In this document: positions 1 to 49,106 of the stretch, piece by piece
How the letters are laid out: each line of letters begins with the position of its first letter
Numbering within the stretch: position 1 is the first letter of the stretch
From: Rhizobium sp. Q54
Lineage (GTDB): Bacteria; Pseudomonadota; Alphaproteobacteria; UBA828
Length of the DNA: 49,106 nt
Direction: 5' to 3'
Assembly (NCBI GenBank): GCA_945892755.1
Contig: CAMDDO010000013.1
Location: 1-49,106, forward strand
Notes under the pieces: generated by a model
Databases searched by the model: none
What the model was told of the DNA's origin: nothing
What the model saw: the letters and a program-made list of their open reading frames with translations, nothing else
Made by a program: the position numbers and the translations under genes

Positions 1-323
1 CGCGGCAGCCGCTTCGCCTCGAGACCGAAGGCGACATTCTCGAACACCGACATGTGGGGGAACAGCGCGTAGTTCTGGAACACCGTGTTGACGTCGCGTT
101 CATAGGGCGGCAGGTGCCCGACGTCGTGCCCATCGAGGAGGATGTGGCCGGCGCTCGGCTGCTCGAAGCCGCCGACCATGCGGAGCGTGGTTGTCTTGCC
201 GCAGCCCGACGGGCCAAGCAGCGTGAGAAAGGTGCCCTGCTCGACCTCGAATCCGATACCGTCGACGGCGGTGAATTCGCCGAAACGCTTGATCAGCCCC
301 TCGATGCGGAGAACCGCGCTCAT
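1..323 (-). CDS. ABC transporter ATP-binding protein, polyamine/PotA type (3' part beyond window)
   Basis: This is the nucleotide-binding subunit of an importer. It would energise uptake of the ligand held by the solute-binding protein encoded just upstream on the same strand. The first 107 codons are visible. They show an N-terminal beta strand typical of the family, a Walker A motif GPSGCGKTT near residues 37-45, and a Q-loop VFQNYALFPHM near residues 81-91. QNYALFPHM is characteristic of PotA/FbpC-type (spermidine/putrescine and Fe3+) ATPases. The ATG at 323 follows the stop of the binding-protein gene by 87 bases, so the two probably share a transcript. The signature motif, Walker B and any TOBE domain lie outside the window. 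Substrate is inferred from the neighbour only. Confidence 0.9.
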   Translation of the reverse strand, partial: MSAVLRIEGLIKRFGEFTAVDGIGFEVEQGTFLTLLGPSGCGKTTTLRMVGGFEQPSAGHILLDGHDVGHLPPYERDVNTVFQNYALFPHMSVFENVAFGLEAKRLP

Positions 324-410
324 GCGCAGACGACCGCTGCCCAGACTCTAGGCTTGACGCTTGGTTCGCTCATTGGGCATCGGCTCGAGCCGGCCGGCGA
401 ATAGGGCCGC

Positions 411-1547
411 TCAGGAAATCTTCACCTCTTCCCAGAGCTGGGTCCACTTGTCGTAGTTCGGGGGCAGTTTGCGATAGTTGAAGGTGTCGAAGATCTGGAC
501 CTGGTCGAGGAAGAGCACCTTCTTTTCGGCGTCGCTCAGCTTGTCGAGCCAGCCGTTGGTGGTGGAGGTCGTGTAGGGCGCGTCGCGATTGATCTTGAGG
601 CCGTAGTCCGGGCCGAGCGCGAAGTTGATCATCTCGTAGGCGGCGTTGGTGGCGGCCTCGTCGGCATCCTTCGAGATGCCGAGATTGTCGCTCCACCCCC
701 AGGGCCCTTCCTTCGGCAGCGCGAGCTCGACCTTGAGGCCCTCGGCGCGCAGCGCGTAGGCGGTTGGCACCCAGGTCTCGCCGATCACCACCTCGCCATT
801 GACGAAGAGATTGCGTGCGTCGGCCTCGGTCGCCCAATAGGTGCGCACGAGCTTCTTCTGGTCGATCAGCTTCTTCTTGATCTCTTCGAGCTGCGCGTCG
901 GTCCATGCGGAATAGCCGCCCTCCGAGGGCGTGCGGCCGTAGAGCACAAGGCCCGCCATGTTGATGGCATCGAGCGCATAGTCCTGGAAGGTGATCTTGC
1001 CCTTGTACTTCTCGTCGAACAGCGCGGCCCACGACGTCGGCGGTTCGACCAAGTCGGAGCGGTAGGCGATCGTGTCGATGCCGAAGATGTGGACGATGAA
1101 GTAGGTCTGCCCATCGGGCCCGACGCACCATTCGGGCTTTTTCAGGTTGGGAAACAGCATGCTCGCGTTCGGGATGCGACTGTAATCGAGCGGCTTTACC
1201 AGCCCGTCCTTGATGTAGAGCGGCGTCGAGGCATTCTCGGTGTCGAACACGTCCCAGTCGCGCGTGCCACCGGCCTTCAGCATCGCGTATTGCTGATCGT
1301 TGCTGCTGATCGAGCCGACGCTGAGCTTGACGCCGGACTTCTCGGTGAAGCCCTCGAAATATTCCGGCTTGTAGTATGTGCCCCAGGTATACCAGCGCAG
1401 CTCCTTCGCCACGTCGGCGCCGAAGACCCGTTGCGCGCTCAGCGACAGCATCATGGAGGCGCTCGCTGCGGCGGCGCTGCCGACCAGGAAGCTGCGGCGG
1501 CTGAGACGATAAGGAAGCATGCCGACGGAACGATTTGACGTGGTCAC
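411..1547 (-). CDS. Extracellular solute-binding protein, PotD/PotF-like, Tat-exported
   Basis: Periplasmic ligand-binding subunit of a polyamine-type ABC importer, 378 aa from a GTG start at 1547. That start is preferred to the ATG at 1625 because GGAG lies a few bases upstream of the GTG and the extra 26 residues are Pro-rich with no signal character. A twin-arginine motif SRRSFLV (residues 16-22) is followed by an Ala/Ser-rich hydrophobic stretch ending in a likely AFG/AD-type cleavage region, so export in folded form by Tat is likely. The mature part begins LRWYTWGTYYKPEYFEGF, a usual opening for PotD-family proteins. Later features include the GVVIGETWVPTAYAL-like hinge region and a C-terminal KWTQLWEEVK helix. 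Ligand is uncertain: spermidine, putrescine or a related cation by family. Transcribed ahead of the ATPase gene. Confidence 0.9.
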   Translation of the reverse strand: MTTSNRSVGMLPYRLSRRSFLVGSAAAASASMMLSLSAQRVFGADVAKELRWYTWGTYYKPEYFEGFTEKSGVKLSVGSISSNDQQYAMLKAGGTRDWDVFDTENASTPLYIKDGLVKPLDYSRIPNASMLFPNLKKPEWCVGPDGQTYFIVHIFGIDTIAYRSDLVEPPTSWAALFDEKYKGKITFQDYALDAINMAGLVLYGRTPSEGGYSAWTDAQLEEIKKKLIDQKKLVRTYWATEADARNLFVNGEVVIGETWVPTAYALRAEGLKVELALPKEGPWGWSDNLGISKDADEAATNAAYEMINFALGPDYGLKINRDAPYTTSTTNGWLDKLSDAEKKVLFLDQVQIFDTFNYRKLPPNYDKWTQLWEEVKIS

Positions 1548-1673
1548 GGGCAAATCTCCTCTCCCTGTCGTCGGGCTCTGGCTTTTTTCTGGCATCGGGC
1601 CGGGCGGTGGCGGCGTGTCTGGCACGGCACCAGGGGCCGCAGCTTCTTGCGCTCGCTCCCCGACAATAAAAAT

Positions 1674-1702
1674 AGCGTAGCCCGTTAGGGCCGCGTTGGC
1701 AA
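1674..1702 (-). promoter_or_regulatory. Candidate sigma70 promoter for the solute-binding protein operon
   Basis: On the minus strand TTGCCA (1697-1702) is separated by 17 bases from TACGCT (1674-1679). This is a reasonable match to TTGACA-N17-TATAAT and lies about 127 bases upstream of the GTG start at 1547. It predicts a 5' leader of roughly 120 nt. Only the sequence match supports it. Confidence 0.45.
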
Positions 1703-1869
1703 GCGCGGCGCTCAGGCCTCAATCACCCGGCGGCCTCGGTGGGCAAGCCTGTAGACCCACACGAAGATCGTCGATCGCGCGGCCGAGTATCGAGGTCGAA
1801 TTGCGCGGCATCACCGAGGGCGCCGTCGAGAGTGCCTTGGCGAGCGTCGCCGGCGCCGCCATGACTGAA
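1703..1869. other. Intergenic stretch with no recognised gene
   Basis: Between the binding-protein promoter and the decayed fragment that follows, no reading frame resembles a known family and none has a convincing ribosome binding site. It may hold the 5' part of the decayed gene, since one forward frame stays open across it, but its translation is not recognisable. Confidence 0.4.
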
Positions 1870-2065
1870 GCGCCACGGCAGGTCGACAGCACCCTGGTCA
1901 AGGCGCTTGCGCGCGTTCCGCTGGCGGAAGCTACTCGAGACCGGCGCCTACGCCACGATCGATGAGATGGCCGCGGCGGAGAAGATCAACGCGTCCTACG
2001 TTTCCCGGGTGCTGCGGCTAACGCTGCTCGCGCCCGATATCGTTCGGGCAATCAGAATCGGTCAA
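1870..2065 (+). pseudogene. Frameshifted remnant of a recombinase/phage-associated helix-turn-helix-like protein
   Basis: Two forward frames together spell a segment that recurs in alphaproteobacterial proteins encoded beside site-specific recombinases. The first frame reads VDSTLVKALAR (from 1882). The second, from about 1907, continues AFRWRKLLETG, then IDEMAAAEKINASYVSRVLR and LTLLAPDIVRAI. The join falls in a GC-alternating run near 1912-1916, where two bases appear to be missing relative to an intact frame. The expected start, upstream beta-rich part and usual C-terminal tail are absent, and the sequence loses resemblance after about 2063, just before the next gene. Family recognition is from memory of this recurrent motif; no function is claimed. 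Its position on the 3' side of a tRNA gene fits a scar left by an integrated element. Confidence 0.6.
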
Positions 2066-2072
2066 GAGGTTT

Positions 2073-2498
2073 ATGCTGCCAATGCTCTTTATCATAATTA
2101 TACTCGTGTTGATATTTGCAGTCGTGGCCTGGATTCTGGCGGCCCGAAAGAATCGCTTCGGTTTTGGCTGGTTTCTACTGACGCTGCTGTTTGTCCCACT
2201 GATTCTAATTTTGCTTGCACTGCCCCCGCTCAAGGGGGCTCCCGCCGGAGCCGTTCGCGAAATAGGGCCGCCATCATCCCGCAGCCCTCGCCAACCAATC
2301 GAGCGAGTGCCGCCGCATTGGGACGAGCCACGCAAAGGCGGGTCGAGGGCTGCCGCAACAGGAGGCGGTCTAGCGGACAATCCGACCGGGAACATCGTTG
2401 CCGCACTTGAGCGGCTGAATAGCCTGCGTCAGTCGGGCGCGATCACCGCGGAAGAGTTCGAGCGGTTGAAGCGGAAAGCCATGGAGCGTAGCGCCTAG
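2073..2498 (+). CDS. Small membrane protein with C-terminal SHOCT domain
   Basis: A 141-residue protein of unknown role. Residues 2-24 form a very hydrophobic segment (Ile/Leu/Val-rich), followed by ARKNRFGFGWF and a second hydrophobic segment at about 35-52, so two membrane spans are likely. A Pro/Arg/Ser-rich linker (about 55-105) leads to a short C-terminal domain, IVAALERLNSLRQSGAITAEE and then FERLKRKAM. This matches the SHOCT pattern (short C-terminal domain, typically L..L..L...G.IT..EFE..K..LL). SHOCT is thought to mediate oligomerisation. The ATG at 2073 has AGAGG close upstream. The gene starts only about 10 bases after the decayed fragment and lies between it and tRNA-Arg, so it may have arrived with the same element. 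That is inference. Confidence 0.72.
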   Translation: MLPMLFIIIILVLIFAVVAWILAARKNRFGFGWFLLTLLFVPLILILLALPPLKGAPAGAVREIGPPSSRSPRQPIERVPPHWDEPRKGGSRAAATGGGLADNPTGNIVAALERLNSLRQSGAITAEEFERLKRKAMERSA

Positions 2499-2673
2499 GA
2501 GCCCCGATGGCGCGCGACCGCGCCGAGGCTACCGAGCTACTCCCGAGGCGGTCGCGCGTATCCTGAGCGACGGCAGGCGGCGCATGCATACGATTTTCAG
2601 CGCGGGTGTTACCCAGGCATTACCCCGGCCAAATCGGCGATTTGCCGGTTGTCCCGTAACCTATTGATAAAAT

Positions 2674-2750
2674 TGGCGCGCCCGGAGCGATTCGAACGCC
2701 CGACCCCCAGATTCGTAGTCTGGTGCTCTATCCAGCTGAGCTACGGGCGC
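2674..2750 (-). tRNA. tRNA-Arg (anticodon ACG), CCA encoded
   Basis: On the minus strand the sequence folds as a standard cloverleaf. The 7-bp acceptor stem is GCGCCCG with CGGGCGC. The D arm is GCTC/GAGC. The anticodon stem CCAGA/TCTGG carries loop CTACGAA, giving anticodon ACG. The T stem GGGCG/CGCTC (one G-U pair) carries loop TTCGAAT. The discriminator base is G and CCA is encoded at 2674-2676. The 3' end faces the region holding the decayed fragment and the SHOCT gene. Confidence 0.96.
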
Positions 2751-3013
2751 GCCGCGAGAAGCCACCGCAGCTTGCGCGCGATGGGGACTGCAACCTAAGC
2801 AAATCGCTCGTCGATCGCAAGGGTTCCGGCCAAACCGGGCGCGAGCGAGCGGTTCTCCCGCGCCGCGCCGCTGCTGGTCGGGTAGGCGCAACGGCGCGTC
2901 GATGCTAGACTTTCGACAATGAGACGTCAGCACCGCGCCGGAGGCGCCCTTTTGGCCGATGGTGGAGGGGCGCTGTCGGTTCGAACGCGCACGAGCACGA
3001 TCCAGTTTCTCCC
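2751..3013. other. Intergenic region between tRNA-Arg and the gamma-glutamyltransferase gene
   Basis: No gene is recognisable here. It must hold the promoter for tRNA-Arg (minus) and probably one for the gamma-glutamyltransferase gene (plus). I find no strong -35/-10 pair and no clear Shine-Dalgarno before the ATG at 3014. Confidence 0.4.
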
Positions 3014-4744
3014 ATGAAATTCCTCTCCTTAAGGCATATTTGCGCCGCCGCGCTGGCACTCGGCCTCGCGCTCGGACTGGTCTGGTCGGCCCATGCGGAT
3101 ATGCAGCGGGGCGCCCCGGTCCGCGCCACCCATGCCATGGTCGCGGCGGCCGACGAACGCGCGGTCGACGCCGCGCTCGACATCTTAAAGGCCGGGGGCA
3201 GCGCGGTTGACGCGGCGATCGCGGCTCAGCTCGTTCTTGGCTTGGTCGAGCCGCAATCATCCGGCATTGGCGGCGGCGGCTTCATGCTCCATTTCGATGC
3301 GGCGACCGGCACGATCGACAGTTATGACGGGCGCGAGACCGCGCCGGCCGCCGCGACGCCCGATCAATTCCTCACGCTCGACGAGCAGAAGCGCAAACGC
3401 AAGGATGTCGCACTCGGCGGGCTCTCGGTCGGCGTGCCGGGAATCTTCCGCCTGCTTGAGCTCGCTCACGCCAATCACGGCAGGCTGCCTTGGGCGCGCC
3501 TGTTCGAGCCCGCGATCGCGCCCGCCGATGCGGGTTTCACGATTTCGCCCCGGCTCGCCGAAGCGATCGCCAAGACCGAGGCGCTCGATACGTTCGATGA
3601 AACGCGCGCCTATTTCTTCCACGACGACGGCGAGCCGCGGCAGACCGGCGAGCGCATTCCCAACCCCGCTTATGCGGCGACGCTGCGGGAGGTGGCTGCC
3701 GCCGGCGCGACGGCGTTCTACACGGGGCCGATCGCGGCGGATATCGTCGCGGCGGTGCGCGGCGCCACGGTCAATCCCGGGCGCCTGGTCACGGAAGACC
3801 TCGCGCTCTATCAGGCCGTGCGCCGCCCGCCGCTTTGCGCCGACTATCGCGCGCACCTGATCTGCGGCATGGGGCCGCCGTCGTCCGGCGGCGTCGCCGT
3901 GCTTGAGACGCTGAAGCTCCTCGAGCGCTTCGACCTGGCAGCCTTGGCGCCGGGCTCGCTCGAAGCGGTGCACCTGATCAGTGAGGCGAGCCGGCTTGCC
4001 TTCGCCGACCGCGACCGCTATCTCGCCGATTCCGACTATGTCCCCGTTCCGCTCGAAGGCCTGTTCGAGCCGGATTACATCAAAGCGCGCAGCGAGCTGA
4101 TTCGGCCCGCTCGCTCGCTCGGCATCGTCGCGCCGGGGACGCCCAAAGGCTCCGGCATGCTGGCCGACACCGACGCGATCGTACCCGAGGGTGAATCGAC
4201 CAGTCACCTCGTGGTGGCGGACGAAGCCGGCAATGTCGTCAGCTTCACCTCCAGCATCGAGCGCGCCTTCGGCTCGCACCTGATGGTGCGCGGTTTCCTG
4301 CTGAACAACGAGCTGACCGACTTCAATCTCGATCCGAAGGGCGACGGCGCACCGGTCGCCAACCGCGTCGAGCCCGGCAAGCGCCCGCGTTCCTCGATGG
4401 CGCCGACGCTGGTCTTCGAGCCGGGCGGCGCGCTCAAGCACGCGCTCGGCTCGCCGGGCGGGCCGCGCATCATCGGCTACGTGGCGCAGACCTTGATCGC
4501 GCTGATCGATTGGCGCCTGAACGTCCAGGCCGCGATCGATTTGCCGCGCCACCTCAACCGCAACAAGGCGACGGAACTCGAAGCCGATACGCCGCTCGCC
4601 GATCTGTCCGATGGGTTGGTAGCGCTCGGTCATGAGGTCAAGATCGAGCCGATGAACAGCGGTCTACAAGCGATCGAGTTCGGGTCCGGGCGGCTCGAGG
4701 GCGGCGCCGATCCGCGCCGCGAAGGCATCGCGAGGGGCTATTGA
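3014..4744 (+). CDS. ggt: Gamma-glutamyltransferase (glutathione hydrolase)
   Basis: Periplasmic N-terminal nucleophile hydrolase, 576 aa, that cleaves or transfers the gamma-glutamyl group of glutathione and related peptides. A signal peptide (about residues 1-29, hydrophobic core AAALALGLALGLVW, ending AHAD) directs export. Family landmarks are GGSAVDAAIAAQLVLGLVEP early on, SSGIGGGGFML, YDGRETAP and GPPSSGGVAVLETL. The autoprocessing site falls in ESTSHLVV, where Thr396 (codon 4199-4201) would become the N-terminal nucleophile of the small subunit. The small subunit contains NNELTDF and a C-terminal GSPGGPRII loop. Length is usual for the family. Its stop overlaps the region just before the next gene's ATG at 4747, so the pair is probably co-transcribed. 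Confidence 0.96.
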   Translation: MKFLSLRHICAAALALGLALGLVWSAHADMQRGAPVRATHAMVAAADERAVDAALDILKAGGSAVDAAIAAQLVLGLVEPQSSGIGGGGFMLHFDAATGTIDSYDGRETAPAAATPDQFLTLDEQKRKRKDVALGGLSVGVPGIFRLLELAHANHGRLPWARLFEPAIAPADAGFTISPRLAEAIAKTEALDTFDETRAYFFHDDGEPRQTGERIPNPAYAATLREVAAAGATAFYTGPIAADIVAAVRGATVNPGRLVTEDLALYQAVRRPPLCADYRAHLICGMGPPSSGGVAVLETLKLLERFDLAALAPGSLEAVHLISEASRLAFADRDRYLADSDYVPVPLEGLFEPDYIKARSELIRPARSLGIVAPGTPKGSGMLADTDAIVPEGESTSHLVVADEAGNVVSFTSSIERAFGSHLMVRGFLLNNELTDFNLDPKGDGAPVANRVEPGKRPRSSMAPTLVFEPGGALKHALGSPGGPRIIGYVAQTLIALIDWRLNVQAAIDLPRHLNRNKATELEADTPLADLSDGLVALGHEVKIEPMNSGLQAIEFGSGRLEGGADPRREGIARGY

Positions 4745-4746
4745 TC

Positions 4747-6000
4747 ATGGCGACCACGTCAAGCGAAGCGGCGATCGCGAGTGGCGCACCCATGACGGCA
4801 AGCGCAACGATTGAGGCCGCGCGCCCGGTCGTTCGCCTATCGGTCGGGCGTAGCAAGCGGGTGCGCCTTGGCCACCCCTGGGTCTATTCCAACGAGATCG
4901 AGATGACCGAGGCGACCAAGCGCCTCGCGCCCGGCACCATCGCCGAGCTTGTCGACGCCGGGGACGAACGGCTTGGCGTCGTCACCTTCAATCCGCATTC
5001 TCTGATCGCCGCGCGGCTCATGAGTCGCGATCCCGGAGCCGCGATCGACGTCGGATTCGTCGAGGCGCGCCTGGCCGCGGCCCTCGCCTTGCGCGGCGCA
5101 CTCTACGAAACGCCGCATTACCGCCTGGTGCACGCCGAAGCCGACGGCCTGCCCGGCTTGATCGTCGATCGTTTCGGCGACGTCTTCGTCGTGCAGCTCA
5201 ACAACGCCGGCATGGATCGATTGAGCCGTGAAATCGCCGTCGCGCTCGAGACGCTGTTCAAGCCGCGCGCGGTCGTGCTGCGGCGCGATGGCGCGGTGCG
5301 CACGCTGGAAGGCCTGACCCGTGTTGAGCCCGAGCTGATCGGCACGCTCGATGGCCCGATCGAAACGATCGAGGGTGGAGTGCGCTTTCTCGCCGACCCG
5401 CTGCACGGTCAGAAGACCGGCTGGTATTTCGATCAGTGCGACAACCGCGAATTCGCGGCGCGGCTCGCGTCCGGCCGGCGGGTGCTCGACGCCTATTGTC
5501 ATACCGGCGGCTTCGCGCTGCGCGCGGCGGCTGCGGGTGCAAGCGGTGTCGTGGCGCTTGACAGTTCGGAGTCGGCGCTGGCGCTGGCGCGCCAAGCCGC
5601 CGTGCTGAACGGTCTTGAGGCGAGGGTCGAGTTCGAAGCGGGCGAAGCGTTTGGCGCACTCGCCGCGCAAGCGAAGGCCGGCGCGCGCTACGGCCTGGTG
5701 ATCGCCGATCCGCCCTCATTCGTGAAAAACAAGAAGGAGATCGCCCCGGCCCTGCGCGCCTATCGGAAGCTGACACGTCTATCAGCGACGTTGGTCGAGC
5801 CGGGCGGCTTTCTGGTCGTCGCGTCGTGCTCGCACCATGTCGAGACAATGGCATTCCTTACCGAGCTTCATGCCGGTTTGCGCGATGCCGGACGGGAGGG
5901 ACGATTGTTGCGCGTCGCCGGCGCCGGGCCCGATCACCCATCGCATACCGCGCTGCCCGAATCCGCCTACCTCAAATGCGCCGCGCTGGCGCTCGACTGA
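4747..6000 (+). CDS. Class I SAM-dependent rRNA (cytosine-C5) methyltransferase, RlmI-like
   Basis: Predicted 23S rRNA m5C methyltransferase of the RlmI/YccW family, 417 aa from ATG 4747; a TTG at 4741 is the only nearby alternative. An N-terminal PUA-like domain (about 20-90) contains RLGHPWVYSNEIE. A central EEHEE-like region contains YRLVHAEADGLPGLIVDRFGD. The C-terminal Rossmann domain has GQKTGWYFDQCDNR, the SAM-binding VLDAYCHTGGFALRAA, ALDSSESAL, the motif IV stretch IADPPSFVK, and the presumed catalytic Cys in VVASCSHHV. The gene sits 2 bases behind ggt, although no functional link is obvious. The specific rRNA position is inferred from the family. Confidence 0.88.
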   Translation: MATTSSEAAIASGAPMTASATIEAARPVVRLSVGRSKRVRLGHPWVYSNEIEMTEATKRLAPGTIAELVDAGDERLGVVTFNPHSLIAARLMSRDPGAAIDVGFVEARLAAALALRGALYETPHYRLVHAEADGLPGLIVDRFGDVFVVQLNNAGMDRLSREIAVALETLFKPRAVVLRRDGAVRTLEGLTRVEPELIGTLDGPIETIEGGVRFLADPLHGQKTGWYFDQCDNREFAARLASGRRVLDAYCHTGGFALRAAAAGASGVVALDSSESALALARQAAVLNGLEARVEFEAGEAFGALAAQAKAGARYGLVIADPPSFVKNKKEIAPALRAYRKLTRLSATLVEPGGFLVVASCSHHVETMAFLTELHAGLRDAGREGRLLRVAGAGPDHPSHTALPESAYLKCAALALD

Positions 6001-6002
6001 CT

Positions 6003-6317
6003 CTATTCCGAGAGGATCGAGCTGTAGACCAGGATGACGACGAGCAGCACCGAGAACACCACACCCGAGATGCTGCCGGCGAACAACATGTTTCCGATCG
6101 TACCAAGCTGACGGGCCTGACGATCGAGCTTGCGTCGATCCTTTGAGCGCTGCTCGCGCCCGATAACCAGCCGAACATAGAAGCCGCCGAAGCTGATCGG
6201 TATGTCGACCGGGTGGCTTTGCCACGACTGGGCACGCGGTCGCGGTTGGGCCGCTTTATCGTCGGGACCAGCGGCGACACCTACATGTGCGCCTGATTGA
6301 TCTACCAGATCCGACAT
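6003..6317 (-). CDS. Small conserved membrane protein of unknown function
   Basis: A 104-residue protein with a hydrophilic N-terminal half. Then comes IPISFGGFYVRLVIGREQRS, a basic region rich in Arg/Lys (about 55-70), and one strong membrane span near residues 78-99 close to the C-terminus. The start is well supported: AGGAGGTGAGCC precedes the ATG at 6317. The pattern of a PI-F-GG-YY-R motif, basic patch and C-terminal anchor occurs in short alphaproteobacterial hypothetical proteins, but I cannot name a family. It converges on the RlmI-like gene with 2 bases between the stops. It lies 62 bases downstream of the sensor-kinase gene on the same strand and so might be its co-transcribed partner. 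Confidence 0.75.
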   Translation of the reverse strand: MSDLVDQSGAHVGVAAGPDDKAAQPRPRAQSWQSHPVDIPISFGGFYVRLVIGREQRSKDRRKLDRQARQLGTIGNMLFAGSISGVVFSVLLVVILVYSSILSE

Positions 6318-6379
6318 GGCTCACCTCCTGTGAGCGTTCGGGGAGCAGGTAGAGTGGCATGGGAGCGGTTGCCAGGCCG

Positions 6380-7843
6380 TTAAGGTACGGCTTTATTTTC
6401 CGCCTTTCTTTCCGGCAAGGTGACGCGAAATACCGTGCCTTCCGGCCCGGTGCGCACCAGCCCGAACTCGCCGCCATGGCTCATCACGAGGTCCCGGGCG
6501 ATGACCAGCCCGAGCCCCGTGCCGCCGCTCCGCCCGGCGCTGCTAAAGGCTTCGAACAAGTGCTGCCGCGCCTCGCTGGGCAGACCCGGGCCGTTGTCGA
6601 TGACCTCGATAGTCAGGCCCTCGCCGACCGACGCGGCCCGCACCATGATCTCCGCTGCGCGGTTGGCGCCGCCCGCCGCCGCGTTCCTATTGGTCATCGC
6701 CTCGCCGGCGTTCTTGACCAAGTTGAACAGGACGCGGAACAGCGCGTCGCGGTCGGCTTCGACGCTGAGCGCTTCGGGCACCTCATTGCGCCAGGCGATG
6801 CGGCCCTCGCTCTGGATCAGGAGATCGGCCGCGACCTCCTCGACCAAGGGGCGAAGCGTGAAGCTCGTCAAATTGAGCCGCGCCGTACCCGCCCGCGTAA
6901 ACGCCAGCGTCTGGGTACACAGGTTGATCGCGCGGTCGAGCGCGGCGATCAGCGGTTGGGCCAGTCGCTGCACTTCAGGATCGCGCGCCAGCGCGAGGCG
7001 GTCGGTCAGCACCGCTGCGGTCGCCAACATATTGCGCAGATCGTGGTTGATCTTGCTGACCGCGCTGCCGACCGCCGCGAGCCGGGCCTGGCGCCTGAGC
7101 GACTGGCGCACTTCTTCCTGCATGTGCCGAAGCTCGCGCTGGGCGACGCCAATCTCGTCGCGCCGATTGCTGACCCGCACATCGGTCGCGGCGTTCTCGG
7201 GATCTTGTTGGAAGCCGACCAGGCTCAGCGTCAAGCGACGCATCGGGCGGACCAGCAGGAAATGAATGCTGAAATAGATCAGGCTCGCGGTAATCGCCGC
7301 CAGCACGAGCGACAGCACCAGAATTCGCACCGAATAATCGACCATCGAATCGCGCAGCGGCTCTGCGTCGACCACGATATCGACCAGCACCTCCTCGGCG
7401 TCCTTGGGCGAGCGCGCGAAGACGCGGATCGATTCCCAATCCCCATTCCAAAAGGTCGCGAACGCGTCGCCGATCAATCCAAAGATTCCGACGCGGTCCA
7501 AATCATAGGTCGCGCCGATCTCGTGCGGCATGGTCTCGGCCAGAATGAAGATGCGCACGCCAGCGCGCTTGAGCGAGATCGCACGCACGTCGGCATGACG
7601 GAGCAATTCATGACCGAGCATTTCGCTGACCATCGCATCGGGCACCGCCTCGACGGTGAGTGCGGCAAGCCGCGCCTTCTCGATCCGCTGCGCCAGATAA
7701 TCCTCACGATGGCGCGCGATCGAGGGCACATAGATCAGCACCTCGCCAACCAACACGAAGACGATGGTAAGGACCAGCAACCGGGCCGAAAGGCTACGGG
7801 TTGGCGGTGGCAGCTTGAGCGCTATTTTGGCCACGCTCTTCAT
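6380..7843 (-). CDS. Membrane sensor histidine kinase
   Basis: A 487-residue two-component sensor. The first membrane span is at about 20-42 and a second at about 170-195, framing a periplasmic sensor of about 125 residues. A HAMP-like linker starts at LLVRPMRRLTLSL. The dimerisation domain has phosphoacceptor motif AVSKINHDLRNML (His intact). The ATPase domain carries an N box NLVKNAGEAM, G1 box DNGPGL and G2 box GGTGLGLVIA. The INHDLRNML form is a variant H box seen in a distinct alphaproteobacterial group. No response regulator gene is adjacent, so the partner is encoded elsewhere. The ATG at 7843 has no clear Shine-Dalgarno. Signal and target are unknown. Confidence 0.93.
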   Translation of the reverse strand: MKSVAKIALKLPPPTRSLSARLLVLTIVFVLVGEVLIYVPSIARHREDYLAQRIEKARLAALTVEAVPDAMVSEMLGHELLRHADVRAISLKRAGVRIFILAETMPHEIGATYDLDRVGIFGLIGDAFATFWNGDWESIRVFARSPKDAEEVLVDIVVDAEPLRDSMVDYSVRILVLSLVLAAITASLIYFSIHFLLVRPMRRLTLSLVGFQQDPENAATDVRVSNRRDEIGVAQRELRHMQEEVRQSLRRQARLAAVGSAVSKINHDLRNMLATAAVLTDRLALARDPEVQRLAQPLIAALDRAINLCTQTLAFTRAGTARLNLTSFTLRPLVEEVAADLLIQSEGRIAWRNEVPEALSVEADRDALFRVLFNLVKNAGEAMTNRNAAAGGANRAAEIMVRAASVGEGLTIEVIDNGPGLPSEARQHLFEAFSSAGRSGGTGLGLVIARDLVMSHGGEFGLVRTGPEGTVFRVTLPERKAENKAVP

Positions 7844-7886
7844 CTAGCGGACAAGAAGGCGCCGCGCAACGCGAGCCGGCATGGCG

Positions 7887-9260
7887 TTAGGGCAAACGCG
7901 ACAGAAGTCGCGCCAGGCGGCGCACGCGCGAGCTGAACAGGCGCGGGGCATAGTATCGGCCGGCGGCGCGTGCCAGCGCCTCCGCGCGAGTCGGATAGGG
8001 CACGATGGCTCCCGCAAGGGCGCTCAACTTCAGGCGTCGGCCGATCATGAGCGAGAGGGGCAGGGCTAATTCGCCGGCACCTTTACCGACCGCGCCGCCG
8101 CCGACAAGGCGGCCATTGGGCAAGGCGATCAGCTTGACCAGGCCTTCCTCGCTGCCTTCGATCGCGGCGCGGTCCGTTTCGGCGAAGGGATGGCGCAGGA
8201 TTTCGATCCGCCCGAACGCGGCGCGCGCGGCCGTTTCGTTGAGCCCGACCTGCATCAGTTCAGGCTCGGTAAAGGTAACCCAGGGCACCGCGCGCCGCTC
8301 AAGTTTGGCCGGCATGTGGAACAGCGCATTGCGAATGACGATTCCAGCGTGGTGACTTGCCATGTGGGTGAGTCGGTAACCGCCGGCCGCATCACCCGCG
8401 GCGAAGACCCGGCGGTTGGTGGTGCGCAATCGTTCATCCACCGTAATGCCGTCTTTGGTCGCCGCGATGCCGGCGGCCGAGAGCCCAAGCCCGTCGAGAT
8501 GCGCACGCCGTCCCGCCGCGACCAGAAGATGCGAGCCCGCAATGCGGGCCGGGGCGTTCTCACCTGACAGATCGAGCGCGACATTGTCCGCTCCCCAGTC
8601 GACGCGCGTCGCCTTGGCACCCTCGATCAGCCGAACGCCGTCGTGCCGGAGCCGCCGCCCAACCACTTCGGCCAGCTCGATGTCGTCGCGGGGCAGAAGA
8701 CGCGCGGCCTCGACCAGTGTCACCGCGGCGCCGAGGCGGCGAAACGCTTGCGCCATTTCGGCGCCCATCGGCCCGCCGCCGAGCACGATCAGATGGCTGG
8801 GCGACGGCGCCCGTTCAAACAGCGTCTCATTGGTCAAATAGGGTCCGTCGGCCAGGCCGGCGATCGCGGGCAATGTCGGATGCGAGCCGGTCGCCAGGAC
8901 AAAGCGGCGCGCGCGAATGGTCGCATCGCCGGCCTCGACCGTGCGCGGATCGACAAAGCGCGCTTCGGCCTGAATCACCGTGACGCCGAGCGCCTCGAAG
9001 CGCTCCGGCGAGTCCTGCGGCGCAAGGCGGGCGATCGCCGCGCGCATTTCTTGATACGCGGCGTCGAAACCCAAGCCCTTCGCGCCTGCCGTGAGCAAGG
9101 CCTTGGACGGCACGCAGCCGGAATAGAGGCACTCGCCGCCGCTGCGCGCCACCTCGATCAGCACGACGCGCGCGCCGATCCGACAAGCCAGCGCGGCGAT
9201 GCTGAGACCCGCCGCGCCCGCGCCGATGATGCAAAGGTCGGGCGTCAGGGTCCGCGCCAC
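7887..9260 (-). CDS. FAD-dependent pyridine nucleotide-disulfide oxidoreductase (MerA/LpdA-like, substrate unknown)
   Basis: A 457-residue flavoprotein. Near the N-terminus it has the FAD-binding IIGAGAAGLS and redox disulfide GGECLYSGCVPSK (Cys44 and Cys49). A second dinucleotide fold at VLGGGPMGAEMAQ binds NAD(P)H, and VFAAGDAAGGYRLTHMA is the second FAD-contact motif. The C-terminal dimerisation domain ends IVPYPTRAEALARA. The catalytic His-Glu pair of lipoamide dehydrogenases (HPTxxE) is therefore replaced by Tyr-Pro-Thr, resembling the Tyr found in mercuric reductases. The mercuric reductase C-terminal Cys pair is absent, so neither activity can be assigned. The GTG at 9260 has a strong AGGAGG 6 bases upstream. 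It follows the TVP38-family gene by 33 bases, a pairing common in bacteria. Confidence 0.9.
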   Translation of the reverse strand: MARTLTPDLCIIGAGAAGLSIAALACRIGARVVLIEVARSGGECLYSGCVPSKALLTAGAKGLGFDAAYQEMRAAIARLAPQDSPERFEALGVTVIQAEARFVDPRTVEAGDATIRARRFVLATGSHPTLPAIAGLADGPYLTNETLFERAPSPSHLIVLGGGPMGAEMAQAFRRLGAAVTLVEAARLLPRDDIELAEVVGRRLRHDGVRLIEGAKATRVDWGADNVALDLSGENAPARIAGSHLLVAAGRRAHLDGLGLSAAGIAATKDGITVDERLRTTNRRVFAAGDAAGGYRLTHMASHHAGIVIRNALFHMPAKLERRAVPWVTFTEPELMQVGLNETAARAAFGRIEILRHPFAETDRAAIEGSEEGLVKLIALPNGRLVGGGAVGKGAGELALPLSLMIGRRLKLSALAGAIVPYPTRAEALARAAGRYYAPRLFSSRVRRLARLLSRLP

Positions 9261-9293
9261 GCGGCCTCCTCAGGTGATTGGGCGCTCAGGGCT

Positions 9294-10070
9294 TCAGCGC
9301 CGCTGGAAGCGGCGCAACGCGACCGGGATGATCGCCAGAAGCGCCATGCCGAAGAATGCCGCGATGAGCGAAGGCGGCAGAGCGGCCGAGAGATCGCCGT
9401 CCGGTCGCGCAAGAACGTCGCCGAGGCCCGCGCCGAATAGCGCATAGACCAGCGTGCCCGGCACGATGCCCAGCGCGGTGCCGACGACATAGGGGCGCAG
9501 CGGCACCGACAAGAACGCCGCGACCAAGTTGACCGCGACGAACGGAAAGATCGGCGCGAGGCGAAGCGCCAACATGTAGGCCAGCGCATTGTCACGAAAT
9601 CCGGCTTCGATGCGCTCGAGGCGGCCGGGCGGCAACAGACGCCGCGCCCTCTCGTGCAGCGGCCCGCCGAGGGCGCTGCCCGCCACCCAATAGATAATCA
9701 CCGCGCCGATCGTCGCGCCAATCACGGTGAGCCCGGTCGCCAGCGCGGTGCCAAACAGGAAACCGCCCGCGATGGTCAGGAGCGATGCCCACGGCAACGA
9801 AAGCGACGTCATCGCGATATAGAGTGCGACAAAGGCGAGCGGGGCCAGGACCACCGAGTTCTCGACAAAACCGATCAGGGCTTCGCGATGGGCCCGCAAC
9901 GCATCGAGCGTGGCATAACGGTCGAGCCCGAGCACGAACACCGCGCCGATCAGGGCAATCAGGACAAGCAGCGGCGCATAGCGGCCGAGCCGTGTGCGGC
10001 GGCGCCCGACGCCAAGCCTGACATCACTCGCGGCCATGGCCAGTGCAGTCGGTTCGTGCTCCAGGCTCAT
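9294..10070 (-). CDS. TVP38/TMEM64 (VTT domain, DedA-superfamily) membrane protein
   Basis: A 258-residue integral membrane protein. One span lies at about 30-50. The VTT core (about 70-235) contains the family-type segments SLPWASLLTIAGGFLFGT and GATIGAVIIYWVAGSALG, the re-entrant region ALRLAPIFPFVAVNLVAA, and GIVPGTLVYALFGAGLGD. A last span (about 228-248) precedes a basic tail. VTT proteins are proposed lipid scramblases or flippases, but this subgroup is uncharacterised. The gene is upstream of, and probably co-transcribed with, the flavoprotein reductase, which suggests a shared role at the membrane. It diverges from the rpmH operon. Confidence 0.88.
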   Translation of the reverse strand: MSLEHEPTALAMAASDVRLGVGRRRTRLGRYAPLLVLIALIGAVFVLGLDRYATLDALRAHREALIGFVENSVVLAPLAFVALYIAMTSLSLPWASLLTIAGGFLFGTALATGLTVIGATIGAVIIYWVAGSALGGPLHERARRLLPPGRLERIEAGFRDNALAYMLALRLAPIFPFVAVNLVAAFLSVPLRPYVVGTALGIVPGTLVYALFGAGLGDVLARPDGDLSAALPPSLIAAFFGMALLAIIPVALRRFQRR

Positions 10071-10143
10071 CGTCGATCCATGCCTTGATTAAGCCAGCCG
10101 GCGCATGGCCCCGATCATGCGACCCCGGAGGCCCGCTCGGCCA

Positions 10144-10172
10144 TTGACTAGCGAAGCTCAAGCCCTTATAGA
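10144..10172 (+). promoter_or_regulatory. Sigma70 promoter for the rpmH-rnpA-yidD-yidC operon
   Basis: TTGACT (10144-10149) and TATAGA (10167-10172) are separated by exactly 17 bases, a close match to the housekeeping consensus. It lies 51 bases upstream of the rpmH start and there is no competing gene. This is one of the strongest promoter matches in the window. Confidence 0.8.
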
Positions 10173-10223
10173 ACACCGCTCTCCGCAGCCCCGCTGCGGG
10201 CGCCTAGTCGTGGAGCCACGCGC

Positions 10224-10358
10224 GTGAAGCGTACCTATCAGCCAAGCAAGCTCGTGCGCAAGCGGCGCCATGGCTTTCGCAGCCGCATGAAGACGGTCGG
10301 TGGCCGCGTCGTGCTGGCGCGGCGCCGCGCCCGGGGACGCAAGCGGCTCTCGGCGTAG
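10224..10358 (+). CDS. rpmH: 50S ribosomal protein bL34
   Basis: A 44-residue, very basic ribosomal protein that opens [18 protein letters not shown], the family hallmark. It continues with [16 protein letters not shown] and ends GRKRLSA. It is in the large subunit near the exit region. Translation starts at GTG 10224. The stop is 4 bases before the GTG of rnpA, the classic rpmH-rnpA arrangement. The gene is too short to stand out by length, but the sequence is unambiguous. Confidence 0.98.
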
Positions 10359-10362
10359 TCCC

Positions 10363-10818
10363 GTGGCGACGCGGATCGCGCGCCTGAAGCGCCGGTCCGA
10401 GTTCCTCCGCGCCAGCTCAAAGGGCCGGAAATGGGCGGCGCGCAGCCTCGTCTTGCAGGCCGTACCAAGCGCGCCAAGGCCGGAAAGCTCAGGCGCGATT
10501 GAGTCTTTTGCGATCGGCTACACGGCAAGCCGGCGTGTCGGCGGCGCGGTCGAGCGCAACCGGGCCAAGCGTCGATTGCGCGCTGCGGTGGCCCATGTTA
10601 TGCCCTCGCACGCCGCTCGGGGCTACGACTACGTGGTGATCGCCCGGCCGGAAACGCTGTTGCGTCCGTTCGAGGCTCTGGTCGGCGATCTGCTGCTGGC
10701 GCTCGGCCGGCTCGGTCTTGACCGCGAGGGCGTGCCAAGCGATCAGAGCGGCGGGCCGGCGCGAATGCGCCGCCCGAAATCGACGTCCCACACTCAATCC
10801 GGGGCCGTGAAGGAATGA
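10363..10818 (+). CDS. rnpA: Ribonuclease P protein component
   Basis: Protein subunit that helps the RNase P RNA bind and process tRNA 5' leaders, 151 aa from GTG 10363. That start is chosen because it immediately follows rpmH and gives the normal opening [14 protein letters not shown]; longer versions would overlap rpmH. The conserved RNR core is [21 protein letters not shown] and the C-terminal helix region has [12 protein letters not shown]. The tail after about residue 120 is longer and more hydrophilic than in many relatives. The last 4 bases overlap the start of yidD (ATGA). Confidence 0.96.
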
Positions 10819-11081
10819 ACCCGCTGGTGCTTCTTGCGCAGGCGCTGATCCGCTTCTACCAGCTGGTGGTTTCGCCCTATTTGCCGGCGAGCTGCCGCTA
10901 TCAGCCGACCTGCTCGCATTACGCCTGCGAAGCCTTGTCGCGGCACGGCTTGGTGCTCGGCTCGGCGCTCGCGCTTTATCGCCTGGTGCGCTGCGCGCCC
11001 TGGGGCGGCTCGGGCTACGACCCCGTGCCGAACGCTCCGCTCGTCCGCCGCGCCTGCGACAACACTCGCGTGGCGCGCTGA
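10815..11081 (+). CDS. yidD: Membrane protein insertion efficiency factor
   Basis: An 88-residue amphipathic helper of YidC-dependent membrane insertion. The conserved core [20 protein letters not shown] is followed by [11 protein letters not shown], with the family's three cysteines, and then [17 protein letters not shown]. It overlaps rnpA by 4 bases and sits 31 bases ahead of yidC, the normal order. Confidence 0.97.
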
Positions 11082-11112
11082 GATTCACCCATAGCGATCA
11101 CGACCGAGAGAC

Positions 11113-13146
11113 ATGTTCGGCGACAACAAACGCAATCTGATCATCGCGATCGCGGTGTCCATGGCGATCCTGATCGGCTACCAGTACATCATGCCGAAGC
11201 CGGAGGCGCCGCCGCTTGCGCCGGCCGACACCGCGCAAGGGCCGAGCGCGCCCGACAGCGAGGCTCCGGCGGGCAGCAGCGGCGTCGCCACGCCGGCCGA
11301 GAGCCAGGCCGGCGAGACGGTCAAGGCTCGCCCGGCGGTGCTCGCTTCGGTCGAGCGCGTCAAGATCGAGGCGCCGCGCGTCCACGGCTCGATCGCGTTG
11401 ACCGGCGCCCGGTTCGACGATCTGACGCTCAAGGAATATCGCGAGACCCTCGAGCCTGACAGCCCCGAGATCGTGCTGCTCTCGCCGAGCGGCACGGAGC
11501 ATCCCTATTTCGCCGAGTTCGGCTGGGTCGCAGAAGGCGGCGTCACCGTTGTGCCCGACGCGAAGTCGGTGTGGCGCGCGGATCGCGAAACGCTGACGCC
11601 CGAATCCCCGGTGACATTAAGCTGGGACAACGGCCAGGGCCTCGTCTTCTCGCACAAGATCGCGGTCGATACCGACTACCTATTCACGGTCACGCAGCGC
11701 GTCGAGAACCAGGGCGCGGCGCCAGTCACGCTCTATCCGTTCGGCCAGATTCAGCGCATCGGCTACCCGGCCAAGCTGGAAAATTTCTACGTCCTGCACG
11801 AGGGACCGCTTGGCGTGCTCAACGGCACGCTGATCGAGAGCAAATACGATTCATTGCTCGATACCGTGGGCTGCAGCGTGAAGGACGCCTCGACCGGCGG
11901 CTGGCTCGGCATCACCGACAAATACTGGCTGACCGCGCTGATCCCCGACCAAACCGCCAAGATCACCGCCGCGCTAGGAGCGGCGCCGGGGACGATCGCC
12001 GGCACCTGCGAGCCGCGCTTCAAGACCAATTACCTGCGCGAAGCGCTGACCGTCGCGCCGGGCGCTGCCGCCGAGGTGACCGATCGCCTGTTCACCGGCG
12101 CCAAGGTGGTTCAACTCTTGAACCACTATGAAGAAACCGTCGGCGCGCCGCGTTTCGATGACGCGGTCGATTTCGGCTGGCTCTGGTTCCTGACCAAGCC
12201 GATGTTCCACATCATCGATTTCTTCTTCCGCAGTGTCGGCAATTTCGGCATCGCCATTTTGCTGCTGACCGTCTGCGTTCGCATCCTGCTCTTCCCCCTG
12301 GCCAATAAGGCCTATGTCTCGATGAGCAAAATGCGCAAGCTGCAACCCGAGATGCTCAAGCTGCGCGAGCGCCACAAAGACGACAAGGTGCGTTTCCAGC
12401 AGGAGACCATGGCGCTCTACAAGCGCGAAAAGGCCAATCCGATCGCCGGCTGCTTCCCGATCCTCGTGCAGATTCCAGTCTTCTTCGCACTTTATAAGGT
12501 GCTGCTGGTTTCGCTCGAGATGCGTCATGCGCCGTTTTTCTGGTGGATCCAGGATCTATCGGCACCCGACCCGATGACCCTGATCACCGGCTTCGGCCAT
12601 CTCGACTGGCCGGCGCCGACCTTCCTGATGATCGGCATCTGGCCGATCATTTACGCCGTCACGTTGTTCTTGCAGCAGAAACTCAATCCGCAGCCGATGG
12701 ACCCGATACAGGCCAAGATCCTGCTCGCGCTGCCGCTGATTTTTCTGTTCATGTTCGCGCAGTTCCCGGCCGGCCTGGTCATCTACTGGACTTGGAACAA
12801 CATGCTCTCGATCGCGCAGCAATACGCGATCATGCGACGCATGGGCGTGACCAAGTCGGCGCTGCAACGGGAGCACGAGGAACTGCAGGCGCTCAAGGCC
12901 GAGCTCGCAGGCGGCGGCGCTGGTGGCGGTCGCTTGGCCGCGGTCACGGCGGGAAATCCCAAGTCGGGCAATCCCAAGAAAGAGAAGCCCGCCGCCCCGC
13001 CCGTGCCGACGCCCGCCAAGAAAAAGCGCAGCCTGTTCAAGACCGATAAGGGCAAGAAATGGCCGAAGGACATGCCGGAGGTCGAGAGCCGCCAAATGCG
13101 CCGGGCCAAGGAGCGCGGCAAGACGTCGAGCAAGCGGCCCTCATAG
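11113..13146 (+). CDS. yidC: Membrane protein insertase YidC
   Basis: A 677-residue inner-membrane insertase working with or without SecYEG. It has an N-terminal span (about 8-24, NLIIAIAVSMAILIGYQYIM), a variable Ala/Pro/Glu-rich linker, and a large periplasmic beta domain (about 90-345). The conserved insertase core starts at WLWFLTKPMFHIIDFFF and includes MRKLQPEMLKLRERHKDDK, NPIAGCFPILVQIPVFFALY and FPAGLVIYWTWNNMLSIAQQ. It is longer than the roughly 550 residues of the E. coli protein, mostly because of a C-terminal tail rich in Lys, Gly and Pro (about 590-677). Such a tail could contact ribosomes; that is inference. The 3' end overlaps engB by 88 bases. Confidence 0.97.
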   Translation: MFGDNKRNLIIAIAVSMAILIGYQYIMPKPEAPPLAPADTAQGPSAPDSEAPAGSSGVATPAESQAGETVKARPAVLASVERVKIEAPRVHGSIALTGARFDDLTLKEYRETLEPDSPEIVLLSPSGTEHPYFAEFGWVAEGGVTVVPDAKSVWRADRETLTPESPVTLSWDNGQGLVFSHKIAVDTDYLFTVTQRVENQGAAPVTLYPFGQIQRIGYPAKLENFYVLHEGPLGVLNGTLIESKYDSLLDTVGCSVKDASTGGWLGITDKYWLTALIPDQTAKITAALGAAPGTIAGTCEPRFKTNYLREALTVAPGAAAEVTDRLFTGAKVVQLLNHYEETVGAPRFDDAVDFGWLWFLTKPMFHIIDFFFRSVGNFGIAILLLTVCVRILLFPLANKAYVSMSKMRKLQPEMLKLRERHKDDKVRFQQETMALYKREKANPIAGCFPILVQIPVFFALYKVLLVSLEMRHAPFFWWIQDLSAPDPMTLITGFGHLDWPAPTFLMIGIWPIIYAVTLFLQQKLNPQPMDPIQAKILLALPLIFLFMFAQFPAGLVIYWTWNNMLSIAQQYAIMRRMGVTKSALQREHEELQALKAELAGGGAGGGRLAAVTAGNPKSGNPKKEKPAAPPVPTPAKKKRSLFKTDKGKKWPKDMPEVESRQMRRAKERGKTSSKRPS

Positions 13147-13766
13147 AGGCCGGCCGGCTGCTCTTCGCGGCGCCTTGCGACTTTATCTCAGGCGCGGTCA
13201 ATCTCGAAGGCCTGCCAATGCCGGCGCTGCCCGAGGTTGCCTTCGCGGGACGCTCGAACGTCGGCAAGTCGAGCCTGATCAACGCGCTCACCGGGCACGC
13301 CAACCTGGCGCGGGTCTCGCATACGCCGGGTCGCACCCAGCAGATCAATTTTTTCGATCTCGGCCACCGCTTGATGTTGGTCGACCTACCCGGCTATGGC
13401 TATGCCGCCGCGCCCAAGACCGTGGTCAAGGACTGGACCCGCCTCGCCGACCGATTCTTGCGCGGCCGGGTCGCGCTCAAGCGCGTCGCGCTTCTGATCG
13501 ACTCAAGGCGTGGCCTGCTGGCGAGCGACCGCGCGGTCATGAGCGGGCTCGACGAACGCGCGGTCTCCTACCTCATGGTTCTGACCAAGGCCGACGCGCT
13601 GAAGCCGCTGGCGCTGGCCCGTACCGTGGCTGCCGTGCGCGAGGAGGCAGCCACGCACGTCGCCGCGTTTCCCGACATAATCGCGACGAGCGCCCGAACC
13701 GGCTGGGGCATTCCCGAGCTTCGCGCCCACTTCGCGACGCTCGCGCTTGGTCCGCCCGCGCGCTAG
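13059..13766 (+). CDS. engB: Ribosome biogenesis GTP-binding protein EngB (YsxC/YihA)
   Basis: A 235-residue GTPase required for large-subunit assembly. Visible motifs are G1 [18 protein letters not shown]2 region [12 protein letters not shown]3 DLPGYGYA, G4 TKAD and G5 ATSARTGWG. The alphaproteobacterial N-terminus around [14 protein letters not shown] lies about 28 residues into the protein, so the ATG at 13059 is a fitting start even though it lies 88 bases inside yidC in another frame. No start codon after the yidC stop would preserve IEAGRLLF. The first coding segment is therefore read in two frames. Confidence 0.93.
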
Positions 13767-13800
13767 ATTTGCGCCGCCCGCGAGCCCCGGAGAGCGCCCG

Positions 13801-14697
13801 ATGACCATCAGCGAAACCAAGGCCTGGCTGCGCACCGCCGAAACGATCATCGAGGCGTTGCCTTATATGATTCGCTTCGCCGGCCAGACCATCGTGGTCA
13901 AATATGGCGGGCACGCCATGGGCGATGCCACGCTTGCGCGCAATTTCGCGCTCGATGTCGTGCTGCTGAAACAGGTTGGCATGAACCCGATTGTCGTCCA
14001 TGGCGGCGGACCGCAGATCGGCGCCATGCTCGACCGACTCAAGATCAAGAGCGAATTCGTCGATGGCTTGCGCGTCACCGACGCCGCGACCGTCGAGGTG
14101 GTCGAGATGGTGCTGGTCGGACAAATCAACACCGACATCGTCGCCTCGATCAACGCCGCCGGTGGCACCGCGATCGGACTCTCGGGCAAGGACGGGGATC
14201 TGATTCGCGCGAAAAAGGTGACGCGCACGACGCGCGATCCCGATTCCAATATCGAGCGGGTGGTCGATCTCGGCTTCGTCGGTGAGCCGACCAGGATCAA
14301 CGACAAGGTGCTCAAGCTGTTCGAGCAGTCGCATATCATCCCGGTGATCGCGCCGACCGGCGCCGGGCCAAGCGGCGAAACGCTCAACATCAACGCCGAT
14401 ACCGCGGCCGGCGCGATTGCGGCCGCGATGAACGCATCGAAGCTGGTGATGTTGACCGACGTCCCCGGCGTGCTCGACCGGGACAAGAAACTGATCAGTC
14501 AGATGACCGCGGCCGAGGCCAAGGAATTGTTACGCAGCGGCGTCGCCTCGGGCGGCATGATCCCGAAACTCGAGACCTGCCTTACCGCGCTCGAGGACGG
14601 CGCGGCGGCCGCCCATATCCTCGACGGCCGCATCCCTCATGTCCTTCTGCTCGAAATCTTCACCGAGCACGGCCTTGGCACCATGATCGTGCGCTAA
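13801..14697 (+). CDS. argB: Acetylglutamate kinase
   Basis: Second enzyme of arginine synthesis, phosphorylating N-acetyl-L-glutamate; 298 aa, cytosolic. Landmarks are [11 protein letters not shown] (phosphate-binding Lys/Gly), [73 protein letters not shown] and [14 protein letters not shown] 13801 is chosen over an upstream start at 13747 because CCCCGGAGAGCGCCCG provides a Shine-Dalgarno and the family begins near here. The upstream version would also overlap engB. It is the last gene of the run that begins at rpmH. Its stop is 21 bases from the stop of the convergent DUF2336 gene. Confidence 0.97.
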
Positions 14698-14718
14698 AGA
14701 CCGGGCGGCGGATCGCAC

Positions 14719-15981
14719 CTAATCGACGACGAACCGGAGGATCTGCCGCATCTCGGGGCCACTGAACGGGTAGTCGATGCCGTCCTTGGCGTTGATCACC
14801 TCGGCCGGCGGAATGCGCGCGATGCGGATTTCGACTTGTAGGGCGGTACGCATCGCCAAGCCCGCCTTCCAACACACTGCGACGATGGCCTTGGGCGTGC
14901 GCGACGCCATCACTTGACGGACACGTTCGACGTCGATGCCGCTTTTGAGCGCGAGCGCCTCGACCAGAAACTCGCGATCGCCCCGGCCGATCGCCTCGCC
15001 GATCGCGGCCTCGTCAAGCTTGCCCGCGCCATGAAGATCGGCCGCGCGGTGTTCAGGCAAGCCGGCCTGATTGAGCCCATCGGACGAGAGGCGCCGATCG
15101 ATCGCCTGTGCCACTTCGCGCGTCGTCTCGGGCGCGATGTCGTAGCGCTTCTCGAAGATCGCGAGCAGCGACGCCGAGATGAACTTGGCGATGCGCGTGA
15201 CCGCGCGGTGCGACAGATCGTCGCGTTCGACCAGCGGCTTGTGCCAGATTTCGTGCGTGGGTGCGGCATCGACGATACGATCGAGCGTCTCTTCGCGAAT
15301 CTGGGCGCTCGAATTCGCGAGCAAGCCGGCGACCGCCTGTTCGTCCTCGATCGAGACGATCGCGTCCGAAACATCGCCACTGATGCCGGCGCGCCGCGAG
15401 ATGGCGGTGAGCGCTCCTTGAACCGGCCGGCTGCGGATGATTTCGAGCAGGTCCTCATCTTTCAGCAGCGGCGAAAATTCGAGCACGGGCGCGCTGACCA
15501 TCAGTTCAACGTCACGCGCCAGCCGCTTGATCAGATCCTTCGGTAGATTATCGAGATAGCGTATCTCCTCTGAAATGATCTGGCGCACGCGCGGCAGCTG
15601 GTCGCGCGCCAATTGCTGCAGCACATCGAGGGTGAGCTTCTGGACCAGGCTTTGCTGGTCGGGCTTTAGCTCCGGCGCGAGGCGCGCGATCTTGCGCGCC
15701 AGAATGACGCGCACCTCATCGTCGCGGTCATTGGCCAGCAGCGCATCGGCCTGGCGCGGCGTCGATTGGTTTGCGGCGATCGCGCGCCTGACTTCTGGCG
15801 ATTCGTCTTCGGCCAGGAAATAGAGCACCTCAGGCTGGACGTCAGCGCGCGTCGCCAAGCGCTCGCGGGCTACGGCATCCGTCGCCGCGGCGGCGCGCTT
15901 CGCCGCCTCATAGTCAATGAGTTCGCGCTGATGGCCTTGCGCAGGCCTGGGTTTGTGTTCGGTGTTGGGCGATCCGGTCAC
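14719..15981 (-). CDS. DUF2336 domain protein (HEAT-like helical repeats), function unknown
   Basis: A 420-residue soluble, helix-rich protein. The N-terminal half carries HEAT-like units such as EVLYFLAEDESPEVRRAIAAN and DDEVRVILARKIARLAPEL. It is followed by the DUF2336-type region with LPKDLIKRLARDVE, SAPVLEFSPLLKDEDLLEII and ISGDVSDAIV. A C-terminal part contains IRIARIPPAEVINAKDGIDY. DUF2336 proteins are largely confined to alphaproteobacteria and have no established biochemical role. GTG 15981 begins 2 bases after the stop of the diguanylate cyclase gene, so translation is probably coupled. That context suggests a part in the same cyclic-di-GMP response, perhaps as effector or scaffold; this is inference. 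No metal-binding or enzymatic motif is visible. Confidence 0.85.
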   Translation of the reverse strand: MTGSPNTEHKPRPAQGHQRELIDYEAAKRAAAATDAVARERLATRADVQPEVLYFLAEDESPEVRRAIAANQSTPRQADALLANDRDDEVRVILARKIARLAPELKPDQQSLVQKLTLDVLQQLARDQLPRVRQIISEEIRYLDNLPKDLIKRLARDVELMVSAPVLEFSPLLKDEDLLEIIRSRPVQGALTAISRRAGISGDVSDAIVSIEDEQAVAGLLANSSAQIREETLDRIVDAAPTHEIWHKPLVERDDLSHRAVTRIAKFISASLLAIFEKRYDIAPETTREVAQAIDRRLSSDGLNQAGLPEHRAADLHGAGKLDEAAIGEAIGRGDREFLVEALALKSGIDVERVRQVMASRTPKAIVAVCWKAGLAMRTALQVEIRIARIPPAEVINAKDGIDYPFSGPEMRQILRFVVD

Positions 15982-15983
15982 GT

Positions 15984-17735
15984 CTAATCTTTCGAATTCT
16001 GATTGCTCGATGCCACGGTGTAGCTTCCCTTGGCGCGGCGCTTAGTCGCGTAAAGTGCGTGATCGGCCGCGGCCAGAAGCGCATCGACGCTCGGGACCTC
16101 AAGATTCTCCACAAAGGCGGCGCCGATCGAGAACGTGAGCGGAAGGTCGGGACGCGCGGAATGGCTCGCCAATTCGATGCTTCGGCTCTGTAGCGACTCG
16201 ATTTCGGCCTCGACCGCCTGTCGCGTGCCGCCGTCGAGCCAGACCAGGAACTCGTCGCCGCCGAGCCGCCCGACCAAACCGCGTGAGCCGATATACCCGC
16301 GCAGCAGCTCCGCGACCGCACGCAGCGCCAAATCGCCGCGCGCATGGCCGAGCCCGTCATTGATGGCCTTGAAATTATCCAGATCGAGGTAAAGCAGAAG
16401 GCCGCTTCCGGAGTCCTTGGCAATGCCATCTAGCCGGCTCCCGAGCTCTTCCACCATGGCGCGACGATTCAAGAGGCCGGTGAGACCGTCGCTGCGCGCA
16501 AGGTCAACCAGTCGCGCATGGGTGTCGATTTGCTCGAACGCGATGCCGAGCTGATCCGCGAGACCGGCGAGCAAGATTCGATCGTCGTTGCTCCAGCGCC
16601 GTCGATCGACGCGCGCGACGCAGACCGCGCCGTTGAGCGTGCCGCGATAGCGGGTCGGCAGCGCCAACGAGGCGACGCCCTCGAATTCGGGGTCGCGGTC
16701 CTCGTCGACCGCGGCTCGAACCGCCGCATCGGCGATCTCGAGCGGCACGACCGGCTTGCCATAGGTGCCGGCGCGCTCGAGCGTGCCGGCCACGTCCCGC
16801 CGATAGATCCAGCAGGCCGACGCGCTGAGGGCCGAGATCAGCGCCTCGCCCGCGGTCTCGAGCAGGCGTCCGGTTTCGACCTCGTCGCGGATGGTCTTGA
16901 CCATCGCGGCCAGCAATTGCTCGCGGGCGCGAACGACAGCGAGCGCTTCGTCACGCCGACGGGCTTCGGTCACATCGCGACAAACGCCTCGGGCACCCTG
17001 CCATTCGCCCTCGGGCGAGAGCATTGGCAGGCTGGAGGCGATCAGGCAGGCCGTCTCACCTCTCGAATCGCGCAGCCAGACCTCTACCTCCTCGGTCGGC
17101 TCGCGTGCGACGAAGGGAAACGGCTCGGGCGTCGGGCGGCGTCGGTCGATGAACGATTGAGACGGCTTGCCGACCAGATAGTCAGGCACATAGCCGAGCG
17201 CACCGCGCGCCGTAACAAACGCGAAATTGCCGCTCCGATCCGTCTCCCACACAAAATCCGAAGAACACTCGACGAGATCCTTGTAGCGCCGGCGCGATTC
17301 GATCAGCGCGTCGCGCAAATTTCGATCGAGCGTCGCGTCGCGTCCCAATGCGAGAAAAGTAAGACCGACGCTGCCCGCCGGTCCCATTGGGATCACCGTC
17401 AGATCGATCGCGACGCTCGACTTTTCGCCGCCGAGCCTGAGCAAATTGGATTGCGCGGCGCCGGCTTCGGCCGCGCGTGCAATCAGCGGAATCGCCTGCG
17501 GCCTCAAGGGCCCGTTCAGGGCCGCCGCCAGGGTGGTCGCTTTGTCGTTGACCGGAAGCGCCTCTCCGCCCGAATCGACCAGCACGATCGGCCCGGGATA
17601 GCCATTCATCAAGGTGCGGCCGAGATCGGTGTATTCGGGCCGGGCAATACCTCGGCTTGTCTCAACACCCGGCACTGCGGCCTGTGCGGCCTGTGCGGCC
17701 TGCGCACCCTGCTTGCTTCGCGGTTTGGTCGCCAT
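15984..17735 (-). CDS. PAS-GAF diguanylate cyclase
   Basis: A 583-residue predicted cytosolic enzyme making cyclic di-GMP from two GTP. The N-terminus has an Ala/Gln tract (AAQAAQAAQAA). A first PAS-like region (about 40-140) is followed by a second PAS domain (about 150-260) with CSSDFVWETDRSGNFAFV. A GAF domain follows (about 275-400), then a GGDEF domain (about 410-575) opening LTGLLNRRAMVEELGSRL. The catalytic motif GGDEF is intact at residues 492-496 (16248-16262). The product-inhibition RxxD motif expected just before it is replaced by GSRG, so feedback control is probably absent. ATG 17735 is preferred to GTG 17738 because GGAGG lies 7 bases upstream. That Shine-Dalgarno overlaps the end of the EAL gene. 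Confidence 0.93.
   Translation of the reverse strand: MATKPRSKQGAQAAQAAQAAVPGVETSRGIARPEYTDLGRTLMNGYPGPIVLVDSGGEALPVNDKATTLAAALNGPLRPQAIPLIARAAEAGAAQSNLLRLGGEKSSVAIDLTVIPMGPAGSVGLTFLALGRDATLDRNLRDALIESRRRYKDLVECSSDFVWETDRSGNFAFVTARGALGYVPDYLVGKPSQSFIDRRRPTPEPFPFVAREPTEEVEVWLRDSRGETACLIASSLPMLSPEGEWQGARGVCRDVTEARRRDEALAVVRAREQLLAAMVKTIRDEVETGRLLETAGEALISALSASACWIYRRDVAGTLERAGTYGKPVVPLEIADAAVRAAVDEDRDPEFEGVASLALPTRYRGTLNGAVCVARVDRRRWSNDDRILLAGLADQLGIAFEQIDTHARLVDLARSDGLTGLLNRRAMVEELGSRLDGIAKDSGSGLLLYLDLDNFKAINDGLGHARGDLALRAVAELLRGYIGSRGLVGRLGGDEFLVWLDGGTRQAVEAEIESLQSRSIELASHSARPDLPLTFSIGAAFVENLEVPSVDALLAAADHALYATKRRAKGSYTVASSNQNSKD
17677..17706 (-). repeat. 9-bp tandem repeat encoding an Ala-Ala-Gln tract
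   Basis: About three copies of a TGTGCGGCC-type unit (plus-strand orientation) lie near the 5' end of the cyclase gene and encode repeated Ala-Ala-Gln. Copy-number change would stay in frame. It is a minor low-complexity feature. Confidence 0.7.
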
Positions 17736-17738
17736 CAC

Positions 17739-19112
17739 TCAGCCTCCAAACGAGGAGCCGGCCAATGGGCGGGTCCTCGGATCAATTTGCACGCCGCAGA
17801 GCAGCGCGCCGAAACTCTCGATCGGCGCCGGCCGGCCAAAGTGAAAGCCTTGGCCATGGCTAATCCCGGCCTCGCGCACCACACGCGCGGTCGCCTCATC
17901 CTCGACCATCTCGGCAATGGTGCCGATGCCGAGGCCATCGCAGAGCGCGGCAATCGAGCGAATGAAGGCGCGATTGAATTTGGAGACGGCCGCGTCCTGG
18001 ATAAAACTGCCGTCGATCTTGAGAATGTCGACCTCAAGCGCGCGCAGATACTCGAAGGCCGCTGCGCCTGAACCGAAGTCGTCGAGGCAGACACGGATTT
18101 CGAACCGCCTGAGCGTTTGGAGTGCACGATTGACACTGTGCAGATCGGTGATCTTGGCCGATTCCGTGACCTCGAAGAGAAGGAACGGCGCCAGGTCCGC
18201 ACTGCGGCTTATTTGGCCAACGAGCGCGTCGACGAAGCCGGGGGTCACCAACGAGCGGCCCGATACGTTGATCGCGATTGAATCCGGGCGGCCCGGCGCG
18301 CTGCGCAGCAGACCGATCACGCGTTGGGCGACCGCGAGATCGAGCTCGGCAATACTGCCAAGCTGCTCGGCCATGGTGACGAACTCATAGGGGGCGAGGG
18401 CGGTTTCGTCGGGCAGCCGGAGGAGTGCCTCGAAGTGTTGAATGCGGCCATCGGCCATGCCAACGATCGGTTGAAACGCGAGCGAAAACCGACCGCCGCC
18501 GATGGCGCGCCGGATGCGGTCCGACCATTCGACGCTTTCGGCCAGCCATTCGCGGTGGCATACGCTGAGGCTGCCGGGGGTAAACGCGCCGGGGCGCGCG
18601 GCGCCAAAACGCTTGAGCAAATGCTGGATCGCTCGCAGCGAGTCCAACTCGCTCAGGTCGCCGTCGAGACGGACCTCGTGGGCGTGTGTCGTCATCACCT
18701 TCGCGCTTTCGTGCCGCGGTTTTACTTCTGCTGCAATGTCAGCGACGATCGGGCTCAAGCTGCGAGACGCATCGTGCACGGCCACGAACTTGAAAGCGCC
18801 GAGTAGAGCGACATCGTGGCACTCGCCGGCGCGCTGGCGCAGCTGGTTCGCGATCTCGAGACCTAGCCGCATCGTCGATTCAACGGCGGATGAATCGGTG
18901 TCAGCGAGACCGCCCTCTAGGTCGATCAAGCTAAGCGAAAGGGGCGTACCGCTCATGCGCATGGCGACGATCTGGCGCGACACGGCGCGCGCAAAGGCGG
19001 TCGCATCAAGCAGACCAACGTGGTCGAGCGACGGGCGAGATCGTGGCATGATTGCCGCACCCCGCTCGGTACGCGACGCATCGAGCATCGGTTCGTTTTC
19101 AGCGATCGGCAT
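17739..19112 (-). CDS. EAL-domain cyclic-di-GMP phosphodiesterase with degenerate N-terminal GGDEF
   Basis: A 457-residue protein from ATG 19112; ATG 19049 is also plausible. The C-terminal EAL domain (about 195-440) keeps the catalytic set: FEALLRLP with Glu228, AINVSGRS, LLFEVTES, CLDDFGSG, LKIDGSFI, AEMVEDE and GQGFHFGRP. It should therefore hydrolyse cyclic di-GMP to pGpG. The N-terminal domain opens GLLDATAFARAVSRQIVAMR and has PLSLSLIDLEGG. It later carries GAFKF at residues 105-109 (18786-18800) exactly where GGDEF belongs, so it looks like a cyclase domain that has lost its active site and may sense or regulate. The gene is first of a three-gene operon, with no gap before the cyclase. 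No membrane span is seen. Confidence 0.9.
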   Translation of the reverse strand: MPIAENEPMLDASRTERGAAIMPRSRPSLDHVGLLDATAFARAVSRQIVAMRMSGTPLSLSLIDLEGGLADTDSSAVESTMRLGLEIANQLRQRAGECHDVALLGAFKFVAVHDASRSLSPIVADIAAEVKPRHESAKVMTTHAHEVRLDGDLSELDSLRAIQHLLKRFGAARPGAFTPGSLSVCHREWLAESVEWSDRIRRAIGGGRFSLAFQPIVGMADGRIQHFEALLRLPDETALAPYEFVTMAEQLGSIAELDLAVAQRVIGLLRSAPGRPDSIAINVSGRSLVTPGFVDALVGQISRSADLAPFLLFEVTESAKITDLHSVNRALQTLRRFEIRVCLDDFGSGAAAFEYLRALEVDILKIDGSFIQDAAVSKFNRAFIRSIAALCDGLGIGTIAEMVEDEATARVVREAGISHGQGFHFGRPAPIESFGALLCGVQIDPRTRPLAGSSFGG

Positions 19113-19259
19113 CGGGTTCACGGCCCAGGTTCTCGGGAACCTGCACCCTAGCCCGGTCGCACTTAACAAAGCGTAAGGCGAGGCGGCTTAATGTTAACGT
19201 TGTTTTTCCGAGCGCCGGGTCGCCGAATCCGGGGGCGCGGCGCCGCCGGTGGCACGGCG

Positions 19260-19289
19260 CTGGCAACCGGGCGCGACTAGCTCTAGATT
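19260..19289 (+). promoter_or_regulatory. Candidate promoter giving a leaderless nucleotidase transcript
   Basis: CTGGCA (19260-19265) is 18 bases from TAGATT (19284-19289), and the ATG of the nucleotidase follows the -10 by only 6 bases. Transcription would start at or next to the start codon. This agrees with the lack of a Shine-Dalgarno. It is sequence match only. Confidence 0.4.
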
Positions 19290-19295
19290 GCCGCC

Positions 19296-20006
19296 ATGCC
19301 CAACACCGCCCCGCCCGCGCCCGGCGACCTCGCCGGCATCGACACCTGGATTTTCGATCTCGACAATACGCTCTATCCGGCGCGTTGCCGGCTGTTCGAC
19401 CAGATCGACGTGCGCATCGGCGAATTCATTCGGCGCTATTTCGGCGTCGATCATGGCGAGGCGAAGCGCATACAGCGCTCCTACTTCAAGCAGCACGGCA
19501 CGACGCTGCGCGGGTTGATGCTCGAGCATGACCTGCCACCCGAGGAATACCTCGACTATGTGCATGATATCGACTTCTCGATCCTCGAGCCGGCGGAACG
19601 GCTCGAGCGCGCGCTCGGCCGGCTGAGCGGGCGCAAGCTCATCTTCACCAACGCCGACGTGCCCTATGCCGAGCGCGTCATGGCTCGGCTTGGGCTCCGC
19701 CATCATTTCGAGGATATCTACGACATCGCCGCGGCGCGTTTCGTTCCCAAACCGTTCCCCGAGGCCTACGCGACCTTGATCGAGCGACATGACGTGACGC
19801 CGACGCGCAGCGCATTCTTCGAGGACATCGCGCGCAATTTGACACCGGCGGTCGAACTCGGCATGACCGCGGTCTGGGTGCGCCATGACGACGAGTGGTC
19901 GTCCTGGGGCGCTGACCAGGTCGAGGCGCATTACACGACCGACGACTTGCCGCTCTGGCTCGAATCGCTGGTCGACGGGCACGGGCCCAAGACAGCCGGC
20001 GATTGA
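19296..20006 (+). CDS. Pyrimidine 5'-nucleotidase, HAD superfamily (SDT1-like)
   Basis: A 236-residue HAD phosphatase predicted to dephosphorylate pyrimidine (and perhaps flavin-type) nucleotides. Motif I is [10 protein letters not shown] with the nucleophile and acid Asp pair. Motif II is KLIFTNAD. The motif III Lys is in [11 protein letters not shown] and motif IV lies at [11 protein letters not shown]. The cap region contains [25 protein letters not shown], typical of the yeast SDT1/PHM8-like group widespread in alphaproteobacteria. No Shine-Dalgarno precedes the ATG at 19296. It lies directly upstream of dapD, a recurring order in this lineage. The dapDE promoter overlaps its stop codon. 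Confidence 0.9.
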
Positions 20007-20030
20007 CAGGCCGGACCCTCCGGTTACTTT
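20003..20030 (+). promoter_or_regulatory. Candidate sigma70 promoter for dapD-dapE
   Basis: A perfect -35 TTGACA (20003-20008) is followed after 16 bases by TACTTT (20025-20030), 31 bases before the dapD GTG. The -35 includes the TGA stop of the upstream nucleotidase gene (20004-20006). This would let dapD-dapE be expressed apart from the nucleotidase. Confidence 0.6.
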
Positions 20031-20061
20031 AGCCGCCGCCATCCGCCCAGAGGGAACGCCC

Positions 20062-20907
20062 GTGAACGCCGTCGAACTCGAAGCTGCCATCAACGATGCC
20101 TGGGGGCGGCGCGACACGCTGTCGCCCGCCACAACCGGCAAGGCGCGCGACGCTGTGAACGCCGCGCTCGATGCGCTCGATTCCGGCAAGATGCGCGTCG
20201 CCGAGCCGGGCGGCGGCGGCTGGCGGGTCCATGAGTGGCTCAAGAAGGCCGTGCTGCTCTCGTTCCGGCTCAATGACAACGCGCTGATACCGGGCGGCCC
20301 GGGCGAGCAAACCGCGTGGTTCGACAAAGTTCCGTCCAAATTCGCCGGTTGGGACGAGGCCCGCTTTCGCGCCGCCGGCTTTCGCGCCGTGCCGGGCGCC
20401 GTGGTGCGCCGCTCGGCCTTTATCGCGCCAAACGTCGTCTTGATGCCAAGCTTCGTCAATGTCGGCGCCTATGTCGATTCAGGCACCATGATCGACACCT
20501 GGGCAACGGTCGGCAGTTGCGCGCAGATCGGCAAGAATTGTCACATCTCGGGCGGCGCCGGGATTGGCGGCGTGCTCGAACCCTTGCAGGCCGCGCCGGT
20601 CGTGATCGAGGATGGCTGCTTCATCGGCGCGCGCGCCGAAGTCGCCGAGGGCGTCATCGTCGAGCGCGGTTCGGTGCTGTCGATGGGAGTCTATCTCGGC
20701 GTCTCGACGCGCATCGTCGATCGCGAGACCGGCGATATCCATTATGGCCGCGTGCCGGCTTATTCGGTCGTCGTCTCTGGCACCATGCCGAGCAAGTCAT
20801 CGAGCATGGGCGCGGATGGCCCGAGCCTTTATTGCGCGGTGATCGTCAAGCGCGTCGATGAAAAAACCCGCGCCAAAACCTCGATCAATGAGTTGCTGAG
20901 AGCTTAG
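20062..20907 (+). CDS. dapD: 2,3,4,5-tetrahydropyridine-2,6-dicarboxylate N-succinyltransferase
   Basis: Enzyme of the succinylase branch of lysine/meso-diaminopimelate synthesis, using succinyl-CoA; 281 aa, trimeric by family. GTG 20062 has AGAGGGA upstream and gives the usual opening ([18 protein letters not shown]). After an N-terminal helical domain come left-handed beta-helix hexapeptide repeats: [53 protein letters not shown] and [20 protein letters not shown]. The C-terminal part holds [13 protein letters not shown]. The stop is 5 bases from the dapE ATG. Confidence 0.97.
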
Positions 20908-20912
20908 GCGTC

Positions 20913-22064
20913 ATGCCGGGGCTCGATCAGCCGCTCCCGCTCGCGCAAGAGCTGATCCGCTGCCAGAGCGTGACGCCTGCCGATGGCGGCGCGCTCGACG
21001 TGTTGCAACGCGCGCTGCAATCGCTCGGCTTTCGCTGCACGCGCCTGCCCTTCACCGAGCCCGGCACGCCTGACATCGACAATCTCTATGCACGTCTCGG
21101 CGATGTTGCGCCTAATTTTTGTTTCGCCGGCCATAGCGATGTCGTGCCGGTTGGCGATGCCACGCGCTGGAGCGTCGATCCGTTCGGCGCGAGTGTTTCG
21201 GGCGGCGCATTGTTTGGCAGGGGCGCGGCCGATATGAAAGGTGCGATCGCGGCCTTTGTCGCGGCCGTCTCGCGCGTGAAAGATGACGGCAAGGTCACGG
21301 GCTCGATCTCGCTTCTGATCACCGGCGACGAAGAAGGTCCTTCGATCAACGGCACCAAGAAAATGTTGCGGGCGTTGGTCGAGCGCGGCGAGAAGCTCGA
21401 TGCCTGCCTTGTCGGCGAGCCGACCAACCCGACAAAGCTCGGCGAAATGATCAAGATCGGTCGGCGCGGCAGCCTCTCGGGTTGGCTTACCGTAACTGGC
21501 GTGCAGGGCCACACCGCCTATCCGCATCTGGCCGACAGCCCGATCCCGCGCCTCCTTCGCATGTTGCGCGTGATGAGCGAAACCGCGCTCGATGACGGCA
21601 CGGCGCATTTTCAACCCTCGAATCTGCAAATTACCACCGTCGATATCGGCAATCCGGCGACCAATGTGATCCCGGGCGAAGCGCGCGCCGCGTTCAACAT
21701 CCGCTTCAATGATCGCCATAGCGGCAAGAGCCTTGAAGACTGGCTGCGCCGCGAGTTCGATGCCATAGGCGGCGCCTATGAGCTGAGAATTCAGGTCTCG
21801 GGCGAGGCATTCTTGACGCCGCCGGGACCGCTTTCCAGCCTGATCGCGCGCGCGGTGAAGGCAATCACCGGGCTCGAGCCCGAGCTATCGACGACCGGCG
21901 GCACGTCGGACGCGCGCTTCATCAAGGATTATTGCCCGGTCGCCGAATTCGGCCTGGCCGGCCAGACCATGCACAAGGTCGATGAGCGGGTTTCGCTCGC
22001 CGATCTCGAAGCGCTGACACGCATCTATCAGGGCGTGATCGAGGGATTTTTCGCGGGGCGTTGA
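20913..22064 (+). CDS. dapE: Succinyl-diaminopimelate desuccinylase
   Basis: Di-zinc M20-family hydrolase that releases succinate from N-succinyl-LL-diaminopimelate; 383 aa, cytosolic. Zinc and catalytic motifs are [46 protein letters not shown] (catalytic Glu-Glu), CLVGEPTN and the C-terminal [21 protein letters not shown] dimerisation domain lies between residues about 180 and 295, with [18 protein letters not shown]. It follows dapD closely, so the product of DapD (after an aminotransferase encoded elsewhere) is handled by the same operon. The next step, DapF, is encoded 13 kb away in this window. Confidence 0.96.
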
Positions 22065-22091
22065 TCGGCGCGCGCCGCTATCTTGTCTATC

Positions 22092-22183
22092 GTCATGGCC
22101 GGGCGCAGACCCGGCCATCCAGGCCTCCTTAGGAAACTTCGGTGCGGCCGACACTGGATTGCCGGGTCAAGCCCGGCAATGAC
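22092..22183. repeat. Palindromic intergenic repeat with two strong hairpins
   Basis: The 129-base gap between the convergent dapE and yejF genes contains two hairpins. The first is ATGGCCGGG/CCCGGCCAT (22095-22103 with 22110-22118, 6-base loop). The second is ATTGCCGGG/CCCGGCAAT (22158-22166 with 22172-22180, 5-base loop). The two arms are themselves arranged as an inverted pair, running GTCATGGCC at one end to GGCAATGAC at the other. This resembles the dispersed extragenic palindromes common in alphaproteobacterial genomes. It may also act as a bidirectional terminator, although no T-run follows either hairpin. Confidence 0.75.
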
Positions 22184-22193
22184 GAAGAAAGAA

Positions 22194-23818
<1,625 letters not shown>

Positions 23819-23822
<4 letters not shown>

Positions 23823-24868
23823 CGCGCCAGCAACTTCCTCGGATCGAACGCATCGCGCACCGCTTCGCCGACGAAGATCATCAGGCTCAGCATCAGCGCG
23901 ATCACGAAAAAGCCGGTGAAGCCGAGCCACGGCGCCTGAAGGTTCGCCTTGCCCTGTTGCAGCAACTCACCGAGTGAAGGCGAGCCCGGCGGCAGGCCGA
24001 AGCCCAAGAAGTCGAGCGCGGTCAGCGTGGTGATCGAGCCATTCAAGATGAACGGCAGGAAGGTGAGGGCCGAGACCATCGCATTGGGCAAGGCATGGCG
24101 AACGATGATGGTGGTATCACGCACGCCGAGCGCGCGCGCGGCACGGATATAATCGTAATTGCGCACGCGCAGGAATTCGGCGCGCACGACATCGACCAGG
24201 CTCATCCAACTGAACAGCAGCAGCAGTCCGAGCAGCAGCCAGAATGACGGCTCGATCACGCTTGCCAGAATGATCAGGAGGAAAAGCTGCGGCAGGCCGG
24301 ACCAGACCTCGATGAAACGCTGGAAACCGAGATCGAGCCAGCCGCCGAAGAAGCCCTGCACCGCACCGGCGGCGATGCCGATGATCGAAGAGAAAAAGGT
24401 CAAGACCAACCCGAACAGGACCGAGAGGCGGAGGCCGTAGATCAATCGCGCGAGCACGTCGCGGCCCTGATCGTCGGTGCCGAGCCAATTGTCGGAGGAA
24501 GGCGGCGCCGGCGCCGGCACCTCGAGATCGTAATTGATCGTGCGATAGCTATAGGGAATCGCCGGCCAGACCATCCAGCCCTTGGCGTCGATCAGCTCTT
24601 TCACGACCGGGTCGCGATAATCCGCCTCGGTCTCGAAATCGCCGCCGAACGCGGTTTCCGGGTAGGTGATGACGAACGGGAAATAGAGCGTGCCGTCATA
24701 ATGCACGACCAGCGGCTTGTCGTTGGCGATCAACTCGGCGAACAGGCTGAGCCCGAACAAAAAGAGGAAAAGCCAGAGCGAGACGAAGCCGCGCTTGTTG
24801 GCCTTGAAATTGCGGAGGCGCCGCTCGGTCAGCGGCGAAATTCTGAGGCCGAGGAAGCGCCTGGTCAC
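23819..24868 (-). CDS. yejE: YejE-like ABC transporter permease
   Basis: Inner-membrane permease of the peptide importer, 349 aa from GTG 24868, which lies 4 bases after the yejB stop. It opens TRRFLGLRISPLTERRLRNF with a first span (about 30-52). It then has the YejE-type periplasmic insert (YFPFVITYPETAFGGDFETE, GWMVWPAIPYSYRTINYD), followed by the binding-protein-dependent transport domain. That domain includes NWLGTDDQGRDVLARLIYG and the EAA loop RAEFLRVRNYDYIRAARALG. The C-terminus is GLPPGSPSLGELLQQGKANL followed by final spans. The pathway partner is YejB. Confidence 0.95.
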
Positions 24869-24872
24869 GCCG

Positions 24873-25988
24873 CTACACCCCGCGCTTCTCGAAGTCGATG
24901 CGCGGATCGACCAGGACATAGGTCAGATCGCCGATCAGCTTCACCACGAGCCCGAGCAACGTAAAGAAGAAGAGTGTGCCGAAGATCACCGGGTAGTCGC
25001 GGTTGATCAGCGATTCGAAGGAAAGCAGGCCGAGCCCGTCGAGCGAGAAGATCACCTCGATCAGAAGCGAGGAGGTGAACAGAATGCCGATGAACGAGCC
25101 CGGCAGGCCGGCGACCACGATCAGCATGGCATTGCGAAAGACATGGCCATAGAGCACGCCGCGTTCGGCGAGGCCCTTGGCACGCGCGGTCACGACATAT
25201 TGTTTGTTGATCTCCTCGAGGAACGAATTCTTGGTCAACATGGTGAGCGTCGTGAAGCCGCCGATCATCATGGCGAAAATGGGCAGCGCCAAATGCCAGA
25301 AATAATCGCCGATCTTGGCGCCGAGCGAGAGCTCGTCCCAATTGTCAGAGACGAGGCCGCGCAAGGGGAACCAGTCGAGATAGGAGCCGCCGGCGAACAA
25401 GACGATCAAGAGCACCGCGAACAGAAAGCTCGGGATCGCATAGCCGACGATGATCACCGCGCTGGTCCAGATGTCGAAACGCGAGCCGTCCTTGATGGCC
25501 TTGCGGATGCCGAGCGGAATCGAGATCAGATAGGCGAGGATCGTCGTCCACAGCCCAAGCGAGATCGAGACCGGCATTTTTTCGAGCACCAGATCGACCA
25601 CGCGACGGTCGCGGAAGAAGCTGTCGCCGAAATCGAAGCGGACATATTGACCCATCATCTGGAAGAAGCGCTCGTGCAGCGGCTTGTCGAAGCCGTAGAG
25701 CTTCTCGATGTCTTGGATCAAATCGGGCGGCAGGCCGCGCGCGCCACGATATTTGCTGGTCGTCTCGGCGGCCGCGCTGGCGCCCGCCGTGCTTTGCGCC
25801 CCGGAGACTTCCGAGCCGGCCGAGCCGCCGATCCGCGCCGTCGCCTCGACCGCGGTACCGGTCAGCTTGGCGATCAATTGCTCGACCGGCCCGCCGGGTG
25901 CGACCTGAATGATCAAGAAATTGATCACCATGATGCCGAACAGGGTCGGGATGATCAGCAGCAGACGGCGGATGATGTATGCGAACAT
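24873..25988 (-). CDS. yejB: YejB-like ABC transporter permease
   Basis: Second permease of the importer, 371 aa. The N-terminal span and its continuation, [19 protein letters not shown] then [19 protein letters not shown], are typical of the OppB/DppB/YejB group. A low-complexity Ala/Ser/Gly/Thr insert (about 44-80) separates this from [20 protein letters not shown]. Further features are [16 protein letters not shown], six-span core segments, and the EAA-type loop [20 protein letters not shown]. The C-terminus includes [20 protein letters not shown]. It is transcribed after the two binding-protein genes and before yejE. Confidence 0.95.
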
Positions 25989-26009
25989 CGCTCGGGCTCG
26001 CTGCCCGTC

Positions 26010-27863
26010 CTATTCCTGCTTGAGGAACGCCGCGCCCTGGTCGATCGCCTTCTGTTTGGCCGGGTCGATCCACCAGGTGTCGATGTAACCAAGGCCATAT
26101 TTAGGCGTTATCTTCGGGCGCGCGAAGATGTCCCAATAGGCGACACGAAAACTCCTGATGTGCCAGTTCGGGATCACATAATGGCCGAACAAAAGGGCCC
26201 GATCGAGCGCGCGCGTCGCGGTAATTAGAGCGGTGCGATCCTTGGCCGCGACGACATGCTCGATCAGCGCGTCGATCGCCTTGGACCTGATGCCGATGAT
26301 GTTGCGCGAGGCCGGCTCGTCGGCCGCCTTTGAACCCCAGAACTCGCGCTGCTCATTGCCGGGCGAGCGCGACTGGCCGAAGCTCTGCACCACCATGTCG
26401 AAATCGAAGTTTCGCAACCGATCGACATATTGCGAGGAATCGACCACGCGGAGCCGACAGTCGATGCCAAGCCGAGCCAGGCTTTTGGCGAACGGCCCGC
26501 CGATGCGCTCAAACGCCGAATCGACCAGCAGCAGCTCGAAGGTGATCGGCCGGCCGGTCGCCGGGTCGATGCGCTTCTTGTCCTTGACCACATAGCCGGC
26601 CGCATCGAGCAGCTCGCCCGCGCGTTTCAAATTGGCGCGGTTGTTGCCCGAGCCGTCGGTCGCGGGCGCCTTGAATTCCTTGGTGAACACCTCGGGCGGC
26701 AGATCGGCCCTGAGCGGCTCGAGCAGCACGAGCTCCTCGGCGCCCGGCAGGCCGGTCGCGGCCAGCTCGGAGTTCGAGAAATAGCTCTCGGTGCGAACAT
26801 AGGCGCCATAGAACAGGCTCTTGTTGGCCCATTCGAAGTCGAAGGCGTAGGACAAGGCCTCGCGCACGCGCGGATCGGCGAACAGCGGCTTGCGGCTATT
26901 GAACGCGAAGCCCTGCATGCCGGTCGGCAGCTCGTGCCGAATCTCCTCCTTGATGGTCAGTTTCTTGTCGAAGGTCGGGCCGACATATTGGGTCGCCCAT
27001 TGCTTGGACGAGTTCTCGTCGCGAAAATCATAGGCGTGCGCCTTGAAGGCCTCGAGCTCGACCGTGGGGTCGCGGAAATAGTCATAGTGGATCACGTCGT
27101 AATTGTAGCGCCCGCGCAGACGCGGCAGATTGGCGCCCCAATAGTCCTTGACGCGCTCATAGCTGATCGAGCGCCCGCCCTCGACCGCCGACACCCTGTA
27201 GGGCCCGCTGCCGAGCGGCGGCTCGAGCGTGGTCTCGTCGAATTTGCGCGTGGCGTAATAGGCCTTCGAAAGGATCGGCAATTGTCCGACGATCAGGGGC
27301 AGCTCGCGGTTCTCGCCGCCCGAGAAACTGAACTTCACCCGCCGCTCGCCCAAATCCTCGGCCTTGCTCACATTGCCGTAATAGATTCGATAGAACGGAT
27401 TGCCTTGGGTCTTCAGTGTTTCCATGGAAAAGATCACGTCGTCGACCGTGATCGGCGTGCCGTCGTGCCAGCGCGCTTCGGCGCGCAATGTGAAGATCGC
27501 CCAGGAGCGATCGGCCGGCACCTCGATCTTCTCCGCGACCAGGCCATATTCCGAGAACGCCTCGTCGCTCGAGCCCTCCATCAGCGTCTCGAAGCTTAGG
27601 CCGAGCCCATCGGCCGCGACGCCCTTGATTATATAGGGGTTCAGGCTGTCGAAGGTGCCGACCGCGGAGAGCCTGAGCGTGCCACCCTTGGGCGCGTCCG
27701 GGTTGACATAGTCAAAGCCCTGATCGGGCCCATAGTTGAGATCGCCATGCATGGCGATGCCATGGCTTGCATCGATGCCATCGTCGGCGTCGGCGAACGC
27801 CGGCCCAAGGCACAGCATTATCGAAGCAAGGCGCGCAACCCAGCAGCACCAGCATGATCGCAT
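26010..27863 (-). CDS. yejA: YejA-like periplasmic peptide-binding protein (copy nearest the permeases)
   Basis: Solute-binding protein of family 5, 617 aa from ATG 27863, with GAGGAG about 9 bases upstream; a TTG directly before it is less likely. A signal peptide ends near FADADDG. The mature protein shows YVNPDAPKGGTLRLSAVGTF, LRAEARWHDGTPITVDDVIF, PLIVGQLPILSKAYYATRKF, PPLGSGPYRV, LPRLRGRYNYDVIHYDYFRD, GMQGFAFNSRKPLFADPRVR and the C-terminal FGHYVIPNWHIRSFRVAYWD. These are YejA features. A near-complete paralogue lies 55 bases upstream on the same strand, so one transporter probably uses two binding proteins. Peptide specificity is not deducible. Confidence 0.93.
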   Translation of the reverse strand: MRSCWCCWVARLASIMLCLGPAFADADDGIDASHGIAMHGDLNYGPDQGFDYVNPDAPKGGTLRLSAVGTFDSLNPYIIKGVAADGLGLSFETLMEGSSDEAFSEYGLVAEKIEVPADRSWAIFTLRAEARWHDGTPITVDDVIFSMETLKTQGNPFYRIYYGNVSKAEDLGERRVKFSFSGGENRELPLIVGQLPILSKAYYATRKFDETTLEPPLGSGPYRVSAVEGGRSISYERVKDYWGANLPRLRGRYNYDVIHYDYFRDPTVELEAFKAHAYDFRDENSSKQWATQYVGPTFDKKLTIKEEIRHELPTGMQGFAFNSRKPLFADPRVREALSYAFDFEWANKSLFYGAYVRTESYFSNSELAATGLPGAEELVLLEPLRADLPPEVFTKEFKAPATDGSGNNRANLKRAGELLDAAGYVVKDKKRIDPATGRPITFELLLVDSAFERIGGPFAKSLARLGIDCRLRVVDSSQYVDRLRNFDFDMVVQSFGQSRSPGNEQREFWGSKAADEPASRNIIGIRSKAIDALIEHVVAAKDRTALITATRALDRALLFGHYVIPNWHIRSFRVAYWDIFARPKITPKYGLGYIDTWWIDPAKQKAIDQGAAFLKQE

Positions 27864-27918
27864 CAAGCGAGGCTCCTCTTGGCGCGGCGCGCATCGAGGC
27901 GCGAATTGCGGCCCTTGA

Positions 27919-29769
27919 TCAATCTATCGCTTTCCCGCGCGCGTTCAACGCCGCCTGCTGCGCCCCGTCAACCCACCAGGTATCAAGCCCGAGGCCGAAG
28001 GGCGGCGCGCTCGCGGGCCGGCTGAACTTGTTCCAATAGACCAGATCGTGCCGGCCCTTGTACCATTGCGGCACCATGTAGTGCCCGAACAGCAGCACCC
28101 GGTCGAGCGCCCGCGTCGCCGCGAGCAAGGCCGGGCGGTCCGCCGCTCCGAGCACGGCCTCGATCAGCGCGTCGACGACCGGATTCTTGATGCCGGCGAG
28201 ATTGAGGCTGCCGTCCTGGCCCGCCGCCGCCGAACCGAAATAGCTTCGAAGCTCGGCCCCCGGCGAGAGCGACTGGACATAGCGTTGGATGATGAAGTCG
28301 TAATCGAAGCTCTTCAGCCGGTTCTGATATTGCGCGGGGTCGACTAGCCGGAGCGCGATCACGAAGCCGAGCCGCTCCAGATTGCGCGCATAAGGCGCGA
28401 TGATCCGCTCGAACGCCGGCTCGTAATAGAGAAACTCGAGCGTGAACGGCTCACCGGTCGCGGGGTCGCGCAGCTTGCCCGCCTCGATCATGAGCCCGGC
28501 CTCGGTCAGCAATTTCTTTGCCGCGCGCAAATTCAGGCGCGCCTCGCCCGAGCCATCGGTCCGCGGCGGCACATAGGCCATGCTGAACAACTCAGGCGGC
28601 AATTTATCGCGATAGGGCTCGAGCAAAGCGAGCTCGGCAGACGCGGGCAGGCCGCGCGCGGCAAGCTCCGAATTCTCGAAATAGCTGGCCATGCGTTTGT
28701 ACTGGTCGTAGAACAGCGTCTTGTTGGTCCACTCGAAATCGAACGCAAGGTCGAGCGCCTGGCGCACGCGCCGATCGGCGAATTTGGCGCGCCGTGTGTT
28801 GATGAAGAAAGCCTGCACGCCGGATGGCGTATTGTCCGCGATGCTTTCCTTCACGATACGCCCGTCGGCGATCTCGGGAATGTTATAAGCGGTTGCCCAA
28901 GTTTTCGACGTGAATTCCTCGTGCCAGCCATACGCGCCCGACTTGAAGGCTTCGACCAGGATCGTGCGGTCGCGGTAATAATCATAGCGGATGATGTCGA
29001 AATTGTGCCGCCCCGCGCGCACCGGCAGCTCGGCCGCCCAGTAATCCGCCACGCGCTGATAGACGATGCTGCGCCCCGGATCGACCGCCTTGACCCGATA
29101 GGGCCCGCTGCCGAGCGGCGGCGTGACCGTCGTCTCGTTGAACTTATGGGCGCTGTAATAGGCCTTCGAAAGGATCGGCATGGCGCCGACGATCAAAGGC
29201 AACTTGCGGTTTTCGGTGGCGCGAAAGCGAAACACGACCTCACGCGGCGAGAGCGCCTCGGCGGTCTCGACATCGGCGTAGAGAATCTGGAAGGTCGGGT
29301 TGCCTTCCTTGAGCAGCGTCTCAAACGAGAACACCACGTCGTCGGCCGTGATCGCCGTGCCATCGTGGAACCGAGCCTCCGCGCGCAGGGCGAAACTGAC
29401 CGAGCGGCGATCGGCCGCCAAGGCCACGGTCTCGGCAATCAGGCCGTAAGCGGAATCGGGCTCGTCGAGCGACGGCTCGAGCAGAGCATCGAACAACAGC
29501 GTTTCGATATCCTGGGGCGGCACGCCCTTCAGGATGAAGGGATTGAGGCTGTCAAAGGTACCATCGAAACCGCGGCTGAACGTGCCGCCCTTGGGCGCGT
29601 CCGGCGCGGCATAATCGAAACACGTGAAGTCGGCGCCGTATTTGAGCGGGCCGAACAGCGAAAGGCCGTGACTAGGTTGCGGTTCGGCGGCCGCCACGGG
29701 GGCGAGCGCGCAAGCCAACGCGACGAGGCCGAGCCATAGCGCGCGGCGCACGGTGCGTAGCGGGCTCAT
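27919..29769 (-). CDS. YejA-like periplasmic peptide-binding protein (second, upstream copy)
   Basis: A 616-residue family 5 binding protein from ATG 29769; the longer in-frame start at 29859 would add a hydrophilic extension before the signal peptide. The signal peptide (WLGLVALACALAPVAAAEP) ends AAA-E. Its architecture matches the downstream copy segment by segment: FDYAAPDAPKGGTFSRGFDG, LRAEARFHDGTAITADDVVF, PLIVGAMPILSKAYYSAHKF, PPLGSGPYRV, RAGRHNFDIIRYDYYRDRTI, GVQAFFINTRRAKFADRRVR and FGHYMVPQWYKGRHDLVYWN. Divergence between the copies is large enough to suggest an old duplication with different ligands. It is the first gene of the transporter operon. Confidence 0.92.
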   Translation of the reverse strand: MSPLRTVRRALWLGLVALACALAPVAAAEPQPSHGLSLFGPLKYGADFTCFDYAAPDAPKGGTFSRGFDGTFDSLNPFILKGVPPQDIETLLFDALLEPSLDEPDSAYGLIAETVALAADRRSVSFALRAEARFHDGTAITADDVVFSFETLLKEGNPTFQILYADVETAEALSPREVVFRFRATENRKLPLIVGAMPILSKAYYSAHKFNETTVTPPLGSGPYRVKAVDPGRSIVYQRVADYWAAELPVRAGRHNFDIIRYDYYRDRTILVEAFKSGAYGWHEEFTSKTWATAYNIPEIADGRIVKESIADNTPSGVQAFFINTRRAKFADRRVRQALDLAFDFEWTNKTLFYDQYKRMASYFENSELAARGLPASAELALLEPYRDKLPPELFSMAYVPPRTDGSGEARLNLRAAKKLLTEAGLMIEAGKLRDPATGEPFTLEFLYYEPAFERIIAPYARNLERLGFVIALRLVDPAQYQNRLKSFDYDFIIQRYVQSLSPGAELRSYFGSAAAGQDGSLNLAGIKNPVVDALIEAVLGAADRPALLAATRALDRVLLFGHYMVPQWYKGRHDLVYWNKFSRPASAPPFGLGLDTWWVDGAQQAALNARGKAID

Positions 29770-29886
29770 CGCCGGCTCAGGCAAGCGAATCGAGGCTCGG
29801 GAGTGGAACACGTTTCGACTGGCGACTCGAAGCCATGGAACCACTTTGCCTCTAACCACCCGCGATGAAAAGTGACGGACCTTCTC
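29770..29886. other. Gap between the hybrid kinase and the transporter operon
   Basis: This gap should hold the promoter of the yejA-yejA-yejB-yejE-yejF operon (minus strand). I see no convincing -35/-10 pair and no terminator hairpin after the kinase gene, so read-through from the kinase is possible. Confidence 0.35.
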
Positions 29887-32436
29887 TCAGGCCGGATAAC
29901 GCGCGCCGAAGGCCTCGCGAACCGCGTCGAACTGGGCCCGGATTGGCATGGCGAGATCACGGACGACGTCGATCGCCTCGTCCTTGGCCGCGGCCTCGAC
30001 CGCGCGCGCCTGCGCCCAGAGCCGGCTCGCGCCGAGATTGCCCGAGGTCGATTTCAGATCGTGCGCCTCAGACCGCACCATCTCCAGATCGCCTCTGGCG
30101 ATGGCACGCTCGAACGCTTCGAGCCGCTCCACCGTCGTATCGAGATAGAGCTTGACCAGATCGATCGTGCCCGGCCGGCCGATGGCGCTTTCGAGTTGCT
30201 CGAGTACCACGCGGTCCAGCACCGGCGCGCCGGGATCGGCAACCGGGCTCGTGCCCGGCGCCGGCGCATCGGATTGGGGACGGCGGCGCAGCCAGCGCAG
30301 CAACGACGCCTTGAGGCGCTCGGGCTCGATCGGCTTCGGCACGTAGTCGTCCATGCCGGCGGCCCGATATTTGTCTTCGTCGCCGGCCATGACGTTGGCC
30401 GTCACGGCGATGATTGGCACGCGCCCAAGATCGCCGCCAAGCTGCCGAATCGCGCGCGTCGCGCTCGTGCCGTCCATGCCCGGCATATGCACGTCCATCA
30501 ATACGGCATCGATACCGCCCGCTCTGACCCGTTCGACCGCCTGCGCGCCGTCACCGACGATGATCACCTCGCAGCCCAGGCGCTCCACCAAGGCAGCAGC
30601 GAGTCGCTGGTTGACCGGGTGATCCTCGGCGACGAGCACCACCGGCACGCGTCCGATCGCCTCGCGCAGGCTATGGATGGTTATTAACGGCGCCGCCGCG
30701 GTTCCCCCTGCTTCCTTGCTGCTTTCTATCTCGCGCAGGCAGCGCAGCAGGAGTTCGGGATCGAGCGGCTCGGTCAAATAGGCGGCGAAGCCGAACTCCT
30801 TGCTGCGCGCGGCGTCGCCACGCAGTCCGCTTGTGACCAGCGCGATAAGCGACACATCCTGGAGCCGGCGGTCCGCTCGCACGAGTTCGGCAAAGGAGGC
30901 CGCCTCGTTCGACAGCGCATCGGCGACATAAAGAGCCGTCGAGGCCTGACCATGATGCTCCGCGCCTTCGCGCAGCCGCTCGAGCGCGGTATTCGGCGTA
31001 TCGGCGACCGCAACGCCAGCACCGGCGGCCTTGAGCGCCTCGATCAGGTTCTGCCTACGCTCTCCGCCGGCGCCGACCACCACGATCCGGGTGCGCGTCA
31101 AATCGGCGGCAAGCGCAGGCGCCTGGCTCCCCAGTGCCGGTTTGCAAGGCAAGGTAAACCAGAAGGTGCTGCCTTTGCCGGACCTGCTTTCGACGCCAAT
31201 CTTGCCGCCCATCATGGTGACGAGACGCTGGCAAATCGGCAGGCCGAGGCCGGCGTCACCTTTGGGACGGACCAGCGATGAATCGAGCGGTGCGAATTTG
31301 TCGAAAAGTCTGGGCTGTCTCTCTGCCGAGATGCCAACGCCGGTGTCCCGCACCTCGAAGCGCAGCATGGCGCCCGAGTCCGGACCCGCCTCGACACGCG
31401 ACACGCGCAAAATGACTTGGCCTTTTTCGGTGAAATTGAGCGCGTTGCCCAACAAGTTCAGCAGAACTTGCCTGAGCCGCACCGGATCGCCGATCTGATT
31501 CACCGGCACGTCGGGCTCGATCTGGGCCCGCAGCGGCAACCCCGACTCCAGGGCCTTTGCTTCGAGCTGATGGATGATCCCACCGACAACGCCGCCGAGA
31601 TCATAGGTGATGCGCTCGAGCGCGAGCTGACCCGCCTCCATTTTCGAGAAATCGAGCACATCGTTGATGACGGTGAGCAGCGCCTCGGCGGAATCCTTCG
31701 CGGCCTGAACACTGTCGCGCTGCCTCGGATCGAGCGCGCCTTCGAGCAGGAGCCAGAGACTGCCAAGCACGCCGTTCAACGGTGTGCGGACTTTCTGGCT
31801 GATCATGGTCAGGAACTCGACCTTGGCCGCCTTGGCCCGTTCGGCCTCGTCGCGCGCGAACGCCAGCGAATCGACCAAGCCGGCGACGTCGACCGTTTGC
31901 CCGCCTTGCTTGGCGTCGGTATCCTCGAGCGACGCGATCATCGCCTTTCGGGCAAGCTCGCGCTCGGCCGCCTCTGCGAGCGCATTCATCTCCGGGCTCA
32001 GGTCGTCAATCGCGACAAGCGCGCGCGGCCCCGCGACGTCACCACCGCTCAAGCCGGCTTCCAGCGGATCGATCGAGACGCGCAAATGGACTCGCGGCCG
32101 GCCTGCCAACGACAGCGCGATATCGGTGCTCAGCGCCTCGCCGCGTGCGATCGCCGCCACCATCGCTTCGGCGCGTTGGTCGCCCCCGAAGATCTCGTCG
32201 AGCGTCGCCGGCCGGCTGGATTCCGGCGCAAGCTTCAGCCGCGTGGCCAGCGTCGCAAGCGCATGATTGGCGTAGACCAAGCGCCCGGTCGCGTCGCAAA
32301 GCGCGATCGGCCGCCGAACCGCATCGAATGCCTGCCAGGCGCAGGGCTGAAGCCGCCCAGGCGCACCCTGCGGCGCGCGCGATGCTAAAATCGATCGCCT
32401 AGCCTCGTTGAGCGGCATGTCAATGGTTGCGCTCAC
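29887..32436 (-). CDS. Hybrid sensor kinase (PAS-DHp-ATPase-REC-REC-Hpt) lacking the phosphoacceptor His
   Basis: An 849-residue cytosolic hybrid kinase from GTG 32436, with AAGGA 8 bases upstream. Order: PAS-like (about 30-145, PIALCDATGRLVYANHALAT), coiled linker, DHp (about 207-275), ATPase (about 315-435; LLNLLGNALNFTEKG, DTGVGIS, GDAGLGLPICQRLV), receiver 1 (about 450-575), receiver 2 (about 600-720), Hpt (about 750-845). The H box reads FLTMISQKVRTPLNGVLG, where relatives have MSHEIRTPLN. Gln214 (codon CAG, 31795-31797) replaces the phosphorylated His. Receiver 1 lacks the acidic pair and has TEP in place of the conserved KP, so it is a pseudo-receiver. Receiver 2 is intact (Asp648 in LMDVHMPGMDG, Lys in PKPI). 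Hpt His792 is present in AHDLKSTSGNLGA. Signal and output are unknown. Confidence 0.92.
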   Translation of the reverse strand: MSATIDMPLNEARRSILASRAPQGAPGRLQPCAWQAFDAVRRPIALCDATGRLVYANHALATLATRLKLAPESSRPATLDEIFGGDQRAEAMVAAIARGEALSTDIALSLAGRPRVHLRVSIDPLEAGLSGGDVAGPRALVAIDDLSPEMNALAEAAERELARKAMIASLEDTDAKQGGQTVDVAGLVDSLAFARDEAERAKAAKVEFLTMISQKVRTPLNGVLGSLWLLLEGALDPRQRDSVQAAKDSAEALLTVINDVLDFSKMEAGQLALERITYDLGGVVGGIIHQLEAKALESGLPLRAQIEPDVPVNQIGDPVRLRQVLLNLLGNALNFTEKGQVILRVSRVEAGPDSGAMLRFEVRDTGVGISAERQPRLFDKFAPLDSSLVRPKGDAGLGLPICQRLVTMMGGKIGVESRSGKGSTFWFTLPCKPALGSQAPALAADLTRTRIVVVGAGGERRQNLIEALKAAGAGVAVADTPNTALERLREGAEHHGQASTALYVADALSNEAASFAELVRADRRLQDVSLIALVTSGLRGDAARSKEFGFAAYLTEPLDPELLLRCLREIESSKEAGGTAAAPLITIHSLREAIGRVPVVLVAEDHPVNQRLAAALVERLGCEVIIVGDGAQAVERVRAGGIDAVLMDVHMPGMDGTSATRAIRQLGGDLGRVPIIAVTANVMAGDEDKYRAAGMDDYVPKPIEPERLKASLLRWLRRRPQSDAPAPGTSPVADPGAPVLDRVVLEQLESAIGRPGTIDLVKLYLDTTVERLEAFERAIARGDLEMVRSEAHDLKSTSGNLGASRLWAQARAVEAAAKDEAIDVVRDLAMPIRAQFDAVREAFGARYPA

Positions 32437-32531
32437 AGTAATCCTTTCTGGGCTCTTAGAGCGCAGGCGCGACGGCGCCACGCTACATGACGCGGGTTAA
32501 TCGCGCGTAAAGCATAAACGCCGGTTGCCGC

Positions 32532-32560
32532 TGGAAGCGGCCCCTTTGCCCACCCATAAT
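32532..32560 (+). promoter_or_regulatory. Candidate promoter giving a leaderless NUDIX transcript
   Basis: CATAAT (32555-32560, 5 of 6 to consensus) ends 6 bases before the NUDIX ATG at 32567. A weak -35 TGGAAG (32532-32537) lies 17 bases upstream. There is no Shine-Dalgarno, so a leaderless mRNA is predicted, with the same geometry as the nucleotidase gene. Confidence 0.4.
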
Positions 32561-32566
32561 GGCGCC

Positions 32567-33145
32567 ATGACGCGATACCCCGAGAGCGGCGGGCCGATCC
32601 GCCGGCATATCCCCGAGGGCGACAACCTGCCGCGCCTGGTGTGTGATACCTGCGGCTTTATCCGTTATGACAACCCGAAGATCGTGGTCGGGTCGGTCGC
32701 CAGCCTGGGAGATGGGCGCGTTCTTTTGTGTCGGCGCGCGATCGAGCCGCAATCGGGCTTTTGGACCATCCCGGCGGGCTACATGGAGGAAAACGAGACC
32801 GCCGAGGCCGGCGCGCTGCGCGAGGCGCGCGAGGAGGCCGGCGCAGCGCTTGAAATCGAAGGCCTGCTTGCCGTCTACAACGTGCCGCGCATCAGCCAGG
32901 TGCAGCTGATCTTCCGCGCCCGGATGGCGAACGAGAGCTTGGCGATCGGGCCCGAGAGCCTTGAGGCGCGGTTCTTCGCCTGGAACGAAATCCCCTGGGA
33001 TGCGCTTGCTTTCCCCTCGGTGGTCTGGGCGCTCACCCATCACCGCGCCGCCGAGGGCCGCCCGCTCGGCGCGCCCTATGGCAATCCAACGGGCCAGATT
33101 GGCGATTTCGCGCATGGCCGCGCCGCGCCGATGACGGAGCCCTAG
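32567..33145 (+). CDS. NUDIX hydrolase
   Basis: A 192-residue pyrophosphohydrolase of the NUDIX superfamily. The Nudix box is complete, GYMEENETAEAGALREAREEAG (G-x5-E-x7-RE-x2-EE-xG pattern with Arg-Glu and Glu-Glu metal ligands). Before it is CDTCGFIRYDNPKIVVGS, a zinc-ribbon-like single CxxC followed by the YxNPK motif of the YfcD/NudC-like zinc-ribbon group. Substrate (NADH, nucleotide sugar or ADP-ribose type) cannot be fixed. ATG 32567 is chosen over an upstream ATG at 32525 by family length. Its stop codon overlaps the stop codon of ftsY on the other strand by two bases. Confidence 0.92.
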   Translation: MTRYPESGGPIRRHIPEGDNLPRLVCDTCGFIRYDNPKIVVGSVASLGDGRVLLCRRAIEPQSGFWTIPAGYMEENETAEAGALREAREEAGAALEIEGLLAVYNVPRISQVQLIFRARMANESLAIGPESLEARFFAWNEIPWDALAFPSVVWALTHHRAAEGRPLGAPYGNPTGQIGDFAHGRAAPMTEP

Positions 33146-34092
33146 CTCAGCCCGAGCAGCGCACGGGAAAACGCCTCCGCCTCGAACGGCCTCAAATCGT
33201 CGATCGCCTCGCCAACCCCGATCGCGACAATGGGCAGGCCGAAGCGCTTGGCGAGCGCGACCACGACACCACCTTTCGCCGTACCGTCGAGCTTGGTCAT
33301 GACCAGCCCGTCGATCTTGACCGCCTCTTTGAAGACTTCGACCTGATTGTGCGCGTTCTGCCCGGTCGTGGCATCGAGCACGAGAAGGCGCGTGTGCGGC
33401 GCGCTCGGATCGAGCTTTTTCAGCACGCGATCGATCTTCTTCAGCTCATCCATCAAATGCGCTTTGTTCTGCAGGCGCCCGGCGGTGTCGATGATCAGCA
33501 CTTCGGTGCCTTTTGCCTTGGCCTCGGCGAAGGCATCGAAGGCCAGACCGGCCGCATCGGCACCGGTTTCGGCGCGCGCGATCACCGCGCAGTCCGCGCG
33601 TTGGCCCCAGATCTTCAACTGCTCGACCGCCGCGGCGCGAAACGTATCGCCCGCGACCAGCATGACGCTCCGCCCTTCGGCGCGCATCTGATGCGCGAGC
33701 TTACCGATCGTCGTGGTCTTGCCGGTGCCATTGACACCGGCGACCAGAATGACATGCGGCTTGTTCGCCGGATCGAGCGCGAGCGGGCGCGCCACAGGCA
33801 GCAAAATACGCGCGATCTCGCCGGCCAAGGCGCCGCGCACTTCCTCATCGCTGACCTCGCGGCCGAGTTTCTGCTTGGCAAGGGCCTCGACCAATTCCTC
33901 GGCGGTCGCAAGCCCGAGATCGGCGCTGATCAGCGCCTCTTCGAGCTGATCGAGCATGGCGCGGTCAAGCGTGCGCCCGGTGATGATCGCGCCGATCGAG
34001 TCGCTCAGGCCTTGCGCGGTCTTGGCGAGCCCGGCCTTGAGACGCGCGAAGAAGCCGCTCTTGCGGCCCGCCTTCTCGGCGCTCTGGCTCAT
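33142..34092 (-). CDS. ftsY: Signal recognition particle receptor FtsY
   Basis: GTPase that docks SRP-ribosome complexes on the inner membrane; 316 aa with only a short N-terminal A region, as usual in alphaproteobacteria. The N domain has FFARLKAGLAKTAQGLSDSI and LEEALISADLGLATAEELVE. The G domain has G1 GVNGTGKTTTIGKLAHQ, DTFRAAAVEQL, G3 DTAGRLQNKAHLMDELKKI, G4 TKLDGTAKGGV and closing GVGEAIDDLRPFEAEAF. It overlaps mtaB by 4 bases, so the order dapF-mtaB-ftsY is one coupled transcript. Its partner Ffh is encoded on the facing strand from 36363. Confidence 0.97.
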   Translation of the reverse strand: MSQSAEKAGRKSGFFARLKAGLAKTAQGLSDSIGAIITGRTLDRAMLDQLEEALISADLGLATAEELVEALAKQKLGREVSDEEVRGALAGEIARILLPVARPLALDPANKPHVILVAGVNGTGKTTTIGKLAHQMRAEGRSVMLVAGDTFRAAAVEQLKIWGQRADCAVIARAETGADAAGLAFDAFAEAKAKGTEVLIIDTAGRLQNKAHLMDELKKIDRVLKKLDPSAPHTRLLVLDATTGQNAHNQVEVFKEAVKIDGLVMTKLDGTAKGGVVVALAKRFGLPIVAIGVGEAIDDLRPFEAEAFSRALLGLS

Positions 34093-35336
34093 GCCGCGCG
34101 CGCGATCAGATGATGACCATCGCGCGCAGTCGCGACGGCGGCAACGATGTCGCCCGGCGCGAATTCACGGCCTTCGACGCGGACCGACAAATAATGCTCG
34201 CTTCGGCCTTCGCCCGCGCGCTCAATCAACACCGACATGCTTGTGCCGATCTTCGCATCGAGCGCGGCGGAGAGGCGTGCCTCGCCACGGGCGCGCAATC
34301 TCGCCGCGCGGGCCTTGGCCAAAGCGACCGGCACTTGCGGCATGCGCGCGGCGGGCGTGCCGGGGCGCGGCGAATAGGGAAAGACGTGGAGATGATCGAG
34401 CCCGGCTTCGTCGACCAGGCGCAGCGTGTTGTCAAACATCGCGTCGTCCTCGGTCGGGAAGCCCGCGATGAAATCGGCGCCGAACATCATGTCGGGGCGC
34501 CGCGCGCGCAACCGATCGACCAGTGCGATCACATCGGCGCGCGCATGGCGGCGCTTCATGCGCTTCAGGATCATGTCGTCGCCCGCCTGCACGCTCAGGT
34601 GCAGATGCGGCATCAGGCGCGGCTCCTGCCCCAACAGCGTTTCGAGCTCGGTGTCGATCTCGACCGGGTCGATCGAAGAAAGTCGAAGTCTCGGGAGCTC
34701 TGGCACAGCGGCGAGCAAGCGGCGCACCATTTGGCCAAGCGGCGGCCTGCCCGGCAAATCGGCGCCATAGGCGCCGAGATCGACGCCCGACAAAACGACC
34801 TCACGATGACCGTGTTCGACCAGGGTGCGTATCTCGCGCGCGATTTCGCCGATCGGCACGCTCCGGCTCGGGCCGCGACCGAATGGAATAATGCAGAACG
34901 TGCAGCGATGGTCGCAGCCGTTTTGCACCTGAACGAAAGCGCGCGCGCGATTCTCGAAGCCCGCGATCAAATGCGAGGCGGTTTCGCGCGCCGCCATCAC
35001 GTCATTGACGACGATACGCTCGGTCGCCGCCGGCGCGAAGCTCGCGACCTCGAGCTTGTCGAGATTGCCGATCACGCGATCAACCTCGGGCATCGCGGCA
35101 TAGCGCGCCGGGTCGACCTGCGCGCCACAGCCGGTGACGATGATGCGCGCCTCGGGCCGCGCGCGCCGGGCGCGGCGGATCGCCTGGCGCGCTTGGCGCT
35201 CGGCCTCGGCGGTGACCGCGCAGGTGTTGACGATCACGGCGTTCTCAAGCCCGGCCTCGCCGGCCTTGGCGCGCATGACCTCGGCCTCATAGGCGTTCAA
35301 CCGGCAACCGAAACTGATCACATCGAGCGCGCTCAT
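34089..35336 (-). CDS. mtaB: tRNA t6A37 methylthiotransferase MtaB
   Basis: Radical-SAM enzyme converting t6A37 to ms2t6A37 in tRNAs reading ANN codons; 415 aa. The N-terminal UPF0004 domain carries the auxiliary cluster cysteines ([35 protein letters not shown]). The radical-SAM core has [19 protein letters not shown] with the CxxxCxxC motif. Further features are [49 protein letters not shown], and a C-terminal TRAM-like region with [15 protein letters not shown] and the short length favour MtaB over MiaB or RimO. It overlaps dapF and ftsY by 4 bases each. Confidence 0.94.
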
Positions 35337-36166
35337 GAGGCCGCCCCGTTCGGAAAAACGCCGGTGAAACTGGTCGCGACCGGACCCGCCATCATGACGT
35401 GATCATCGGCGCGCCATTCGATCTCGAGCGGGCCGCCATCGAGCATAAGCGTCGCGCGCCGCTCGGCCAGACCGCGCCGCACCGCGGCGACCAGTGCCGC
35501 ACACGCGCCCGTGCCGCAAGCGAGCGTCAATCCCACGCCGCGCTCCCATACGCGTAGCCTGATCCGCGTGCGATCGAGCATTTGCGCGATGCCGATATTG
35601 GCGCGCTCGGGAAACAGCGGATCACGTTCGAGCGTCGGGCCGAGCGTCGCGAGATCAACCGCTTCAACATCGGCCACGAAGAAGACCGCGTGCGGATTGC
35701 CCATGCTCACGCCAACCGCATCACGCAAGGGCCCGCGCACCAGATCGAGATGCAACGTATCCATGGCGCGGGCGAGCGGGATTTCCTGCCAGCCCAGGCG
35801 CGGCACACCCATATCGACCGCGATGCGCCCCTGTTCGCGCGCTTCGGCTGCGAGCAGACCGGCTCTCGTTTCCAGCACGATGCTGGCGCGCTTGGTCTCG
35901 CCCATCAACAGTGAGGCAACGCAGCGAGAGGCATTGCCGCACGCTGCGACCTCGCCTCCATCGGCATTCCAAATGCGCATGAAGGCATCGGCCTCCTTGG
36001 CATGCGGCGTCTCGATCTCGATCAATTGGTCGCAGCCGATCCCGGTGTGTCGGTTGGCGATCGCGCGCACGTCCTCGGCGCTCAAACGCAGCGCCTTCGC
36101 GCGCGCGTCGATCACCACGAAATCGTTGCCGAGCCCGTGCATCTTGATAAAAGGCGTGCCAGACAT
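35333..36166 (-). CDS. dapF: Diaminopimelate epimerase
   Basis: Interconverts LL- and meso-diaminopimelate by a two-Cys mechanism, late in lysine and peptidoglycan-precursor synthesis; 277 aa. ATG 36166 gives the canonical opening [19 protein letters not shown]; extending upstream would only add non-conserved sequence and cross the divergent promoter region. Catalytic Cys residues lie in [10 protein letters not shown] and [12 protein letters not shown]. Other landmarks are [32 protein letters not shown] and PERANIG. It is the first gene of the dapF-mtaB-ftsY run, divergent from ffh. DapD and DapE are encoded elsewhere in the window. Confidence 0.96.
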
Positions 36167-36232
36167 GGTGGGGTTATAGGTGGCGGCCCCTCGAGCGTCC
36201 ACTCTTTCGAGGCATTGAGAGCCGCGGCCACA

Positions 36233-36261
36233 TTGACTTAGCGGCCTCTCCCCCCTACATT
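36233..36261 (+). promoter_or_regulatory. Sigma70 promoter for the ffh-rpsP-rimM-trmD-rplS operon
   Basis: TTGACT (36233-36238) and TACATT (36256-36261) are separated by 17 bases. Transcription would begin near 36268, leaving a leader of about 95 nt before the ffh GTG. The leader contains a small hairpin GCCTC-CGAG-GAGGC (36290-36303). Confidence 0.7.
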
Positions 36262-36362
36262 CCGCTCGCTCTGACGTTTGAGAGCGGCCGCCTCCGAGGA
36301 GGCACGCCAGTCCGCGAGATTCGCGCGCTGGCGCTTTTGCGTTTTGGATCAACGGATTAATC

Positions 36363-37736
36363 GTGTTTGATAGCCTGACCAACCGGCTTAACGCAGCCTT
36401 CGAGCGGCTGACGCGGCGCGGCGCCCTCTCCGAGGCCGACGTGACCGAAGGCCTGCGCGAGGTGCGGGTCGCGCTTTTGGAGGCCGATGTCGCGCTCTCG
36501 GTGGTCAAGGATTTCGTCGCCCAGGTCAAGGAAAAGGCGATCGGGGCCGAGGTGTTGCGCTCGGTCACGCCGGGCCAGCAGATCATCAAGCTCGTGCACG
36601 ACCATCTGGTCGAGATGCTGGGCGAGGATGAGTCCGAGTTCGAGCTCGCGGTCGAGCCGCCGGCGGTGATCCTGATGGCGGGTCTTCAGGGCTCGGGCAA
36701 GACCACGACCAGCGCCAAACTTGCGCTTCGTTTGCTACGTCAGCGGAAATCGCGTTGCCTCTTGGCCTCGCTCGATACCCGCCGCCCCGCCGCCATGGAA
36801 CAGCTCGCCGTGCTCGGCAAGCAGGCCGGCATCGACGTGCTGCCAATCGTCGCGGGCCAGAACGCCATCGCCATCGCCAAGCGCGCGCATGAGACTGCGC
36901 GGCTCGAAGGCTATGACGTGGTCATTCTCGATACCGCCGGCCGGCTTCATGTCGATGAAGAGCTGATGGACGAAGTCGCCGCCGTGCACGCCGCGACACG
37001 CCCGGCCGAGACGTTGTTGGTCGCCGATGCCTTGACCGGCCAGGACGCGGTCAATGTCGCGCGCCAATTCAAGGCGCGCCTGCCGGTGACCGGCATCGTG
37101 TTGACCCGCATCGATGGCGATGGCCGCGGCGGCGCCGCACTCTCGATGCGCGCGGTGACCGGCTGCCCGATCAAGCTGATCGGCGTTGGTGAAAAGCTCG
37201 ACGCGCTCGAGGCCTTTCACCCGGCCGGCATCGCGTCACGCATTCTCGGCATGGGCGATATCGTCTCGCTGGTCGAGAAGGCGCAGGCGACGGTCGACCA
37301 CAAAGAGGCCGAGCGGCTTGCCGCAAAGGTGCAAAAAGGCGCGTTCGACCTCGACGACCTCGCCAAGCAAATTCAGCAAATGAAAAAAATGGGCGGCATG
37401 GACGGTCTGATGGGCCTATTGCCCGGTGTCGGCAAGGTCAAGAAGCAGCTCGCCGCGGCCAAGGTCGATGATTCGATGCTCGCGCGCCAACTCGCGATCA
37501 TCCAGTCGATGACCAAGGCCGAGCGGCGCAACCCGAAAGTGCTGAACGGCTCACGCCGGCGGCGCATCGCAAGCGGCTCCGGCACCACCATTCAAGAGGT
37601 CAACCGCCTCTTGAAGCAATTCCAACAGATGAGCGACATGGTCAAGAAGGTCGGCAAGATGGGCATGAAGGGCATGTTGCGCGGGCTTCCGGCCGGCGCG
37701 CTTCCGCCCGGCTTCCCGCGCGGCGGCCTGTCATGA
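36363..37736 (+). CDS. ffh: Signal recognition particle protein Ffh
   Basis: GTPase that binds 4.5S RNA and signal sequences of nascent membrane proteins; 457 aa from GTG 36363. The N domain opens [19 protein letters not shown]. The G domain shows G1 [29 protein letters not shown]3 [17 protein letters not shown]4 [14 protein letters not shown] and [14 protein letters not shown]. The M domain (from about 325) is Met-rich, with [19 protein letters not shown], the RNA-binding [18 protein letters not shown] and a glycine/methionine tail [10 protein letters not shown]. It leads the translation-related operon. Confidence 0.98.
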
Positions 37737-37768
37737 TCCACAACCCAATCTCAATCACAACCTAAGGA

Positions 37769-37801
37769 ATGATCGCCATGGAAAGGACCCTGACCGCATG
37801 A
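37769..37801 (+). CDS. Possible 10-codon leader ORF overlapping the rpsP start
   Basis: In the 61-base gap before rpsP, ATG 37769 (or the in-frame ATG 37778, which has AAGGA 9 bases upstream) opens [10 protein letters not shown]. Its stop TGA (37799-37801) overlaps the rpsP ATG (37798-37800). This could couple rpsP translation to a tiny leader peptide, or be chance. No protein family applies. Confidence 0.3.
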
Positions 37802-38226
37802 GCCTCAAGATTCGCATGTCGCGCGCCGGCGCGAAGAAACGCCCGTTCTTCCGCATCGTGGTTGCCGATTCGCGCATGTCGCGCGACGGCAAGTTCATCG
37901 AACGGGTCGGCACCTATGACCCGATGTTGCTTCGCGAGAATCCCGATCGCGTGAAGCTCAATGTCGAGCGCATCAAGCATTGGCTGAGCGTTGGCGCTTT
38001 GCCCTCCGAGCGCGTGCAGAAATTCCTAGCCGATGTTTCGCTCGCCTCGCCCCCGGTTCGGCGCGAGACACCGCAGAAATCGAAGCCCAAGGCAAAGGCG
38101 CAGGAGCGTCTGAAGGCCGCGGCGGATAAAATTGCCGCAGCCGACAAGGCCGCGGCCGCCGCTGCGGAAGCCGCCGCCGCCGCTGCCGCAGCCGTCCCTG
38201 CCGAACAGCCGGCGGCTGAAGGCTAA
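37798..38226 (+). CDS. rpsP: 30S ribosomal protein bS16 with Ala-rich C-terminal extension
   Basis: A 142-residue protein of the small subunit. Residues 1-80 are the normal domain, [37 protein letters not shown] and [20 protein letters not shown]. The last 60 residues are a Lys- then Ala-rich extension ([20 protein letters not shown] followed by a run of Ala/Glu), longer than in most bacteria but common in alphaproteobacteria. GGAAAGGA about 10 bases upstream of ATG 37798 is the ribosome site. Confidence 0.97.
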
Positions 38227-38239
38227 GGGAGCAGACTGA

Positions 38240-38800
38240 GTGTTGGCCCAGGCCATGACCGAGCGCACGCCATCGACCCGCACGCCACCGCGCGCGGCCG
38301 GTCTGGTTTGCCTCGGCGAGATCATGGCGCCGCATGGCATCAAGGGCGCGCTCCGCGTAAGAAGCTTCACGACGGTGCCGGCCGATCTCGTGGCCTATGG
38401 CGCGCTCAGCGATGCGTCAGACCAGCGCCGTTTCACGCTCACGCTGATCGGCGAAAGTCGTGGCGCGTTGATCGCGCGCGTCGACGGCGTCGAGGATCGC
38501 AATGCGGCCGAAGCTTTGAAGGGCGTCAGGCTGCATGTGCCACGCGCGGCCTTGCCGGCACCCGAGCCAGAAAGCTATTACCACGCCGATCTGATCGGTT
38601 TGCGCGTCGTCGACAAAGCGGGTCAAGCCATCGGCACGGTGCGCGCGATCCTCGATCTGCCGGCTGGCGCGGTGATCGAAATCGAGACACTGACGGGTGG
38701 TGAACTCTTGCTCGCCTTTACCGATGCAACCGTGCCGACGATCGATCTCGCTGCCGGCCTGATGGTGGTCGACCCGCCTGAGGAGATCGAAGCGCGATGA
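38240..38800 (+). CDS. rimM: Ribosome maturation factor RimM
   Basis: 16S rRNA processing factor binding ribosomal protein uS19; 186 aa from GTG 38240, with AAGGGAG upstream (an ATG five codons later is possible). The RimM N-terminal barrel begins [20 protein letters not shown] and includes [20 protein letters not shown]. The C-terminal PRC barrel contains [20 protein letters not shown] and closes with [20 protein letters not shown]. Its last 4 bases overlap trmD. Confidence 0.95.
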
Positions 38801-39543
38801 GCGAGGCTTTGCCAGGACTGAGCGACGCGCCGCGTGCGCCCTGGCAGGCGCGCGTTCTGACGCTCTATCCCGAGATGTTTCCGGGGCCGCTCGGCCATGC
38901 CCTTGCCGGGCGCGCGCTGAACGATGGCCTGTGGTCGCTCGAAGCGTACGACATCCGCCGCTATGCGCGCGACCGCCACGGCTCGGTCGATGACGCGCCG
39001 TTCGGCGGCGGGCCGGGCATGGTGATGCGCGCCGACGTGGTCGCCGCTGCGATCGATGCGCTGCGCCTGCCTGCGCCGGCGCCACTGGTCTATCTCTCGG
39101 CGCGCGGGCGCATGTTAAGCCAAGCGCGCGCGCGCGAATTGGCCGCCGGTCCCGGCGTCACGCTGATCTGCGGTCGCTTCGAGGGCGTCGACCAGCGCGG
39201 CATCGAGGCGCGCGAGGTCGAGGAGATTTCGATCGGCGACTATGTGCTTTCGGGCGGCGAGATCGCCGCTCTGGCGCTGCTCGATGCCTGCGTGCGTCTG
39301 TTGCCCGGCGTCATTGGACGCGCTGAATCGCTCGCCGAGGAAAGCCATGAGGCTGGCTTGCTCGAATATCCCCATTACACGCGGCCGCAAACATTCGAAG
39401 GCCGTGCCGTTCCCGAAGTTCTGTTGTCCGGCAATCACGAGCGCATCCGCGCGTGGCGCCGGGCCGAGGCTGAGCGCACCACGCGCGAACGCCGCGCCGA
39501 CCTCTGGTCACATTACGCCGCAACCCGCGCTTCGCGCGCCTGA
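38797..39543 (+). CDS. trmD: tRNA (guanine-N1)-methyltransferase TrmD
   Basis: SPOUT methyltransferase making m1G37 in tRNAs, which protects the reading frame; 248 aa. Landmarks are [50 protein letters not shown], the trefoil-knot segments [16 protein letters not shown] and [20 protein letters not shown], and [20 protein letters not shown]. The ATG overlaps the rimM stop. rplS follows 19 bases later. Confidence 0.97.
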
Positions 39544-39562
39544 GCTTGAAGGGGCCTGAACC

Positions 39563-39991
39563 ATGAACATGATCGAACAACTCGAAAAAGAGACCGTCGA
39601 GAAGCTCGTCGCGGAGCGCAGCATTCCCCCGTTCCAGCCGGGCGACACCGTGCGGGTCAAGCTCAAGGTGGTCGAAGGCACGCGCGAGCGCGTTCAGGCC
39701 TTTGAAGGCGTCTGCATCGCCAGGCGCAATCGCGGTCTCAACTCGGCCTTCACGCTTCGGAAGATCTCCTATGGCGAGGGCGTCGAGCGCGTCTTCCCGC
39801 TCTATTCGCCGCGCATCGCCGGCATCGAGGTGATCAAGCGTGGCGACGTCCGCCGCGCCAAGCTCTATTATTTGCGCGGACGGCGCGGCAAGTCGGCGCG
39901 TATCGCCGAGCGGCGCGATGAGGCGGGCAGCGAGGCAAAGGCCGCGCCAAAGGCCGCGCCAAAGGCCGCGCCAAAGGCCAGCAAGGAATAA
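39563..39991 (+). CDS. rplS: 50S ribosomal protein bL19 with repeated C-terminal tail
   Basis: Ribosomal protein at the subunit interface, 142 aa. The conserved domain (1-115) has [59 protein letters not shown] and [20 protein letters not shown]. After it comes a tail of repeated Lys-Ala-Ala-Pro units encoded by a 12-bp tandem repeat. It is the last gene of the ffh operon. leuC starts 34 bases downstream. Confidence 0.97.
39936..39980 (+). repeat. 12-bp tandem repeat in the rplS tail
   Basis: Three exact copies of CAAAGGCCGCGC (39936-39947, 39948-39959, 39960-39971) plus a partial fourth encode repeated Ala-Pro-Lys-Ala. Unit length keeps the frame, so copy number could vary between strains without breaking the gene. 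Confidence 0.9.
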
Positions 39992-40025
39992 GACGCTTCG
40001 TTTCTCATGGTTGGACGGGCATGCG

Positions 40026-41432
40026 ATGACCGCGCCACGCACTTTATTTGACAAGATCTGGGAGAGTCACGTCGTCGCCGAGAACGCCGACGGCACCTCG
40101 ATCCTCTATGTCGATCGCCACCTCGTGCACGAAGTGACCAGCCCGCAGGCCTTCGAAGGCCTGCGCGTCTCGAACCGGCGCGTGCGCCGCACCGACGCCA
40201 CGCTCGCCGTGCCCGATCACGCGATCCCGACCAAGGACCGCGCGCAGGGCATCAAGGAGGCCGACGCGCGCCTTCAGGTCGAGACGCTGATCGCGAACTG
40301 TCGTGATTTCGGCGTCGAGTTGATCGACCTGATGGATGTGCGCCAAGGCATCGTGCACATCATTGGGCCCGAGCAGGGCGTCACGCTGCCGGGCGTCACG
40401 CTGGTCTGCGGCGATTCGCACACCGCGACGCACGGCGCGTTCGGCGCGCTCGCGTTCGGCATCGGCACGTCGGAGGTCGAGCATGTGCTGGCGACGCAGA
40501 CGCTGGTGCAGAAGCGGCCGAAGAACATGCGCATCACCGTCGAGGGCGCTTTGCCGCGCGGCATCACGGCGAAGGATTTGATCCTCGCGATCATCGCCAA
40601 GATCGGCACGGCGGGCGGCACTGGTCATGTCGTCGAATATGCCGGGCCGGCCATCCGCGCGCTCTCGATGGAAGGGCGCATGACGGTCTGCAATATGACG
40701 ATTGAGGCGGGCGCGCGCGCCGGGCTGATCGCACCCGACGAGACGACCTTCGCCTATCTGAAAGGGCGCCCGCGCGCGCCCAAGGCCGGCGCGTGGGAAC
40801 AGGCGGAACGCCACTGGCGCACTTTGCCCTCCGATCCAGGCGCGCGCTATGACCGCGAGGTCACGCTCGATGTCGCGTCGATCGCGCCGCAGGTCACCTG
40901 GGGCACCAGTCCGCAAGACGTCGTGCCGATCGATGGCCGCGTGCCCGACCCGGCGCGCGAGACGGATCCCGGCCGGCGCCGCGCGCTCGAGCGCTCGCTC
41001 GACTATATGGGCCTCAAGGCGAACACACCGATGACCGAGGTCAAGATCGACCGCGTCTTCATCGGCTCGTGCACCAATGGCCGGCTCGAGGATTTACGCG
41101 CCGCGGCCGATGTCGTCAAAGGCAAGAAGGTCGCCAGCCATGTCGGCGCCATGGTCGTGCCGGGGTCTGGCCTCGTCAAAGAGGCCGCCGAGGCCGAAGG
41201 GCTCGACCGCATTTTCCTTGAGGCCGGTTTCGAATGGCGCGAGCCGGGCTGCTCGATGTGCATCGCGATGAACCCCGACAAGCTTGAGCCGGGTGAGCGC
41301 TGCGCCTCGACCTCGAACCGCAATTTCGAAGGTCGCCAAGGCAAAGGCGGGCGCACGCACCTCGTGAGTCCGGCCATGGCGGCGGCGGCGGCCATCGCCG
41401 GCCACCTCACCGACATCCGCACGCTGAGCTGA
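40026..41432 (+). CDS. leuC: 3-isopropylmalate dehydratase large subunit
   Basis: With LeuD it isomerises 2- to 3-isopropylmalate in leucine synthesis; 468 aa, [4Fe-4S] enzyme of the aconitase family. ATG 40026 gives the usual [16 protein letters not shown]. Other signatures are [35 protein letters not shown], the cluster ligands in [13 protein letters not shown] and [13 protein letters not shown], and the final [20 protein letters not shown]. leuD follows 12 bases later. Confidence 0.97.
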
Positions 41433-41444
41433 TCGGAACCTGTC

Positions 41445-42056
41445 ATGGAAAAATTCATCACGCTGAGCGGCATCGCGGCGCCCATGCCGATCATCAATAT
41501 CGATACCGACCAGATCATCCCGGCGCGCTACTTGACGACGATCGGGCGCACCGGGCTCGGCCGCGGCCTGTTCCATTCGATGCGCTATGAGGACGACGGC
41601 AGCAACCGGCCCGGCTTCGTGCTCAATCGCGCGCCCTATGACAAAGCGAAGATCCTGGTCGCGGGTGAAAACTTCGCCTGCGGCTCGTCGCGCGAGCATG
41701 CGCCCTGGGCGCTGATGGATTTCGGCATACGCTGCGTCATCGCGCCGTCCTTCGCCGACATCTTTTTCAGCAATTGCATGAAGAACGGCATTCTTCTGAT
41801 CATCCTGCCGGCCGCTACAGTCGAGGCCCTGCTGGCTGAAATCACCGATCCCGCCAGGACTGCACTCACGATCGATTTGCCGAAGCAGGAAATTCGCCGC
41901 GCCGATGGCAGTGCGATCGCGTTCGAGATCGACACCTCGCGCAAGCACCGCCTGCTGAACGGACTCGACGATATCGGCCTGACGCTCGAGAAGGTCGCGG
42001 CCATCTCCGGCTTCGAAGCCAAGCAGCGCGCCGCCCAACCCTGGCTCTATCGGTAA
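41445..42056 (+). CDS. leuD: 3-isopropylmalate dehydratase small subunit
   Basis: Swivel-domain partner of LeuC, 203 aa. Features are [59 protein letters not shown] and [13 protein letters not shown]. The C-terminal helix has [20 protein letters not shown], all standard for the bacterial long form. The stop is 5 bases before the leuB ATG. Confidence 0.97.
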
Positions 42057-42061
42057 ACGTC

Positions 42062-43171
42062 ATGCCCGCAAACAAGAAAATCCTGGTTCTGCCCGGCGAT
42101 GGCATTGGCCCCGAAGTGATGCGCGAGGCCGAGCGCGTGATGGAATGGCTCGCCAAGCGGCGGAGCTTTTCCTACGAGGTCAAACGCGGCCTGGTTGGCG
42201 GCTCGGCCTATGATGCGAAGGGCGTCGCGATCAGCGACGAGACGGTGGCCGATGCGTTTGCCGCGGACGCCGTCTTGTTCGGCTCGGTCGGCGGCCCGAA
42301 ATGGGACAAGGTCGCGCGCCAACACCGGCCCGAGGCCGGTTTGTTACGCCTGAGAAAAGACCTCGATCTGTTCGCCAATTTGCGGCCGGCGATCGTGTTC
42401 GATTCGATGGTCGGCGCCTCGACGCTGAAACCCGAGGTGATCAAGGGGCTCGACCTGATGATCATCCGCGAGCTGACCAGCGGCGTCTATTTCGGCGAGC
42501 CGCGCGGCAGCTTCACCAAGCCCGACGGCACGCGCTATGCCATCGACACCCAGTATTACACCGCGCCCGAGGTCGAGCGCGTCGCCCGCGTCGGTTTCGA
42601 GCTCGCCGAGAAGCGCGGCAATAAATTGCACTCGATCGATAAGGCGAATGTGATGGAGACTGGTGTGTTCTGGCGCGCCGAGGTGAATGCCCTTCACGAG
42701 AAGGATTATGCCGGCGTCGAGCTGCACCACATGTATGCCGACAACTGCGCGATGCAGCTCGTGCGCAACCCGAAGCAGTTCGACGTGATCGTCACCGACA
42801 ATCTGTTCGGCGATCTCTTGAGCGATTGCGCGGCGATGCTCACGGGCTCGCTCGGCATGCTGCCGTCCGCCTCGCTCGGGCTGGCGGATTCGAGCGGAAG
42901 GCGGCGCGCGCTTTATGAGCCGGTACACGGCTCGGCGCCCGACATCGCCGGCAAGAACCTGGCCAATCCGATCGCGCAGCTCTTGAGCCTCTCGATGATG
43001 CTGCGCTATTCGTTCGACGACGGCGCGAGCGCGGATCTCGTCGACAACGCGATCCAGGGCGTGCTTTCGGGCGGTGTCCGCACCGGCGATATCATGGCCG
43101 AGGGCGCGCGCAAGGTTTCAACGGTTGAGATGGGCAGCGCGATTTTGGCCGAGCTCGACAAGCTCGCCTGA
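42062..43171 (+). CDS. leuB: 3-isopropylmalate dehydrogenase
   Basis: NAD-dependent oxidative decarboxylase of leucine synthesis, 369 aa. Markers are ILVLPGDGIGPEVMREAERV, LFGSVGGPKWDKV, RPEAGLLRLRKDLDLFANLR, IIRELTSGVYFGEPRG, SIDKANVMETGVFWR, DNLFGDLLSDCAAMLTGSLG and YEPVHGSAPDIAGKNLANPI. Length is typical. asd starts 24 bases later, probably on the same transcript. Confidence 0.98.
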   Translation: MPANKKILVLPGDGIGPEVMREAERVMEWLAKRRSFSYEVKRGLVGGSAYDAKGVAISDETVADAFAADAVLFGSVGGPKWDKVARQHRPEAGLLRLRKDLDLFANLRPAIVFDSMVGASTLKPEVIKGLDLMIIRELTSGVYFGEPRGSFTKPDGTRYAIDTQYYTAPEVERVARVGFELAEKRGNKLHSIDKANVMETGVFWRAEVNALHEKDYAGVELHHMYADNCAMQLVRNPKQFDVIVTDNLFGDLLSDCAAMLTGSLGMLPSASLGLADSSGRRRALYEPVHGSAPDIAGKNLANPIAQLLSLSMMLRYSFDDGASADLVDNAIQGVLSGGVRTGDIMAEGARKVSTVEMGSAILAELDKLA

Positions 43172-43195
43172 AGCGCCGGCCTGGAGTAGCAGACG

Positions 43196-44221
43196 ATGGG
43201 TTATCGCGTAGCGGTCGTGGGCGCCACGGGCAATGTGGGCCGCGAGATTCTGAACGTTCTATGGCAGCGCCAGTTCCCGGTCGATGAGGTGATCGCGCTG
43301 GCGTCGCGCGATTCGGCCGGCAAGGAAATTTCGTTCGGCGAAGGCCCGATTCTCAAGGTCAAGGCGCTCGATACGTTCGACTTCAAGGGCATCGACATCG
43401 GCCTGTTCTCGCCCGGCGCGTCGATCTCGAAAATCCACGCGCCGCGCGCGGCGGCGGCGGGCTGCATCGTGATCGACAACACCTCGCAGTTCCGTATGGA
43501 TGCCGATGTGCCCTTGATCGTGCCCGAGGTCAATCGCAGCGCGCTTGCGCAGTTCCGCCAACGCAACATCATCGCCAATCCGAACTGCTCGACCATCCAG
43601 ATGGTGATGGCGCTGAAGCCACTGCACGAGATTGCGCGCGTCAAACGCATCGTGGTGGCAACCTACCAGTCGACTTCGGGCAAGGGTAAGGCGGCGATGG
43701 ACGAGTTGTTCGAGCAGACCCGCGCCATTTACATGAACCAGACAAAAGAGCCCAAGGTCTTCACCAAGCGCATCGCGTTCAACGCGATTCCCCACATCGA
43801 CGTCTTCATGTCGGACGGCTCGACTAAGGAAGAGTGGAAGATGGTGAACGAGACCAAGAAGATTCTCGATGCCTCGATCGAGATCGCGGCGACCTGCGTG
43901 CGCATCCCGACCTTCATCGGCCATGGCGAGGCGATCAATGTCGAGTTCCATACGCCGATCAGTGAAACCGAAGCGCGCGCCGCGTTGCGGAAAGCGCCTG
44001 GCATCGAGGTATTCGATGACCGCAGAGACGGCGGTTACGCCACGCCGGTCGATTGCGCTGGCGAGGACGCGACCTTCGTCTCGCGCCTGCGCAAGGATCC
44101 GACCGTGCCGAACGGGCTTCAATTGTGGGTGGTCTCGGACAATCTGAGGAAGGGCGCGGCGTTGAATGCCGTGCAAATCGCCGAGGATTTGATTCGCGAT
44201 CACCTCAAACGGCCGCACTGA
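43196..44221 (+). CDS. asd: Aspartate-semialdehyde dehydrogenase
   Basis: NADPH-dependent reduction of aspartyl phosphate, entry to lysine/diaminopimelate, threonine and methionine; 341 aa. The Rossmann motif VVGATGNVGREILNVL, phosphate-binding LASRDSAG, the nucleophile Cys in IIANPNCSTIQMVMALKPL, and YQSTSGKGKAAMDEL are visible. Also present are FNAIPHIDVF, CVRIPTFIGHGEAINVEF and LWVVSDNLRKGAALNAVQIA. It follows leuB, a frequent alphaproteobacterial order, and supplies the pathway completed by DapD, DapE and DapF in this window. Confidence 0.97.
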   Translation: MGYRVAVVGATGNVGREILNVLWQRQFPVDEVIALASRDSAGKEISFGEGPILKVKALDTFDFKGIDIGLFSPGASISKIHAPRAAAAGCIVIDNTSQFRMDADVPLIVPEVNRSALAQFRQRNIIANPNCSTIQMVMALKPLHEIARVKRIVVATYQSTSGKGKAAMDELFEQTRAIYMNQTKEPKVFTKRIAFNAIPHIDVFMSDGSTKEEWKMVNETKKILDASIEIAATCVRIPTFIGHGEAINVEFHTPISETEARAALRKAPGIEVFDDRRDGGYATPVDCAGEDATFVSRLRKDPTVPNGLQLWVVSDNLRKGAALNAVQIAEDLIRDHLKRPH

Positions 44222-44228
44222 GACCGTC

Positions 44229-44579
44229 ATGAGCGATCCGGCCGAAGCGAAGGCGGCCGGCGCGGCGCACGCTGAAGCCGCAGCACCGGCGACCGATATT
44301 CGATCGCTCCACGGCGCGGCCGTCGAGGCCCTGCGTTCGGGAAAGATCCAGCAAGGGATTGAGGGTCTCACCAAGGTCGTCGCGCTCGGCAAATCGGTCT
44401 GGCTCGCGCTCGCCTCGACCGGCGACTGGCGCTACCTCGCGAAGCGCAACGACAGTCCCTGGTATCGCTCGATGCGTATCTTCCGCCAGACTCGCTTCGG
44501 CGATTGGGATGCGGTGTTCCGCAATATCGCGGCGGCGCTCGAAGTGCGCGACGGGCTCGCCGGTGGCCAGCCGCGATGA
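44229..44579 (+). CDS. Short protein resembling an internally deleted copy of the downstream TPR/glycosyltransferase-like protein
   Basis: A 116-residue protein with an Ala/Glu-rich N-terminus, one TPR-like helix pair (AAVEALRSGKIQQGIEGLTK, about 35-56), then directly ALGKSVWLALASTGDWRY to FGDWDAVFRNIAAALEVR (about 57-108). The last part matches the extreme C-terminus of the next protein (ALGKPIWLMLAFGGEWRY to FGDWDGVFRRVRQALETR), about 36 of 56 residues identical by eye. The glycosyltransferase-like core between those points is missing. The reading frame is clean, and its stop overlaps the next ATG (ATGA), so it is probably still translated. It may be a remnant of duplication and deletion or a retained small partner. 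No function can be assigned. Confidence 0.78.
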   Translation: MSDPAEAKAAGAAHAEAAAPATDIRSLHGAAVEALRSGKIQQGIEGLTKVVALGKSVWLALASTGDWRYLAKRNDSPWYRSMRIFRQTRFGDWDAVFRNIAAALEVRDGLAGGQPR

Positions 44580-45967
44580 ACGATCCGGCCGCCGCGCCGT
44601 CGCCGCCGAGCGACATCGAGCAACAATTCGAGCTCGGCCGGCGCGCCCAACTCGCCGGCAGGCTGGACGAAGCCATCACGCGCTATCGCGCGGTATTGAA
44701 GCGCGCGCCCGAGCATGGCGGCGCGCTCAACAATCTCGGCGTTGCGCTCAAGGTCCTCAACCGCTTCGCTCCGGCGGTCGCCTGCTATCATCGCGCGCTC
44801 GCCGCCAAGCCCGATGATGTCGGGCTCCTGACCAATCTCGGCAACGCGTTGCGCGGTCTCGGCCGCTTCGAGGAGGCGGAGGCCGCGCTAGAACGCGCGC
44901 TCGCGCTCAGCCCAGACTCGGTCGACGCGCTCAACAACCTCTCCCTCACCCGAAAGGGCGCGCGGCGCTTTCACGAGGCGATCGAGGGCCTGACCGAAGT
45001 GATTCGCCGACGGCCCGATGATGCCGAAGCCCATCTCGATCTCGCGCTCGCGCTGTTGCAGATCGGCGAGCTCGAACGCGGCTTTCGCGAATATGAGTGG
45101 CGCTGGCGGACCAAGGAGCTGCCGTCGCGCGGCTTCACGCAACCGGTTTGGGACGGCACGCCCCTCGATGGCAAGACCATTCTGCTCCATGCCGAACAGG
45201 GTTTCGGCGACGCGTTGCAATTCGTCCGTTATGTCCCGCTGGTCGCGGCGCGCGGTGGCCGCGTCGTGCTCGAATGCCTGGGCGGGCTCGAGAAATTGAT
45301 GCAAAGCGTCGAGGGCCTCACCATGATCGTGACCAAGGGCGCGGCCCTGCCGCCCTTCGATGTCCAGGCGCCGCTCCTCTCGCTGCCACATTTGTTCGGC
45401 ACGACGCTCGCGACCATCCCAGCACCAGCGCGCTATGTCAGTGCGCCATCCGATTTCGTTCAGCGCTTTCGCACGCGGCTCAGGGCGCCACCCGGCATGC
45501 TCAAGATCGGCGTCGTGTGGGCCGGCAAGCCGAGTCACAAGAATGACCACAATCGCAGCGCGGGCTTCGCGCACTTCGTCGATCTTCTCGGTTATGGCGG
45601 CGCGCGCTGGTATTCGCTCCAAGTCGGGCCGCGCGCGGCTGATATCTCCGCCTTCGATTGCCAAGGTTTGATCGACGACCTCGCCCCTGAACTCGATGAC
45701 TTCGCGACCACCGCCGCGGCGATCGAAAATCTCGATCTGGTGATCACGGTCGACACCTCGGTCGCCCATTTGGCCGGCGCGCTCGGCAAGCCGATCTGGC
45801 TTATGCTCGCTTTTGGCGGGGAGTGGCGCTACCCGGAAGGGCGCGAGGACAGCCCCTGGTATCCCTCGATGCGGCTCTTCCAGCAGGCCCGATTCGGCGA
45901 CTGGGACGGCGTGTTCCGCCGCGTTCGCCAAGCGCTCGAGACGCGCCGGGGCACGGGCTCGACCTAG
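44576..45967 (+). CDS. TPR protein with C-terminal glycosyltransferase-9-like (GT-B) domain
   Basis: A 463-residue soluble protein from ATG 44576. The N-terminal part (about 10-170) has four TPR units, including AGRLDEAITRYRAVLKRAPE, FAPAVACYHRALAAKPDDV, LGRFEEAEAALERALALSPD and RRFHEAIEGLTEVIRRRPDD. The C-terminal part (about 190-455) resembles ADP-heptose-type transferase folds, with ILLHAEQGFGDALQFVRYVP, IGVVWAGKPSHKND, DLVITVDTSVAHLAGALGKP and DSPWYPSMRLFQQARFGDWD. Such TPR-GT proteins are common in alphaproteobacteria; acceptor and sugar are unknown. The DTSVAHLAGALG motif is the usual nucleotide-sugar-side loop. It overlaps the 116-residue gene by 4 bases. Confidence 0.87.
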   Translation: MNDPAAAPSPPSDIEQQFELGRRAQLAGRLDEAITRYRAVLKRAPEHGGALNNLGVALKVLNRFAPAVACYHRALAAKPDDVGLLTNLGNALRGLGRFEEAEAALERALALSPDSVDALNNLSLTRKGARRFHEAIEGLTEVIRRRPDDAEAHLDLALALLQIGELERGFREYEWRWRTKELPSRGFTQPVWDGTPLDGKTILLHAEQGFGDALQFVRYVPLVAARGGRVVLECLGGLEKLMQSVEGLTMIVTKGAALPPFDVQAPLLSLPHLFGTTLATIPAPARYVSAPSDFVQRFRTRLRAPPGMLKIGVVWAGKPSHKNDHNRSAGFAHFVDLLGYGGARWYSLQVGPRAADISAFDCQGLIDDLAPELDDFATTAAAIENLDLVITVDTSVAHLAGALGKPIWLMLAFGGEWRYPEGREDSPWYPSMRLFQQARFGDWDGVFRRVRQALETRRGTGST

Positions 45968-46224
45968 ACGACTTTTGTCATGAAAGGGATGGCCCGCTTG
46001 CCTTGCGCCGTTTGTATGACTGGTCTCACGATTTTGGACCCGAGGCGCGATTGACGGGCCTAGGCGATGGGTCGTAAATCTCTGCCCGGTCGGGATTCGC
46101 CCCGCGTCGAATCATGTGGCTCGGCGCGGCGGGTGACGTGTTGTGCCTGATCGACGCTTCATCAAGCACCGGCCGGCGCTCATGAACCCGCGACAGCCGC
46201 TCGTGCGCGAATAGGTCAACAGAC
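45968..46224 (+). other. Leader and regulatory region before sdhC
   Basis: A 257-base gap with no recognisable gene. It should carry the promoter of the succinate dehydrogenase operon. Only a weak match is visible. A small AGG-type ribosome site precedes ATG 46225. I see no convincing terminator for the upstream gene. Confidence 0.5.
46051..46080 (+). promoter_or_regulatory. Weak candidate promoter for sdhCDAB
   Basis: TTGACG (46051-46056) is followed after 17-18 bases by GTAAAT/TAAATC (46074-46080). The -35 is good but the -10 is poor, so an activator may be needed, or the true promoter lies elsewhere in the gap. Confidence 0.3.
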
Positions 46225-46647
46225 ATGGACAAGGCATCGACGAGCAAAGGTGGCGGCCATTCGCGGCGGCCGCTTTCGCCGCATTTGCAGGTCTACCGGC
46301 CGCAGCTTACCTCGGTCCTCTCGATCCTCCATCGGATGACCGGCGTGTTTCTGGCGAGCGGCGCGGCGATGCTGTGTTGCTGGCTGCTGACCGCCGCGGC
46401 CGGGCCCGACTATTACGCCTGGTCGATCTGGTTCCTGACCTCATGGGCCGGTTACGCGCTCCTCTTCATCTGGTCGTTCTGTCTTTTCTATCATCTGTGC
46501 AATGGCGTCCGGCACTTGTTCTGGGATATCGGCATCGGCTTCTCCTTGCGCGCGACCTACAACTCGGGCGCGCTGGTCGTCGGCGCATCGCTCGGCCTGA
46601 CCGGACTGTCCTGGGCGATCGGTCTCGCCGTCTATTTCTCAGGCTGA
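46225..46647 (+). CDS. sdhC: Succinate dehydrogenase cytochrome b556 subunit
   Basis: Membrane anchor of complex II, 140 aa, with three spans. The family opening RPLSPHLQVYRPQLTSVLSI is followed by LHRMTGVFLASGAAML. The haem-ligand region is FYHLCNGVRHLFWDIGIGF. It works with SdhD to bind haem b and ubiquinone and anchor SdhAB. sdhD follows 8 bases later. Confidence 0.96.
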   Translation: MDKASTSKGGGHSRRPLSPHLQVYRPQLTSVLSILHRMTGVFLASGAAMLCCWLLTAAAGPDYYAWSIWFLTSWAGYALLFIWSFCLFYHLCNGVRHLFWDIGIGFSLRATYNSGALVVGASLGLTGLSWAIGLAVYFSG

Positions 46648-46655
46648 GGTGAGCC

Positions 46656-47042
46656 ATGCGCATTGAAACACCGCTCGCCCGCGTGCGCGGCCTCGGCTCG
46701 GCCAAGGAGGGGACCGAGCATTGGTGGATGCAGCGGCTCACCGCCATCCTCCTGGTGCCGCTCGGGCTCTGGTTCGTCGCCGAGATGTGGCTCCTCGTCA
46801 TGCGCGGCGCCGATCACGCCGCGCTGGTCGATTGGCTTCAGGGCCCGGTCGCGGCGACGCTGCTCATTCTGTTCTCTGGCGCGATGTTCTATCACCTGAA
46901 GCTCGGGCTCCAAGTGGTGATCGAAGACTATGTCCACCACAAGCCGAAGAAGTGGGCGTTGTTGATCGGGCTCTCGCTCGGCTGCCTGATCGCCGGCGCC
47001 ACCTGCGTCTATTCGATCATCGCGATCGCGCTGAAGGGATAG
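46656..47042 (+). CDS. sdhD: Succinate dehydrogenase membrane anchor subunit
   Basis: Second complex II anchor, 128 aa with three spans. Features include PLARVRGLGSAKEGTEHWWM, QRLTAILLVPLGLWFVAEMW, MFYHLKLGLQVVIEDYVHHK (haem-ligand and conserved Asp-Tyr region) and a final span GLSLGCLIAGATCVYSIIAI. The ATG is just after a GGTGAGCC-type ribosome site. sdhA begins 3 bases downstream. Confidence 0.95.
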   Translation: MRIETPLARVRGLGSAKEGTEHWWMQRLTAILLVPLGLWFVAEMWLLVMRGADHAALVDWLQGPVAATLLILFSGAMFYHLKLGLQVVIEDYVHHKPKKWALLIGLSLGCLIAGATCVYSIIAIALKG

Positions 47043-47045
47043 TTC

Positions 47046-48839
47046 ATGCCGCAAGCCTATCCATTGACCGAGCATCGCTACGACGTCCTCGTCGTCGGCG
47101 CGGGCGGCGCCGGCTTGCGCGCGACCTTCGGCCTGGCCCAGCACGGCCTCAAGACCGCCTGCCTCTCGAAGCTGTTCCCGACGCGGAGCCACACGGTCGC
47201 CGCGCAGGGCGGCATCTCGGCCGCGCTCGGCAATATGGGCGAGGATGATTGGCGCTGGCATATGTACGACACGGTCAAGGGCTCGGATTGGCTCGGCGAC
47301 CAGGATGCCATCGAATTCATGTGCAAGCGCGCGCCCGAGGCGGTGCTCGAGCTCGAGCACTATGGCGTCCCGTTCTCGCGCACGCCCGAGGGCAAGATCT
47401 ATCAGCGGGCCTTTGGCGGCATGACCACGCATTTCGGCGAGGGCACGGCGCTGCGCACCTGCGCGGCGGCCGATCGCACCGGCCACGCCATGCTGCACAC
47501 GCTCTACCAGCAATCGCTCAAACATTCGGCCGAGTTCTTCATCGAATATGTCGCGCTCGATCTGGTGATGGATGATGAGGGTGCCTGCCGCGGCGTGATC
47601 GCCTGGAATCTCGATGACGGCTCCATGCATTTGTTCCGCTCGCACATGGTGATCCTGGCGACCGGCGGCTATGGCCGCGCTTATTTCACGGCGACCTCGG
47701 CGCACACATGCACGGGCGATGGCAATGGCATGGCGCTCAGGGCCGGCCTGCCATTGCAGGACATGGAGTTCATCCAGTTCCACCCGACGGGCATCTATGG
47801 CGCCGGCTGTCTGATCACCGAAGGCGTACGCGGCGAAGGCGGCTATTTGCTCAATTCGGAGGGCGAGCGCTTCATGGAGCGCTACGCGCCGAGCGCCAAG
47901 GACCTTGCCTCGCGCGACGTGGTGTCCCGCTCGATGACGCTCGAGATCAGGGAGGGTCGCGGCGTCGGCCCACTCAAGGATCATATTTTCCTCAAGCTCG
48001 ACCATCTCGGCGCCGAGGTCTTGCACCAACGCCTACCGGGCATCACCGAGACCGCGAAGATCTTCGCCGGTGTCGATTGCACGAGGGAGCCGATCCCGGT
48101 CAGCCCCACCGTGCACTACAACATGGGCGGCGTACCGACAAATTATCGGGGCGAGGTGGTGACGCTTGCCTATGACAACCCGGATACTGTTGTCCCGGGC
48201 GTCATGGCGGTCGGCGAGGCGGCTTGCGTCTCGGTTCACGGCGCCAATCGGCTCGGCTCCAACTCGCTTCTCGATCTCATGGTGTTCGGCCGTGCCGCCG
48301 CCGATCGCTGCGCCGAGCTGATCAAGTCCCGAACGCCGCACAAAGCATTGCCGGCATCTTTGGCCGACAAATGCTTCTCGTGGTTCGACGCGCTTCGTCA
48401 CGCCAAGGGCAAGACCTCGACCGCCGAAATCCGCCTCGATATGCAACGCACCATGCAGGCCCATGCCGGTGTGTTTCGCACCGGCCCGCTGATGGACGAG
48501 GGCAAAGCGAAGCTTGCGTCGATCTGGTCGAGCTTCCGGAGTGAAGTGCGCGTAGCCGACCGATCGCTGATCTGGAACTCGGACCTTGCCGAAACGGTCG
48601 AGCTCGACAATTTGCTGCGCCAGGCGCTGGTGACGATGCACTGCGCCTCGAACCGGACCGAAAGCCGCGGCGCCCAGGCGCGTGAGGACTACCCCAATCG
48701 CGACGACGCCCATTGGATGAAGCACTCGATCGCCTGGCTCAAGGACGATGGCGTGCCGACCATCAATTACCGCCCGGTGCACCTCTACACGCTGACCGAC
48801 GACGTGCAGGTGATCCAGCCCAAGGCGCGCGTCTATTGA
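47046..48839 (+). CDS. sdhA: Succinate dehydrogenase flavoprotein subunit
   Basis: Oxidises succinate to fumarate with covalently bound FAD; 597 aa. The FAD fold is [20 protein letters not shown]. The histidyl-FAD site is [16 protein letters not shown]. Further motifs are [55 protein letters not shown] with RGEGG, and [20 protein letters not shown]. Also present are [20 protein letters not shown] and the C-terminal [14 protein letters not shown] (active-site Arg region). It is in the standard operon order. Confidence 0.98.
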
Positions 48840-48875
48840 GCGCCGCGCTCGGGTCGGCAAGGAAGGACGCTGTTC

Positions 48876-49106
48876 ATGGCTGAGTTCAGGCTGCCGAAGA
48901 ACGCCACGGTCAAACCCGGCAAGCATCACGATACGCCGGGAGCGAAAAAGGCGCAGCGCTTCAAGATCTATCGCTGGGACCCTGATTCGGGCGAGAACCC
49001 GCGCACCGACACTTATGATGTCGACCTCGCCGCGTGTGGCCCGATGGTTCTGGACGCGCTGATCAAGATCAAGAACGAGATCGATCCGACCGTCACCTTC
49101 CGCCGC
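48876..49106 (+). CDS. sdhB: Succinate dehydrogenase iron-sulfur subunit (truncated by window end)
   Basis: The first 77 codons are present from ATG 48876, preceded by AAGGAAGGA. They read [28 protein letters not shown]-type beta strands ([20 protein letters not shown]), and then [20 protein letters not shown] with TFRR at the edge. This is the plant-type ferredoxin domain of complex II before its [2Fe-2S] cysteines. The remainder lies outside the window. Confidence 0.97.

Follow-up and report, generated by a model that had tools for sequence, protein, structure and literature searches.

The locus studied here raises the question of what role may be left to a hybrid histidine kinase in which Gln occupies the position of the phosphoacceptor His. 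The gene is an open reading frame at 29887..32481 (-) in the window, the whole 49,106-nucleotide stretch of DNA from Rhizobium sp. Q54 (genome G000) that was analysed, and automatic annotation would label its product an ordinary hybrid histidine kinase. The protein is most likely a real, rare and lineage-restricted pseudo-histidine-kinase, in which a known trick is found in a new small gene family.

Gene structure and domain organization

The product has 864 amino acids when translated from GTG 32481, or 849 from GTG 32436, the latter being the likely start, with AAAGGA located 5 bases upstream. A sequence-only reading of this DNA had described a full-length gene with a good ribosome site, and the open frame and this AAAGGA bear the description out. 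Residues are numbered by the 864-residue form, in which Gln229, Asp663 and His807 correspond to residues 214, 648 and 792 of the 849-residue form. The features of the gene are as follows.

29887..32481 (-), hybrid pseudo-histidine-kinase gene, PAS-DHp-CA-pseudoREC1-REC2-Hpt, likely start GTG 32436
32434..32447 (-), likely start GTG 32436-32434 with AAAGGA 32447-32442, as read from the sequence
32062..32328 (-), PAS-like sensor domain, residues 52-140 (Pfam PAS_4, under the curated cut-off)
31630..31887 (-), DHp helices, residues 199-284 (HisKA 220-284)
31795..31797 (-), Gln229 at the phosphoacceptor-His position, codon CAG
31792..31794 (-), Lys230, codon AAA (Glu in 114/114 homologues)
31132..31629 (-), CA (ATPase) domain, residues 285-450
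31435..31437 (-), Asn349, codon AAT, at the N-box Lys (Lys in 114/114 homologues)
31255..31257 (-), Asp409, codon GAC, at the second G2 Gly (Gly in 114/114 homologues)
30712..31104 (-), REC1 pseudo-receiver, a receiver fold lacking the acceptor Asp and the acidic pocket
30277..30645 (-), REC2, intact receiver (D620, D663, T694, K716)
30493..30495 (-), Asp663, the REC2 acceptor (Asp648 of 849 aa)
29890..30213 (-), Hpt domain, four-helix fold
30061..30063 (-), His807 of Hpt (His792 of 849 aa)

The Pfam matches to HisKA (220-284, 54.7 bits), which spans the DHp with Gln229 in place, and to HATPase_c (331-446, 96.8 bits) were both over their cut-offs, and Response_reg (615-726) and Hpt (774-856) were also matched. 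An AlphaFold2 model (mean pLDDT 80, pTM 0.54) contained a PAS-like fold, two DHp helices, the CA fold, REC2 and a helical Hpt, with a receiver-like beta-alpha pattern at 464-590 for REC1, and confidence was low mainly at the N-terminus, around the ATP lid and G2 box (399-409) and in the linker that precedes Hpt. The closest NCBIfam model was BarA, for which the equivalog test failed with 382 bits against a curated cut-off of 890 bits. The protein shares with the BarA/GacS-type unorthodox kinases the domain order that includes Hpt, but differs from them in having neither a membrane sensor nor the phosphoacceptor His.

Loss of residues for autophosphorylation

To define the changed positions, we used a reference set of 114 reading frames of intact hybrid-kinase homologues, taken from fetched loci. 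The DHp motif of the window protein is ISQKVRTPLN, and its Gln (CAG 31797-31795) stands where all 114 homologues have His, as the sequence-only reading had supposed. The adjoining Lys230, Asn349 in the N box and Asp409 in the G2 box likewise replace residues that are invariant in the reference set, and the T/S that follows the second G2 Gly is Ala410. The earlier description of the ATPase as intact was correct for the G1 box and for the two Asn of the N box, which are kept, but not for the N-box Lys and the second G2 Gly, which are lost. In the C-terminal half, the REC1 acceptor Asp, which 92 of 100 aligned homologues possess, is missing in all four orthologues described below, whereas REC2 retains its acceptor Asp, its Thr and Lys and the acidic pocket in all four, and Hpt retains its His, interrupted copies included. 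The Asp and His that had been reported to remain in these two domains are present as Asp663 and His807. Taken together, these residues give good support to a kinase core that lacks what autophosphorylation needs, joined to a REC2 and an Hpt whose active residues are all in place. The earlier proposal that canonical autophosphorylation is impossible appears strongly supported for the DHp-CA core by the residues lost, and REC2-Hpt would be a working phosphorelay.

One might suspect that the His codon was misread in sequencing or assembly, given that CAG is one substitution away from CAT or CAC. However, an independent genome of a second species (G002) has CAG at the same site and several neighbouring invariant kinase positions are also changed in the window gene, indicating that Gln229 is not a one-base error, and this explanation is in practice refuted.

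Gln at this position is rare. At the DNA level, a degenerate pattern encoding SQ-[E/D]-x-R-T-P-x-N-G had matches in only 2 of 385 genomes of the class, namely, the G002 orthologue and G183, whereas the His version of the pattern was matched in 28 of 58 genomes, with about 106 among the matches listed. When the Gln pattern was widened, the window gene was the sole match in 299 genomes of the phylum. The G183 match (C39:15465), the only other SQEIRTPLNG among the 385 class genomes, was discounted, because stops interrupt its CA region and the gene appears to be broken. In the literature library searched, no natural histidine kinase of the Gln type was found.

Orthologues and genomic locus

Among the genomes searched, orthologues were present only in three congeneric species (G000, G001 and G002) and in one sister-genus genome (G003); those of G001 and G002 were found by searches across family genomes, and the G003 copy by synteny. 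All four are flanked on one side by a NUDIX gene that adjoins ftsY and on the other by two tandem genes for family-5 solute-binding proteins. The neighbours are ftsY, the NUDIX gene and an oligopeptide ABC transporter, with neither a partner kinase nor a response regulator adjoining the gene. In four relatives (G005, G006, G010 and G018), nothing but 31-190 bases separates the aligned ends of the NUDIX gene and the solute-binding genes, and in G021 the spot appears, from its sequence, to be occupied by another gene, encoding a putative histidinol-phosphatase-like protein. Because the flanking genes abut or flank another gene in relatives, the kinase is a lineage-specific gene at this locus. 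The tandem solute-binding genes (window 26010-29859) are divergent, being about 51-53% identical, and lie upstream of oligopeptide permease genes; their synteny is kept across most of the family genomes examined.

The alignment of orthologues at the DHp position, which the sequence-only reading had proposed as a check, showed that they do not all have His. The orthologues of G000 and G002 both have Gln (CAG) in an open frame, and the ATP pocket of the latter is more eroded, with N-box Asn to Ser and Lys to Gly, G1 Ile to Ala and an altered G2 box. The other two have His and are interrupted in the kinase part: the G001 orthologue (His codon CAT, canonical N and G2 boxes) by an in-frame TAG between DHp and CA, at which the other orthologues have AAG, and the G003 orthologue (canonical N box) by a frameshift in CA, between the N box and the G1 box. 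Provided that this stop and this frameshift are genuine, the kinase is compromised in every one of the four orthologues, although the lesions differ. All four orthologues retain Thr in the ExxT motif, and three retain its Glu, the exception being Lys230 of the window protein.

As TAGs were seen in two kinases of G001, we considered whether TAG is read as an amino acid there and rejected this, because TAG also ends ftsY and other long, apparently intact frames in that genome and is hence an ordinary stop. The second of these two hybrid kinases with TAGs is a multi-PAS protein (G001 C42:889-2877) related to G000 C2:59064, and its single in-frame TAG, located in the DHp, sits where the G000 counterpart has Gln.

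Selection and evolutionary history

Identity between orthologues was 41-59% in DHp-CA and 51-71% in REC2, with the DHp (61-71%) being the best conserved part of the kinase core. The difference obtained by subtracting REC2 from DHp-CA identity was -0.10 to -0.22 in the orthologue pairs, compared with +0.045 on average across 6214 background pairs, and the orthologue pairs fell in the 0-0.2% tail of that background. This extreme position indicates that the kinase core diverges faster than REC2, which is the reverse of the usual order. Crude dN/dS values, which are comparative only because dS is near saturation, were 0.12-0.28 for REC2, 0.28-0.54 for CA and 0.51-0.67 for REC1, those of six neighbour genes being 0.08-0.24, and were below 1 in every domain of the pseudokinase. 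This pattern fits selection that has been relaxed for catalysis but persists for the receiver output. The gene as a whole evolves much faster than its neighbours (51-55% identity versus 72-93%), and the frame is open in two species, G000 and G002, that are only 51% identical in the pseudokinase.

The tree of the neighbour genes was ((G000,G001),G002), with support of 99/98, and the grouping of G000 with G002 was rejected for them (p 0.0096). In the tree of the kinase gene, these two were joined through DHp-CA only (94/91); the REC1-REC2-Hpt tree grouped neither G001 nor G002 with G000, and for the kinase gene the alternative to G000+G002 was not rejected (p 0.13-0.15). With four sequences, Gln may have arisen in parallel in two lineages, or it may be ancestral, in which case G001 would have had an unusual history.

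Comparison with known systems

RetS of Pseudomonas is likewise a DHp-CA-REC1-REC2 hybrid, with a core unable to autophosphorylate, as is predicted for the window protein, and with intact active residues in REC2, as in the window protein; its CA domain is degenerate, and its REC2 is phosphorylated by GacS (PMC5992135). As RetS REC2 accepts phosphate from another kinase, REC2 of the window protein may, by analogy, be fed in trans. The two proteins differ in that RetS keeps His and the HExxT motif and loses the G boxes, whereas the window protein has QKVRT and keeps the G1 box, so that its ATP-pocket changes are milder than those of RetS but the His itself is gone. RetS also has a periplasmic sensor and no Hpt, in contrast to the cytoplasmic PAS-like domain and Hpt of the window protein. 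RetS is a closer mechanistic model than DivL of Caulobacter, which the sequence-only reading had taken as its analogue and which now stands as one of several. DivL shares with the window protein a PAS input and a DHp-CA that is otherwise folded and has a residue other than His as phosphoacceptor, but it has Tyr, multiple PAS domains and neither REC nor Hpt, as opposed to Gln, one PAS-like domain and REC1-REC2-Hpt. The genome of the window species has its own DivL-like protein, at C1:62144, with Tyr (SYELRTPLN) at the phosphoacceptor position and no receiver or Hpt domain. The identification of the window gene as DivL was rejected on account of its architecture and of this separate gene, which, together with the window pseudokinase, makes two His-less HisKA proteins in the genome.

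The best solved-structure match was ShkA of Caulobacter (PDB 6qrj), co-linear over DHp-CA-pseudoREC1-REC2. The pseudo-REC1 of ShkA binds c-di-GMP, and a DDR motif lies in its linker (PMC7010744). In the 6qrj alignment, R324 and Y338 of the c-di-GMP pocket align with Arg and Tyr of the window protein, whereas the DDR motif and R344 are absent and KPLR aligns with EPLD. ShkA, moreover, is an active kinase, and the window protein carries Hpt besides. A frameshift pseudokinase of ChrS illustrates that losing CA can give a useful role via cross-talk with a paralogue (PMC9491836), but this Corynebacterium glutamicum protein arose in laboratory evolution and is not a hybrid kinase, unlike the window protein.

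Proposed mechanism and alternatives

We consider it fairly probable that the protein is a pseudo-histidine-kinase with a core incapable of autophosphorylation, in which PAS and DHp sense or scaffold and the REC2-Hpt relay is fed in trans. DHp-CA would be retained as a PAS-regulated dimerisation or docking module, and REC2 would be phosphorylated in trans, most likely by another hybrid or orphan kinase. REC2 could then exchange phosphate with Hpt, onward to a response regulator, or act as a sink, and signals from PAS and the pseudo-REC1 would set the uptake of phosphate from, or the inhibition of, the partner kinase. That no kinase or response-regulator gene adjoins the locus speaks against this reading. 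The nearest paralogue in the genome, C2:59064, is only a guess as the feeder kinase; G002 has no comparably strong match, and hence it cannot be the general partner.

The DHp might instead act in the manner of DivL, binding a phosphorylated response regulator and switching a partner kinase by contact, with REC2-Hpt being secondary. Non-His DivL does work by binding DivK~P with neither kinase nor phosphatase activity (PMC4211667), and no other part of the core is as well conserved as the DHp, but REC2 is conserved at least as well, a DivL-like function already exists at C1:62144, and the active residues of REC2 and Hpt, needless for a pure DivL mechanism, are kept in four species; we give this allosteric role a limited but real chance. 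That the gene is in decay, its open frame being a remnant on the way to a pseudogene after selection on the kinase was lost in the lineage, appears unlikely. Its confinement to two genera and rapid divergence agree with decay, and since only four orthologues were found in the genomes searched, two of them interrupted, the family as a whole may be turning slowly into pseudogenes. However, the frame has stayed open in two species at 49% divergence, no domain reaches a dN/dS of 1, REC2 is near the neighbour-gene level, and the REC2 and Hpt active residues persist even in interrupted copies.

A dedicated phosphatase or drain, in which the DHp (QxxxT) dephosphorylates REC2, so that phosphate returning from a response regulator through Hpt and REC2 is lost, seems rather improbable. 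The conserved Thr, with Glu in three orthologues, is in its favor, as is RetS, which has Thr-dependent transmitter phosphatase activity with a dead CA (PMC5992135); Tyr-type DivL, on the other hand, has no phosphatase activity (PMC4211667). Because the Glu of HExxT is Lys230 in the window species, the phosphatase-sink option of the sequence-only reading is less likely there. It is very unlikely, in our estimation, that this is a REC2-Hpt relay family in which the kinase was lost repeatedly and independently and Gln is possibly a CheZ-like helper draining REC2~P. Independent loss would count His to Gln twice on the species tree, the remaining two orthologues having a stop in one case and a frameshift in the other; under such a reading, a sensor would have been turned from a phosphate source into a phosphate sink.

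The protein would add to the few described pseudo-histidine-kinases a hybrid of the Gln type in which the REC2-Hpt output is complete. The four orthologues represent stages of kinase loss within two genera, from His kept, through Gln with a near-complete ATP pocket, to Gln with a broken pocket, and such stages make it possible to test whether sensor kinases become phosphate acceptors in multikinase networks. In G002, a free-standing receiver (C18:20411-20863 (-)) is about 63% identical to REC2 of the pseudokinase of that species and is possibly a partial duplicate of it.
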